54,718 nucleotides of DNA from Patescibacteria group bacterium (GTDB lineage: Bacteria > Patescibacteriota > Patescibacteriia > Patescibacteriales > GWC2-42-12): contig JAQTVB010000005.1 in the NCBI GenBank assembly GCA_028707005.1, forward strand, positions 1 through 54,718. Direction: 5' to 3'. Below the pieces are notes generated by a model. The model worked only from the letters and a program-made list of their open reading frames with translations. It was not told the DNA's origin and did no database searches. This document shows positions 1-54,718 of this stretch, one piece after another. Numbering within the stretch: the first letter of the stretch is position 1; every line of letters begins with the position of its first letter. A program made the position numbers and the translations under genes.

Positions 1-296
1 GTGCGCGGCAAAAGGTTAAAAGACTGAAAAACAAAACCGATCTTTTGGTTCCTTAGGTTGGCCAGTTCGTTATCGCTCAAACCGGTAACGTCTTTGCCTA
101 AAAGAAAAAATTTGCCGCCGCTGGGGCGATCCAGCAACCCTAAAATATGCATCAGAGTGGATTTTCCCGAACCGGACGGCCCCATAATGGCCACGAATTC
201 GCCCTGCTCAATATTAAAGGTAAGTCCGTTCAAAACCTTGGTTTCCACTTCATCGTTAATGAATTTTTTAACTAAATTCACAACTTGGATCAGCAT
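1..296 (-). CDS. ABC transporter ATP-binding protein (MacB/LolD-like), truncated by window edge
   Basis: Reverse strand reads MLIQVVNLVKKFINDEVETKVLNGLTFNIEQGEFVAIMGPSGSGKSTLMHILGLLDRPSGGKFFLLGKDVTGLSDNELANLRNQKIGFVFQSFNLL: Walker A and Q-loop. Confidence 0.9.
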   Translation of the reverse strand, partial: MLIQVVNLVKKFINDEVETKVLNGLTFNIEQGEFVAIMGPSGSGKSTLMHILGLLDRPSGGKFFLLGKDVTGLSDNELANLRNQKIGFVFQSFNLLPR

Positions 297-387
297 AACT
301 CAATAAAAATTTCTAATTAACCTAATTTCTAATCAAATCCCAAGCCCTAACCTGCCGGCCGGCAGGTTAGATATTATAAATTTCATG

Positions 388-2178
388 CTATTTCCCTTGC
401 TTGATGTAAGTCACTACGGTATCGCCCTCGCTTACGCCGGACAGCGCCTCCACCAAGCCGCCATCGCCGCGCAAGCCGATAGTAACCGGCTCTTCTTTCA
501 TCTCCTGATTAACTAAAAGCCTGACGAATTTTCCGCTGCCGTTTTTTTCCACGACCGCCCGGGCCGGCATGATCAAAATATTATCTTTGCGGGCGGTCGT
601 GATATTGGCGTTAGCCGTCATGCCGGATTTAACATTTTTATCTTTGCCGTCAAAATTGATTTTTACCTTATAATAAGTCACGTCCTGAATTACTGTTTCC
701 GCCGGTTCTATAAAATTCACCCGGCCATAGAATTTTATGTCTTCGCCGAAAGCATCAAGCGTGATTTCCGCCGGATTGTTAAGCGCCACCTTATTGATGT
801 CAGCCTCGGAAACATCAATTTCAATTTCAAAATTATTCACGCCCAGCATGGAAAAAACCGGCTTGGCGCCAGAGGCTTGTTCGCCGCTTTCGTAATTTTT
901 TTTCGTGATCGTTCCATCCGCCGGGGCTTTGATAATGTTATTATTGATTTGGTTATGGATTAAATCCAAGGCGGCTTGCGCTTGCGCTACTTGAGCTTTT
1001 GATAAATTTACATCCTGGTCGCGCGCTTTATCTTTTAACTTGTTCAATTGAGCCAACGTTAACTGCCAATTCATATAGGCGGTATCAACCTTGCTTTGCG
1101 CCGCGGTAATCTGCTGCTCGCCCTCCACCTTGGCCGTAGCCAAGGCGTCTTCGGCCGCTGAAATTTCGTTGTTCAAATCATTCAGCGAATCGCTGAAATT
1201 ATGCTGGGCTGTTTGCACTGAAGTTATGGCCGTGCTTACGTTGGTTTGTTGCGTGCTGATGGCGGTTTTATAAGCATCAAGCTCTGCCTGCGTAAAAGTC
1301 GTACTAACCATGCTGGATTGAAGCATGGTATAACAGTTATTTAAAGCGCTAAAGGTTTTATTTAAGGTATTAAAAGAATCGGTTAACGCTTTGATGATGT
1401 TTTCATCGCTTTGGCTTGATTCGGCCGCGGCCAAACCGGCTTGCGCCAAATCAATGGTCGGTAAGGCTAAATCATAACTTTTTTTCACCTCATCAAGCAA
1501 AGTCATATTACCCGCGCTTAAATAATTCTTCGCGTCATTATCATTTAATATTGTGTTGATATTATCCAGAGCGTTATCAGCTATTGAAATTTTTGCCGCC
1601 ATAGTTGTAAGAGCCGCGGCCCTATAATTCTGCACATCCCTGGCATAGCTGGTAATAGTACTGCCCGACGTAAGTTTCAAATCGCTTAAATTTTTTTCTG
1701 CTTGTCTAATATCTTCATTGGTTGTATTCCGCGTTTTTCCCAATTCCGACAAAGCTGAATCATATGAGGTTTTCGCCTGGTCAACGCTAGCCTGGCTTAC
1801 GGCAAGTTCCGCGGCAGTTGCGCCGGCCAAAAGCTTGGCCAAATTAGCTTCAGCGACTCGTAAATTAGCTTCGGCTTCTCTGGCTTTTAACAGCAAATCG
1901 CTATTATCAAGTTCGGCTAAAATTTGATCTTTTTTTACTTTGTCGCCGACAGTGGTGAAGATATCGGCAATTTTGCCGCTCAAGGAGAAACTTAAATCAA
2001 TTTCATTCGTTGATTTAACCGTGCCGGTTTCGCTTATAGTCTGAGTTAAATTGCCTTTTACGACTTTGGCCACGGTATATTCAACGCTCGCCTTTTGATT
2101 AAAAAGAAAATATAAAACGCCCGCGGCAACCAAGATAATCAGGATAAAAATAAAAAATTTGCTTTTTGATATTTTCAT
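388..2178 (-). CDS. HlyD/MacA-like efflux periplasmic adaptor (membrane fusion protein)
   Basis: N-terminal TM, biotinyl-lipoyl-like segments, long coiled coil, beta-barrel; start set at MKISKSKF (the ORF-track start overlaps the upstream gene). Confidence 0.88.
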   Translation of the reverse strand: MKISKSKFFIFILIILVAAGVLYFLFNQKASVEYTVAKVVKGNLTQTISETGTVKSTNEIDLSFSLSGKIADIFTTVGDKVKKDQILAELDNSDLLLKAREAEANLRVAEANLAKLLAGATAAELAVSQASVDQAKTSYDSALSELGKTRNTTNEDIRQAEKNLSDLKLTSGSTITSYARDVQNYRAAALTTMAAKISIADNALDNINTILNDNDAKNYLSAGNMTLLDEVKKSYDLALPTIDLAQAGLAAAESSQSDENIIKALTDSFNTLNKTFSALNNCYTMLQSSMVSTTFTQAELDAYKTAISTQQTNVSTAITSVQTAQHNFSDSLNDLNNEISAAEDALATAKVEGEQQITAAQSKVDTAYMNWQLTLAQLNKLKDKARDQDVNLSKAQVAQAQAALDLIHNQINNNIIKAPADGTITKKNYESGEQASGAKPVFSMLGVNNFEIEIDVSEADINKVALNNPAEITLDAFGEDIKFYGRVNFIEPAETVIQDVTYYKVKINFDGKDKNVKSGMTANANITTARKDNILIMPARAVVEKNGSGKFVRLLVNQEMKEEPVTIGLRGDGGLVEALSGVSEGDTVVTYIKQGK

Positions 2179-2200
2179 AATAATATTTCGCCCGAGCGGC

Positions 2201-2599
2201 TTATTGCATTTTTTCTTTATTGGCGGCGATTTTTTTAAATTCGGCGACAAATTGATCAAGATTAAAATCGGTTTTCAATAAATAAACGTCAACTCCCAGC
2301 TTTTTCGCTTGTTGGCGGCTATCGTTGTCGCTTAAATTCGTGAAAACAAAAATCGGAATGCCGGAAACGCTGGGCTTGGCCTTTATCTCTTTTAATAAAT
2401 CAAGACCGTTTGTTTTTGGCAGTATAATGTCCAAAATAACATAATCGGGCTTATAAGCTATAATTTTTTCCATGGTTTCATTTTCGTCCAAGCCCTGATC
2501 AGCCAAAGTTTCGTAATTTTCAACTCTGAATTTAGCTTGCAGGCCGTAAAGCAAATTAGCGTCGTCTTCAATAATAAGAATTTTTTTGGCTTTTGGCAT
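2201..2599 (-). CDS. Response regulator receiver domain protein
   Basis: KKILIIEDDANLLYGL...PDYVILDIILPKTNGLDLL...FVFTNLS. Confidence 0.9.
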   Translation of the reverse strand: MPKAKKILIIEDDANLLYGLQAKFRVENYETLADQGLDENETMEKIIAYKPDYVILDIILPKTNGLDLLKEIKAKPSVSGIPIFVFTNLSDNDSRQQAKKLGVDVYLLKTDFNLDQFVAEFKKIAANKEKMQ

Positions 2600-2718
2600 A
2601 ATTTTAAAATTAACGTTTTGCCATGAAAATTTATGGGCCTCAAACGTTTAACGTTTATTAACGGTTGCCTTGCTTTATTATACTATTTTTTATATTTTCG
2701 CACAACACCCGTTTCTAT

Positions 2719-2750
2719 TAAAAAACACCTGTTTAAAGGTGTTTTTTGAG
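2719..2750. terminator. Intrinsic terminator hairpin
   Basis: AAAAAACACCTgtttaAAGGTGTTTTTT, usable in both directions. Confidence 0.75.
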
Positions 2751-2777
2751 AGGACGGATTGCCGAAGCCGTCGCCAG

Positions 2778-2933
2778 CTAGGCTTTGCCCAAAATTCTAA
2801 ACATTGATGTGCCGCAAGTCGGGCATTTGCCTTTCATGGCCTTTCTTTTAACGCCGCCCTTGCCGTTCATCTCTACTTCAGCCGCTTCAGCCATTTCTCT
2901 TTTCTCCTTGCATTTAACGCAATATGCTTCCAT
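2778..2933 (-). CDS. Small zinc-ribbon protein (DUF5679-like)
   Basis: MEAYCVKCKEKREMAEAAEVEMNGKGGVKRKAMKGKCPTCGTSMFRILGKA; two CxxC pairs. Not in the ORF track because it is short. Confidence 0.8.
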   Translation of the reverse strand: MEAYCVKCKEKREMAEAAEVEMNGKGGVKRKAMKGKCPTCGTSMFRILGKA

Positions 2934-3163
2934 AGAAGTATTATTCGTTTATTGGCTGATCCATATCTTTTTTAAAAGCTAAGAATAAAGCCAATGAAAC
3001 GATTAATTTATTAATTGGCTAATATTAAATTAAAAAACTAGAAATTACTAAAAATCAACTACCGCCAACTTGCCATGTACAAATAATATCATACTTAAGC
3101 CAAAAAATAAAGCCCCCCCAAACACGAAACACGCGGCAGGCGGCATAAAACAAGATTAGCTTT

Positions 3164-3535
3164 TTATCTGCTGGCCTTGGCCGCGCCGCGCTCATCCGAG
3201 CCGAAATGATGGGCGATTTCGTGCTTAACCGTGGCAATAATCTTTTCTTTCGCCTCTTGAAAACTGTCCACTTGGCTTAAGATCGCCAGCCTAAAAATCG
3301 TAATGCGGTCCGGCAAGACCGGTCCGATGTTTAATTTTTTAGCTTGAGCATAGCCTTCAAACAAGCCAAACAGCAAATCGCCGCGCCTTAAACGCATTTT
3401 TTTAAGCTGTTCGGCCGTGGGTTCGTCTTCGGCAAAAATCGCCACATTATTAATTTTTTCTTTGAATTTTTCCGGCAAAGATTCAAGCGCCTGCTCAACG
3501 ATTTTGGCAAATTGTTCTCGGCTAATTTCTAGCAT
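3164..3535 (-). CDS. Metallopeptidase family protein (zincin-like)
   Basis: VKHEIAHHFGSDE = HExxH..H motif. Confidence 0.85.
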   Translation of the reverse strand: MLEISREQFAKIVEQALESLPEKFKEKINNVAIFAEDEPTAEQLKKMRLRRGDLLFGLFEGYAQAKKLNIGPVLPDRITIFRLAILSQVDSFQEAKEKIIATVKHEIAHHFGSDERGAAKASR

Positions 3536-3589
3536 AGCTATATTTAATAAAAGTTGATTTTAAAAAATTAATGCTATAAGATATATTAT

Positions 3590-3937
3590 GTTTCTAACGC
3601 TCTTTGAAAGGAGGTGAGGCCATTGCTTAAAGTTAAAATTACCGCCTAATTGGCCGTATCATGGTTAAGCTGCTTGCTGTCCAGCGACTCAAAGAGGAAA
3701 AAGCAGGTTCAAAATACGAGCACCCTGACTCTCTTTGACGAGGAATATACTGCTGTTCCCTCACAAGCGGCACGGCACTAAGCAACCCCAGCGGATAAAG
3801 ACAAAGGCGGCTTTATCTCCGCGGGTAAACAGCAGGAAGATAAACTTCTTCGGCGGCGTGAGACTACCTAGAAAGAGGGACGTTTGATCCCATCTCACCT
3901 TCACGGCAGATTGCTGAAACCAGCTTTCTGCCTTTTT
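3590..3937 (+). ncRNA. Candidate structured ncRNA/leader with its own promoter and terminator
   Basis: Extended -10 TGCTATAAG near 3572; several complementary segments; terminator at 3905-3937; no downstream + strand gene. Confidence 0.6.
3905..3937 (+). terminator. Rho-independent terminator of the 3590 ncRNA
   Basis: GGCAGATTGCTGaaacCAGCTTTCTGCCTTTTT. Confidence 0.9.
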
Positions 3938-3963
3938 AAAATTTTATTTTTTATTATTATCCT

Positions 3964-4575
3964 TTAAGCGAACTTTCTGATCACGCCGCGCACTACGCCC
4001 TGGATGAGCGGGTCAGCCGCGTAAATCGGCTTCATGCCGGAATTGGCCGGCTGCAGTCTAATCCGTTTTTGCTCGCGATAAAATTTTTTCAGCGTGGCAT
4101 AAGCGTTGTTGAGTAGCGCGACCACCACATCGCCATCGCGCGGCGACGGATTTCTTTCCACAATCACATAATCGCCGTCTAAAATTCCGTCTTCAATCAT
4201 GGATTCGCCTTTGACTTTTAAAACATAGCTATTGGCGCTATCGGTGACAAAATCCGCCGGCACGGCGATAGCGTCTTTCTCTTCAACGGCTTCAATCGGC
4301 TCGCCGGCAGTTATTAAGCCGACCAGCGGCAATTCCAGACTGGCGGTCCAATTCACGTCGGCCGGAATAATTTCTATGGAGCGCGCCTCGTTAAAACCGG
4401 TCTTAAGCATGCCTTTCTTCTTCAGCGACTGAATATGCGCGTGAATCGTGGCCGGACTGGATAAGTTAAAATGTTCGCCGATTTCCCTTAGGCTCGGCGC
4501 GTAGCCATTGTCCTTGGAAAACTCGGTGATAAAATCCAAAATTTGCCTTTGTCTTTTGGTTAAATTGTTGCCCAT
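3964..4575 (-). CDS. lexA: LexA repressor
   Basis: N-terminal wHTH LTKRQRQILDFITEFSKDNGYAPSLREIGEHFNLSSPATIHAHI; S24 peptidase GESMIEDGILDGDYVIV. Confidence 0.97.
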   Translation of the reverse strand: MGNNLTKRQRQILDFITEFSKDNGYAPSLREIGEHFNLSSPATIHAHIQSLKKKGMLKTGFNEARSIEIIPADVNWTASLELPLVGLITAGEPIEAVEEKDAIAVPADFVTDSANSYVLKVKGESMIEDGILDGDYVIVERNPSPRDGDVVVALLNNAYATLKKFYREQKRIRLQPANSGMKPIYAADPLIQGVVRGVIRKFA

Positions 4576-4584
4576 ATATTTTTG

Positions 4585-4680
4585 TTGTCATTGCGGGCCT
4601 TGACCCGCAATCCAGGTGCGAGAAAAATAAACTCTTTCGCTGTTATTGCCTGGATGCCGGGTCAAGCCCGGCATGACAGT
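4585..4680. repeat. Paired palindromic repeats (GTCATTGCGGGCCTTGACCCGCAATCCAG ... CTGGATGCCGGGTCAAGCCCGGCATGACAG)
   Basis: Inverted repeat readable directly; related units at 34199, 49035, 49650-49825, 53545. Confidence 0.8.
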
Positions 4681-4816
4681 ATTTAGTTATCCACACCCTC
4701 TGTTCGCCTATTTTCATTATACACGAACAAAATACGAAAGTCAAATTTAAAAATAACGGGGGTCGCTTAAAAGACAACCCCCGCCGCAAAGGCGCGCCCA
4801 AATTCCTTTTGAATGT

Positions 4817-5083
4817 TCAGTTTTCATAGCACAGCGGAATAGTATCATCCTGAGCGTTGTCCACACCACAGGCACCAACGCGCGATATAGTGGCAGAATC
4901 TTGTGTATGCTCTATCACGTTCGCGCGCCCGGTATGATTGGTTCCGCATTCCCACGCCACCTCGTCTCCGATCTGCAACTCTCGGGCTCCGTGAACCCGC
5001 ACTTCAATCGTGGCGCCGCGGTTGAAAGTGTCAAAAGAGCCCGATGGGATTGTTAAGGGCGGCAAACCACTTCTATTTTTCAT
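4817..5083 (-). CDS. Hypothetical protein
   Basis: 88 aa ORF, SD GGAGG 7 nt before ATG, sigma70-like promoter upstream, hairpin terminator downstream. Confidence 0.6.
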   Translation of the reverse strand: MKNRSGLPPLTIPSGSFDTFNRGATIEVRVHGARELQIGDEVAWECGTNHTGRANVIEHTQDSATISRVGACGVDNAQDDTIPLCYEN

Positions 5084-5193
5084 AATTCATCCTCCGTATT
5101 GTCCGCTAGCGGCTTAATTACCGCCAGATAACCGCACCTTAACAAAAATCTTTATAAAAATCAAGAACGAATTATGATCCGTTCCTTAAACGA

Positions 5194-5895
5194 TTATCTA
5201 GTTAAATACCCCTTCCTCTTGTCCTCGCTGAACTTTTCAATCGCGTATCTTAACATGGTGCGCGGCATGGTTTTATGGTGCTTGCGTAAAAATTTCTCCA
5301 AAACCGCCTGGTCGCGCTTGCCCGCTTCCCTAAGCATCCAGCCCGCGGCCTTATGGATCAAATCATGTTCATCATGAAGCAAAATTTCCGCAATTTTCAA
5401 AGTGTCGCTAAATTGTCTTTGACGGATAAAGGCCAAGGTGGAAATCATGGCAATCCTTCTTTCCCATAAGTTTTTTGACTTGGCCAGCTGATATAAAACG
5501 CTCCTGTCTTTATCAGCTAAATACTCGCCAATAATTTTGTAAGCGCTAAGATCCACTAAGTCCCAATTGTTTATATTTCTAGTATTTTTCAAATAAAAAT
5601 CATAAACTGCTCGACGTGTTTTTATATCTCCTCTTTCAAATTGCCTAACTAAAATAAATAAAGCCGTTTGCCGTTCTTCATGAATGCCGCTGGCTAATAA
5701 TTTCTCTAAATCCAGGAGAGATGTTTCGGCAAACTGTTTGGCAATTTTTCTCATGCCCGGATTGTTTACTCCTATAAATTTATCTCCTGCGCCATATTCG
5801 CCATCGCCGGTTTTAAAAAACCAGCGCGAAACTTTTGCTCTTTCCGGGCTAGATAATCTTTTTAATTCGCTTTTAAGCCGTTTTAAATTACCCAC
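5194..5895 (-). CDS. DNA alkylation repair protein (AlkD-like HEAT repeat)
   Basis: KVSRWFFKTGDGEYGAGDKFIGVNNPGMRKIAKQF...WDLVDLSAYKIIGEY...IHKAAGWMLREAGKRD. Confidence 0.93.
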   Translation of the reverse strand: MGNLKRLKSELKRLSSPERAKVSRWFFKTGDGEYGAGDKFIGVNNPGMRKIAKQFAETSLLDLEKLLASGIHEERQTALFILVRQFERGDIKTRRAVYDFYLKNTRNINNWDLVDLSAYKIIGEYLADKDRSVLYQLAKSKNLWERRIAMISTLAFIRQRQFSDTLKIAEILLHDEHDLIHKAAGWMLREAGKRDQAVLEKFLRKHHKTMPRTMLRYAIEKFSEDKRKGYLTR

Positions 5896-5940
5896 AATTC
5901 TTAATTCGTAATTTTTAATTCGTAATTCATTATTTATGCC

Positions 5941-6720
5941 CTAGCTCCTGCGATTGAACGCCAAAGTCGCGACAGAGACTACCACGGCTGAAAAAGCCAA
6001 GAGGATGAAAATATTAACATGAATCGGATACAAAAAGAGTTTTTGCGCCAAGGCGGCCGGCACGCCGCCTAAAATTATCTGCCTCATGCCGTCCACGCCA
6101 TAAGTCAAAGGATTAATGCGCGATAAAACCGTCATCCATAACGGTACGTTGGTGAGCGGAAAAAATGCGCCGGACAGGAAAAACATGGGAAAAATCAAAA
6201 CTTGCATGACAATGCCGAAACTTTCCGTGGTTTTCATGAGTGAAGCGATTAACAGCCCTAAGCCGGCGATGGCAAAAGCCAATAACATCATCATCAAAAA
6301 TAGCTTGACGATAATAACCAAGCTAAGCTGAATATGTATGAACGGAGCCAAAAGCAACAGCAACAAGGCCTGCGTGGAAGCTATGGTGATCGCGCCCAAA
6401 ATCTTGCCCACCACAATAGAAGTGCGCGCCACCGGCGCCACTAAAATTTCTTTAAGAAAGCCGAATTCCCTGTCCCAAACCGTGGAAACCGTGGAAAAGA
6501 AGGCGATGCCCATGACGTTCATGGCGATGATGCCCGGATACATGAATTTCATGTAATCAACTCCGAAGCCGCCTTGCGCTAAAGTTCCGCCCAGGCCGGC
6601 GCCAAAAATCACCAAAAACATCAGCGGCTGTAAAAGCGTGGAAAATATCCTGGCTTTGTCGCGGACATATCTGATATTTTCCCGTTTCCAAATTGTATAG
6701 ATGGCTCTTAATTCTTTCAT
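5941..6720 (-). CDS. ABC-2 type transporter permease
   Basis: ABC-2 membrane domain, multiple TM, DrrB-like. Confidence 0.9.
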   Translation of the reverse strand: MKELRAIYTIWKRENIRYVRDKARIFSTLLQPLMFLVIFGAGLGGTLAQGGFGVDYMKFMYPGIIAMNVMGIAFFSTVSTVWDREFGFLKEILVAPVARTSIVVGKILGAITIASTQALLLLLLAPFIHIQLSLVIIVKLFLMMMLLAFAIAGLGLLIASLMKTTESFGIVMQVLIFPMFFLSGAFFPLTNVPLWMTVLSRINPLTYGVDGMRQIILGGVPAALAQKLFLYPIHVNIFILLAFSAVVVSVATLAFNRRS

Positions 6721-6744
6721 AAATAATGTTTTCTCCTAACAGGA

Positions 6745-6955
6745 ATGAAAATTTCTAATTATTCTAATTTCTAATTAACCTAATCAAGCGCTAATGACCA
6801 AATCCCAATGTCCAATGACCAATAAAATTCCAAACCCCAAGTCCTAATTTTTTCTTAGGATTTAAAATTTGGGGTTTTGTTGGTCATTGTGGTTTGGAAT
6901 TTGGGATTTTATTAGAAATTAGGTCAATTAGGTTAATTAGAAATTAACAATTTTA
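6745..6955. repeat. AT-rich imperfect inverted repeat (MITE-like)
   Basis: Left arm CCAAATCCCAATGTCCAATGACCAA vs right arm TTGGTCATTGTGGTTTGGAATTTGGG; TTTCTAATTAACCTAAT termini; second copy near 27220-27400. Confidence 0.7.
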
Positions 6956-7921
6956 GTGCTTCATTCTCATCCTCCGCCTCATCAAGTCTTTGCTTGAGGC
7001 TTCTTCTTCGCGGATTTTTTTGCCGGTTAAAGTTAAAAATACATCGTCCAAAGTCGGTTTTCTTAGTTCCACCGAATCGATCTTCTCCGTTAACTCATTG
7101 AACAGCCGAGGTAAAAATTTTTCTCCATCCGCCACTTCAATTTTTATTTTATTATCTTCTTCTTTGATTTTTAAATCAAATCGGCGGGCAATCGCCTGTT
7201 TTAATTTTAGCGGATCGGCCGCGGTAAGGGTGATGATCTCTCCGCCCACTATCTTTTTTAAATTGGCCGGCGTGTCTAAAGCGACGATCTTGCCGCGGTC
7301 AACGATGGCGATGCGGTCGCAATATTCAGCTTCATTCAGATAATGCGTGGTCATGAAAATCGTCATCTCTTTCTCTTTTTTCAATTTCAAGATGTAATGC
7401 CAAATATTAAATCTGGTCTGCGGGTCCAGGCCGATGGTCGGCTCGTCCAAAAACATCACTTTGGGGTAATGAATCAGGCCGCGCGCGATTTCCAGCCGCC
7501 GCTTCATGCCGCCGGAAAAAGTCTTAACGATCGCTCCCCGCCTATCCCATAAATCAACCAGCTGTAAAACCTCCGGCAAGCGTTCTTTAAAACTCTGCTT
7601 TTCCACATGATATAAATCGGCATGAAAATATAGATTTTCCTGCGCAGTAAGTCTGTCGTCTAAGGACGAATCCTGGAATACCAGGCCGATGGCTTGTCTT
7701 ACCGAATTTCTTTGGCTGCCGACATCAAAACCGTCGATCGTCGCTTGTCCGGAGTCCGGCTTTAATAAGGTGGCCAGCATGCTGATAGTCGTTGATTTGC
7801 CCGCCCCATTCGGCCCGAGAAAGCCGAAAATTTCGCCCTGCTTCACGTTGAAAGAAATATCATCAACGGCCGTAAGCTTGTCGTATCTTTTTGTTAAATT
7901 TTTTACTTCAATAATATTCAT
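6953..7921 (-). CDS. ABC transporter ATP-binding protein (DrrA-like)
   Basis: GPNGAGKSTT Walker A, FSGGMKRRLEIARGL signature, FLDEPTIGLDP Walker B. Confidence 0.95.
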   Translation of the reverse strand: MNIIEVKNLTKRYDKLTAVDDISFNVKQGEIFGFLGPNGAGKSTTISMLATLLKPDSGQATIDGFDVGSQRNSVRQAIGLVFQDSSLDDRLTAQENLYFHADLYHVEKQSFKERLPEVLQLVDLWDRRGAIVKTFSGGMKRRLEIARGLIHYPKVMFLDEPTIGLDPQTRFNIWHYILKLKKEKEMTIFMTTHYLNEAEYCDRIAIVDRGKIVALDTPANLKKIVGGEIITLTAADPLKLKQAIARRFDLKIKEEDNKIKIEVADGEKFLPRLFNELTEKIDSVELRKPTLDDVFLTLTGKKIREEEASSKDLMRRRMRMKH

Positions 7922-7982
7922 AAAATGCATCAATAAATTCGTTTGCCTTTCATTATAGCATACTTTATATTTGTAAAAAAAT

Positions 7983-8012
7983 AGCGGGAACCGTCCTAAG
8001 ACAATTCCCGCC
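7983..8012 (-). terminator. Terminator downstream of the 8045 gene
   Basis: GCGGGAAttgtcttaggacggTTCCCGCtaTTTTTTT on the minus strand. Confidence 0.85.
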
Positions 8013-8044
8013 AGTGAAACCGCAAAACCTCCTTAAGCCCTGGG

Positions 8045-8731
8045 TTATTGATGGGCTGGCCCGCAACGGAAAACAGCCTTGCTGTCCGTGCCCAACCCCC
8101 CGGATGCAAGGTAACTCCCCTCCACGACAGAGGCAACGCAACCGGGAAGTGAAAAATCATCCAGCCAAATTGATACATCCTCCGGCAGAGCAGCGCGCGT
8201 GCTGGTTATTAGAGCCGTCCCCGGATAGCAGAGCCTACTCGGCCAGTTAATGACAGTTACTCCGGCTTCGACGATTTCTTTTAGCGCCGCAATCAGCCAC
8301 TTCTGGTATACCAGCCAGGTGGAGCAACCTAGGCTAAAGTGGATTTGCAAGGTGAGGTGTGAACGACCAAACTCCTGTTTTGCCTGCTGGATCGCGGCCA
8401 GAACTTGAGTTTTGGCCCAATCTTTTTCTTCCGCGGGATTGGCGGAAAGACGCAAACAGCGCCAGGCCAATTTTGCTTGCGCTAAAACCGTGATAGCTTT
8501 AGCAACGTCATCTGGCCTGCAGACGATCGGGATGATGATGGTAATGCCGTCCGGGGCGTATTCGGCAATCTCTTGGCACACTGGCCAGCCGACTTGAGAC
8601 GGATCAATAACCAGGTGTTTGATTTGGCGACCCGCCATGATCTCAAATACGGATTGCCCGGGAACTGCTGCCATCACTTCTTTTGCTGACTTAAAGACTA
8701 AATATTCTGCTGTTGTGGTTGTTGTGTTCAT
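8045..8731 (-). CDS. Diverged LeuA/HMGL-like TIM-barrel protein (tentative)
   Basis: C-terminal EAGVTVINWPSRLCYPGTALI...VSIWLDDFSLPGCVASVVEG resembles the aGAttiNiPDTvGY..P...vsvHcHNDlGLAvANslaav segment of 2-isopropylmalate synthase, with catalytic-motif residues altered. Confidence 0.4.
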   Translation of the reverse strand: MNTTTTTAEYLVFKSAKEVMAAVPGQSVFEIMAGRQIKHLVIDPSQVGWPVCQEIAEYAPDGITIIIPIVCRPDDVAKAITVLAQAKLAWRCLRLSANPAEEKDWAKTQVLAAIQQAKQEFGRSHLTLQIHFSLGCSTWLVYQKWLIAALKEIVEAGVTVINWPSRLCYPGTALITSTRAALPEDVSIWLDDFSLPGCVASVVEGSYLASGGLGTDSKAVFRCGPAHQ

Positions 8732-8789
8732 GATTTTTTCTGGTTTGTTTTTGATTTCTTGATTGAAAAAAGAGCATCCTCCTTTAAAC

Positions 8790-8819
8790 AAAAACCAGCT
8801 TCCTTTTGTGGAAAGCTGG
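8790..8819 (-). terminator. Attenuator terminator in the leader of the 8045 gene
   Basis: Minus strand CCAGCTTTCCacaaaaGGAAGCTGGTTTTT. Confidence 0.8.
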
Positions 8820-8843
8820 CTAATATTTATCTAAATCCATCAG

Positions 8844-8924
8844 TTAAACATTAGTAAACTTTCCACCGCGAAGCTGGCTAAGCAACAGGCCCAACAATAA
8901 GGTTTTGGCAGAAAATTTATTCAT
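8844..8924 (-). CDS. Leu-rich leader peptide
   Basis: ATG..TAA on the minus strand: MNKFSAKTLLLGLLLSQLRGGKFTNV, just 3' of a sigma70-like promoter and 5' of the attenuator hairpin. Confidence 0.6.
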   Translation of the reverse strand: MNKFSAKTLLLGLLLSQLRGGKFTNV

Positions 8925-8953
8925 GTTTCTATCCTATATCATGCATAATTTTT

Positions 8954-8991
8954 TGTCAACCCTTGACAATTTTAAACTTATATGATAAGAT
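8954..8991. promoter_or_regulatory. Divergent sigma70-like promoter pair
   Basis: + strand TTGACA(8963)-17nt-TAAGAT(8986); minus strand TTGACA (complement of 8954-8959) about 17 nt before TAGGAT. Confidence 0.65.
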
Positions 8992-9018
8992 GCGATGTTC
9001 TAAATTAAATTGAAATAT

Positions 9019-9069
9019 ATGGGCTTTATTGATGCCATACTTTCGCAAATATTCGGCTCAAAAGAATAA
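9019..9069 (+). CDS. Possible 16-aa microprotein
   Basis: MGFIDAILSQIFGSKE between a consensus promoter (8963-8991) and a strong terminator (9138-9168). Confidence 0.35.
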   Translation: MGFIDAILSQIFGSKE

Positions 9070-9137
9070 AATGCTAATAGACTCGCCTGGTTTATTTTTT
9101 AGTCACTCTGATTAATAGACGCGTTTTGACTATTCAA

Positions 9138-9168
9138 AAACGCCGGCTTAATACCGGCGTTTTTTTGT
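9138..9168. terminator. Strong intrinsic terminator
   Basis: AAAAACGCCGGcttaataCCGGCGTTTTTTT. Confidence 0.9.
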
Positions 9169-9178
9169 AATAATATTT

Positions 9179-9934
9179 TTACCTTAGGGTCCAGCCGCCA
9201 TCAACAATAATCGTCTGGCCGGTAATATAGCTTGACTTTTCCGAAGCCAAAAAAACCACGGCGTTAGCGATGTCTTCAGGCTCGCCCATCCGGGCCAAAG
9301 GAATCATGGCCACGGTTTGCTTTTTAGCCGCCTCGGCTGCGGTTCTGGGCTGATCAGGCTGGCTGGCGCCTGGCGTATCAATCGCTCCGGGCGCTACCGC
9401 GTTGACGGTGATTTTTTTTGGCGCTAGTTCCAAAGCTAAGGCCCTGATCATGGCGTTGATGCCGCCTTTGGAGGAGCAATAATGGACCAACCCCTCAAAA
9501 CCTATGAAAGCGGCCACGGAAGAAATATTGATTATTCTGCCCTGCTCCGGCATGATCTTAATTGCTTCTTGGGAGCAGAAAAAAACGCTCTTTAAATTCA
9601 CGGCCATCACCTTATCCCAATCGGCCTCCGCCATGTCCTTGAAAGGAACGAAAGGAAAAATACCGGCGTTATTTACCAGAATATCCAACCCGCCGAATCC
9701 TTCGGCCGTTTTGGCGAATAGTTGCTGAACAGCGGCTTTCCGGGAAACGTCGCACTGCACACTAAGAGCTTTAGCGCCCAGCTTTTTTATCTCCTTAGCG
9801 ACTTTTTCACAGTTTTCTAAATTAATGTCCGAGACCACGACCTTGGCGCCTTCTTTGGCTAAAGCCAAGGCAATGCCCCGGCCGATTCCCTGGCCGGCGC
9901 CGGTAACAATGGCGATTTTATTTTTTAATGACAT
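9179..9934 (-). CDS. SDR family oxidoreductase (FabG-like)
   Basis: VTGAGQGIGRGIA, NNAGI, YCSSKGG, SYITGQTIIVDGGWTL. Confidence 0.93.
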   Translation of the reverse strand: MSLKNKIAIVTGAGQGIGRGIALALAKEGAKVVVSDINLENCEKVAKEIKKLGAKALSVQCDVSRKAAVQQLFAKTAEGFGGLDILVNNAGIFPFVPFKDMAEADWDKVMAVNLKSVFFCSQEAIKIMPEQGRIINISSVAAFIGFEGLVHYCSSKGGINAMIRALALELAPKKITVNAVAPGAIDTPGASQPDQPRTAAEAAKKQTVAMIPLARMGEPEDIANAVVFLASEKSSYITGQTIIVDGGWTLR

Positions 9935-10044
9935 ATTTTTGTGGTATCAAATTTGATAATTAGAGCATGTCCTGCATAAACAAGTATAACAAAAAAAGCG
10001 CCATCTGCAAACATAAGCCGGATATATTATGATGCCATGCAACA

Positions 10045-11091
10045 TTAACCATCCATCCGTTCTTTTCTCTTATACCAACCTGGCGGTAAAGTTACTCTGT
10101 TTTCTTTTGCGTATTGCTCGGCTTGTTTTAAAATGGCTAGCGCTTCCTTGTTCTTCCCTTCTTCTGAAAGGTCGGCAAAATCTTGGAATAGCATTACTAG
10201 ATGTCCCAGATATTTTTCTGTGCGACGCTTTTCAAAACCGCCCGGTTGATCAGTGCCTAAACCCGAATAAATAGTGGCATTGGGAAATTGCTCTCCGGCT
10301 GCCCAAAGAGCGGTCAATAAAGTTCCGCCCTTATCAACCATATCATCTGCTATGATAACCGTTTGCGTAGTAGCGTCAGTCTCGCTTGCTTCAAATACCG
10401 CCTTTTTGCTTTCTTTGTCCACTGCAATTACAAAAGAATCCACATTAATAGAATGATCGCCATATTTCTCTATGATTTTTTTTACCAATTCAACATAAAC
10501 GCTCCCGCCGCTTAAAATACCGCTAATTTTTGTATTTTTTTTAAAAAATTTTTCAACCGCATTCACGGTTAAGTCGTTTGTTCCTCTTAAAAATTCTTGG
10601 AGCACATATCTTATCTCATCCTGCGTCAACCTGTGGTCTGGTGAAGTTATTGATTGCGCTTTTTCTTCAACCCGGGCAAGCATATCGTCTATTGCTCGAA
10701 AAAGATTTGTAATTGAAAACTGCGGCGGCGTGGCGTGCCCGGAATCGGCATCCTTATCCGCATATTCCTCTTTCTTTTTTTGGAGCTCTTCAAGAAAAAC
10801 AGGGCTGATTGGAGACGGTTTCTCGCTAAGCGCTTGGTTAAGAATCACATCGGCCATCTGGGTAGAAAATTCATGGGCTTCTTCTAAATAATTTTGACGC
10901 AAACTCGGATCTTGCTCCGCCAATGCTTGTGTTCTTAATTTGCGTAAAATACCAATCCCGCCTTGTAATTTTCTTTCGTTTTCTAACTTAAATTCTTTTT
11001 CTTGTTCAGTGAGCGGCGGCCGCTCGCGCTTCTTAAAAGCAACGAGGCTGCCGCTTAGCATTGATTCAAAACTCATTGAGTTAAATGGCAT
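10045..11091 (-). CDS. Phosphoribosyltransferase-domain protein
   Basis: PRPP loop TQTVIIADDMVDKGGTLLTAL. Confidence 0.7.
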   Translation of the reverse strand: MPFNSMSFESMLSGSLVAFKKRERPPLTEQEKEFKLENERKLQGGIGILRKLRTQALAEQDPSLRQNYLEEAHEFSTQMADVILNQALSEKPSPISPVFLEELQKKKEEYADKDADSGHATPPQFSITNLFRAIDDMLARVEEKAQSITSPDHRLTQDEIRYVLQEFLRGTNDLTVNAVEKFFKKNTKISGILSGGSVYVELVKKIIEKYGDHSINVDSFVIAVDKESKKAVFEASETDATTQTVIIADDMVDKGGTLLTALWAAGEQFPNATIYSGLGTDQPGGFEKRRTEKYLGHLVMLFQDFADLSEEGKNKEALAILKQAEQYAKENRVTLPPGWYKRKERMDG

Positions 11092-11108
11092 ATATTAGAA
11101 AAAATAAA

Positions 11109-11138
11109 TTGGCTGAACTTAATGGACGAAGTTGGTAC
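11109..11138 (+). repeat. Boundary repeat R1 copy a (divergent)
   Basis: TTGGCTGAACTTAATGGACGAAGTTGGTAC. Confidence 0.85.
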
Positions 11139-11644
11139 TATGATTTCTCAAGAATCTTTTTAAGCCGATCAATAACCGCTTTTTCCCAATATTTCATTGA
11201 ATACCAGCGTATCAGCGGCCGAGCGACAATACGCAGCCATTTTTTATGAATGGTGACTTGATAGGTATAGTCAATCAAAGTTCCTTGGGCGTGCGGAGAC
11301 AGCAACAGCTCTTCATGTCCAGAAGTCCCAAATTGATAGCTGTTATTATCTGAAATAAAGCCCTTTCCCGGAAGAATTTGAGTCTTCATCTTCACCTGGA
11401 ATCTTTTGCCGAATGATCTTACGGTTGCGTCCATCTCCAGGTAATTTCCAGCACGCTTATTGATCCGTATTGATTCGGCGACCTTGGGAAAATGCTCCGG
11501 AAATCTTTCGAAGTCGGTCATTATTCGAAAGACATCATCTATGGGAGCTTTAACGACCCATTGATTGTGCAGTGTTATTTCGTTCATATATAGTATTTTA
11601 CAATAATGCGCTGAACTTAAAATGTAGGCCATTTTTTTAATCAT
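11138..11644 (-). CDS. SRPBCC / polyketide cyclase-like protein
   Basis: NQWVVKAPIDDVFRIMTDFERFPEHFPKVAESIRI. Confidence 0.8.
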   Translation of the reverse strand: MIKKMAYILSSAHYCKILYMNEITLHNQWVVKAPIDDVFRIMTDFERFPEHFPKVAESIRINKRAGNYLEMDATVRSFGKRFQVKMKTQILPGKGFISDNNSYQFGTSGHEELLLSPHAQGTLIDYTYQVTIHKKWLRIVARPLIRWYSMKYWEKAVIDRLKKILEKS

Positions 11645-11663
11645 AGCAAATTATTTCAAAATA

Positions 11664-11695
11664 AAAAAGCCACGCCTAGTTAGGACTGGCGTGGT
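11664..11695 (-). terminator. Terminator downstream of the 11729 gene
   Basis: Minus strand CCACGCCAGTcctaACTAGGCGTGGCTTTTTT. Confidence 0.8.
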
Positions 11696-11728
11696 GGATG
11701 ATGGACGCTTGGGAGAAAGCGCCGTCAT

Positions 11729-12616
11729 TTAATAGCGGACGATTTCACCGAGCAAAGTGACTCCCATCTCGTGCAGTTTCGCCTGAACGAAGCCGGCGAG
11801 TCCTTCCTTGGGTTTAAAGAACAGTAAACGACGGAGGTTAAAAATGTAATCGCCACGATGGATATCAACAACACTCCGTAATTCTTCATCGGTCACTTGT
11901 ATCCGGTAGCAAACTGCCGGATTATTGCTGAGCGCGTAGCCTGATGACATATAAAGTACTGAGTACTCTGACATGCCTTGCTTAAACGGATTAACGTTTC
12001 CCTCCGTGAATAGCCGCTGGTCAAAATAAAAAACGACGAGAATCTCGTTCCGATTAGGACAATAGAACGAGACTTGAACGTGACGAAGAAAATCGGTGTC
12101 GGTCGCGAGATTAATCTCGCATCGGTGAGTCGACGACCAAATAGAACCGTCCCTTTCGTCCGGATAAAAGATTTCCATTTCATGGCATATCGCGTTGGTG
12201 CTGCCAGTGGGCATATTCCATGCATTGCTCTCTGCACCACGGAAACGCCCGCCCCAGTTTTCGCAACCGATCACATGTCTTCTTTGAGCCAGCTTCTTCC
12301 AGAAAAACTTCGTGAAGCCCAGCCCCAGGCCTAGACCCTCAAAGGAGGCGGCCATGATGACCCAGCGTTCGCCGTTAGCTTGCATGACCCGCCAAACTTC
12401 CTTCAACCCCTTCCTCATGGCGATTGACGGCCGACAAGTATCCGATATTACCGGCCCAACGCTCAACTCTTCCAAGTTGGTCGGGCTCGTCGCCGTTAAG
12501 AGCAAAGCCAGCAATGTCTTGGTTTCGCTCTGGCATGCCGGGAAGTTGCTTAACACGCTGCCTTCCCAAGCCCGCCAGGTTTTTGTCTTTGTGTAATCTA
12601 ACTCTTTTACTTTCAT
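11729..12616 (-). CDS. Hypothetical protein
   Basis: 295 aa ORF, long structured leader, terminator downstream. Confidence 0.6.
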   Translation of the reverse strand: MKVKELDYTKTKTWRAWEGSVLSNFPACQSETKTLLALLLTATSPTNLEELSVGPVISDTCRPSIAMRKGLKEVWRVMQANGERWVIMAASFEGLGLGLGFTKFFWKKLAQRRHVIGCENWGGRFRGAESNAWNMPTGSTNAICHEMEIFYPDERDGSIWSSTHRCEINLATDTDFLRHVQVSFYCPNRNEILVVFYFDQRLFTEGNVNPFKQGMSEYSVLYMSSGYALSNNPAVCYRIQVTDEELRSVVDIHRGDYIFNLRRLLFFKPKEGLAGFVQAKLHEMGVTLLGEIVRY

Positions 12617-12825
12617 TGTTAATGTCCTATTGGCTAGTTAGAACTTCACCGACTCTCGCCAGAGAGCTCTACGGTGAGCCGAGCCGTAGAAGTGAAGACC
12701 TCGGCGCACCCGCGCCTTGCCCTGAGGTAGTTTGAATCCGCGGCTTTTGGCTCTCCTGAGCCTGCTACCAGCCTGGCAGCTGCCGCTCACTCTCCCGAGT
12801 GCTTCTCTTGGACAATCAAAGAGAA
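12617..12825 (-). promoter_or_regulatory. Structured GC-rich leader (candidate riboregulator)
   Basis: About 200-nt leader with consecutive stem-loops: CTTCTCTT..AAGAGAAG, CACTC-GGGA-GAGTG, GGCTC-AGGA-GAGCC. Confidence 0.45.
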
Positions 12826-12879
12826 GATATATTACTATAACTTATAAATCATATAATGGCAATACTAAATCTTTTTATT

Positions 12880-12911
12880 AAAAAACAACCCTAATCTTAG
12901 GGCTATTTTTT
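12880..12911 (-). terminator. Hairpin terminator between R1b and the next gene
   Basis: Minus strand AGCCCTAAgaTTAGGGTTGTTTTTT. Confidence 0.75.
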
Positions 12912-12912
12912 C

Positions 12913-12942
12913 GTTGCTGAACTTAATGGACGAAGTTAGAAC
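12913..12942 (+). repeat. Boundary repeat R1 copy b
   Basis: GTTGCTGAACTTAATGGACGAAGTTAGAAC. Confidence 0.95.
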
Positions 12943-12946
12943 TTAC

Positions 12947-13468
12947 TTACATTGCCCCGACATTTTCCGCCATATTCTTTGTGCCGATAAAAGCAAGAAC
13001 GTCAATACTCGGATCAGATAGTCTAATTAAATCAAGGCCAGGGCGGTCAAATATTTCCACCCCCTTTTTCTGCTCGCCACCCAATAAAAATTTTTTTAAC
13101 TTATCAAATTCACTAGTGTTTAAAACAAAATCAATATCGCCCGCTTCTTTATGCTGATCGGGTTTACGAACATAGAAATAGGTGTATGTAGCGCCTGGTA
13201 AATCGCCTTGGGCAGGAATTATAATAGGCTCATAAAGACGATAATATTTTTTATTCCAATTATCAGACTCTTCTGTTAATTCCTGACGCAATTTTGTGAG
13301 AAATTTATATTCATCTTCATAATGGCAGAATATTCCGATATTGCCCGCGACCGGAAGATATCTTCCATAAATTTCTTTGCACAATTCAAAACACCTTGAA
13401 TGGGTATATTTTATTACTCCTAGTAGCTGATCTTTGTTCTCTATGGGACTAAATCTATAAGATTTCAT
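12947..13468 (-). CDS. Hypothetical protein
   Basis: 173 aa ORF between R2a and R1b. Confidence 0.65.
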   Translation of the reverse strand: MKSYRFSPIENKDQLLGVIKYTHSRCFELCKEIYGRYLPVAGNIGIFCHYEDEYKFLTKLRQELTEESDNWNKKYYRLYEPIIIPAQGDLPGATYTYFYVRKPDQHKEAGDIDFVLNTSEFDKLKKFLLGGEQKKGVEIFDRPGLDLIRLSDPSIDVLAFIGTKNMAENVGAM

Positions 13469-13484
13469 TTTTTATTTTACCTTG

Positions 13485-13516
13485 AAATTAGCCAAAAGTT
13501 AATTTGTACTATATTT
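13485..13516 (+). repeat. Boundary repeat R2 copy a
   Basis: AAATTAGCCAAAAGTTAATTTGTACTATATTT. Confidence 0.85.
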
Positions 13517-13522
13517 CATTAA

Positions 13523-14083
13523 TCAGGATTCATAATTAATTCTTAGATTTTCTATAAAATTTCGTAATTCAGTCGTAACAAAACGTAGAACACGCGGAAT
13601 AAATTTTTTCTTTTCATCATCTGTTAATCGCGCTAATTTATCTAATGGCCAAACTTCAAAACCAGAAATCTCTTCAGGCTCAATTTTTAAATCTTGGACA
13701 TTGCCTCTATATACATAGGCGTACTGAAATCTAAAAACATTGTTAATTGTTTTGCTCATCTTATCTTCTGAATATATCTTAACTTTGCTTATAAAAATTA
13801 GGTCATTTGCTTTAATTTTAATCCCCGTTTCTTCTTCGGTTTCCTTAATGGCAGTCTGCTCATAACTATCCCCGATCTCTACGTGTCCGCCGACGGTCGC
13901 GTCTAATAGATTTGGAAAAGTGTCTTTATCTTTAGCCCGATGCTGAAAAATTATTTCTTTATTCGGAGTAATAAAATAAATGTGGATTTCCCGGTGAAGC
14001 AAACCGCTCTTGTGAATTTTTTCTCTGGTTTCCTGGCCAATTATTTCGTCATTTTCATTTACAATATTTAAAACATTTTTCAT
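13523..14083 (-). CDS. NUDIX hydrolase
   Basis: Nudix box GHVEIGDSYEQTAIKETEEETGI. Confidence 0.93.
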   Translation of the reverse strand: MKNVLNIVNENDEIIGQETREKIHKSGLLHREIHIYFITPNKEIIFQHRAKDKDTFPNLLDATVGGHVEIGDSYEQTAIKETEEETGIKIKANDLIFISKVKIYSEDKMSKTINNVFRFQYAYVYRGNVQDLKIEPEEISGFEVWPLDKLARLTDDEKKKFIPRVLRFVTTELRNFIENLRINYES

Positions 14084-14090
14084 AGTTTTC

Positions 14091-14120
14091 CTTGCTGAAC
14101 TTAGTGGACGAAGTTAGAAC
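14091..14120 (+). repeat. Boundary repeat R1 copy c
   Basis: CTTGCTGAACTTAGTGGACGAAGTTAGAAC. Confidence 0.95.
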
Positions 14121-14122
14121 CT

Positions 14123-14872
14123 TTATTTATAAATAACTAAATTAATTTGAGAATAAATACCAATTTTATGCAATACCCTGTAAAATAAATTTTTACTTTT
14201 CACAGTCTCTAAAGATAAATCTTTAAATTTAAAATTATTCTTTTTTAAAAATTTAACCAAGGAACAAGGGGTGATTCTTGTTAAATTTGTAAAATATTCA
14301 CTCCTTCTGTCTGAAACTATATTAAAATATATTTGTTCAATGAATTTTGGAAGAAAAGGAAAATAATATCGCTTATAATGAAATTCGTAAGGATATAAAT
14401 AGTTTGGGCATTTTAGCCATAACACTCCGCCCGGCTTTAATACTCTCACCATTTCTAAAATTGCTTGCTGGTAATTTTTTATATGTTCAATAATAAAAAT
14501 AGAAACGACAATGTCAAAAGTATCGATATCAAATGGTAAATTTTCAGCGCGCGCGTTTTCTAAAACAACTTCCTGATTTTCCTTGCTAAATAATAGTTTG
14601 GATGTCTCCAGGGATAATTCATCCGGCTCAACGCCATAGCCGATTACCCCTTCATTAACTGCCTCAAATAAAAATTCTCCACAACAAGAACCAACGTCTA
14701 ATAATTTTTTATTTTTAATAGAAATCAATTTTTTTAATTCCTCTAAACTTCTCTTTCCGCCCTCCCTGTTTATTCTTCTTTCCATTCTTTTTTTAAAATT
14801 TTTCATTCCGAAAATGCTACTATATATTTTCCACCTTTCCTTTAATAAATTTAAATATTTTTCCTCCAGCAT
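14123..14872 (-). CDS. Class I SAM-dependent methyltransferase
   Basis: LLDVGSCCGEFLFEA...FDIVVSIFIIEHIKNYQQAILEMVRVLKPGGVLWL. Confidence 0.9.
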   Translation of the reverse strand: MLEEKYLNLLKERWKIYSSIFGMKNFKKRMERRINREGGKRSLEELKKLISIKNKKLLDVGSCCGEFLFEAVNEGVIGYGVEPDELSLETSKLLFSKENQEVVLENARAENLPFDIDTFDIVVSIFIIEHIKNYQQAILEMVRVLKPGGVLWLKCPNYLYPYEFHYKRYYFPFLPKFIEQIYFNIVSDRRSEYFTNLTRITPCSLVKFLKKNNFKFKDLSLETVKSKNLFYRVLHKIGIYSQINLVIYK

Positions 14873-14896
14873 AATAAATTTTTTAAGCTACTTATT

Positions 14897-14926
14897 GTTG
14901 CTGAACTTAATGGACGAAGTTAGAAC
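14897..14926 (+). repeat. Boundary repeat R1 copy d
   Basis: GTTGCTGAACTTAATGGACGAAGTTAGAAC, identical to copy b; contains the stop codon of the SDR gene. Confidence 0.95.
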
Positions 14927-15624
14927 CTGTATTTCTGAACAATCGGCCTTCTAATTATTAAGTCTTGTTCTGGCTTATCAGCCATTAAATTTTTAATAAC
15001 TTTTTCCGCGACATCATCAACTTGCATATATTCCTTTATATCATCGGGATATTTTTCTTTATAAATATCGGTTTGTATTCCGCCCGGATAAACGGAGTAT
15101 ATTTTAATTTCAGGATTAGCAATTTCTTTTCTGATTGATTCAGTTAAACCTTTAATCGCAAACTTAGATGAAGAATAGGCGGAAAGTTTTGGCTTGCCTT
15201 CAAGCCCAGCCGTGGAGTTTATATTAATAATCAAACCACTGCCCTGTTTTTTAATCTGCCGCAAGGCGATCTGACAACCATAAAAATAACCGAAAAAATT
15301 CATCTCAAAAAGATGGTGTAATTTTTTTATATCTACTTCTTCAACCAAGTTTGGCGCAATTTGAATCCCCGCATTATTAACCCAAATGTCAATCGTCCCG
15401 TATTTTTCTAAAACGTATTTACCCAAATTTGATAAATTGTCATAAACCGTCACGTCGGCTAAAAAAGAATCAACCGACAATTCCTTGGCAGTCTTTTTCA
15501 ATTCTTTTTTATCTTCACTGGAAATAATTACTCTGCAAGCTTGTTTAGCAAACTGCGAGGCTAAGGATTTACCCAGCCCCTGGCTACCACCAGTAATAAC
15601 TACAATCTTATTTTTTATTTTCAT
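14920..15624 (-). CDS. SDR family NAD(P)-dependent oxidoreductase
   Basis: VVITGGSQGLGKSLA, NNAGI, YSSSKFA. Confidence 0.92.
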   Translation of the reverse strand: MKIKNKIVVITGGSQGLGKSLASQFAKQACRVIISSEDKKELKKTAKELSVDSFLADVTVYDNLSNLGKYVLEKYGTIDIWVNNAGIQIAPNLVEEVDIKKLHHLFEMNFFGYFYGCQIALRQIKKQGSGLIININSTAGLEGKPKLSAYSSSKFAIKGLTESIRKEIANPEIKIYSVYPGGIQTDIYKEKYPDDIKEYMQVDDVAEKVIKNLMADKPEQDLIIRRPIVQKYRF

Positions 15625-15641
15625 AATATATTTATATTGCC

Positions 15642-15676
15642 TAAAATTAGCCAAAAAGTTAGTTTGTACTATATTT
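15642..15676 (+). repeat. Boundary repeat R2 copy b
   Basis: TAAAATTAGCCAAAAAGTTAGTTTGTACTATATTT. Confidence 0.85.
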
Positions 15677-15713
15677 AATTGATTTTTAATAAAATATATG
15701 CTATCATAAAAAT

Positions 15714-15776
15714 ACAGTTAGCTGTAGAGCTAGCTGACATCAATTGCAGAATCCTGCCTCACGGCAGGATTTTTTG
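15714..15776 (+). ncRNA. Candidate small RNA antisense to the 3' end of an NYN gene
   Basis: Promoter TTGATT(15679)-17nt-TATCAT(15702); terminator ATCCTGCCtcacGGCAGGATTTTTT (15751-15775). Confidence 0.45.
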
Positions 15777-16380
15777 CTGGCTTTAATTCCACTCTTAAAA
15801 GTTCATGGCGAAAATCAACGATATCAAAATAATGATTGGCGGCCGGCGGCAGTTCTTTTGCTACATGGCCGGTTCGAGAAAATATAATTGAAACTTTTCC
15901 TTGACCACGCAGAAATTTAAGCAGATATTCAAAATCACAATCTCCGGAAAATAATATGAATGTCTTATAATCCTTTAATTTATGCACCGTATCAACCGCA
16001 ATTTCAACATCAAAGTTGGCCTTACGATGCGGATGAATGTCGGAATGATCATTATATTCTTTTAGTGGCTTAGTGTTTAATTTAAAATTCAATCCTTTTT
16101 TCAAAAACCACAAAAATTTAAAATGATTTTCAGTATTAAAATCAGCAGAGTAAAATCTTATATTCTGTAAATCGCAATTGTTTTTAAAGAAACCTTTAAA
16201 CTTTTCATAATCAATTCGCCAGCACAACCGATAAGATTCATATTTTCTAAACTCGTCGGGGATATCCTTGGGATTAACCCACATATCCTGAACCGAACGT
16301 TCTAAATTTGCGGCATCAATAAACACATAAGTTTTTCCTTTAATCGCTTGATGCAATTTTTCGTGGTAAGGATTAACCAT
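15730..16380 (-). CDS. NYN domain protein (LabA/DUF88-like)
   Basis: KTYVFIDAANLERSVQD...VEIAVDTVHKLKDYKTFILFSGDCDFEYLLKFLRGQGK. Confidence 0.88.
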   Translation of the reverse strand: MVNPYHEKLHQAIKGKTYVFIDAANLERSVQDMWVNPKDIPDEFRKYESYRLCWRIDYEKFKGFFKNNCDLQNIRFYSADFNTENHFKFLWFLKKGLNFKLNTKPLKEYNDHSDIHPHRKANFDVEIAVDTVHKLKDYKTFILFSGDCDFEYLLKFLRGQGKVSIIFSRTGHVAKELPPAANHYFDIVDFRHELLRVELKPAKNPAVRQDSAIDVS

Positions 16381-16423
16381 AATATAATTAATTTACACCT
16401 TTCGTTAATCGTGGTCAACAACA

Positions 16424-16458
16424 AACTAAAAAATAGCTCCATAATTAGAGCTATTTTT
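16424..16458. terminator. Bidirectional hairpin terminator after R1e
   Basis: AAAAAATAGCTCcataattaGAGCTATTTTT. Confidence 0.8.
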
Positions 16459-16460
16459 CG

Positions 16461-16490
16461 CATGCTGACCCTAATGGACGAAGTTAGAAC
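16461..16490 (+). repeat. Boundary repeat R1 copy e
   Basis: CATGCTGACCCTAATGGACGAAGTTAGAAC, abutting the stop codon at 16491. Confidence 0.93.
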
Positions 16491-17120
16491 CTACTGAAAT
16501 ACCGTACCTGGCGCCAGATTAGAATCTAGACAAAAATTTTCATCCATTTTTCTGACAAAATATTTTTCAGCCTCAATATTTTTTATGCATCCGGCTACAT
16601 AATTTTTATCCCAAGCCCGGTCTGACAATTGTTTTTTTATGCGCTCAGGGTCATCAAATATCTCCCCGATATCAATAAGAACGATATTCCCCTTTTCATC
16701 AAGCCCGTAATTTTTTGTTATATTAAAACTTTTGTCGATCACTCCTATTTCTAATAACTGTCTGTTAAAAACAATAAATTTATCAATGATTGACTTAATC
16801 AATTCTGTGTTTGAGTTTAGAAATACATCATGAAGCGGGATTGCTTTGTCTTGTTCGTAATCAAGCCCCGCCAGAAATTTTGGGTTACCAATCCATAATC
16901 CAGGTATTCTCCCGCTTTTAATAATTTCAAATGACGTCAAAGCTTTTTGCTTCGAGCTTTTGGAAAAGTTTGGGATCATCATAAAAGAATCATCGCGAAA
17001 CGGAAATATGCTCTTTAAGATAACCCAGTATGATTTAAGCGGCGAATGGAACTTCTTAAATACGCGCCCGTTCCCCAAATCATATATGCTATATTGCCAT
17101 CCTTCTCCTATTTTTTTCAT
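16491..17120 (-). CDS. Protein-kinase-fold-like hypothetical protein
   Basis: KKIGEGWQYSIYDLGNGRVFKKF ... IDKSFNITKNYGLDEKGNIVLIDIGEIFDDP resembles a glycine-rich loop and a DFG-like metal site (YrbL-like). Confidence 0.5.
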   Translation of the reverse strand: MKKIGEGWQYSIYDLGNGRVFKKFHSPLKSYWVILKSIFPFRDDSFMMIPNFSKSSKQKALTSFEIIKSGRIPGLWIGNPKFLAGLDYEQDKAIPLHDVFLNSNTELIKSIIDKFIVFNRQLLEIGVIDKSFNITKNYGLDEKGNIVLIDIGEIFDDPERIKKQLSDRAWDKNYVAGCIKNIEAEKYFVRKMDENFCLDSNLAPGTVFQ

Positions 17121-17161
17121 AATAATTTAATGCATCTCAGTTACCCTAATAAACATATCGT

Positions 17162-17337
17162 GGCTGGCATTTTATAAATTAGCTCGAACTGAATTCAAAA
17201 AAAGGTTTTAAACTCTCTTTTGAAAGCGCCTCCGCCCGAAGCGGACAGGCTGCCCACGCTTTTAAAAACAAGGCATTTTCCCGCGGGCGAAAGCCCGCTC
17301 CGCACATTTGTGCGGTTTGGCGGCAAATTCTTTTTTA
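17162..17337 (+). repeat. Composite boundary repeat R3 copy a
   Basis: GGCTGGCATTTTATAAATTAGCTCGAACTGAATTCAAAAAAAGG...GGCGGCAAATTCTTTTTT. Confidence 0.9.
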
Positions 17338-17341
17338 TGAA

Positions 17342-17899
17342 TTATAATGGTAATTTTAAAACAATAAATTCCTCTATGTCATCTTTTATTAATAACCGTG
17401 ATAACGATGAAACTTTTTGCAATGAGTAGCAGGGATTATGAGAAAATCCTATATATTCAACATTCTTGTTTAGATGCTTTACCTTCTTTATCGCGGGGTT
17501 TAGATCTGAATCAGATGAAATAATTATGGCGGTATCCCATATATCATCATACGCCCCGACTAATAAATCAACCGCCAATTTAACATCAACACCTTTTTCA
17601 TGGTATCCGCCGTCGTTAAATAAAAAATTCCCTTTTTTAATAGTGAATCCCTGCGCCGTTAAATTGTTAAACAATCTTAACTGATTAGCCCGAAGACTTT
17701 GTCCCTTCTGATCATTTTCTTTTGCTCTTATAGCGCCAACATAATATCGACAGGAAATAATTTCCCTGCCTCGGGCAAGTTTTTTGCATAACCCCGCGTA
17801 ATTGAAATTAATGGTATTGGGAATTTGTAGTTCTTTCAGCTTATGATATAAATTACTGCCGTCGATAAAAACAGCTACTCTTTCATTTTTTGCATACAT
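17342..17899 (-). CDS. NYN domain protein (LabA/DUF88), paralog of 20550..21104
   Basis: VAVFIDGSNLYHKLKEL...HEKGVDVKLAVDLLVGAYDDIWDTAIIISSDSDL. Confidence 0.92.
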   Translation of the reverse strand: MYAKNERVAVFIDGSNLYHKLKELQIPNTINFNYAGLCKKLARGREIISCRYYVGAIRAKENDQKGQSLRANQLRLFNNLTAQGFTIKKGNFLFNDGGYHEKGVDVKLAVDLLVGAYDDIWDTAIIISSDSDLNPAIKKVKHLNKNVEYIGFSHNPCYSLQKVSSLSRLLIKDDIEEFIVLKLPL

Positions 17900-17904
17900 A
17901 ATAT

Positions 17905-18060
17905 AACAAAAAACCCACCGTGCCCCCCGAAGGGAGCAGAGTGGGTGATTTTAGCAAAATAAAGGAATTTCATCCGTTTTTCTGCGATACTTCCAGTAGA
18001 GCTATATTACTATAAAAATTATTACTTGTCAAGAGTTATCCACAGATATAACCATTATAT
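17905..18060 (-). promoter_or_regulatory. Conserved leader/attenuator L-NYN copy 1
   Basis: Minus strand TTGACA-18nt-TAATAT ... GATGAAATTCCTTTATTTTGCTAA ... CCCACTCTGCTCCCttcgGGGGGCACGGTGGGTTTTTT then ATG. Confidence 0.65.
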
Positions 18061-18110
18061 CATAAATTTTGATAGAAACAAAATTAATGCTAAAATCAGT
18101 TTCCTCTTTC

Positions 18111-18366
18111 GTTGCTGGCATTTTATAAATTAGCTCGAACTGAATTCAAAAAAAGGTTTTAAACTCTCTTTTGAAAGCGCCTCCGCCCGAAGCGGACAGG
18201 CTGCCCACGCTTTTAAAAGCATAAATTCATTAACGGGCAAAGCCCGACTCTAGGCGACCGCGCCCGCCTTGACGCCGCAAGGCAGTCGGGCGGATTTCAA
18301 GTTTTTCTAATCTGCTTGAAGCGGATTGCTCGGCTTCACGCCGAGCTTGACGGCAAATTCTTTTTT
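18111..18366 (+). repeat. Composite boundary repeat R3 copy b
   Basis: First ~105 nt near identical to R3a, divergent hairpin-rich centre, same GGCAAATTCTTTTTT end. Confidence 0.9.
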
Positions 18367-18701
18367 CAATTAATACGATTTTTTATTAAATTCATTAACT
18401 CTTGCTCACTGCCATAAATGCCATGCCTGGAAAATACTAAAATTAAATATTCATCATTTTCAAAACATTGAAAAATTAACCGATAGCCTTTTGATTTTCC
18501 GCAATTTTCTTTCAACGGGATCACTCTGGCTTTATATATTTTATGTTGTCCAAACCCAGGATATTGCTCAATGCCCGGAGTTTCTCTCAACCCTTTTAAA
18601 CAAAAAAGGCGTTCCCATGCCTCCATTGATTCCTCCGGAGCCGGAAAACGCTTTAAATTTTTAAAATCTTTTCCTATTTCGCAATGGCGCTTTAATAGCA
18701 T
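18366..18701 (-). CDS. Putative toxin of a Panacea-type toxin-antitoxin pair
   Basis: Small ORF 5 nt downstream of the DUF4065 gene; IYKARVIPLKENCGKSKGYRLIFQCFENDEYLILVFSRHGIY is RelE-like in feel. Confidence 0.5.
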   Translation of the reverse strand: MLLKRHCEIGKDFKNLKRFPAPEESMEAWERLFCLKGLRETPGIEQYPGFGQHKIYKARVIPLKENCGKSKGYRLIFQCFENDEYLILVFSRHGIYGSEQELMNLIKNRIN

Positions 18702-18706
18702 AATAT

Positions 18707-19207
18707 TTATTCATCCTTATCCATCTCGCCATATTTATTGCGATAATATGTAAGATTATAGTCAATTATTTCATCCGGTTTAGTGGCTATCCAAGGCGCC
18801 TCGCCATGGCTGGCGCTTTTCATTTCTGCGCCGGAAAATTTTTCCCATTTACCCGCTATTTCCTCCATCATCACCAACTCTTCTTTTGAAAATAAATTTA
18901 TGTCAAAAATTTTTAATGCTTCTATATGTTGTTGATCATTATAGCCAGCGCAAACTTTTCTTTTTGATATTTTAATATCAACGCTATCCATCTGTTTGAT
19001 AATTTTTTCTGCCATCCTCGGAACCGGGCCATTTTCAAATCTTAAATATTGATCTCCGGTTACCGATTTGCCGTATTTTTCAAAAAAATCAAAATCAAGG
19101 AAATATAAAAGTTTCATCATCTTTAATTTTCCCAATGTTCCATTCTTAATTTTATTCGCGAAAAATAAAATTATATTCTTATATTTTTTTTCATTTATCG
19201 TGGCCAT
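18707..19207 (-). CDS. Panacea/DUF4065 (SocA-like) domain protein, putative antitoxin
   Basis: ILFFANKIKNGTLGKLKMMKLLYFLDFDFFEKYGKSVTGDQYLRFENGPVP. Confidence 0.85.
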   Translation of the reverse strand: MATINEKKYKNIILFFANKIKNGTLGKLKMMKLLYFLDFDFFEKYGKSVTGDQYLRFENGPVPRMAEKIIKQMDSVDIKISKRKVCAGYNDQQHIEALKIFDINLFSKEELVMMEEIAGKWEKFSGAEMKSASHGEAPWIATKPDEIIDYNLTYYRNKYGEMDKDE

Positions 19208-19300
19208 ATTTTTATTATAGCACAAAATACATTATTTTAAAATTAATGCGGATATTAGCTTTGAATTAGACACATTATGCAAACCAGCCGTATCCCGGGT

Positions 19301-19471
19301 CTATATCAAATTTTTTAAAAAATTAGAGTGTTTTTTTGATTCCAATACTACATCAGCGTCGCTATCATTATTTCCAATCGGCTCTTTTGATATATACTCC
19401 CAACCAAAGCGATTTTCTAGGTATCTCACAAATACATCACTAAAAATTTTATTTCTCGGAAAACTCTCCAT
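19301..19471 (-). CDS. Short ORF, possible gene remnant
   Basis: MESFPRNKIFSDVFVRYLENRFGWEYISKEPIGNNDSDADVVLESKKHSNFLKNLI. Confidence 0.3.
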   Translation of the reverse strand: MESFPRNKIFSDVFVRYLENRFGWEYISKEPIGNNDSDADVVLESKKHSNFLKNLI

Positions 19472-19530
19472 TATATAATAAAAATTTTATAATACTCAAC
19501 ATACCACACTAATAAAAAATATTAATTTTC

Positions 19531-19560
19531 TTTGCTGATGCTAATGGACGAAGTTAGAAC
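19531..19560 (+). repeat. Boundary repeat R1 copy f
   Basis: TTTGCTGATGCTAATGGACGAAGTTAGAAC. Confidence 0.93.
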
Positions 19561-19578
19561 CTTTTTTATGTAATTTGG

Positions 19579-20313
19579 CTATTTAATTAATTCAACCATT
19601 AGGCTCTCTAGAGCGACCCCATTATATTGCTGTTTACTGATTTCCTTGTTTTCGTATAAAATTTTAACTTTAAATCCAGCTTTTTTTATTTTATCCAGAT
19701 AATCGTTTTTCAATAAAGCTCCGGCGACACAACCGGATATTAAATCCTTATCGTTTCTTTGCTCATCCGACAGCTCTTCCAGCAATACGATATCTGAAAG
19801 ATAAATTTTTCCTCCAGGTTTAAGAACTCTATACGCTTCGCTAAAAGTTTTAGCTTTGTCCGGAGTTAAATTAATGACACAATTGGTAATTATTGTATCA
19901 ACGGAATTATCTTTTAACGGCAGATTTTCTATCTCTCCTAAAAGAAATTCTACATTGATTATTTTCTGCTTTCTGGCGTTTTCTTTCGCCCTATCCACCA
20001 TTTCCTGAGTCATATCCACGCCGATGACTTTACCTTTGCTTCCGACTTTTTTAGCGGCTAAAATTGCGTCTATGCCGGCTCCGGAACCCAAGTCTAAAAC
20101 TATATCCCCTTCCTTGATCTTGCCGTGCGCCAACGGATTACCGCAACCAAGTCCAAGATTGGCTCCGCCCACAATCTCAAGTTCTTCATCGGAATATCCG
20201 ATACTTTTTGAAATTTTTTTCGCGCTATTACAACTACAACCGCAAGAAGTACCGCTGACTGCGATTTCTTTATATCTGTCTTTAACAATTTTCTTAATAT
20301 TATTTTTTTTCAT
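19579..20313 (-). CDS. arsM: ArsM-like methyltransferase
   Basis: [67 protein letters not shown]...[26 protein letters not shown]. Confidence 0.88.
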
Positions 20314-20332
20314 AAACTTATTTTATAAAATC

Positions 20333-20546
20333 GTTGCTGGCAATGTATGATTTAATCCGAACCGAATTCAAAAAAAGGTTTGAAACTATTTTATAAAAAG
20401 GCTTTTAAAAGCGCCCGCCCACGCTTTTAAAAGCCAGGCATTTTCCCGCGGGCAAAGCCCGACTTTAGGCGATTTCAAGTTTTTCTAATCCGCTTCCAAG
20501 CGGATTGCTCGGCTTCACGCCGAGCTTGGCGGCGAATTCTTTTTTA
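20333..20546 (+). repeat. Composite boundary repeat R3 copy c
   Basis: GTTGCTGGCAATGTATGATTTAATCCGAACCGAATTCAAAAAAAGG ... GGCGGCGAATTCTTTTTT. Confidence 0.9.
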
Positions 20547-20549
20547 AAA

Positions 20550-21104
20550 CTAAAGCAAAGTTTTAGCAATAAATTGATCCAGATCATCTTTTATTAAAAG
20601 CCTAGAGATAGTAACATTTTTTTGCAAACCGAGACTTGGCTTATGAGAAAAACCAATGTACTCAACATCCTTTTTCAAATATCTGGCATATTTTATGGCC
20701 GGAATAAGATCTGTATCAGATGAAACAACGATAGCGACATCATATATATTCTCATATGCTCCAATCAACATATCCGTTGCGATTTTGACATCCACGCCCT
20801 TTTCGTGAAATTTCCCACCGTTTTCCATTAAGTAGCCTCGCTTTATACAAAATCCTCTCTTTTCTAAATTACTAAATAATTTTTGCTGCTTAGCTCTCAT
20901 TTGGTTCACTTTTTCATCTCCAAATCTAGCCCTAACCACCCCGACATAATAGCGATAAGAAATTACCTCTCTGCCTCGCGCCAAACTATCAGCGAATCCC
21001 CTGTAATCAAACTCTAGGGTATTCTCTATCTTAATTTCTTTTAGTTTATGGTATAAATTACTGCCGTCGATATAGACGGCAACTTTTTTATTTAAATCGT
21101 CCAT
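20550..21104 (-). CDS. NYN domain protein (LabA/DUF88)
   Basis: VAVYIDGSNLYHKLKEIKI...FHEKGVDVKIATDMLIGAYENIYDVAIVVSSDTDLIPAIKYAR. Confidence 0.92.
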   Translation of the reverse strand: MDDLNKKVAVYIDGSNLYHKLKEIKIENTLEFDYRGFADSLARGREVISYRYYVGVVRARFGDEKVNQMRAKQQKLFSNLEKRGFCIKRGYLMENGGKFHEKGVDVKIATDMLIGAYENIYDVAIVVSSDTDLIPAIKYARYLKKDVEYIGFSHKPSLGLQKNVTISRLLIKDDLDQFIAKTLL

Positions 21105-21265
21105 ATATACAAAAACCCACCGTGCCCCCTTTCGGAGACAGGGTGGGTGGTGTTAGCAAAATAAAGGGATTTCATCCATTTTCTCCTGTACTTCTGGTAA
21201 AGGCAATATTACTCTTAAAATTTTCACTTGTCAAGGGTTATCCACAGATGAATATATTATACCAT
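21105..21265 (-). promoter_or_regulatory. Conserved leader/attenuator L-NYN copy 2
   Basis: Minus strand TTGACA-17nt-TAATAT; AGGAGAAAATGGATGAAATCCCTTTATTTTGCTAA; ACCCACCCTGTCTCCgaaaGGGGGCACGGTGGGTTTTT just before ATG. Confidence 0.7.
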
Positions 21266-21294
21266 AAATCTTAACGAACACGAAATTTTAACAA

Positions 21295-22041
21295 TCAATC
21301 AAAAAGTTTGGGCGCATTTTCAGTTTTAATTTTTACCAAGTCGTTATTTAAACCTCTGCCAGCAAACTTAATCCAAGATTGCTCTCCTCCGGTGCGCCAA
21401 GATTGGCAGACAGCCTGTGGAGAAAAGTTAATGGGAACGTATTCCGGCGCAAGCTGAACGAGTGTCACTTTAACTAAGTCTTCTACGGTTGGCTTCTCTG
21501 GCAATGACACTATTTCTAATCCATGAAAAACTACAAAAATATATGTTAAAGGAAATTTTAAACTTTGAATTTGCTTTGATAATTTTATTAGATCTAGTAC
21601 TTCTGTCGAATTTGGCGATAACAAACAAACTAACGCCGTGTTGGGTTCGTACGACTTATTCTTCATTTTATTTTTAAAAGTATCCAATAAATCACCACCA
21701 AAATATTCTACAACCTCAACTTCTCGAACGTTTATAATATTTCCACTAGATCTTTTTACGATTGTTCCGATCACCCCGTCAGGTGGATCAGAAAGCGGCT
21801 TGGTAAACCACCAACCGCTTTCCATTGGCGCGTCTTGGCGCATTGATAAAGCTAAAAGAGCAGTAGCATATAATTCTTTATTCCTCTTCATGCCCCTACT
21901 TAACCAAGCGGTTTTAAAATCAATTTTTTTCTCTTTACGAAATTCAGCTAGTCTTTTCCAAAAACCAAAATAACCCCAGCAGGGGTTAAACCAAACAATA
22001 TTGGAATCTTTTAAATAATTAAGGTGCGGCGGGTATGCCAT
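21295..22041 (-). CDS. Hypothetical protein
   Basis: 248 aa ORF. Confidence 0.65.
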   Translation of the reverse strand: MAYPPHLNYLKDSNIVWFNPCWGYFGFWKRLAEFRKEKKIDFKTAWLSRGMKRNKELYATALLALSMRQDAPMESGWWFTKPLSDPPDGVIGTIVKRSSGNIINVREVEVVEYFGGDLLDTFKNKMKNKSYEPNTALVCLLSPNSTEVLDLIKLSKQIQSLKFPLTYIFVVFHGLEIVSLPEKPTVEDLVKVTLVQLAPEYVPINFSPQAVCQSWRTGGEQSWIKFAGRGLNNDLVKIKTENAPKLFD

Positions 22042-22081
22042 ATCTAATATTACGTATACTAAATTTGTTTATTATTGATAA

Positions 22082-23293
22082 TTAATAAGTTGTGCAATTA
22101 ACATAAGCTTGAAGACCTACCCCGCCGTCTCCGCTTATTGTACAATTTGTAGTTTTTGGCATTTCAAATTTTGGAACAATAATCGGTTGATAGCTAGTAC
22201 TAGTAATAGGAGAGGATTGATGGGATGCAATTATATCTTTATAGGCTTTTTGCTCTGCAAGATAATTATAATCCATTACAGAAGTCATGTATAACCACGA
22301 CCGAGAAAATTCTGACTGACGTTCTTCTAACGTAGAGACATATTCGTCATATTTGTCATTAAGTGTTTTACGGTCAATATCGGCGGTTTTAATATCCGCG
22401 TTAAGAACGTTAAAATCTGACTTAAAACGATCTTCGCTTATAGGCGAATAGTATGCCTCTTTGGCCCTTTCTAGTCCAGAAATCGTACTTTCCATCTGAG
22501 TGATACCTGAAGAAAAGGCGTATTTTGTGCTTTCACAATAATTGATAGTCTTATCGAGATGCTCAATTAAAAGTATATAGGCTTGCTTATAATTTGACTT
22601 CGTTTCTACGTCTCTTAGGGCCTCTAACAAAGATTTCGCATTCAATAAGTTATATCTATAAGTGTTAGCATCTTCTATAACATTTTTAGCATATCCAATA
22701 TTTGATTTATAAAGACTGATTATATTTTTGATCCAATTCTGTAATCCCAGAGAATATTGTATATCTGTCTTTTGTTCGGAATATTTGGTGGTGTTAATTT
22801 CATTATCACTTACTAAACCATTTTTATTGGTGGGTAAACTTAATCCTCCAGATATGCTGATTTTTTCCAAATTACTATTTGTGATGCCAAGCCCCAAATT
22901 TCGCATTACATTAAAAGCCTCTGCGCCATTTTTTAAATAGTGTAAATTACCGCTAAAATCTACATAATAAGCTTCTCCATGTGATTCAACTTGCAAAAAT
23001 ATTTTACCGCTATGTTTAACTGCTGCGTTTTTATTGTTTTGTATTCTTTCTAAATCTTTGGTAGTTATACCTACTCCTAAATTCCTCATTATATTATATG
23101 CCTCATCGCCGTTTGCCATATAATGCCTTTCTCCTATTTTAGGTTCTACATACCAAGCTTGTCCCTTATCCTCAACTTGCAAAAGTATTTTTCCTTTTAA
23201 CCTAGTCGCTAAATCAGAAGCGCTAGAAAAATTTACCGGGGCTAGCACCAAAACAAAAATTAAAATTAAAAGAATTGCAAATTTTTTTCTCAT
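22082..23293 (-). CDS. Secreted protein with two tandem copies of a ~50-aa repeat domain and a coiled-coil region
   Basis: Signal peptide; GKILLQVEDKGQAWYVEPKIGERHYMANGDEAYNIMRNLGVGI / GKIFLQVESHGEAYYVDFSGNLHYLKNGAEAFNVMRNLGLGI. Confidence 0.75.
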   Translation of the reverse strand: MRKKFAILLILIFVLVLAPVNFSSASDLATRLKGKILLQVEDKGQAWYVEPKIGERHYMANGDEAYNIMRNLGVGITTKDLERIQNNKNAAVKHSGKIFLQVESHGEAYYVDFSGNLHYLKNGAEAFNVMRNLGLGITNSNLEKISISGGLSLPTNKNGLVSDNEINTTKYSEQKTDIQYSLGLQNWIKNIISLYKSNIGYAKNVIEDANTYRYNLLNAKSLLEALRDVETKSNYKQAYILLIEHLDKTINYCESTKYAFSSGITQMESTISGLERAKEAYYSPISEDRFKSDFNVLNADIKTADIDRKTLNDKYDEYVSTLEERQSEFSRSWLYMTSVMDYNYLAEQKAYKDIIASHQSSPITSTSYQPIIVPKFEMPKTTNCTISGDGGVGLQAYVNCTTY

Positions 23294-23311
23294 AAATTTT
23301 AAGTTATATAA

Positions 23312-23533
23312 CTAATTAATCAACTCATTCATATTCTTCCTATAAATTTTCGCGAACCTTTTAACTTCAATAATATCAAGCCGATATTCACCAGATTCTA
23401 CCCGAGAAATATAAGATTGAGGCCGTTTTAGCTTCTTAGCCACGTCAATTTGTTTAAACCCGGCTTTAAGTCGAGCTTGCCTTAATTTCTTAATAAATTT
23501 TGCGTATTCCTTGGTCCAAATTGTTTTACTCAT
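23312..23533 (-). CDS. XRE-family HTH transcriptional regulator
   Basis: RLKAGFKQIDVAKKLKRPQSYISRVESGEYRLDIIEVKRFAKIY. Confidence 0.9.
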   Translation of the reverse strand: MSKTIWTKEYAKFIKKLRQARLKAGFKQIDVAKKLKRPQSYISRVESGEYRLDIIEVKRFAKIYRKNMNELIN

Positions 23534-23687
23534 ATATTAACATGGTATATCTAAAAAATCAATATCTAAAATTTAGATATTATGCTAATATATAAATAAG
23601 TGTATTTCACAATAAAAAAGAAAAGCTTGCTTTTGGCTTAAAATAAAGTTCGAGCCGATATTTTTTACAGGCTCTTTGGCAGTTTTT

Positions 23688-23819
23688 TAAAGTCGGGCAT
23701 TGCCCGCGGGAAAATGCCTTGCTTTTAAAAGCGTGGGCGGGCGCTTTTAAAAGCCTTTTTATAAAATAGTTTCAAACCTTTTTTTGAATTCGGTTCGGAT
23801 TAAATCATACATTGCCAGC
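23688..23819 (-). repeat. Composite boundary repeat R3 copy d, inverted relative to a-c
   Basis: Reverse complement matches 20336..20467 at 130/132 by eye. Confidence 0.92.
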
Positions 23820-23894
23820 CAATTTGGAAAGGTGTCGCTTCGCGACGCCAGCTCCCACTCAAATTTAGCTAAAAATCCAAACTTTTTGCCTTGC
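23817..23894 (+). repeat. Inverted repeat left (IR-L) flanking the recombinase
   Basis: AGCCAATTTGGAAAGGTGTCGCTTCGCGACGCCAGCTCCCACTCAAATTTAGCTAAAAATCCAAACTTTTTGCCTTGC. Confidence 0.95.
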
Positions 23895-23981
23895 CGAGCG
23901 AAAGCGAGAAAGCCAAAAGCAAACTTTTCTTTTTTTCTTAACCTCCCCTAGCCCCTCCTTCGTAAGGATGGGAACAAATCT

Positions 23982-25502
23982 ATGAAATTCTTTCTTTATG
24001 CCAGAAAATCTACCGATGATGAAGAACGGCAAGTTTTGAGCATTGAAGCCCAGCTTGCCGAATTAAAAGAATTTGCCGCCAAAGAAAAACTTGAAATCGC
24101 CGCCTCCTTCACGGAGGCAAAAACTGCCAAAGAGCCTGGCCGAATGAAATTCGGCGAAATGCTTAATCGGATTGAGGCCGGCGAAGCTAATGGTATTCTA
24201 TCTTGGCATCCGGATCGTTTAGCCCGTAATTCCATAGACGGGGGCAAGATTATTTACCTTGTGGATAAGAATAAAATAAAATCTCTTAAATTTCCTACCT
24301 TTTGGTTTGAAAACACGCCCCAAGGCAAGTTTATGCTTAATATTGCCTTCGGGCAGAGCAAGTACTACATAGACAACCTATCAGAGAATGTAAAACGTGG
24401 TTTAAGGCAGAAACTGCGCCGTGGCGAGTATCCTGGCAAAGCGCCGATCGGCTATCTGCATGACCGCTTTAAAAAAACCATTCATGTTGATAAAACCAAA
24501 GCTAAACTTATAAAAAAGCTGTTTGAGATTTACGCTACCGGCGAATATTCGTTAAAATATTTGCAAAGCCAGTTTAAAGATTTAGGCTTGCTTAGTCGGC
24601 GCGGCTATGCTCCGTCTATCAGTATGATCCAATATATTTTAACTCAACCGTTTTACTATGGCGTGTTTAAATACAACGGGGAAATTTATCAAGGCCAATT
24701 CGAGCCAATTATAACTAAGAAACTTTTTGATACAGTACAGGTGGTAATGCAAAACCGAGGCAAGCCGCACAAAAAGAAAAAACATGACTATATTTTTACC
24801 AACGGCTATATGAAGTGCGGAACTTGCGGCGCTTGCATTACGGCTGAAAAACAAAAAGGCCATATCTATTATCGCTGTACGAAAAAGAAAGGCGCTTGCG
24901 CTGAAAAATATCTCCGCGAGGAAGAACTAGCGCAACAACTAAAAAACATTACGCAAAAAGTTTCTTTGCCTGATGATTGGGCTGATTTTATGATTAAAAA
25001 ACTAGACCAAGAAAAACTAGATAACGCCCAATCGTCTTTTGCCCTGGTCGCTGAATTAAAGCAAAAAGTTTTTTTGATTGACGAAAAGCTGGATAAACTC
25101 TTAGATTCTCATCTGGAAAATATTATTTCTAGGGAAGACTATATTTCTAAAAAAGAAAAACTGATCAATGAAAAAATTTCTATTACCGAGAGAATTGATA
25201 TAATTCAGCGCCATGGCAATAACTGGCTCGAACCCATGAGAGATTTTATTTTATCCTCTAAATTAGCCAAAAAGACCGCCGACATAGGCGATCTTTATCA
25301 AATTAAAGCATTTCTAAAAAATATCGGCTCGAACTTTATTTTGCAAAGCAAAAAGTTTGGATTTTTAGCCAAATTTGAGTGGGAGCTGGCGTCGCGAAGC
25401 GACACCTTTCCAAATTGGCTGCGGGACTTGGATTCGAACCAAGATACTCGCCTCCAGAGGGCGATGTCTTACCATTGGACGATCCCGCAAAGTATTCTGT
25501 AA
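23982..25502 (+). CDS. Large serine recombinase (resolvase N-domain, recombinase domain, zinc beta-ribbon, coiled coil)
   Basis: FLYARKSTDDEERQVLSIEAQLAEL...GILSWHPDRLARNSIDGG...GKAPIGYLHD...CGTCGACITAEKQKGHIYYRCTKKKGAC; ORF runs through IR-R and antisense through tRNA-Gln. Confidence 0.95.
   Translation: MKFFLYARKSTDDEERQVLSIEAQLAELKEFAAKEKLEIAASFTEAKTAKEPGRMKFGEMLNRIEAGEANGILSWHPDRLARNSIDGGKIIYLVDKNKIKSLKFPTFWFENTPQGKFMLNIAFGQSKYYIDNLSENVKRGLRQKLRRGEYPGKAPIGYLHDRFKKTIHVDKTKAKLIKKLFEIYATGEYSLKYLQSQFKDLGLLSRRGYAPSISMIQYILTQPFYYGVFKYNGEIYQGQFEPIITKKLFDTVQVVMQNRGKPHKKKKHDYIFTNGYMKCGTCGACITAEKQKGHIYYRCTKKKGACAEKYLREEELAQQLKNITQKVSLPDDWADFMIKKLDQEKLDNAQSSFALVAELKQKVFLIDEKLDKLLDSHLENIISREDYISKKEKLINEKISITERIDIIQRHGNNWLEPMRDFILSSKLAKKTADIGDLYQIKAFLKNIGSNFILQSKKFGFLAKFEWELASRSDTFPNWLRDLDSNQDTRLQRAMSYHWTIPQSIL
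25343..25420 (-). repeat. Inverted repeat right (IR-R)
   Basis: Reverse complement of 23817..23894, 76/78 by eye; lies inside the recombinase 3' end and abuts tRNA-Gln. Confidence 0.95.
25419..25489 (-). tRNA. tRNA-Gln (anticodon CTG)
   Basis: TGCGGGATCGTCCAATGGTAAGACATCGCCCTCTGGAGGCGAGTATCTTGGTTCGAATCCAAGTCCCGCAG folds as a cloverleaf. Confidence 0.95.
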
Positions 25503-25528
25503 GTACAGGTCGCGACCTGTCCTTACTA
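25503..25528. repeat. Dispersed palindrome (GTACAGGTCGCGACCTGTC type)
   Basis: GTAAGTACAGGTCGCGACCTGTCCTTAC; related palindrome at 43929-43966. Confidence 0.7.
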
Positions 25529-27157
25529 TGACACTACTTTTCCTCCGAACGTCTTTAAAAGATTATCAATCATATTCCCCTGCTTGTCCGCCGTAGCTTT
25601 AGCGGAGGCGGACTCGTTCAGCGCGGCCGGCTGCTTTAAATCAACCGGTTCATCGGAGATTAGTTTGCTGGCCGCCACTTCCAAATTTTCGTCAATCATC
25701 GCTTCAATCACCAGCGGCGCGCCGTAAACCTGGTTTAAAACTTTTTCAATAATATTTTTTACGGCCGCCTCGCTTACCCGGTCGCGGTGAAACTTGTATT
25801 TAAAAGCCAAGCAAAGCTGGTTGCCGGTCAAATTCTTCGGCTGGCAAACGCGCAGAATGAATGATAACGAATGATTGTACTGCTTTACTTTGGCCAAAAC
25901 CTCGTTCCATTTTTCCATAATCTGGCTATCAGTAACATTAATAGGCGTCTCAACCGCGCCAATTTTGTCCGCGACCGGTTTGGCTGAATTAGCGGCAGTT
26001 CTATAAGCAGTGAATTTTTGCGCCACGGCATCTCTGGGGATTATCCGCAGGCTTGATGGCGCCGGCAAAGCGCAAATTTCCACAATCGCCATTTCCAAAG
26101 ACAACTGTTTTATGAAATCCGCTTTTAAGTCGGCCGCGGCTTTAATCAGCTTTTCCATAATCTTTAAAATCTGTTCCACGTTTAATTCTCGCGCCAGCTG
26201 GTTGATCTTTAACTCCATGGCCTCGCCCATTTCCAAAGACAGCTTTTCGGCCAAGCCGGGGTTGATTTTAATGATCATTAATTTCCTTAAAATTTCAATC
26301 ATATTTTTAAGAAACATTTTTAAATCAACGCCGTCGTCCATCAATTGGTTAATCAGCCTGATGCCGCCGGCCGCGTCCTTTTTAACCAGCAAATTAAGCA
26401 AATTGATCACCTCATTCAAATCGGAACGCGGTATTACCAAATCGGCTTCGGCCTGGGTGATGGACTCGCCGCCGATAGCGATAATTTGGCCCAGCATGCT
26501 TTCCGCGTCGCGCATATGCCCGTCGGCGTGGCGCGCCACGGCCTCTAAAATGCCTTTGTCAACTTTTACGTTCTCGGACTGGACAATATAAGCTAATTTC
26601 TTGACAACATCATTGACGCTGATTCTTTTAAAATCAAAGCGCTGGCATCGGGAAATAATGGTTAAGGGAACTTTATGGGCTTCGGTGGTGCAGAGAATGA
26701 AAACCACGTAAACCGGCGGCTCTTCTATAATCTTAAGCAGGGCATTAAAAGCTTGCATGGTAAGCATGTGCACTTCATCAATAATAAAGACTTTGTATTT
26801 TGATCTGGCCGGCGTCACTCTGGCGTTGGGAATGATATTTTCTCTGACATTTTCCACTTGAGTATAGCTGGCCGCGTCAATTTCCATCACATCCAAAGCC
26901 CGGCCGCCGGTGATTTCCTTGCAGCTTAAGCATTTATCGCACGGCTCGGCCGACGCAGTCTCGCGCTTCTCGCAATTAATCGCCTTGGCCAAAACTCTGG
27001 CCAAAGTGGTTTTTCCCACAGCTCTGGGGCCGCAAAACAAATAAGCGTGGGCGACTTTGCCGGATTTAATTTCCTGCTCCAGCGTCACTTTAATATGGTT
27101 CTGTCCCACCACTTCTTTAAAATTTTGCGGACGATATTTTCTATATAAAGTAGGCAT
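25526..27157 (-). CDS. dnaX: DNA polymerase III subunit gamma/tau
   Basis: YRKYRPQNFKEVVGQNHIKVTLEQEI...HAYLFCGPRAVGKTTLAR...VFIIDEVHMLTMQAFNALLKIIEEPP. Confidence 0.97.
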   Translation of the reverse strand: MPTLYRKYRPQNFKEVVGQNHIKVTLEQEIKSGKVAHAYLFCGPRAVGKTTLARVLAKAINCEKRETASAEPCDKCLSCKEITGGRALDVMEIDAASYTQVENVRENIIPNARVTPARSKYKVFIIDEVHMLTMQAFNALLKIIEEPPVYVVFILCTTEAHKVPLTIISRCQRFDFKRISVNDVVKKLAYIVQSENVKVDKGILEAVARHADGHMRDAESMLGQIIAIGGESITQAEADLVIPRSDLNEVINLLNLLVKKDAAGGIRLINQLMDDGVDLKMFLKNMIEILRKLMIIKINPGLAEKLSLEMGEAMELKINQLARELNVEQILKIMEKLIKAAADLKADFIKQLSLEMAIVEICALPAPSSLRIIPRDAVAQKFTAYRTAANSAKPVADKIGAVETPINVTDSQIMEKWNEVLAKVKQYNHSLSFILRVCQPKNLTGNQLCLAFKYKFHRDRVSEAAVKNIIEKVLNQVYGAPLVIEAMIDENLEVAASKLISDEPVDLKQPAALNESASAKATADKQGNMIDNLLKTFGGKVVS

Positions 27158-27217
27158 AATTTTATTAACAAAATCAATAAAGATGGCGTTGCCATCCCCT
27201 AATCTAGTTTAATGTAA

Positions 27218-27402
27218 AATTACTAATTGCTCTAATTTCTAATAAAAATCCCAAAACCCAATGTCCAATGACCAAATAAGCCCCAATAACCCAAATCCCA
27301 AAAATTAGAGCTTGGGATTTAAAATTTGATTGGTCATTGGGATTTGGTTATTAGGATTTAATTAGATTAATTAGGTTAATTAGAAATTAGAAATTTTTAT
27401 CT
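27218..27402. repeat. AT-rich imperfect inverted repeat (second MITE-like copy)
   Basis: AAAACCCAATGTCCAATGACCAAAT ... ATTGGTCATTGGGATTTGG, TTTCTAAT termini. Confidence 0.7.
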
Positions 27403-27412
27403 TTAAATTTTT

Positions 27413-28117
27413 TTACGCCTGCTTCCTTACGATATTCTCCACCGCCGCCCATTTGCTTTCGCCGTTTTTCGGCACCAAAATCACTACCTCGTCGCCCGGA
27501 TCGCCTTTATAGTAAGTCACGCTGGCGGTTAAAAGCCGCCATTTTTTGCCATCGGCTAAAGCCAAATATTCGCTGGCGGCCGACCGCTCTAAAACTCCGA
27601 CCACGCGCGCCCGCTCAATCGGCCCGATTTGCTTATAAACGAAAGTGCCGTTGCCGGTAATGGTTAATTTCAAAATATCGCCTTCAACCAATTTTGATTT
27701 TGAAGCATAATTAGCCGGCACGCTGTACTGTTTCCCGTCCGGCCCAATCATGTTCTCGCCGTCAAACACGCCTTCAATGGTTCTGGGCTCGCCTATGGCG
27801 CTTTCTTCCGACCGACCGGCCGGCCAAACAGGTTCAAAACCCGCGTCGCTTAACTGCCCGATGCTGATAGCGGCTTCATCTTCCGCCTTGAGCGAACCGG
27901 CCAAAAGTTCAAGCAAGCGTTCGCTGTTTTCTTTCACATTGTTTAATAATTTTTTGGCCAAAACGATTTTTGATTTGGCAATCACGATATTTTCTTCTTT
28001 ATCCGCCTTCGGCGCGCCGTTGGAGTTTAAATATTCTTTGCCATCCAGCCTGATCGGCTGGCCGGAATCGGCCGCCAAATCCAAACCATCTCCTAAATTT
28101 TTGTTTTGATTTGCCAT
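27413..28117 (-). CDS. Hypothetical protein with C-terminal OB/KOW-like region
   Basis: 234 aa; EGVFDGENMIGPDGKQYSVPANYASKSKLVEGDILKLTITGNGTFVYKQIGPIERARVVGVL. Confidence 0.7.
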   Translation of the reverse strand: MANQNKNLGDGLDLAADSGQPIRLDGKEYLNSNGAPKADKEENIVIAKSKIVLAKKLLNNVKENSERLLELLAGSLKAEDEAAISIGQLSDAGFEPVWPAGRSEESAIGEPRTIEGVFDGENMIGPDGKQYSVPANYASKSKLVEGDILKLTITGNGTFVYKQIGPIERARVVGVLERSAASEYLALADGKKWRLLTASVTYYKGDPGDEVVILVPKNGESKWAAVENIVRKQA

Positions 28118-28192
28118 ATTTTTTATTTTATTTAATTAACTTTGATAATTTCTCCCCCAATCTTACCTAAAACTTCATTTCTTGTAAAGCCC

Positions 28193-30778
28193 CTAAGCCA
28201 GCTTCGCCCGCTCCATGATTTTCGCTTCTATAATGTTTCTATCTTGGCCGTATTTAAGCCGGCTTAACGATTTTATTTTTGAAACCATATCCTCTTCCAT
28301 AATTCCGGGCAAAGGCCAGATCGTTGACATAGAAAATGGCCTGGAGGCGGTATTATCAATTAACAATTTAACGTAGGCGGTATATTTTTCAATATTGATC
28401 AGATCATATTGGTTGAAAACCGGCGCGAATTCTTTGGCCATCACTTCCGCGTCTTCGGAGCCGATTTTGAATAAAATCCAAGTGCCCACGTTGCCGAAAA
28501 CCGCGTTTTTTATGGTAGCGTCCTGATTTTTTACCAACTGGCCCAAATACTGATGGGCGATAATCAAATTCAAATTATATTTTCTGGCTTCAGAGAGAAT
28601 GGAATTTACCGAATCGGTGGTAAAATTTTGAAACTCGTCTATGTATAAATAAAAATCCACTCTTTTTTCTTGAGGCATGTCCGTGCGCGATAAAGCGGAC
28701 ATTAAAATTTTGCCCACGAGAATCATGCCTAATAAATGCGCGTTCATCTCGCCGATTAAACCTTTGGATAAGTCCACCAGTAAAATCTTCTTGGTATCCA
28801 TAATATCGCGCAGGTTAAATGAACTCTTCTGCTGGCCGATAATCGGGCGCATGGTATCGTTGGAAATAAACGAGGTTAATTTTGAAGTGATGTACGGCAC
28901 GACGTTGGCCAGAGCCGCTTCGCCGCCGGCTTTCTCCGCTTCTTTGCGCCAAAAATCAACGACTGTCGGATCATGGCAAAGCTCAAGCTTTTTCTTGCGG
29001 AAATTCGGGTCAGCCAGAACTTTCGGAATTTCCATCAAAGTTGAACCGCTGTCCGGGTCGCTCATGACGAGTAGCATGGCGTTTCTCATGTACTGCTCAA
29101 AAATCGGCCCGCCGGTTGCTTTTAAGTCATACAATTTATCAAAAATCTTGATCATTTCATTAATCACGAAAGTTTTTTGCTCCGGATAGCGGGGATCAAA
29201 TTCCAAAAGATTCAAAGCCAAAGGCCGCTCAATGTCCGCCGGCGCGAATAAAATCACGTCGTGAGCGCGCTCCCGCGGCACGCGGGCCAAAATGTCTTTT
29301 ACCAAATCGCCGTGCGGATCAATCACGCAGACCCCTTCGCCGTTAATGATGTCCTGGATGGCCATGGAAGCGAGCAAAACCGATTTGCCCACGCCGGATT
29401 TGCCGATAATATAAGTATGGCGGCGGCGGTCATCTCTTTTAATCTTAATTTCCTTCGCCACTTCGCGATAAACATTCTTTCCCAAAATTATGCCTTCATC
29501 GGGCAGATTGGACGGAGCGGCCGCGTATTTCGCCAAAAGCCATAAAATATTCGGCGTTTCGGTTTCGGCTATCGGGGGGTGAAAAAGGCTGGCCAGCTCT
29601 TCGGTGTTCAAAAGAAAACCGATGTTCGGCTTAAAGCGGCGAAAAATAAAATCTTTCACCAAAACTTTTTGGGCGAATCTGTTTGAAGAAATGGTATTGT
29701 TATAAAAAACGTTGCCATACTGATAATGATTATACTGGCTAAAGGCGTTCAGCAAATTTTTCAAATAGCTTTGAGCGCGCGCCTGATCGTTGGCGTTCGC
29801 GATAATTCTGATATTCACGTCAAGGCCGGCCTTGGAATTTTTTTCTTCAATCAATTTCAGCGCCTCTTGCTCCATGGCCGTGAGCCGGTTCTCTTTGGGC
29901 CGCTCGTCTTCCGCCTTGGACGGTTTGGCGGTAACGATTAAATCGCCGAGCCAGGAGATAATTTTAAAAGAAAAATTTCCGCCTAAAACTTCCTTGATTT
30001 TTTTTCCTTGGCTCACCTCGGAAACGACCCGGTTTGATTTGGCATGCCAGCCGGGCAAAGCGCTCCTTACGATATACTGGATAGCAATGCTTTCGTTTTC
30101 ATTGAGCTTTGATAAAGCGTTAACCAGCGATTCCATGGGGTCGGCTTCCATATGATTGTAAGTCTTTAAGGGAAAAATAAAGCTTTTTCTGGTTTTTAAA
30201 TAGCCGACTGCGGTTTGGCTGCGCGGACTGAAAATATTGTAATCAGAAACTTCATCAAGCACCGCTTCAGGATAATACGCCTGAATCTGCTGCTCAAGGT
30301 AGCGGCTCATGTGCCGGGGCGCCACCACGTAAAATGAAATTAATTTTTGATTGGCCACTATTTCAAAGGAAAAATGGTCATTACGGCCTATCAGCCATGA
30401 TAAATTCTGATGCCAGCGCTGCGCCCTCAAGCCGCCGATGGCCTTAAAAATGGTTTCTCCCCTGCCGATCTGTTCGCGCAGCTGCTGCAGATAATTCCCG
30501 CCGGCCGACTGCTCTTTTTCATTCGGCTTTTCCTTGGGCACGCGCAAAAGGTACACCTTATGATCAAGATATTTTGAATTTTGGGCCATGAGCAGAATAA
30601 TTTTACGGACAATAAAAAATAGCGCTACCGCGACTAGCGCGATCACCAAAAAAATCAGCCAACTGTCAAGACTAATCTCCAGGCCGAGATTATTCACCGC
30701 TCCAAGGCCTTGATTTTCCAGACCGTAATCCATAAAAATAAATAATGAAGCATGGGTTAAAAAATTCCCATTATTCAT
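28193..30778 (-). CDS. T4SS/VirB4-TraD-like ATPase (DUF87 and TraM-recognition domains)
   Basis: RRHTYIIGKSGVGKSVLLASMAIQDIINGEGVCVIDPHGDLVKDIL; RVDFYLYIDEFQNFTTDSVNSILSEARKYNLNLIIAHQYLGQL. Confidence 0.9.
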   Translation of the reverse strand: MNNGNFLTHASLFIFMDYGLENQGLGAVNNLGLEISLDSWLIFLVIALVAVALFFIVRKIILLMAQNSKYLDHKVYLLRVPKEKPNEKEQSAGGNYLQQLREQIGRGETIFKAIGGLRAQRWHQNLSWLIGRNDHFSFEIVANQKLISFYVVAPRHMSRYLEQQIQAYYPEAVLDEVSDYNIFSPRSQTAVGYLKTRKSFIFPLKTYNHMEADPMESLVNALSKLNENESIAIQYIVRSALPGWHAKSNRVVSEVSQGKKIKEVLGGNFSFKIISWLGDLIVTAKPSKAEDERPKENRLTAMEQEALKLIEEKNSKAGLDVNIRIIANANDQARAQSYLKNLLNAFSQYNHYQYGNVFYNNTISSNRFAQKVLVKDFIFRRFKPNIGFLLNTEELASLFHPPIAETETPNILWLLAKYAAAPSNLPDEGIILGKNVYREVAKEIKIKRDDRRRHTYIIGKSGVGKSVLLASMAIQDIINGEGVCVIDPHGDLVKDILARVPRERAHDVILFAPADIERPLALNLLEFDPRYPEQKTFVINEMIKIFDKLYDLKATGGPIFEQYMRNAMLLVMSDPDSGSTLMEIPKVLADPNFRKKKLELCHDPTVVDFWRKEAEKAGGEAALANVVPYITSKLTSFISNDTMRPIIGQQKSSFNLRDIMDTKKILLVDLSKGLIGEMNAHLLGMILVGKILMSALSRTDMPQEKRVDFYLYIDEFQNFTTDSVNSILSEARKYNLNLIIAHQYLGQLVKNQDATIKNAVFGNVGTWILFKIGSEDAEVMAKEFAPVFNQYDLINIEKYTAYVKLLIDNTASRPFSMSTIWPLPGIMEEDMVSKIKSLSRLKYGQDRNIIEAKIMERAKLA

Positions 30779-31259
30779 GCTTCAATTTGATTATCTCATC
30801 TGCCTTGATTTTCGCTTCTTGCTCTAAGAAATATTTGCTTACGCCCGGTATGAGCGAAAGCCATTTCCTGATTAACTTAACAATGGCGCCAAGTTTTACT
30901 TTAGTTTTGCTAAGCAGTTTATTGATTTTGCCGGCGGTTTCTTCGCCGGCCCGCTTGAATTGCTCTTGTTTTTCCGGAGTCAAACTCAAATAAATATCAT
31001 CCAGACCGGAAGCTAAAACTTTTTCAATCTGCTTTTGCTGCTTGGCTTGCGGCGCCATAATGCCGGTTACCGGGCCGATTGACGCCGGCGCCGCGCTGCC
31101 GGCTTGATTGATTACTTCAATTACCGATTTCCTGGCCTCTTCCAACCTCTCTCTGGTTTCTTTTTCCCTGCTCTGCCCGGTTCTTTCCTGCGGACCCTTA
31201 AAATGTTCCGGATTATATGAAGGCTTCTCTATTTTGTTGCCTGGCTTGATTAAAGCCAT
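30771..31259 (-). CDS. Hypothetical protein
   Basis: 162 aa ORF overlapping the upstream end of the ATPase gene. Confidence 0.65.
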   Translation of the reverse strand: MALIKPGNKIEKPSYNPEHFKGPQERTGQSREKETRERLEEARKSVIEVINQAGSAAPASIGPVTGIMAPQAKQQKQIEKVLASGLDDIYLSLTPEKQEQFKRAGEETAGKINKLLSKTKVKLGAIVKLIRKWLSLIPGVSKYFLEQEAKIKADEIIKLKHE

Positions 31260-31395
31260 AAGAGTAAAAATAGTTTTTTAAAAACTGCTTATATTATAAC
31301 ATAAAACTAGAAATAATAAAAAGCGTCAGACAAAAGAAAAAAAGAGCGGGCTAATTAGCCAGCTCTCGTGTGACCCCCGCTAAACTCCAGGGCGA

Positions 31396-32013
31396 TTAAG
31401 CGCCAAGTCCTAATCGCCTCCCGCACGACAGCGAACCAGAGTGCGGATGGGCATTGTTACCAAAGCTCAAGCCGAGCATTGGCGTCCCATCGTCGAGGAA
31501 AAGAATAGTAAACCACTCGCTGCGGCGACAAGATCCCGTCAGGTTAATATAATGACGCCGGAGGATTTCCGCATCATAAGTAACTACCGTAATTCCCTCT
31601 ACCGCAGTACCACCGAGACGATTATCTTGCTTGAATTGCGCGAGACAGACACTCGGTTTAATGTTCTGCGTTGCTTGCCCATCCTCAATATCCACCGCTA
31701 AGTAATGTCCTCGGGGCAGGACATCAAGGTCGATGATGCGGGGATAGTCAAGGCCCCGCGTACAACTACCACTATATCTGTCGTTAAAAACAACCTTAAT
31801 CATACGCTTAGGGAGCGTCAGGTTCGGATTTTGTGGGATAATGGCAAAGGGAATTCTCCCTTCACCCTCCGTAACTTGCCCGATTTGTTCAAGTAGCGGG
31901 AACAGGGCTTTGATTCCGGTTTCGTCGCCGGCAAGTTTTACTGCCATCTCCATCTGCCTGTCAAAAAGTGCTTTGAGGGCGGCGGAAGCGGTATTTGGAC
32001 TGATTGTAGCCAT
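31396..32013 (-). CDS. Hypothetical protein
   Basis: Start reset to MATISPNTASAAL, preceded by AAAGGAGGGG SD and a TTGACT-17nt-TAAGTT promoter; hairpin terminator at 31335-31370. Confidence 0.6.
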   Translation of the reverse strand: MATISPNTASAALKALFDRQMEMAVKLAGDETGIKALFPLLEQIGQVTEGEGRIPFAIIPQNPNLTLPKRMIKVVFNDRYSGSCTRGLDYPRIIDLDVLPRGHYLAVDIEDGQATQNIKPSVCLAQFKQDNRLGGTAVEGITVVTYDAEILRRHYINLTGSCRRSEWFTILFLDDGTPMLGLSFGNNAHPHSGSLSCGRRLGLGA

Positions 32014-32096
32014 GACAAGCCCCTCCTTTCTTGGGGCAAATTTTTGGTTGAATTTTGAAATAACTAGCCATAACTTAACACAGAAAAATGGTATAG

Positions 32097-33110
32097 TCAA
32101 ACATAAAAAATCTTCTTTATCTGCGCCGAACTTTCCGCTTTCACCAATTTTTCCCTTAAAGCGCCGGCGTCCGGCAGGCCGCTTACATACCAGCATAGAT
32201 GTTTGCGCATCTCCACTATCCCGGGCTGGCCTTTTAATTTTTCCGCCAGCTTGGCGTGCTTCAACATCACCTTAAATATTTCCTCCTTACTGGAAGCGCC
32301 TGGCGGCGCCCCTCTGCTTTTTTCATCGGCATTTTTGATTCGTAATTGATAATTTTTAATTTTTAATTGTTGAAAAATCCACGGCCTGCCCAAAGCTCCC
32401 TGGCCGATTCCCACGCCGTCCGCGCCGGTCTTAGCTAACAACCAATCAGCGTCTGCTTTCACCCCCCTCTCCAGGCTTGGAGAGGGGCTGGGGGTGAGGC
32501 CTACGCCTCCGTTGGCCAGCAGAACGCCTTTCACCAATGGCCGCGCCCTTTTTATCATTTTCCAGTCCACTTCTCCGCTGTTGCCCTGCGCCATGCTCCG
32601 GCCATGAATCATCACGGCTTTAATCTCCAGCCCGGCTAAACTTTTTAAAAAATCCACGGCTGTAGTATTGCCGACTTTTGATCTAATCTTAATGGATACC
32701 GGCAGACTGGTATTTTCTATGGCCGCCGCCACGATCCGGCGCGCCAGTTTCATATCATTCATTAAAACCGCGCCCGCGCCCTGCTTTTGCACCTTTTTCA
32801 CCGGGCAGCCGAAATTTATATCAAGGCCGTCAGGCTTAATTTGCTTCTCCACGATTTTTACGGCTTGCGCAAAATGCTCCGGCTTGGCGCCGAACAGCTG
32901 GACAACGTAAGGCCGCTCTTTTTTTGCGAATTTCATCAGCTCTAAAGTTTTTTTAGAATGATAAGCTAAGGCCGTCGCGCTTACCATCTCGCTATAAACC
33001 ACGTCCGCGCCGAAATCTTTGCAAATTTGCCTGAAAGCGCTATCGGCCACGCCGGCCATGGGCGCTAAAGCATAAATGGGTTTATCCAGTTTTGACCAAA
33101 AATTTTTCAT
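32097..33110 (-). CDS. dus: tRNA-dihydrouridine synthase
   Basis: APMAGVADSAFRQICKDFGADVVYSEM...DINFGCPVKKVQKQGAGAVLM...GIGQGALGRPWIFQQ. Confidence 0.96.
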   Translation of the reverse strand: MKNFWSKLDKPIYALAPMAGVADSAFRQICKDFGADVVYSEMVSATALAYHSKKTLELMKFAKKERPYVVQLFGAKPEHFAQAVKIVEKQIKPDGLDINFGCPVKKVQKQGAGAVLMNDMKLARRIVAAAIENTSLPVSIKIRSKVGNTTAVDFLKSLAGLEIKAVMIHGRSMAQGNSGEVDWKMIKRARPLVKGVLLANGGVGLTPSPSPSLERGVKADADWLLAKTGADGVGIGQGALGRPWIFQQLKIKNYQLRIKNADEKSRGAPPGASSKEEIFKVMLKHAKLAEKLKGQPGIVEMRKHLCWYVSGLPDAGALREKLVKAESSAQIKKIFYV

Positions 33111-33180
33111 AAAAATACCCCCTTATAAAGAGGGAATAAACACGCCCGCCCGCTGGCGGGTCGGCAAAAAAGCAAGCTAC

Positions 33181-34065
33181 TTAAATTTGATGCTGAATTT
33201 CAAACGAACTCATATTGCTTAATAACGCATAAAAAGAAACACCAAAGCCTAAAATAAGAACAGCTTCATGCTCAAATTGAATATTTAAATTCTGAAACAT
33301 GTTAAAATCTAGCTCCTTATCGTTTCTTCTAGATTTCTCTATTTCACTTTCAGTTGAAGATTGCAATAATATAGTAGCTTTGCGTTGTTGGTTTATATAT
33401 ATTTCCGATTTTATTTCAAAAGTAGTTCCTGCTACAGGTATAGCATGGCTAGCCGGATCACTGGCGCTATTAATTTTAGTAATTTTTGTTGTACTCGGAA
33501 CTGTAAAAGTGCCAATTTCTTGGTTGGCAGCGTTATATATCTTGTTATTATTAAAATCAAAACGACCGAATACCAAATTATTAAATAAAATATGCATAAT
33601 ACCTTCGGCAAAAAGTGATTCTATGGCGCCTTGATTAATTTTTATAATCGCATATTGGGATACAAATTTATAATTAAAAAGGTTAAAGCTCTTAAACAAT
33701 GCTAGAGAATAACATTTCAAAAAACTGTCTTTATAATTATAATTCTCTTTCCAGGACGATAGGGGGTACATCTGAATTATTGATTTATTTCCACTAGTAG
33801 TTTTTGAATAAGATTTGGTAACTCTATTCAGACCAACGTTTTTTAAAATATCATCTATTGTAACATGGTATGGGACATAATTTTTAAGCGTATCTTCAGC
33901 TCGTTTTCTTATGTTTGCAGGAACTTGTAACCGGGATAATGAAGATGAAAACTTTTTACCCCTTTTTATATATTTGACAATAGTAACAATAACAAAAATC
34001 CACACTCCTAATATCAACAATGGAACAGATATCATTAACAAGAGTAACTGTGTGTTTATTTGCAT
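33181..34065 (-). CDS. Hypothetical membrane-anchored protein
   Basis: N-terminal TM, 294 aa. Confidence 0.6.
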   Translation of the reverse strand: MQINTQLLLLMISVPLLILGVWIFVIVTIVKYIKRGKKFSSSLSRLQVPANIRKRAEDTLKNYVPYHVTIDDILKNVGLNRVTKSYSKTTSGNKSIIQMYPLSSWKENYNYKDSFLKCYSLALFKSFNLFNYKFVSQYAIIKINQGAIESLFAEGIMHILFNNLVFGRFDFNNNKIYNAANQEIGTFTVPSTTKITKINSASDPASHAIPVAGTTFEIKSEIYINQQRKATILLQSSTESEIEKSRRNDKELDFNMFQNLNIQFEHEAVLILGFGVSFYALLSNMSSFEIQHQI

Positions 34066-34272
34066 ACGCCTCTATTAATAGTTAGAAGATAAAAAATCAA
34101 CTAAGGATTAAATTTGATGGTTGAAACCATGCTATTCAGTGCCTATTGATAAGCGTCAAAACTATTTTTATCATTGTAGCGTGATTACCTATAAACATGG
34201 ATTCCCGCTTTCACTCGCCTCGCTAAAGCTATGGCGAAGCGGGCGGGAATGACAAGGGGGGGGGGGTAAAAA

Positions 34273-35676
34273 TTACTTCTTACTTACCCTCTGCCCGTCT
34301 TTCGTGTCTTCCACTATATAGCCAAGCTTTTCCATTTCCGCACGCAAACGATCCGCTTCCGGCCAATTTTTATTTTGGCGAGCCGCTTCCCGGTCTCGCG
34401 CCAATCCAACAACTTCTGTCGACACTTCATCTGCCGCACTATCAATGCCGCTTAAACCCAGACCCAAAACTTTATCAAAATCCAAAACGGTAGCCAGCTT
34501 TTCAGATATATCCAGATCTGATTTTAATAATTCCTGCGCCACAGCCAAGGCTTGAGGCATATTCAAATCATCGTTAATAGCGGCAACAAACTTTTCTTGG
34601 TAATTTTTATTTATATCCTTGGTTCGCAATTTATAGTTTTTAATTTGTAATTGCCTGGCCTGACGATGCAAATGCTCCAGGCCCGATTTGGCGTTTTCCA
34701 TGGCCGCTACGCCATACTCCATGGGCTTTCTATAATGCGTTTGCAAGCAGGCAAATCGGAAAACCAGCGGATCAATCCCCTTGTTAGTGAAAGCATTCTC
34801 CAGCGTCAAAAAATTTTCTTCGCTCTTGGCCATTTTCTTGCCGCCGGCAATATTCAAAAACGCGCCATGCAGCCAATAGTTAAAAAATTTCTGGCCGGTC
34901 GCGGCTTCGCTTTGGGCAATCTCGTTGGTATGATGGACATTAATATGATCAATGCCGCCGCAATGAATATCCAATTGATCGCCTAACTGCTTAAGGCTCA
35001 TGGCCGAACATTCAATATGCCAGCCGGGAAAACCCACGCCCCAGGGAGACGGCCATTCCTGCTGACGCTTCACGCCTTTGGGCGAAAATTTCCACAGCGC
35101 GAAATCGGTCAGATGGCGCTTTGCTTCGTTTTTTTCCACCCGCGCGCCCTCCTTTAAAGTCGCTAAATCCAGATGGCTTAATTTATTGTAAGCCTTAAGT
35201 TGCGCGGTATCAAAATAAAGGCCGTCAGGAATTTTATATACGTAGCCTTTTTTCTCCAAAATTTTTATCAGCTCAATCTGCTCTTTGATGTAGTCCGTGG
35301 CCTTGCACCAGACATCTGGCGCGAAAATGTTTAATTTTTTTATGTCTTGGCGAAACGCTTCGGTATAAAACTCCGCGATTTCCCGCGCCGTCTTGCCTTC
35401 CCGTTTTGCGCCTTTTTCCAGCTTGTCTTCGCCCATATCCCGATCGCCGGTCAAATGGCCCACGTCGGTGATATTCATGACATGCTTTACTTTATATCCG
35501 TTATACAGCAAAACCCGCTTTAACATGTCTTCAAAAATATAAGTGCGCAAATTGCCAAGATGCGCGAAATTATAAACCGTGGGGCCGCAAGTATATAAAC
35601 CAACTCGGCCTTTTTTAACAGGCTTAAAAAGCTCTTTGGTCCGCGTTAAAGTGTTGTATAAAAATAATTTTTCCAT
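34273..35676 (-). CDS. cysS: Cysteinyl-tRNA synthetase
   Basis: [45 protein letters not shown]. Confidence 0.98.
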
Positions 35677-35725
35677 GGCTTTATTTTACCTTAATTCCCT
35701 GCCGGAAGCAAGCTGTTCGGCCGGA

Positions 35726-35753
35726 TTGACATTGCTTGATTTTGGACTATAAT
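35726..35753 (+). promoter_or_regulatory. Sigma70-like promoter of a candidate ncRNA
   Basis: TTGACA-16nt-TATAAT. Confidence 0.7.
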
Positions 35754-35759
35754 ATTATC

Positions 35760-35890
35760 AGGGCTTGGGGAACGACATAGCCTAAATGGGTCAAGGCCCA
35801 CTTCCCCGTTCCAAGGAGACGAGAAATTGGGTTGAGCGTTCGCACGAGTTCGACTGGGGAGGGCACAGCGTGTTCTCCCCTTCTTCTTAA
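35760..35890 (+). ncRNA. Candidate structured ncRNA
   Basis: GGGGAA..TTCCCC, TGGG..CCCA, GGGGAG..CTCCCC stems; T-rich end CTCCCCTTCTTCTT; no + strand gene downstream. Confidence 0.5.
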
Positions 35891-35955
35891 AAGCGAAAAA
35901 CTCATTGACATTTTTTAGAATTAACCTGTGCTACTTTTTATATTCCAGAAACCTT

Positions 35956-35988
35956 AAGAAGGCGAGATCCATGGATCTCGCCTTCTTG
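35956..35988. terminator. Perfect palindromic terminator downstream of the M23 gene
   Basis: AAGAAGGCGAGATCCATGGATCTCGCCTTCTT. Confidence 0.85.
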
Positions 35989-36025
35989 TTTATGAAATAT
36001 TTTTCTTTGCTTGAATTCTTTTAAT

Positions 36026-39000
36026 TTAATCCAGATATGCCATAGGATCAACGGCCACGCCGTCCTGAAGCACGCCGAAGTGCAAGTGCGGGCCGTTGGT
36101 ATTTGAACCCGAACCGATAGAGCCGGGTAAGCCGCCGGACAAACCGATGACCTGGTTGCTGGCTACTGTGTCGCCCTGGTTGACAGCGATTTCGGAAAGA
36201 TGCCCGTAAACCGTTTTGATGCCATTGCCATGATCTATGATTACATAATTATATTGCGTGGTATGGGTGTTCGCTACCTCCGCCACCGTGCCGGCGGCCG
36301 CGGTTTTAACCGACGTGCCCTGATCAACATCTATATCAATACCGTCATGTTCGGCAACGCTTCTGTAAGGATAATTACTGTCATGAAAACCGTAATTTAC
36401 TCTCTGGGAATTTACCGGCCAGGCCAGTTGAATCGCGTTATCATCATTGCCGCCGGAACCGTTGCTGGGGCTGGTATTGTTTACCGTTACTTTATCGGTC
36501 GGATCGCCGGAAACGGCCGCTTCCAAACCGGACTTTTTGCCCGTTATCTTCAGATCCGTAAGATAAACGTCAAAACCGTTTTCCGGCACCTCTTCGCCGG
36601 CCGTTACTCTGATATTGAATTCCGCGGTTTGGCTGGTCTTAACGGTGTAGCTGTTTAAGCCGATTTTATTGGCGCCGGCCACCGGGCGGGAAATACGTCC
36701 CAGCTTGCTTGAACCGCTGGCTTCAACCACGGTTAAATCGCTAAAGCCTAAGCTGTAAGAAAGGCCGTCCGCGGTCGTGACGATGTTCAAACTGTTCAGC
36801 TTAATATCTTCAGCCCCATTATTGGTTATGGTAAAACGCGCGATATTGTTATCTTTAACTCCCGGCGTGAATGAACCGCCCTCAACCGCCAAAATTTCCG
36901 CTTCACTGCCTCCGAAATAAACTTTGCGGCTCGCGGCATTTAAACCGGCTATGGTCGCGGGAACATTGGAGGTTTTGCTCTTGGCCCCGACGCTTAAAAC
37001 AATCATCTGGACTTCGCTGGCCTTAAGATCCTTTTCCGTGTCGGCGTACAATTTTAATTCCCAGCGGCCGTTCTGGCTTAAACGGTAATTAAAATTATCA
37101 AAAACATAAGTGGACGCCGAGGGCTTGCTGATCGCGCTGCCGACCCGGCTGCCGCCGATATAAAGGCGCAGATTGCTAAAACCGTTTTCATAAAGCACCG
37201 AACCGGAAGTATCGCCGCTTTTCGCCAAAGTAATCTGGCTGATGTTTATGTCGTCGCCGGCCGCCGCTTCCAGAATGAAACTGGCGATTTTTACATTTTT
37301 CTGACCCTTGATATAATCTCTGCCCCAGCTATCGTCATTATTGGTGTAAATATAAAGGCTGGACTTGGTGACCACCAGATAGTTTCCGGCCAGCGCCAAA
37401 TTGGCGGAAAAATATGAGACATTTTCATACCCATATATAATGCTGTTGATGATTATCCTGTATTTATCCCCGCTTTTGGCCGCGGCCGGCAAATTGGCGA
37501 CTAAGCTGAAATTCAAAGTCTGCCTCGGCTCCAGCGCCAGGTTGTTAAAGCTCAAACTCACTCCGCCCGGCAGCTTGGAAGCGTCGGTCGCGGCGTAAAC
37601 TTCGCCTGAGTCATAGTTAACCAAATAAACAGCATCGTTAAAAGACGCGGCGTCCGAACTTTTTTCTAATTTGACATTAACGCTGGACAGTTTGACTTTC
37701 TGATTATTGTTTCTTACTTGAAAATTTCCCAGCAGCACCCCGTTTTGCTTTGAAAAAACGCTTTTGCTGGGGTTAAGGCTCGCGCTTAAGACGCTGATTG
37801 ATTCGCGGCCGATAGTATAAGTTTCACCGGCATCGGTTTGGCTGAAAGACAAACCGTAGCCGTAACTATCGCCGGTCGCATAAAAATCGCGCAAATTGAA
37901 ATTCACCGTCTGATTATTGTCTCCGCCGATAATATCGGCCGAAAGAAAAAAAGTTTTATCTTGGCCTTTGCTTAAAAGGTAATTATTTAAATTAAAAATT
38001 ACCGCGTCGCCTTCCATGCTCTGCGCCTGGGCGATAAGATTGTTGTTGGAATCTTTAAGCTTGAAATTGATCAAATCGCTTGAACGAGCGCTGCCCAGAT
38101 TAACCAAAGCGATCTTTTTTATGATCATATTTTCATTGCCGCTGGTTTCAATGATTTTAAATTTGCCGATAATTCTTTGATTATCGCCGATCACCAATTT
38201 ACCGCCCGCGTTCAGCGTTATTTCATCTATTTCCGCTTGGCCCATCAGAAAACCCACGGCCAATTTAAATTCTTTGGCCTCGATGGGAAAACTGCCATTA
38301 ATTTCAACGTTGGTTTTCACGTCTTTCAGGCTCTCAATGCTTGCTTTCACGGAATGATTGATAAAATCCGCGTAAGAGTTCAAGTCAAGGTATACTTTAA
38401 TTTTTTTAATTTCGCCGGCCGCTAAAATCAAGGGGCTGGTGCCAAAGCTAAAAACAGCCTGTCGGTTATTTAACCCCGCCACTTCGCCTAAATTATAACC
38501 GGCCTCATTGGTCAAAGATACTTTTTCGATTACCTCTGGCTGATATACGCCTTTTAAATTTAAAATTATCTGTTTTATTTCCACTGCGGCGCCGCCGGCT
38601 TTGAAATTAAAAGTCGCGACCAGGTTATGTTTAGTATTCATGGGTAAAAAACCGGCTTGAGAATCCGCGTCAAGTTCAATGGTTAATGAGCCCGGGCTGC
38701 CGCCGCCGGCTTTTAGAGCAATCTGCCCGGCGCTCGCGCTTAAGCCCACGGACGCGTAATCAACGGTTTGGTACAGAGAAAAATCCGTTTTGTTAATAGC
38801 GGCGATCCGACCATAGTCCAGGCCGAATTTGGAAAAATCCGACGGCCCTTTAATTAAAGTTTTTTTATCGCCCTTGATATAATAAATATTTTTTTCGCCC
38901 GCCGATTTTATAAGTTTTAAATCAGGCCATTTATCCAATTGCGCCCGGCTGATCACTTTTATGTCTGACCATTTATTGCCATAAGACAAGTAGGCGGCCG

Positions 39001-39208
39001 CGGACACATAAGCCTTTTTAACTCCGAGCTTATGGTCTAAATAATAAACCGTAGAGCTATTCGCGACCTTAACCTGCTTAACCGTTTGGGCAAGCCCATT
39101 GGCGGCCATGGCCTTATTTACTGAAACCAAATTGAATAAACTGGCAATTGCCAAAAAAATGGCAAGCAACAGTAAATTATTAATTGAATTTCGTTTAAAT
39201 AAGTTCAT
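36026..39208 (-). CDS. M23 family metallopeptidase with large extracellular beta-domain region
   Basis: EHDGIDIDVDQGTSVKTAAAGTVAEVAN...VIIDHGNGIKTVYGHLSEI...GPHLHFGVLQDG. Confidence 0.9.
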   Translation of the reverse strand: MNLFKRNSINNLLLLAIFLAIASLFNLVSVNKAMAANGLAQTVKQVKVANSSTVYYLDHKLGVKKAYVSAAAYLSYGNKWSDIKVISRAQLDKWPDLKLIKSAGEKNIYYIKGDKKTLIKGPSDFSKFGLDYGRIAAINKTDFSLYQTVDYASVGLSASAGQIALKAGGGSPGSLTIELDADSQAGFLPMNTKHNLVATFNFKAGGAAVEIKQIILNLKGVYQPEVIEKVSLTNEAGYNLGEVAGLNNRQAVFSFGTSPLILAAGEIKKIKVYLDLNSYADFINHSVKASIESLKDVKTNVEINGSFPIEAKEFKLAVGFLMGQAEIDEITLNAGGKLVIGDNQRIIGKFKIIETSGNENMIIKKIALVNLGSARSSDLINFKLKDSNNNLIAQAQSMEGDAVIFNLNNYLLSKGQDKTFFLSADIIGGDNNQTVNFNLRDFYATGDSYGYGLSFSQTDAGETYTIGRESISVLSASLNPSKSVFSKQNGVLLGNFQVRNNNQKVKLSSVNVKLEKSSDAASFNDAVYLVNYDSGEVYAATDASKLPGGVSLSFNNLALEPRQTLNFSLVANLPAAAKSGDKYRIIINSIIYGYENVSYFSANLALAGNYLVVTKSSLYIYTNNDDSWGRDYIKGQKNVKIASFILEAAAGDDINISQITLAKSGDTSGSVLYENGFSNLRLYIGGSRVGSAISKPSASTYVFDNFNYRLSQNGRWELKLYADTEKDLKASEVQMIVLSVGAKSKTSNVPATIAGLNAASRKVYFGGSEAEILAVEGGSFTPGVKDNNIARFTITNNGAEDIKLNSLNIVTTADGLSYSLGFSDLTVVEASGSSKLGRISRPVAGANKIGLNSYTVKTSQTAEFNIRVTAGEEVPENGFDVYLTDLKITGKKSGLEAAVSGDPTDKVTVNNTSPSNGSGGNDDNAIQLAWPVNSQRVNYGFHDSNYPYRSVAEHDGIDIDVDQGTSVKTAAAGTVAEVANTHTTQYNYVIIDHGNGIKTVYGHLSEIAVNQGDTVASNQVIGLSGGLPGSIGSGSNTNGPHLHFGVLQDGVAVDPMAYLD

Positions 39209-39414
39209 ATTTTTATAATTTATGGCTAATTACAGCTAATTAAATAGATATTAGTATATTAAATGATATAACTTATAAATATAGCATATTAATAAACTAT
39301 TGTCAAGGGGTACTAAAAACCGCCTTTTTGCAGCGGCGGTTTTTCGCGATAGCTTAAGCTTAAATCAATAACCGGCATCTATGGAATTTCGCCAAAAAAT
39401 ACCAATCGCCCAAC

Positions 39415-40059
39415 CTAACTCAATCCCAGTTCGTCAATAATTATCAATTTTCGGCTTTCTAGAATGCCGTAGAGAAAAATATCAGTGATGTCGCGGCGGT
39501 ATTTGAATTCTTTGGGGTCAAAAAGCGTAAAATTAATTTCTTTGCCAAGCTCTATTTCCAGTTCTCTGATTAATTTAAAAAGCTTAACTTTATTTACTTT
39601 CCCAACCAGCAAGATATCAATCATGGCATTCGGGTTGTTGACGAAAATACCGGTCAAAACCAAGAGTTTAACTTTGCCGATCGCCTCTAATTTTTTGACA
39701 AAATCTTTTTCGTATAAAATTTGCGCCTTAACAATCAACGCTTTGATTTCATCAAACAGGATGAAGCTGGGATTGGAGCGAAAGTATTTTTTCTCCTGCC
39801 CGCCCGAGCCTGGACGCTCTGGCGCCTGCCCCGCGGCTGGTTCGCCCGCGCCGCCGGACGCCGCTTCGTCGTTAATCTCTTTTCCGTCGGAAGTTAAAAT
39901 GCCGAATTTTTCCAGATTCTCAAGCTCCCGGCGCACCGAATTCAGCTGCAACTTTAAATCACGGGACAATTGCCTGATATAATATTTTTCCGCCGGGTGC
40001 AATAAGAACAATTTTAAAATTTTGACCCTGGCTTTTGAGCCGAATAATTTTTCCAGCAT
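39415..40059 (-). CDS. wHTH transcriptional regulator with nucleotidyltransferase-like C-terminus
   Basis: LFGSKARVKILKLFLLHPAEKYYIRQLSRDLKLQLNSVRRELENLEKFGIL. Confidence 0.75.
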   Translation of the reverse strand: MLEKLFGSKARVKILKLFLLHPAEKYYIRQLSRDLKLQLNSVRRELENLEKFGILTSDGKEINDEAASGGAGEPAAGQAPERPGSGGQEKKYFRSNPSFILFDEIKALIVKAQILYEKDFVKKLEAIGKVKLLVLTGIFVNNPNAMIDILLVGKVNKVKLFKLIRELEIELGKEINFTLFDPKEFKYRRDITDIFLYGILESRKLIIIDELGLS

Positions 40060-40230
40060 AATAATCGCCAAACCACTTAACTTAATTATGCATTTATTGT
40101 ATAATAGAAATACGATTAAGTCAAAAAACAAATAATTTTCTAATTTCACGGTTAGAAAAGATATTTTTTATTTATCAATTGTTCTAATCTTGCGCATTAT
40201 TCGCTTTCAATTCATTTTGTTTCGCCTGCT

Positions 40231-42513
40231 ATGAATTATAAAATAGCTCAATTTATCCTTACTCCCCCCCAGCGCGGCCAATCAACGTTGGAAATCTACG
40301 TCGCCCAGCCCGATGCCAGCAAAGAGGCTTTAGCCGGAAAACTGTTTGCTTTGTTTGACATTGAATCTCCCAAATCCTCCAGCCTTAAAATCATCAGTTT
40401 TTTAACCGCCGCCTTAAGCCATGATTATTACCAAAATGAAAAACTTATTTTAAAGGAAAGGGTTAATACCATAAAGGTTGAGCATATTTTTGAATCAGCC
40501 TTAGCCAGAACCAACAAAAAATTGGCTGAATTCCTGCAAACCGAAAAGATTAAGTTTGATCCCGGGATTATGAATATCACCATTGGCGTGATTTATAACG
40601 ACAGTTTGCATTTCGCCAATCTGGGAAAAAACAAAGCCCTGCTTTTATATAAAGGCAAGTCCGGTGAAGCCGCGAAATACAAATTGGCCGATATTACCGA
40701 ACAAACCGGCGCGGCTGAAACTAAAAAGCCGTCAGGCGCGGTAAAATTTTTTTCCAACGTAATCAGCGGCAACTTGCCCCGTGGCGGTTATTTTATTTTT
40801 TCCAGTGAAACATTTTCCGAGTACCTCTCGGCCAAGCAAATTATCGACATCATCACAACCCTGCCTCCGGCCGGCGCAGCCGAACAAATAAAAAATATGC
40901 TGGGAAAAATCAACGCTTATGTTCCTTTTTTGGGCATTATCATAAAAAACACCCTTGACCCGGAAACTGTGGAAGTTAAAGCGAGAGAGCCGATTGTTTC
41001 AACCAAATCTTCAATTGAAAGCTTGAACATCACCGAGGAAAAAACCGAAAAATTGCTAACGCCGTCGGGGTTGATTAACGCGAAAAAATGGCCGCTGGTC
41101 CTTAACGGCTTGGTGAGCCGCTTGACCTTTAAAAAAATGCGGAAAAGCGGCGGCCAGGCTGCTTCTTTGAAAGATAAAATTTTTATCAAGAGAAAAGCCG
41201 TTTGGCTGCCAGGGGCGAAAATATTGAATCTGCTAAAAAACTTTTTAATTTATACCATCGGTTTCTTTATCTATTTTTTTAAAACCATAACGGATAAGCA
41301 GGCCATGGCCGACGCCGGGAATAATCTGATTTTAAAAGTAAAAAACTTCCGACGGCATTTTCGGGTCTTATTGTTAAAAACATTACTGTGGTATAAATCA
41401 TTAAACAAGGTTGGTAAAATTTTATTCTCCGCCTTTCTGGTCTGCTTGTTGATTTTCTTCGTAAGCCTGGGATATGAAAACATAAAAAACCGGGCCGAAA
41501 AAAAACAAGCGGTTGTTAATAACACGCTGGCGGCTATTGAACAAAAACAAAATCAAGTTGACGCCAGTCTGCTTTACGGCAATGAAGCGGGCGCGAAAGA
41601 ACTATTAAAGGAAATTAACGATCTTTTAAAACAAATGCCGCGAAGTAATCAAGGCGAGCAGGACCAATACAATAAATTGGCGGCAAAATATCAAACGCAG
41701 ATCGAAAAAATAAGCCATGCCATCCGTGTCAATCCCGTTGAACTGGCCAATTTTGTTAATCTTAACCCCGGCGCGAAGCCGCAAAGCATTGTCTTGGCGC
41801 GGGAAAAAATTTACGCGGCCGACGCGGCGCAAGCGGCGATTTATTCAATTGATCTGAAAAACAAGCTCACCACTTCGCTGAATCTGGGCGGCCAGAAAAT
41901 GAGCCGGCTTGGCTTCCCTAGTCTTGATAAAGACAATAATATTTATTATTTCGGCCCCGATAAGGCGCTGGTTTTGGACACTAAGAACGCGAAATTATCC
42001 GGCCTTAACTTAAGCCGAAATTTAAATTTGGATAAAGCCGCCGGCTTAGAGCAATACAACGGCAGATTCTATTCGGTTGACGCGGCCGCCGGACAAATTT
42101 ATCGTTTTAACAAAAGCGGCGATACGCTCGCCAGCCCCTCCCCCTGGCTCGCCGGCAAAGAAGATCTGGCGAACGTCATAAGCCTTGATATAGATGGAGA
42201 TATTTATCTTTTAAAAGGCAACGGCGAAATTTCAAAATACACCAAAGGGAAGAAACGGGACTTTCCCCAAGCAACCGTTGAACCGCCGCTTGCCCAAGCC
42301 TCTAAAGTTATCGTTTCCCCGTCGGAAAATTATATTTATGTTCTTGAGCCGGCCGGCAAAAGATTGGTGGTGTTTGATAAAAGCGGTAAATTCATAAACC
42401 AATACGTAAGCGACGCTTTAAACAGCTTAAAAGATTTCCAGGTTGATGAAACCAGCAAAAAAATCTACTTCTTAAACAATACCGCGGTTTATTCAATTGA
42501 CATGGTTAAGTAA
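40231..42513 (+). CDS. PP2C-like N-domain / TM / beta-propeller-like hypothetical protein
   Basis: NITIGVIYNDSLHFANLGKNKALLLYKGK; internal TM; C-terminal repeats IYAADAAQAAIYSIDL, FYSVDAAAGQIYRFN. Confidence 0.55.
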   Translation: MNYKIAQFILTPPQRGQSTLEIYVAQPDASKEALAGKLFALFDIESPKSSSLKIISFLTAALSHDYYQNEKLILKERVNTIKVEHIFESALARTNKKLAEFLQTEKIKFDPGIMNITIGVIYNDSLHFANLGKNKALLLYKGKSGEAAKYKLADITEQTGAAETKKPSGAVKFFSNVISGNLPRGGYFIFSSETFSEYLSAKQIIDIITTLPPAGAAEQIKNMLGKINAYVPFLGIIIKNTLDPETVEVKAREPIVSTKSSIESLNITEEKTEKLLTPSGLINAKKWPLVLNGLVSRLTFKKMRKSGGQAASLKDKIFIKRKAVWLPGAKILNLLKNFLIYTIGFFIYFFKTITDKQAMADAGNNLILKVKNFRRHFRVLLLKTLLWYKSLNKVGKILFSAFLVCLLIFFVSLGYENIKNRAEKKQAVVNNTLAAIEQKQNQVDASLLYGNEAGAKELLKEINDLLKQMPRSNQGEQDQYNKLAAKYQTQIEKISHAIRVNPVELANFVNLNPGAKPQSIVLAREKIYAADAAQAAIYSIDLKNKLTTSLNLGGQKMSRLGFPSLDKDNNIYYFGPDKALVLDTKNAKLSGLNLSRNLNLDKAAGLEQYNGRFYSVDAAAGQIYRFNKSGDTLASPSPWLAGKEDLANVISLDIDGDIYLLKGNGEISKYTKGKKRDFPQATVEPPLAQASKVIVSPSENYIYVLEPAGKRLVVFDKSGKFINQYVSDALNSLKDFQVDETSKKIYFLNNTAVYSIDMVK

Positions 42514-42526
42514 ACGCGAAAAACAC

Positions 42527-42570
42527 AAATACAAAAAAACGTTCCAACTTTCCGGGAACGTTTTTTGTAT
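42527..42570. terminator. Intrinsic terminator
   Basis: AATACAAAAAACGTTCCaactttccGGGAACGTTTTTTGTATT. Confidence 0.9.
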
Positions 42571-42598
42571 TCGCCTTAATTTTCTCAAATCAGCGATA

Positions 42599-43066
42599 TT
42601 ATTTTAGAGTAACTTTCGCGCCGGCTTCTTCCAAGGCTTTCTTCATAGCCTCGGCATCGGCTTTCTTCACGCCTTCTTTTAACATCTTTGGAGCCGAGTC
42701 AACCAAGTCCTTGGCGTCTTTTAAGCCCATCTCGGTCAAAGCCCGAACCGCTTTAATAACCGAGATTTTGTTGGCTCCCGCTTCGGTGATTTCAACATTG
42801 AAGCTGGTTTTTTCTTCAACCGGGGCGGCGGCGGCCGGACCAGCCATCATCATGGCCGGGGCGGCGGCGGAAACGCCGAATTTCTTTTCTAAAATTTTTA
42901 CCAATTCGGCTAAATCCAAAACCGACATTTTTTCAATAGTCTCCACTAAAGACTTGAATTTTTCAGGAACGACTATCGGTTCCTCTTTGCCGGCCGCAGC
43001 TTCCTTATTCGCCAAAGCTTTAGCGTCAGTGGAAGCGGAGACGGGTTTTTTTGTTTCTTCTGGCAT
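42599..43066 (-). CDS. rplL: 50S ribosomal protein L7/L12
   Basis: [72 protein letters not shown]. Confidence 0.98.
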
Positions 43067-43118
43067 AAACTTTATAATTTTTAATTTTAAATTAAAAATT
43101 GTTAAATAATTATTTTAA

Positions 43119-43649
43119 TTAAGCTTGTTTTTTATCTTTAATGGCGTTTAACGCGTACACTAGGTTTTTCAAATTCCCGGCCAAAGCGTTGACAAAACCG
43201 AAAACCGGCGCGTTGATTGAACCGATGATCTTGGCATAAAGCTCTTTCTTGGACGGCAATTCCGACAGATTGGCAACTTCGGCCGCGTTAATGAACTTAT
43301 TTTCCAGGATGCCGCCGATGAATTCAAGCTTGCCTTCTTTTTCTTTTTTGAATTGTCCCGCGATTTTTGCCGGAGAAACTTCGTCGTCGTAGCCGAAAAT
43401 CGCCGCGATTTGCCCGTCAAATTTTTTTATATCCAGGCCGACGATCCCTTTATCCTTAAAACTTAAATCAAACAAAGTTTTTTTGGCGACATAATACTCG
43501 TTGTGTTCTTTTAACAACTTCGCTCTTAAATTTTCATTGTCTTTAACGCCCAGGCCGGTGAATTTCGCAAAAACAACGGATTTGGCTTTGGAGATTTTCT
43601 CCGACAATTCTTTTAAAATCGTTCTCTTTTGTTCTTTGGTCTTTGGCAT
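43119..43649 (-). CDS. rplJ: 50S ribosomal protein L10
   Basis: KTKEQKRTILKELSEKISKAKSVVFAKFTGLGVKDNENLRAKL. Confidence 0.96.
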   Translation of the reverse strand: MPKTKEQKRTILKELSEKISKAKSVVFAKFTGLGVKDNENLRAKLLKEHNEYYVAKKTLFDLSFKDKGIVGLDIKKFDGQIAAIFGYDDEVSPAKIAGQFKKEKEGKLEFIGGILENKFINAAEVANLSELPSKKELYAKIIGSINAPVFGFVNALAGNLKNLVYALNAIKDKKQA

Positions 43650-43755
43650 AAGATAAATACATAATCCTAATCTACGAATGAAGTCCTAATCTACAAATAT
43701 ATTCATAGATAAGATTGCAAATTATAAGCTTAAGGCGACTGATAAAATTTCTAAT

Positions 43756-43885
43756 AAAAAAATCTGCTTCAAATCGCAGACCTTTAAAATGGCTAAAATT
43801 AGCCATGCCTGCCAATGGGCAGGTTTGTCTCGGCAGGATTTATCCGCTTAGGGCGGACCTGCTGTCTGCGACCTTTATTTAATTG
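43756..43885 (-). promoter_or_regulatory. Ribosomal protein L10 leader-type attenuator
   Basis: Promoter TTGACA-16nt-TATTAT (43891-43918, minus); GGTCGCAGAC can pair with GTCTGCGA, which overlaps the terminator TCTGCgatttgaaGCAGATTTTTTT. Confidence 0.7.
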
Positions 43886-43928
43886 ATTTAATAATAGCAT
43901 AGGCAGCCAAAATGTCAAATCCAGCGCA

Positions 43929-43966
43929 GCCCGCGTAGAGACAGGTTGCGACCTGTCTCTACGCGG
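43929..43966. repeat. Perfect palindrome
   Basis: CCCGCGTAGAGACAGGttgcgaCCTGTCTCTACGCGGG. Confidence 0.9.
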
Positions 43967-43969
43967 GGG

Positions 43970-44977
43970 TTATTTTAAATACCTGGCTTTATTCATATTA
44001 TGTTCATCCAAAGTCTTACTGAAGATTGTTTTGCCGGTCGCCGGATCGCTTAAAAAATAATTATACGAGGTCAAGGCGGGATAAATCGCGGCCATGATGG
44101 CGTTAAGGCCGGGGTTGGCGATCGGCCCGGGCGGCAGGCCGCGATATTTATAAGTATTGTACGGGGAATTGATTTTAGTATCCTCCAGGCTGTATTGCGC
44201 CTTATTGACGCCTAAAACATAAGCTAAGGTGGCGCAGGATTCAAGCCCCTGGCCGTTCTTAATTCTGTCCCAGAAGATGCCGGAAACAATTTTCATGTCA
44301 TCTTGCGATCTCACTTCTTTCTCAATAATTGACGCCATGGTTATAATTTCATAAACCGTCTTTTTTTGCCGCGCCATCTCCGCTCTCATGGCCGGCGTAA
44401 GCTTTTTATTGAAGTTGGCAAGCATTTTATTTATAATATCTTCCACCTTGGCGTCGTTACCAATTCTGTAAGTATCGGGAAAAAGAAAACCTTCCAACGT
44501 GGCGTCCGCCGGCAGGCCGTCGGCCAATTCCTTATCCAGCGCTATTTTAAATTTTAAATCTTTGGCTTTCTGCCTGGCGATGTTTAAAAAACTATCCGCC
44601 GCCATGATTTTGTTTAAATAATTATTTATGTCTTTTATATTCCAGCCTTCAATTATTTTTATGGTTCTTTCGTCGCTGATGGCGTCACCCATGGTTAAAA
44701 TTTTCACGATCTCTTTAGTCGTTAATTTCGGGCTGATAAAATATTTTCCGGCCTTAACGCTCTGCCGGCTTTGCTTAATCAGATGTTCAAAATAGAAAGC
44801 TGACTTTATTAAATTATCTTTTTTTAAATCCAGGGCGATCTGCTCCGCGGTCGCTCCCTGGTTAATCAAAAAAATCTGCTCCTGGCCGTTCTTATCGGCC
44901 GGCGCGTTCAATCCGCGCCAATAGAAAGCCAAGGCGAGAAAAATAATTACTGTTAAGATTGTTGCTTTTTTTATCAT
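43970..44977 (-). CDS. mltG: Endolytic transglycosylase MltG (YceG-like)
   Basis: ITMASIIEKEVRSQDDMKIVSGIFWDRIKNGQGLESCATLAYVLG...SPYNTYKYRGLPPGPIANPGLNAIMAAIYP. Confidence 0.95.
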   Translation of the reverse strand: MIKKATILTVIIFLALAFYWRGLNAPADKNGQEQIFLINQGATAEQIALDLKKDNLIKSAFYFEHLIKQSRQSVKAGKYFISPKLTTKEIVKILTMGDAISDERTIKIIEGWNIKDINNYLNKIMAADSFLNIARQKAKDLKFKIALDKELADGLPADATLEGFLFPDTYRIGNDAKVEDIINKMLANFNKKLTPAMRAEMARQKKTVYEIITMASIIEKEVRSQDDMKIVSGIFWDRIKNGQGLESCATLAYVLGVNKAQYSLEDTKINSPYNTYKYRGLPPGPIANPGLNAIMAAIYPALTSYNYFLSDPATGKTIFSKTLDEHNMNKARYLK

Positions 44978-45129
44978 ACCGCGTGAATAGCCCGGGCCAT
45001 CGGATGAAGATATTAATTCTTCACTGGCCACTGGCCGCGATTTCGTCTTACACCTCGCAGCCGTATGAATCAGACAAAAATTATCTTAAAAATAACTGAA
45101 CAAAATATTTGCACAGTCGGCTAAACGTT

Positions 45130-45567
45130 TTATTTCTTCGCTAAACTCTTTTTTATTTCAGCGGCCCTGGCGATTAAAATCGAACTTGATCTGATTTTCC
45201 CGCCCAAACCGTCAACCATTTTAATTTTAAAGCGGCGGCAAACGGCGGCTTCGGGAATATTGCCCGTATTTCTATCCCCGCCTTGAGCAAAAATATTCGG
45301 CTTCACTTTCACGAGCGACCGGCGGACAGACCTGTCTTTATCAATAGATAAAAAAACCCTATCAACCCATCTTATCGCTGAAATAATTTTCATCCTATCT
45401 CTCTGATTTAAAAACGGCACACTGCCTTTCAACCTTACCTGATGATCATTATTTACTATGACCACTAGCTCATCGCCTAATTTCTTAGCTTTCTCCATCA
45501 TCTCTAGATGTCCGACATGCAGAGGATTAAAATAGCCGCTTACGGCCACGATAATTTTTTTTCTCAT
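45130..45567 (-). CDS. Cytidylyltransferase-like (adenylyltransferase/RfaE C-domain-like) protein
   Basis: VAVSGYFNPLHVGHLEMMEKAKKLGDELVVIVNND. Confidence 0.88.
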   Translation of the reverse strand: MRKKIIVAVSGYFNPLHVGHLEMMEKAKKLGDELVVIVNNDHQVRLKGSVPFLNQRDRMKIISAIRWVDRVFLSIDKDRSVRRSLVKVKPNIFAQGGDRNTGNIPEAAVCRRFKIKMVDGLGGKIRSSSILIARAAEIKKSLAKK

Positions 45568-45819
45568 AAAATTTTAAAATCAAACATTAAATTATAACAA
45601 CGAGCCAGGCTAAGATCGCTTAGAGCATTGCGCCAGTATTTGCCGGGGTTCAGGCTGATCCCGCCCCGTGAAAGCTGATATTATCATTTTATCAAACAGA
45701 CTGTAATCAAGCAACCTTGCATTTTAAATAAATTTGTGCTATAATTAATTTATAGTCAAAAAGGATAGACAATCTGCCTGCCTACAAGCAAAAAAACAAA
45801 AATAAAGATAAAAATAAAA

Positions 45820-46683
45820 ATGGTAGAAAATTTAAACGGGCGGCTAGTATTCACTTATGGCAGCCTTAAAAAAGAATATAACAAGCGAACTAAGGCATAC
45901 TGGAAGTTATCTCTGTTGGGAACACTGATGGGGATTTTTTTATTGCCTAATTTGGCTTATTTGTCCGCCATCACTCCGGAAAAATTAATTGAGCTTACCA
46001 ATCGGATAAGGCTTAACCAGGGCATGGAATCTTTGACCGCCAACCAGCTCTTGACTCAAGCGGCGATTCAAAAAGGCGAAACAATTTTAGACTCTAATAT
46101 TTTTAATCATACTATTGACGGCAAGAGGTTTTCTTCCTGGATCCGCGATACCGGTTATAATTATTCTTATGTGGGTGAAAATTTGGCCATAGACTTCGCC
46201 ACCAGCGAAGGCGTCTTGGAAGCTTGGGAAAACTCCCCCTTGCATAAAAAAAATCTTTTAAGCCCCTACTATAAGGAAATCGGCATCGCGACCATACCGG
46301 GAAAATTTCAAGGACAAGATACTATGGTGGTGGTGCAAGTTTTCGGCGCTCCGGCCGTTGGCTCGGCCGCGCCCTGGGCGGTAAACGGCGAATTTGATTC
46401 TGGCTCTGTCCGGGGAGAAATAAACTTATTTAATCCTCAACTTAAAGACAGCGCGCAAAATTTATTAACTCATTCAATTATCAATCAAGAACTGCTGCCG
46501 CTTGATAGCGACAAGCTTACTCTACCGGCCGTAAGCCAAGTGAACACATTTGTTATACAACCAAATTACCGGCAGGTTGCCAATAATTTTCCTTTGATTT
46601 TCTCGCTTTTGATAACAGCTTACTTTTTAATCTTTTTATACTCTTATTATTTTTTCAAAATTAATAAGCTCTCTTCCGTTTAG
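45820..46683 (+). CDS. CAP (SCP/PR1) domain protein
   Basis: LIELTNRIRLNQGMESLTANQLLTQAAIQKGETI...YVGENLAIDFATSEGVLEAWENSPLHKKNLLSPYYKEIGIA. Confidence 0.9.
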   Translation: MVENLNGRLVFTYGSLKKEYNKRTKAYWKLSLLGTLMGIFLLPNLAYLSAITPEKLIELTNRIRLNQGMESLTANQLLTQAAIQKGETILDSNIFNHTIDGKRFSSWIRDTGYNYSYVGENLAIDFATSEGVLEAWENSPLHKKNLLSPYYKEIGIATIPGKFQGQDTMVVVQVFGAPAVGSAAPWAVNGEFDSGSVRGEINLFNPQLKDSAQNLLTHSIINQELLPLDSDKLTLPAVSQVNTFVIQPNYRQVANNFPLIFSLLITAYFLIFLYSYYFFKINKLSSV

Positions 46684-46699
46684 TCTTATATCATAAAAT

Positions 46700-47131
46700 A
46701 TGTACCAAATTTTAATTACCGCTTTGGTGGCTGGCATCATCGCCCAGCTTAGCAAGTTTTTAATAAAAACAAACAACATAAAATTTAACTGGCGTTCTCT
46801 TTCATCTTATTCCGGAATGCCGTCAAGCCATGCCGCTTTTGTCGCCGCTTTAACCACCATCGTCGGCCTTACCCAGGGTTTTTCCTCGCCGCTCTTCGCC
46901 GTTTGTTTTATTTTCAGTGTTCTGATTATCCGCGACGCAATCGGCCTAAGGCGTTATCTCGGGCAACATGGAGAAATAATAAACATCTTAGTTAAAGATT
47001 TGGCGGAAGATAAAATGCTTGATCAATCTTACCCGAAACTTTTGGAAAAAATCGGCCATACTCCGGCGCAAATAATCGCCGGTTCGGCTCTGGGCATTTT
47101 CACCAGCCTCGCCAGCTACCTGTTCTTTTAA
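46700..47131 (+). CDS. Divergent PAP2 family protein (YuiD/DUF212-like)
   Basis: YSGMPSSHAAFVAALTTIVGL...IRDAIGLRRYLGQHGEIIN...KIGHTPAQIIAGSALG. Confidence 0.93.
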   Translation: MYQILITALVAGIIAQLSKFLIKTNNIKFNWRSLSSYSGMPSSHAAFVAALTTIVGLTQGFSSPLFAVCFIFSVLIIRDAIGLRRYLGQHGEIINILVKDLAEDKMLDQSYPKLLEKIGHTPAQIIAGSALGIFTSLASYLFF

Positions 47132-47234
47132 AAAATTCGCTTGCAAAAAAATACCGCCTTCAACTCTTCCTGTTGAAGGCGGTATTTTTATCTTCGCCGC
47201 GCAAGCGGCCGTATGGCGGCTCTATTTCTATTAT

Positions 47235-48059
47235 CTAAAGTTGGCAAGCTCCTTGAGCAGCCGTTATATAATTCGTTTCCATGGTGGCGCAAAGGCTGAA
47301 AGCGCCATTATTTACCATATAGACATAAACTAAACTGCCGCCAGGCAAATTAAATACTCCGTCGTCCGTCGGGTCGGCAAATTTTTTATCTGTCTGATTC
47401 CAGCAGGTAACCGCGTCGTAGCCGGCAGGGCAAGCGCCCAGCTTATTAACCGGATCAACCGGCAAAGTAATTGCCATGGCCGATCCTAAAGTAAGGCGCC
47501 AGCTCGGCCAAGTAGAAATAGACTTGCCGGCCAGGTATGAACCGGCCAAAAGAGCGGGATAACCGCTGTGCGCTTCATAATAACCGCTTAATGCCAACTT
47601 AATATCGGATAAATCAGCCAAGCGCCTGGTATCCCGCGTGATTTTGGCTTTTTTATCCGCATCGGTGATATTCGCGTTAAACTTCCAATAAGCAAGCATT
47701 TGGCCGAAAATATCTATGGTGGCGTTCTCGGCTTCTTGGTTATATGAAATAATGTAAATATTGGTATAAAATTTATCGCTGGAGTCAATATTGGCTGCGT
47801 TAACATAAACCGTACGGCCGTCGCGAACCGCCTGATAGCCATCCACCGTTAACGATTGAGGCGAACCCTTTACTTTCACGTTTTCCTTATACCAGCGCGC
47901 GGGAGATAAACTGGCAGAGTTGGGCATCACCCTGATGGCAATGGCGTCGGAACTTGCGCCTAAAACAGGCCTAGCCAGGTTAAATCCGGAAGACAGCGCG
48001 ACCAGGATCAAAATAATCACCAGTTCAACGCAGATATTTGGTTTTGCTTGTATCCTCAT
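47235..48059 (-). CDS. Hypothetical secreted/pilin-like protein
   Basis: N-terminal hydrophobic segment; TRRLADLSDIKLALSGYYEAHSGYPA resembles type II pseudopilin post-TM regions. Confidence 0.55.
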   Translation of the reverse strand: MRIQAKPNICVELVIILILVALSSGFNLARPVLGASSDAIAIRVMPNSASLSPARWYKENVKVKGSPQSLTVDGYQAVRDGRTVYVNAANIDSSDKFYTNIYIISYNQEAENATIDIFGQMLAYWKFNANITDADKKAKITRDTRRLADLSDIKLALSGYYEAHSGYPALLAGSYLAGKSISTWPSWRLTLGSAMAITLPVDPVNKLGACPAGYDAVTCWNQTDKKFADPTDDGVFNLPGGSLVYVYMVNNGAFSLCATMETNYITAAQGACQL

Positions 48060-48169
48060 AAGATAAGTTTATTATACCACAATCAGCCGTTTACCTCAAA
48101 ATTTAGTTGCTTGCCGCAGGCGCTGATTAGCAAAATCCATGATTCATGATTCTTTATTTATTGCGCGTA

Positions 48170-49024
48170 TTATTTCTGGCAATAATCGCACCACTGTGTT
48201 CCCCGTCCGCCCAATTTCATCTTTTTGATGATCCGGCCGCAGCGCCGGCATTTTTCTCCCGCCCGCCCGTAAACCTGCAAATATTTTACAAAATTTCCAG
48301 CCGCGCCGCGCGCGTCAACATAATCGCTGAAAGAAGTTCCCCGATGCTTAATGGCCAGGCGCAAAATCCCGGGAATCGCCTGCCAAATTTTTCTTATTTC
48401 TTGCGGCTTTAAAGTGTTCGCCCGCCTAGACGGCTTAACGCCGGCGCGGAACAGCACCTCATCGGCGTAAATGTTCCCTACCCCGGAGATCTGTTGCTGA
48501 TCCATTAAAACCTGCTTGATGACGGTTGATTTGCGACGAGCCAAAACTTTTTTAAAATATTCCAAAGTAAAACGACCGCTTAAAGGTTCAATGCCTAATT
48601 CAGCTTCTAATTTTGCAAAGTCAGGCCGGCTGATCAGCCTTACCCAAGCGAACCGCCTTACATCATTAAAAAAAAGACGGCTTTGATCATTAAACTGGAA
48701 AATCACCCGGCTGAATTTATTCGGCAGCTCCGGTCCTTGGTTAAGGATGGGATGGCCACCGGCAATCAGGCCAAATTGGTTTTTTAAAACCAGCTGGCCG
48801 GTCATTTTCAGGTGAATCAAGAGATAAGCCTCGCCCAAATCAATAATAATCATCTTGGCGCGCCGGCGCACTGCTTTAACGGTAGCGCCAATGATCGTTT
48901 TCGCTTCTTGGCTAGTCAACTGAAAAACTTTTTTATCGGTAGAGGTGATTTTCTTAATCGTCCGTCCGGACAAATTGCTGTTGAGATCGCGGACAATAGT
49001 TTCCACTTCTGGCAATTCTGGCAT
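48170..49024 (-). CDS. mutM: Formamidopyrimidine-DNA glycosylase
   Basis: MPELPEVETIVRDL; QQISGVGNIYADEVLF; C-terminal zinc finger CRRCGRIIKKMKLGGRGTQWCDYCQK. Confidence 0.97.
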   Translation of the reverse strand: MPELPEVETIVRDLNSNLSGRTIKKITSTDKKVFQLTSQEAKTIIGATVKAVRRRAKMIIIDLGEAYLLIHLKMTGQLVLKNQFGLIAGGHPILNQGPELPNKFSRVIFQFNDQSRLFFNDVRRFAWVRLISRPDFAKLEAELGIEPLSGRFTLEYFKKVLARRKSTVIKQVLMDQQQISGVGNIYADEVLFRAGVKPSRRANTLKPQEIRKIWQAIPGILRLAIKHRGTSFSDYVDARGAAGNFVKYLQVYGRAGEKCRRCGRIIKKMKLGGRGTQWCDYCQK

Positions 49025-49065
49025 ATAATCCTACCGTCATTCCCGCGAAAGCGGGAATGACAAAA

Positions 49066-49635
49066 TTAAACAATGATTTCTCCTATATTATTATCCTTAT
49101 CTATGCCCGCGGCGTTAGCTTCATCCGTATCTATGTGCATGGCCAGCCTAAAACTGGGATCAACCCTTACTAAAACATTTTCAAAAAGCAGGTCCCGCTT
49201 GCCGCCGATATCAACTTTGACATGATCGCCGTCTTTAACGCCCAATTTTTCAGCAACTTCCGGCTCCATATGAATATGCCTCAAAGCTAAAATAGCGCCT
49301 TGCTGTAAAACCACTTCGCCGGCCGGGCCGACAACTTTAACGCCGGCCGAACCGGCCAAATCGCCTGAATCCCTTACCGGCGGATTGATGCCAAGCTGTT
49401 TGGCGTCGGTTTCCGAGACTTCTATCTGCGTGGTTTTGCGGCATGGGCCCAAGACTCTTACTTTATCTATTTCACCGGCCGGGCCGACTAATTTGACTCT
49501 CTCGTTGGCCGCGAACTGGCCGGTCTGGGATAAATCTTTAAATTTTGATAACGAAAAACCCGGACCGAATAATTTTTCCAGGTCCGGCTTTGAAGGATGA
49601 AGATGTCTGGCGGAAATTTCAATTTTTACTTGCAT
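49066..49635 (-). CDS. PduL-like phosphate propanoyltransferase
   Basis: IEISARHLHPSKPDLEKLFG...VRVLGPCRKTTQIEVSETDAKQLGI...LALRHIHMEPEVAEKLGV. Confidence 0.9.
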   Translation of the reverse strand: MQVKIEISARHLHPSKPDLEKLFGPGFSLSKFKDLSQTGQFAANERVKLVGPAGEIDKVRVLGPCRKTTQIEVSETDAKQLGINPPVRDSGDLAGSAGVKVVGPAGEVVLQQGAILALRHIHMEPEVAEKLGVKDGDHVKVDIGGKRDLLFENVLVRVDPSFRLAMHIDTDEANAAGIDKDNNIGEIIV

Positions 49636-49830
49636 AAAATTTTCATGTCATTGCGAGGAGCGTAGCGACGAAGCAATCTCTGGTAAGAAAGAATCATGAA
49701 TCATGAGTAACGAATCATGGTAAATACCTTAACGTAATGGTTGTTCGGCCCAATAATGCCTAGTCAGTAAAGACGTTTGTACTTAAAGGAGATTGCCACG
49801 CTCCCTGCGGTCGCTCGCAATGACAAACAG

Positions 49831-50811
49831 CTAAATATCTTTCTTCCTTAATAGCCCGTTTTGCGCCCCCTGCTCGCTGATTTCCGCAGCCGAATTCTTG
49901 GCGGCCAGCAATAAAGCGCGCTTAATCTCCTGATTATATAACTCCAGGCCGGCGATAAAAGACGAACCGAAAGCGTCGCCTACTCCGGTCGTGTCAACGC
50001 GCCTCTGCTCTTTAACGATCGACTGATGATAAATCTGCCCTCGCGCCATCGCGTCCGCGCCATGGCGGCCGTTGGTAATCACTATAATTTCCGATCCGTA
50101 GGAAGCCAAAGCGGCCAATAATTTTTTCGTATCGTTTAAAAAATAAGCGCCTTGGCTTTTGTATTTATTGTCCGAGATGACTATTTCCAGAGCTTCATCT
50201 TTATTAACGATCAAGCAATCCGCGCGCTTAAAATATTTTTTCAAAATTTTAATTCCGCCTAAAATTTGCCGATGCCCCGGATTCCAGGCAATCTTTGATC
50301 CGCGAACGGAAAAAATCTTGTCCAGACTAGCCTGCCACTCTCCGGACAAGGAAGTTAAATAGATCCATTTGGCATCACGCAAAATTCGTAATTCGTGATT
50401 CGTGATTTTTAATTGATTATTGGCCGCCCGATTGGAAAAACAGATATGCTCGTTGCCGGATCCGACCAAAAGAAAAGAGAAGCCGGTTTCCGCTCCTTTA
50501 ACTTTCTGCATTAACGATATATCCACGCCCTGCTTCTTGAAGTTATCCAAAATTCTCTGCCCGCGCAAATCATCGCCGATCGCCGCCAAACAAGACGCCT
50601 TAAAGCCCAGGCGGGCAAAACAGACCGCGGCATTGGCCGCGCCGCCGCCAAAGCCGGAAAACGACTGATCAACTTTTATCTTGGCGCCATACTCAAAAGC
50701 CAAGAGCTTCTGCCTGATCAAGTCCTTTTGATTATCCAGCAAAATGCCTTCTTTAGTATAAAACGTTATGTCTTCGGTCGCGCCGCCGGTAGTTATAAAA
50801 TCGTGCTTCAT
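49831..50811 (-). CDS. PfkB family carbohydrate kinase
   Basis: SFSGFGGGAANAAVCFARLG...VDTTGVGDAFGSSFIAGLEL. Confidence 0.95.
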   Translation of the reverse strand: MKHDFITTGGATEDITFYTKEGILLDNQKDLIRQKLLAFEYGAKIKVDQSFSGFGGGAANAAVCFARLGFKASCLAAIGDDLRGQRILDNFKKQGVDISLMQKVKGAETGFSFLLVGSGNEHICFSNRAANNQLKITNHELRILRDAKWIYLTSLSGEWQASLDKIFSVRGSKIAWNPGHRQILGGIKILKKYFKRADCLIVNKDEALEIVISDNKYKSQGAYFLNDTKKLLAALASYGSEIIVITNGRHGADAMARGQIYHQSIVKEQRRVDTTGVGDAFGSSFIAGLELYNQEIKRALLLAAKNSAAEISEQGAQNGLLRKKDI

Positions 50812-50824
50812 AAAGATAAACTAT

Positions 50825-51703
50825 TTATTTATTTTTTAATAAACCCCTGACGAAACTCTTAATCTCCGGACCGATATCCTCGCGGTCAAAGGCGTATTTC
50901 AACATGGTTTTTAAATAATTCAACGGATCGCCGGTCGTAAGCCATTCGCCGCCGCTTACTTTTTTGGCCATAAAAACACCGCCGTTTTTGACGTAAGTTT
51001 TAATGGCATCAACTAAATAAAGCTCGTTATCCTTGCCTAAGGCGGTAGTCTTCAAAATATCAATAATCTCTTGATTTAAAATCATGCGCCCGAAATCAGC
51101 CAGGCATGACGGCGTTTCTTCCGGCTTGGGCTTTTCAATAATGTCCTCAATCCGCATGGTGCCTTTTTTTACTTTAACAATGCCGTAACGATAAACCTGA
51201 TCAAGCGGCACTTCCTGCACGCCGATCATCAAGTTGCCGTTTTTATTGTAATCGTCCACCATCTGTTTGGCGAAAGGCACCGCGGATTTAACCAAGTCGT
51301 CGCCCCAGACAAAGATGAACGGCTCGTTTTTAACAATGCTGGCGGCCGACAAAACCGGCGTGCCGTTGCCGTAAGGCCCTTTCTGCCTGATGTAAATAAA
51401 ATTCGCCAACTCGGAAATTTTTTTCACTTCTTCCAACAGCTTTTCCTTGCCGGCTTTTTGCAGCTCGTTGACCAGCGCCCAGTTATGGTCAAAATGGTCT
51501 TCCAAAGGCTTTTTGTCCCATTTTGTGACCAAAATGATATCCTTGATGCCTGCGGCCACCAATTCTTCAACCACCAGCTGAATAATCGGCTTATCCACGA
51601 TCGGCAGCATTTCTTTGGGCATGGCTTTGGTTGCCGGCAGCAGCCTGGTTCCCGAACCGGCCACGGCAATCACGGCCTTGGTTATTTTCTTAATTGGTTT
51701 CAT
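50825..51703 (-). CDS. galU: UTP--glucose-1-phosphate uridylyltransferase
   Basis: AVIAVAGSGTRLLPATKAMPKEMLPIVDKPIIQLVVEEL. Confidence 0.97.
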   Translation of the reverse strand: MKPIKKITKAVIAVAGSGTRLLPATKAMPKEMLPIVDKPIIQLVVEELVAAGIKDIILVTKWDKKPLEDHFDHNWALVNELQKAGKEKLLEEVKKISELANFIYIRQKGPYGNGTPVLSAASIVKNEPFIFVWGDDLVKSAVPFAKQMVDDYNKNGNLMIGVQEVPLDQVYRYGIVKVKKGTMRIEDIIEKPKPEETPSCLADFGRMILNQEIIDILKTTALGKDNELYLVDAIKTYVKNGGVFMAKKVSGGEWLTTGDPLNYLKTMLKYAFDREDIGPEIKSFVRGLLKNK

Positions 51704-51748
51704 AAATTTTTCTGAATAATTACATTATATAACTAATTCGACAAAGAA

Positions 51749-52705
51749 TCACACTGAATATTCTGACGCGTTCATGTTTGGCGTCATTTTCCCGTTCGGA
51801 TTGATTGTAAAATAAGTTGCCTCATCCGGCCTTTCTGACCCAATAACTAAAGTACCAAAAGACACTTGAATTCCAGTCGGTTTATAAAGAAAGATATATG
51901 TTTGCCCCCAATCTCTATGCCTGGATAATTGCTCTTTTGCTTCAAAGTCAGGATCTTGTTGAATGTCCGCGACCAATTTATTAAAATCGATTCTTTGATC
52001 ATCGGTATAGCTAAGTTTTTTCTTATCCCCGGGCGTAGTTCGTTGATTGCGATTTTCAACATGGAATAAATCACGAAAATAAATATCTTTTATGCCACAT
52101 TTGACTGCCCATTCAATATATCTCTTAACTTCCCCGACGGAACCGATATAATCTCTCATTAAAGTGCAATTCAATCTTAAATTGATTCCTTCTGCTCGCA
52201 CTGCCTCGAAAACATTTTCATTATCCATTTTCCCCACTGTTTCTGAGATGGCGAGTCTTTTTTGCCTTTCATAGTGGTGAACAGACATATTAATATTCTG
52301 CAATCCATGGTTTTTCAAAAGTGTTAGCATTACACCTTTTTCATCTTTTAGCTCAACGCTCCTTAATAAATTAGTTCCATTGGTGTAAAGAACCACGAGA
52401 TCAAGCTGATATTTTTTCAATTCATCGAGCATTCCTAAAAGTTTGTCCGGAGCTTCGGTTGGTTCGCCGCCGGTAAATAAAACCTTACGACCTCCCCCTT
52501 CGCAATATTTCCTCATCTCCTCTGAAAAATTGACTAAAAATTGTTCCGTATCCGCTTCTCTGGTTTTTGGCCTAATTTCAGTAAGGCAAAAAGGGCAATT
52601 GCCCTCGCATTTATAAGTTGGGTAAACTTTCGCATCTACCCCCGCGTAAGGTTTTTCTCCCTCAAGGCTTCTTTCGCCTCCAAAATTTCTTATAATCCGA
52701 TCCAT
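51749..52705 (-). CDS. Radical SAM protein
   Basis: YPTYKCEGNCPFCLTEIRPKTR...KVLFTGGEPTEAPD. Confidence 0.92.
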   Translation of the reverse strand: MDRIIRNFGGERSLEGEKPYAGVDAKVYPTYKCEGNCPFCLTEIRPKTREADTEQFLVNFSEEMRKYCEGGGRKVLFTGGEPTEAPDKLLGMLDELKKYQLDLVVLYTNGTNLLRSVELKDEKGVMLTLLKNHGLQNINMSVHHYERQKRLAISETVGKMDNENVFEAVRAEGINLRLNCTLMRDYIGSVGEVKRYIEWAVKCGIKDIYFRDLFHVENRNQRTTPGDKKKLSYTDDQRIDFNKLVADIQQDPDFEAKEQLSRHRDWGQTYIFLYKPTGIQVSFGTLVIGSERPDEATYFTINPNGKMTPNMNASEYSV

Positions 52706-52742
52706 AATTCGTAATTGATAATTCGTAATTGATAATTGATTA

Positions 52743-53534
52743 TCACTTCCCTCTCCATTTCCAAATGTATCTTACCCAGGACGCCAGATGATGCCAAGCC
52801 GTGATGTTTAGAAAAAATTTATACCAGGGCGCGCTGGCGCTTTGTCGCTTATGGTCATGGAAAATTTCCGCCCCCGGATGATAGACCACCTTCCAGCCCA
52901 TGTTCCAGAGCCGTTTGCATAAGTCAGTGTCTTCAAAATAAAGAAAAAACTTCTCATCAAACGCGCCCGCCTGGCGGAGCGCCTGGGCGCGGCAGAAGAG
53001 GAAAGAGCCTAACAGCCAATCCACTTCTTTGATGCTACTTTTATTATATTCCTTATAAAGAAATCTGTCTAAATCCCTGCGCCCGGCGCCAATTCTTCCT
53101 AGCGGCGTGCGCCGATATAGGGGCGTAAAAAGCTTAGGCCAGCGGAAGCAAGTGTCCTGCTCCGCGCCGTCGGGATAAAACTGTTTAGGCCCGGCCAAAC
53201 CGACCCGAGGATTTTTCTCCATATAATCAAACAGCTTGAAAAAGGCCTCCGGCTTGGCCGCCGTGTCCGGATTCATGATCACAACATATTCGCCTTGCGC
53301 CTGCCTGATGCCCTGGTTATTGGCCGCGCCATAGCCCAAATTGCGGCCATTCATGATATATTTGACTTTCTGCCCGAAAGGCTTGAGATCGGCGGACGAC
53401 AAATCAACCGAAAAATTATCCACCACGATAATTTCATAATCCAAACCTGGCCAATCGGCTTTGACGATTGACTCCAGGCATTTTAAGGTCAAGCTTTTGG
53501 ATTTGTAGTTGACGATGACGATGCTGATGTCCAT
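52743..53534 (-). CDS. Glycosyltransferase family 2
   Basis: ISIVIVNYKSKSLTLKCLESI...NLGYGAANNQGI...VIMNPDTA...FFLYFEDTDLCKRLW. Confidence 0.95.
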   Translation of the reverse strand: MDISIVIVNYKSKSLTLKCLESIVKADWPGLDYEIIVVDNFSVDLSSADLKPFGQKVKYIMNGRNLGYGAANNQGIRQAQGEYVVIMNPDTAAKPEAFFKLFDYMEKNPRVGLAGPKQFYPDGAEQDTCFRWPKLFTPLYRRTPLGRIGAGRRDLDRFLYKEYNKSSIKEVDWLLGSFLFCRAQALRQAGAFDEKFFLYFEDTDLCKRLWNMGWKVVYHPGAEIFHDHKRQSASAPWYKFFLNITAWHHLASWVRYIWKWRGK

Positions 53535-53666
53535 AGAATTAATTTGTCATTCCGGCCCCCGAGCCGGAATCCAGAATTCGGCGGCAAAAATACTTTATCT
53601 AAAAAAATTTTTAACCTACTACCCGTTTCTAGATTGCGGGTCAGGCCCGCAATGACAAGACACGAT

Positions 53667-54718
53667 TCACCATCTAATCAAAACTCTAACTAATTTCCAA
53701 TAAACATTAAACACGATGTTGGCTATTTTCAACCGCCCCTCCCCTATTTCCTGATACCAAATTTTTCCACTGAACATTTTAACAATTTTTCTGTCCGGCA
53801 CTTTTCTTAAAGCTTGGGCTTTTTTCCTTTCGGCCATGATCTTTTGCCAATTTTTCCAAGTTAAAAAATAACTATAAACTTTCATCTTTTCATAAAACCA
53901 GCCGTTCTTAGCCGCAAAATAAATCAAACCCGCCTCCATGACTAAAAACGCCGGGGCGATCAAAGCCAGCGTCGCCCAATGATAATTCTTGAGCATGGCC
54001 ATAATCCGATTCCTGTCCAAATAGTAATACTTTTTAATACTGCGGCTGAATTCGTATTTATGGAAAACCACCGCCTCGGGCGCTAAAACACATCTCCAGC
54101 CATTAAGCCAAAGCCGCCAGCCCAGATCCTGGTCTTCATTATACATCCAAAATTCTTCATCAAACAGGCCGACCTCTTTTAACGCTTCAGCCTTAAAAAG
54201 CACCGCCGCCCCGCTTGGATAGCAAATTTCTTTCTCACCCCCTTGATAAGGGGGGGGTGGGGCCGCGCCCGCAACGCCTTGCTTGCTAGGCGGGCGGGGG
54301 GATTTATATTTTTCTCCATTTCCCGCCGAGTAGCCAAACCCCAAAAAATGCGTCACATTGCCCAAGCTGTTTATTTTTTGTTTGTCCTGATAAAGCATCA
54401 ATCTGGCCTGCACCGCCCCGATTTCTCCCCCTTGACAAAGGGGCCCGCCTGCCACCGCGACCCGCCCGACATACTTCGCCTGTCGAAGCGGGCGGGGGCA
54501 CAAGCGGGCAGGGCTGGGGGGATTTTCTCCAGCCTCTCCCTGTCCTAAGTTGACCGCCTCAACCATCTTCCGCACGCAGTCCGGTTCGGCGGCCGTGTCC
54601 ATGTTAAATAACGCCACATATTCAAATCCTTGCTCCAGGGCCAGCTTGATGGCGTCATTATTGCCCTTGGCAAAGCCGTCGTTATTTTTATTGGTTATAA
54701 TTTCTACGGGCAATTCGC
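53667..54718 (-). CDS. Glycosyltransferase family 2, truncated at window edge, with in-frame repeat insertions
   Basis: NKNNDGFAKGNNDAIKLALEQGFEYVALFNMDTA...FDEEFWMYNEDQDLGWRLWL. Confidence 0.92.
   Translation of the reverse strand, partial: ELPVEIITNKNNDGFAKGNNDAIKLALEQGFEYVALFNMDTAAEPDCVRKMVEAVNLGQGEAGENPPSPARLCPRPLRQAKYVGRVAVAGGPLCQGGEIGAVQARLMLYQDKQKINSLGNVTHFLGFGYSAGNGEKYKSPRPPSKQGVAGAAPPPPYQGGEKEICYPSGAAVLFKAEALKEVGLFDEEFWMYNEDQDLGWRLWLNGWRCVLAPEAVVFHKYEFSRSIKKYYYLDRNRIMAMLKNYHWATLALIAPAFLVMEAGLIYFAAKNGWFYEKMKVYSYFLTWKNWQKIMAERKKAQALRKVPDRKIVKMFSGKIWYQEIGEGRLKIANIVFNVYWKLVRVLIRW

Follow-up and report, generated by a model that had tools for sequence, protein, structure and literature searches.

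The Patescibacteria, to which the locus belongs, are described as consistently without genes for amino-acid synthesis and as probable scavengers of amino acids (PMC12455944). The leu operon attenuator of enterobacteria (leuL) consists of a Leu-codon leader peptide, an antiterminator competing with an intrinsic terminator and a leuA-family gene downstream. An arrangement of this kind was predicted on the minus strand of a 54,718-nt stretch of DNA (hereafter the window; genome G000), 5' of a gene encoding a truncated relative of LeuA (LeuA*). How Patescibacteria sense amino-acid supply seems little studied, and no paper on attenuation in these bacteria was found in the literature searched, which misses most subscription journals. 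Here the analysis was extended to related genomes of the order, and the features are listed in Table 1.

Table 1. Features of the leucine leader unit in the window and of related units at other loci of the order
Feature	Position	Strand	Basis or remark
Sigma70-like promoter, TTGACA-17-TAGGAT	8931..8959	-	consensus match only
Leader peptide ORF, ATG..TAA, encoding MNKFSAKTLLLGLLLSQLRGGKFTNV	8844..8924	-	sequence; G001 orthologue
Leu run of leader, residues 9-15	8900-8880	-	7 Leu in residues 9-18
Region 1, AGCCAGCTTC	8870..8879	-	can pair with terminator 3' arm in antiterminated fold
Region 2, antiterminator 5' arm, GTGGAAAGTTTACTAATGTTTAACTG	8841..8866	-	overlaps leader end and stop codon
Region 3, antiterminator 3' arm	8808..8835	-	last part doubles as terminator 5' arm
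Intrinsic terminator, AGCCAGCTTTCCACAAAAGGAAGCTGGTT plus T tail	8793..8821	-	-14.6 kcal/mol; conserved in G001
LeuA*, 228-aa truncated LeuA (2-isopropylmalate synthase) remnant without catalytic motifs	8045..8731	-	homology, motif comparison
Intrinsic terminator after LeuA*	7982..8013	-	sequence
Ile attenuator, MFKTAGQIISMIIAIIIKVKGLIAIDYGAV	L208 (G000:C38) 10317-10445	-	
Phe/Tyr/Trp attenuator, MLKTIQKTVFSFYFYWFSLGRAVFCGVLTN	L208 (G000:C38) 9046-9138	-	
Free-standing PF08502 gene	L067:6757-7179	+	one of five genomes
Free-standing PF08502 gene	L201:2940-3359	-	one of five genomes
Free-standing PF08502 gene	L190:4230-4652	-	one of five genomes
Free-standing PF08502 gene	L189:3912-4346	+	one of five genomes
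Free-standing PF08502 gene	L068:6391-6780	-	one of five genomes

The original prediction described a sigma70-like promoter, an ATG..TAA leader with seven Leu in ten residues and a terminator on the minus strand, and all of these are present in the sequence. As an attenuator requires, the leader is a short ORF in which cognate codons, here Leu, follow one another in a run. The promoter calls for caution as the number of promoter-like sites found in the region was near that expected by chance; a TTGACA-like site also lies 5' of the corresponding leader in the same-genus genome G001. The predicted complementarity on the minus strand between GTGGAAAG (8866-8859) and CTTTCCAC (8815-8808) also held, as part of a helix longer than claimed, in which 8866-8841 pairs with 8835-8808 (region 2/region 3 duplex, -21.0 kcal/mol). 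Beyond that description, region 1 can pair with the 3' arm of the terminator, so that together with the region 2/region 3 helix the fold sequesters both terminator arms. By sequence, folding and covariation, the antiterminator and the intrinsic terminator are mutually exclusive, as expected of an attenuator. The RNA of leader and attenuator had a folding energy of -46.8 kcal/mol, where shuffled sequences averaged -28.9 kcal/mol (z -5.15, 0/200 shuffles). A further terminator follows LeuA*, so the unit looks monocistronic. On the same strand, AAAGGAGG (8779-8786) directly abuts an out-of-frame ATG located over 40 nt 5' of the point where LeuA* begins.

This element is very likely a ribosome-mediated transcription attenuator sensing charged leucyl-tRNA (probability about 0.86), the regulation itself being inferred from sequence comparison. 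Under this reading, when leucine is short, a ribosome would stall in the Leu run, leaving region 2 free to pair with region 3, so that no terminator would form and the downstream gene would be transcribed. When leucine is sufficient, a ribosome at the stop codon would cover region 2 and the terminator would form. Ribosome stalling, termination and readthrough are inferences, as is any role of LeuA*, in the absence of transcript, ribosome or reporter data.

Among 61 relatives searched, one useful match to the window protein emerged, a full LeuA of 568 aa in G001, with the leader MNKLSVKNLLLGLLLSQLCGGKFTSV directly 5' of its gene and the same layout as in the window. The two leader peptides are identical at 20/26 residues, while 15 codons differ, including seven Leu codons that remain Leu; in the main Leu run all six Leu codons have changed between G000 and G001 and all still encode Leu (leader dN/dS 0.07). 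Reading of the alignment in region 3 gave one compensatory A-U to G-C change and one broken pair. Region 1 is near-identical in the G001 leader (GAGCCAGCTC), yet lies outside the minimum free energy (MFE) pairing there, and the MFE structure of the G001 leader differs from that of G000, which counts against the attenuator reading. In G002 and G003, which belong to this genus too, neither a LeuA match nor a comparable leader was found, and weak matches to the leader DNA in G008, G004 and G003 covered just 30–37 nt. Separately, contig C12 of G001 (L069) carries a cluster resembling 2-oxoacid:ferredoxin oxidoreductase, succinyl-CoA ligase, homocitrate synthase (NCBIfam nifV_homocitr) and succinate dehydrogenase genes, which is unusual for Patescibacteria, or else a binning contaminant.

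Across the order, LeuA-type enzymes were detected in 15/111 genomes (tally at E 1e-30) and Leu-run leaders are present 5' of LeuA genes. Counting any location, Leu leaders occur in at least 20 genomes (including G000, G017, G018, G022, G026 and G042), with a LeuA-type gene directly downstream in 14 of them and G022 as a fifteenth, cut by the contig end. The criterion of a cognate downstream gene is met, with a LeuA-type gene in relatives and a leuA remnant in the window. Within 274 kb of related loci, all ATG-initiated short ORFs with ≥7 Leu in 10 residues (17/17) were attenuator leaders, and as a control only 1/196 other genes in the same loci had such a leader, itself an attenuator. The layout is common to all 20 genomes: Leu run, region 2, about 20–40 nt, region 3 and terminator. 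Conservation of the pairing was shown by swapping partners between species, an alignment-free covariation test that does not remove relatedness: mean native region 2/region 3 pairing was -22.2 kcal/mol compared with -14.5 kcal/mol for swapped partners, and 0/20,000 permutations reached the native energy. Formal counting on an alignment of 17 sequences, with the window left out, gave 91% paired cells and two-sided changes in 4/6 pairs, and the covariation score exceeded that of each of 500 shuffles and of every slid control. Direct MAFFT alignment misaligned the window and G001 leaders, so a covariance model (R1) was built from the 17 sequences without both; its match to the window in a direct search (E 8.2e-5) is therefore an independent test. 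With strict filters R1 missed the window in a whole-genome scan, and the genome counts are thus lower bounds. Single elements of this kind can arise by chance, but a merely fortuitous pairing of terminator and hydrophobic ORF is all but excluded by conservation in 20 genomes, the permutation result and the independent model match, unless these comparative results are artefacts. Lack of conservation of the Leu run or antiterminator pairing in homologues had been named as grounds for refutation; both are conserved, in G001 and in the 20 genomes with covarying arms, so that comparison supports leucine attenuation, with the regulation itself still inferred without expression or reporter data.

A leuA leader is not unique to the order, since Leu-run ORFs were found 5' of 19/76 (about a quarter) of leuA relatives from other phyla, a count that allowed GTG/TTG starts, did not take structures into account and included G024 itself. 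The G024 contig matches PETS01000121.1 (Candidatus Falkowbacteria) with full identity; the class is presumably ABY1.

The gene behind the window attenuator was predicted to encode a LeuA-like protein with altered catalysis, the resemblance lying in its C-half. Common descent of LeuA* with the LeuA family (PF00682 plus PF08502, TIGR00973) was supported by BLAST against G001 LeuA (1e-13, ~31% identity), by hhalign against a profile of 11 LeuA sequences (probability 90.6%, E 1.3e-6, residues 33–183 of 228) and by Foldseek, whose top hits were all isopropylmalate synthases (4ov9, 4ov4, 3hpz). The model used for the latter was a poor single-sequence AlphaFold prediction (mean pLDDT 57) and was taken as weak support alone. 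The prediction of an altered LeuA therefore held, no unrelated fold being found, and its confinement to the C-half held only in part given the extent of the homology. LeuA* has no Pfam match and nothing above family cut-offs (NCBIfam LeuA E 0.26). Neither TLRDG nor HCHND, motifs that vary little or not at all among the 11 LeuA relatives, is present, LVFKSAKEV and WLDDF standing in their place, and the C-terminal allosteric domain (PF08502) went unmatched both in LeuA* and in the rest of G000. The high G+C content common to LeuA* (0.527) and G001 leuA (0.534), against 0.419 for the window and near 0.42 for the contigs, is consistent with common ancestry. With the catalytic residues and the allosteric domain lost, the output of the unit is not expected to be leucine synthesis.

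One alternative is that the attenuator works or worked, but that the whole G000 unit is a decaying relic, with LeuA* a pseudogene and the switch not yet lost. In favor are the missing catalytic motifs and allosteric domain, the absence at the LeuA* start of a Shine-Dalgarno sequence, which is present in G001 leuA and seems to have been lost, and a codon-usage score (-0.017) below that of 31/31 window genes tested (lowest of 32); the last two point to a possibly relict output. Between G000 and G001, syntenic proteins mostly share 65–80% identity, so LeuA* has diverged far faster. Against the relic are a frame of 228 stop-free codons, when neutral drift of a control gene (less G+C-rich than LeuA*) to the same identity left 0/300 simulations stop-free with a mean of 7.8 stops, the leader dN/dS given above and purifying selection on proteins behind attenuators in other genomes (dN/dS 0.22 and 0.31). 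LeuA* is known from G000 only. The evidence is evenly balanced on whether the unit is decaying, and a functional or repurposed LeuA*, a role that could only be inferred, is as credible as a relic protein. Another alternative is a drug-sensing (ErmCL-like) leader controlling a DrrAB-type ABC transporter at 5941-7933, as an exporter of the drrA/drrB subfamilies follows. This is very unlikely, as a strong terminator (8013-7982) stands between LeuA* and the transporter, leuA follows this same leader in relatives, and no transporter of the kind lies next to leuA in G001.

The attenuator reading, as applied to the window, leaves a leucine switch in a genome apparently without the pathway, a point absent from the original prediction. 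The G000 assembly contained no match to PF00682 (HMGL-like), PF00330 (LeuC) or PF00920 (IlvD). The organism apparently can no longer make leucine, an inference from an incomplete assembly (95.75%, 43 contigs). Similarly, PF00330 had no match in 15/20 genomes with a Leu attenuator; matches in four of the remaining five had open frames of 660–734 aa, a length that fits aconitase rather than LeuC, and the G001 match is a 417-aa IPMI/homoaconitase-like protein. With PF00330 mostly missing or aconitase-sized, LeuA appears mostly solitary. All evidence is sequence comparison on mostly incomplete assemblies and missing enzymes could sit in unassembled parts; the pattern nevertheless recurs in many genomes, nearly complete ones included. 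In G024, a solitary citramalate synthase and LeuA lie in tandem (L071, 1132-2697 and 3114-4643), and no LeuC or IlvD match was found in that genome.

The window unit also proved to be one of an order-wide set of amino-acid attenuators, again unforeseen in the original prediction, with enzymes lost or reduced to fragments or small proteins in several lineages. Weak model matches at the related loci proved to be attenuators of other amino-acid specificity (Ile, Phe/Tyr/Trp and Asn), and a detector requiring leader, terminator and antiterminator returned units with Leu, Ile, Ile/Val and Phe/Tyr/Trp leaders throughout the order. One detector hit (12583-12735, plus strand) was judged spurious, having no supporting context. 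In some units the leader fits a cognate enzyme: an Ile run precedes citramalate synthase in G026 (TIGR00977 above cut-off), and Phe/Tyr/Trp leaders precede chorismate mutase in G056, together with what we take, by eye, to be prephenate dehydratase, prephenate dehydrogenase and aminotransferase genes. Genes following aromatic leaders in G006, G015 and G034 are likewise taken by eye to be DAHP-synthase-like. This fit in sister units supports the reading of the window as Leu attenuation. A Phe/Tyr/Trp model matched 49/111 genomes of the order, with only two weak matches outside it in an even sample of the class. The sister units also bear on the possibility that the Leu-rich peptide is a functional small membrane peptide, kept for hydrophobicity and not for codon sensing. 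The peptide is hydrophobic and conserved, and its synonymous changes preserve it, but every leader ends in a covarying arm pairing with the terminator, and the Ile, Phe/Tyr/Trp and Asn runs of sister leaders, several fitting the downstream enzyme, would be left unexplained; this possibility is very unlikely.

The outputs of the attenuators vary, and other units precede LeuA allosteric domains that stand alone, or else small orphan proteins. The LeuA_dimer domain (PF08502) stands free at attenuator loci in G017, G018, G036, G055 and G074 (dN/dS 0.22 for G018 against G036), and these proteins could possibly bind leucine or isoleucine. In G000 itself, the Ile and Phe/Tyr/Trp units on contig C38 lie downstream of a nucleoside diphosphate kinase-like gene and each is followed by small proteins of about 95–111 aa, the Ile-unit protein having relatives in G002 (E 1e-9) and G003 (E 1e-5). 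In G007, Leu, Ile and Phe/Tyr/Trp attenuators form an array of 1.7 kb (L188, G007:C7, 1088-2741, minus strand), and the small orphan ORFs (80–94 aa) after each of them had no confident Pfam match.

The mechanism proposed for the window is classical ribosome-mediated attenuation, and Leu leaders of leucine genes are known in other phyla. The window shares with enterobacterial leuL (Rfam Leu leader) the Leu-codon leader, the competing antiterminator and terminator and the leuA-family gene, and differs in its phylum, in being monocistronic, in placing region 2 at the leader's own end and stop codon, and in a downstream gene without catalysis where no leucine pathway was found. Rfam leader families gave no match in the window or six related loci, even at a relaxed threshold. 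In actinobacteria, Leu leader peptides were predicted by comparison in leuS attenuators and in a LEU element 5' of leuA, the latter a conserved pseudoknot, and leader mutations of Streptomyces coelicolor leuA did not behave as classical attenuation (PMC1262725). Leu leader peptides upstream of leucine genes are thus common to both, whereas in the order studied the arms and terminator are all present and covarying. In Staphylococcus aureus, a leucine-rich attenuator peptide of the BCAA operon regulates genes for branched-chain amino acid synthesis (PMC5794164), whereas the window has an apparently inactive remnant in a genome that seems to lack the pathway. What is new is the phylum, the use in genomes without the pathway and the stripped-down outputs.

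A bolder reading, which we hold no more firmly than its opposite, is that an amino-acid-dependent order keeps tandem attenuators (Leu, Ile, Phe/Tyr/Trp) as an amino-acid starvation regulon, with outputs that may have switched from biosynthesis to non-enzymatic proteins, namely free-standing allosteric domains, a dead LeuA barrel and small fast-evolving proteins. The remaining LeuA and citramalate synthase would then be solitary first-step enzymes, LeuC not being found, and their product would go elsewhere, for example to a host. Through the attenuators, genes that starvation probably induces in uncultured cells can be read from sequence, and in metatranscriptomics the ratio of leader to gene reads would indicate how well leucine, isoleucine and aromatic amino acids are supplied in situ. 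What starved cells do is a question posed by the free-standing allosteric domains and by the solitary first-step enzymes. In addition to the units above, an Asn-run leader MKRYCAQMNNNNNNWLKTGFFSCVKK with a terminator was observed in G021 (L061, G021:C8, 11513-11592, plus strand), and a similar Asn-rich leader with an antiterminator in G029 (L054, 12317-12403, minus strand).
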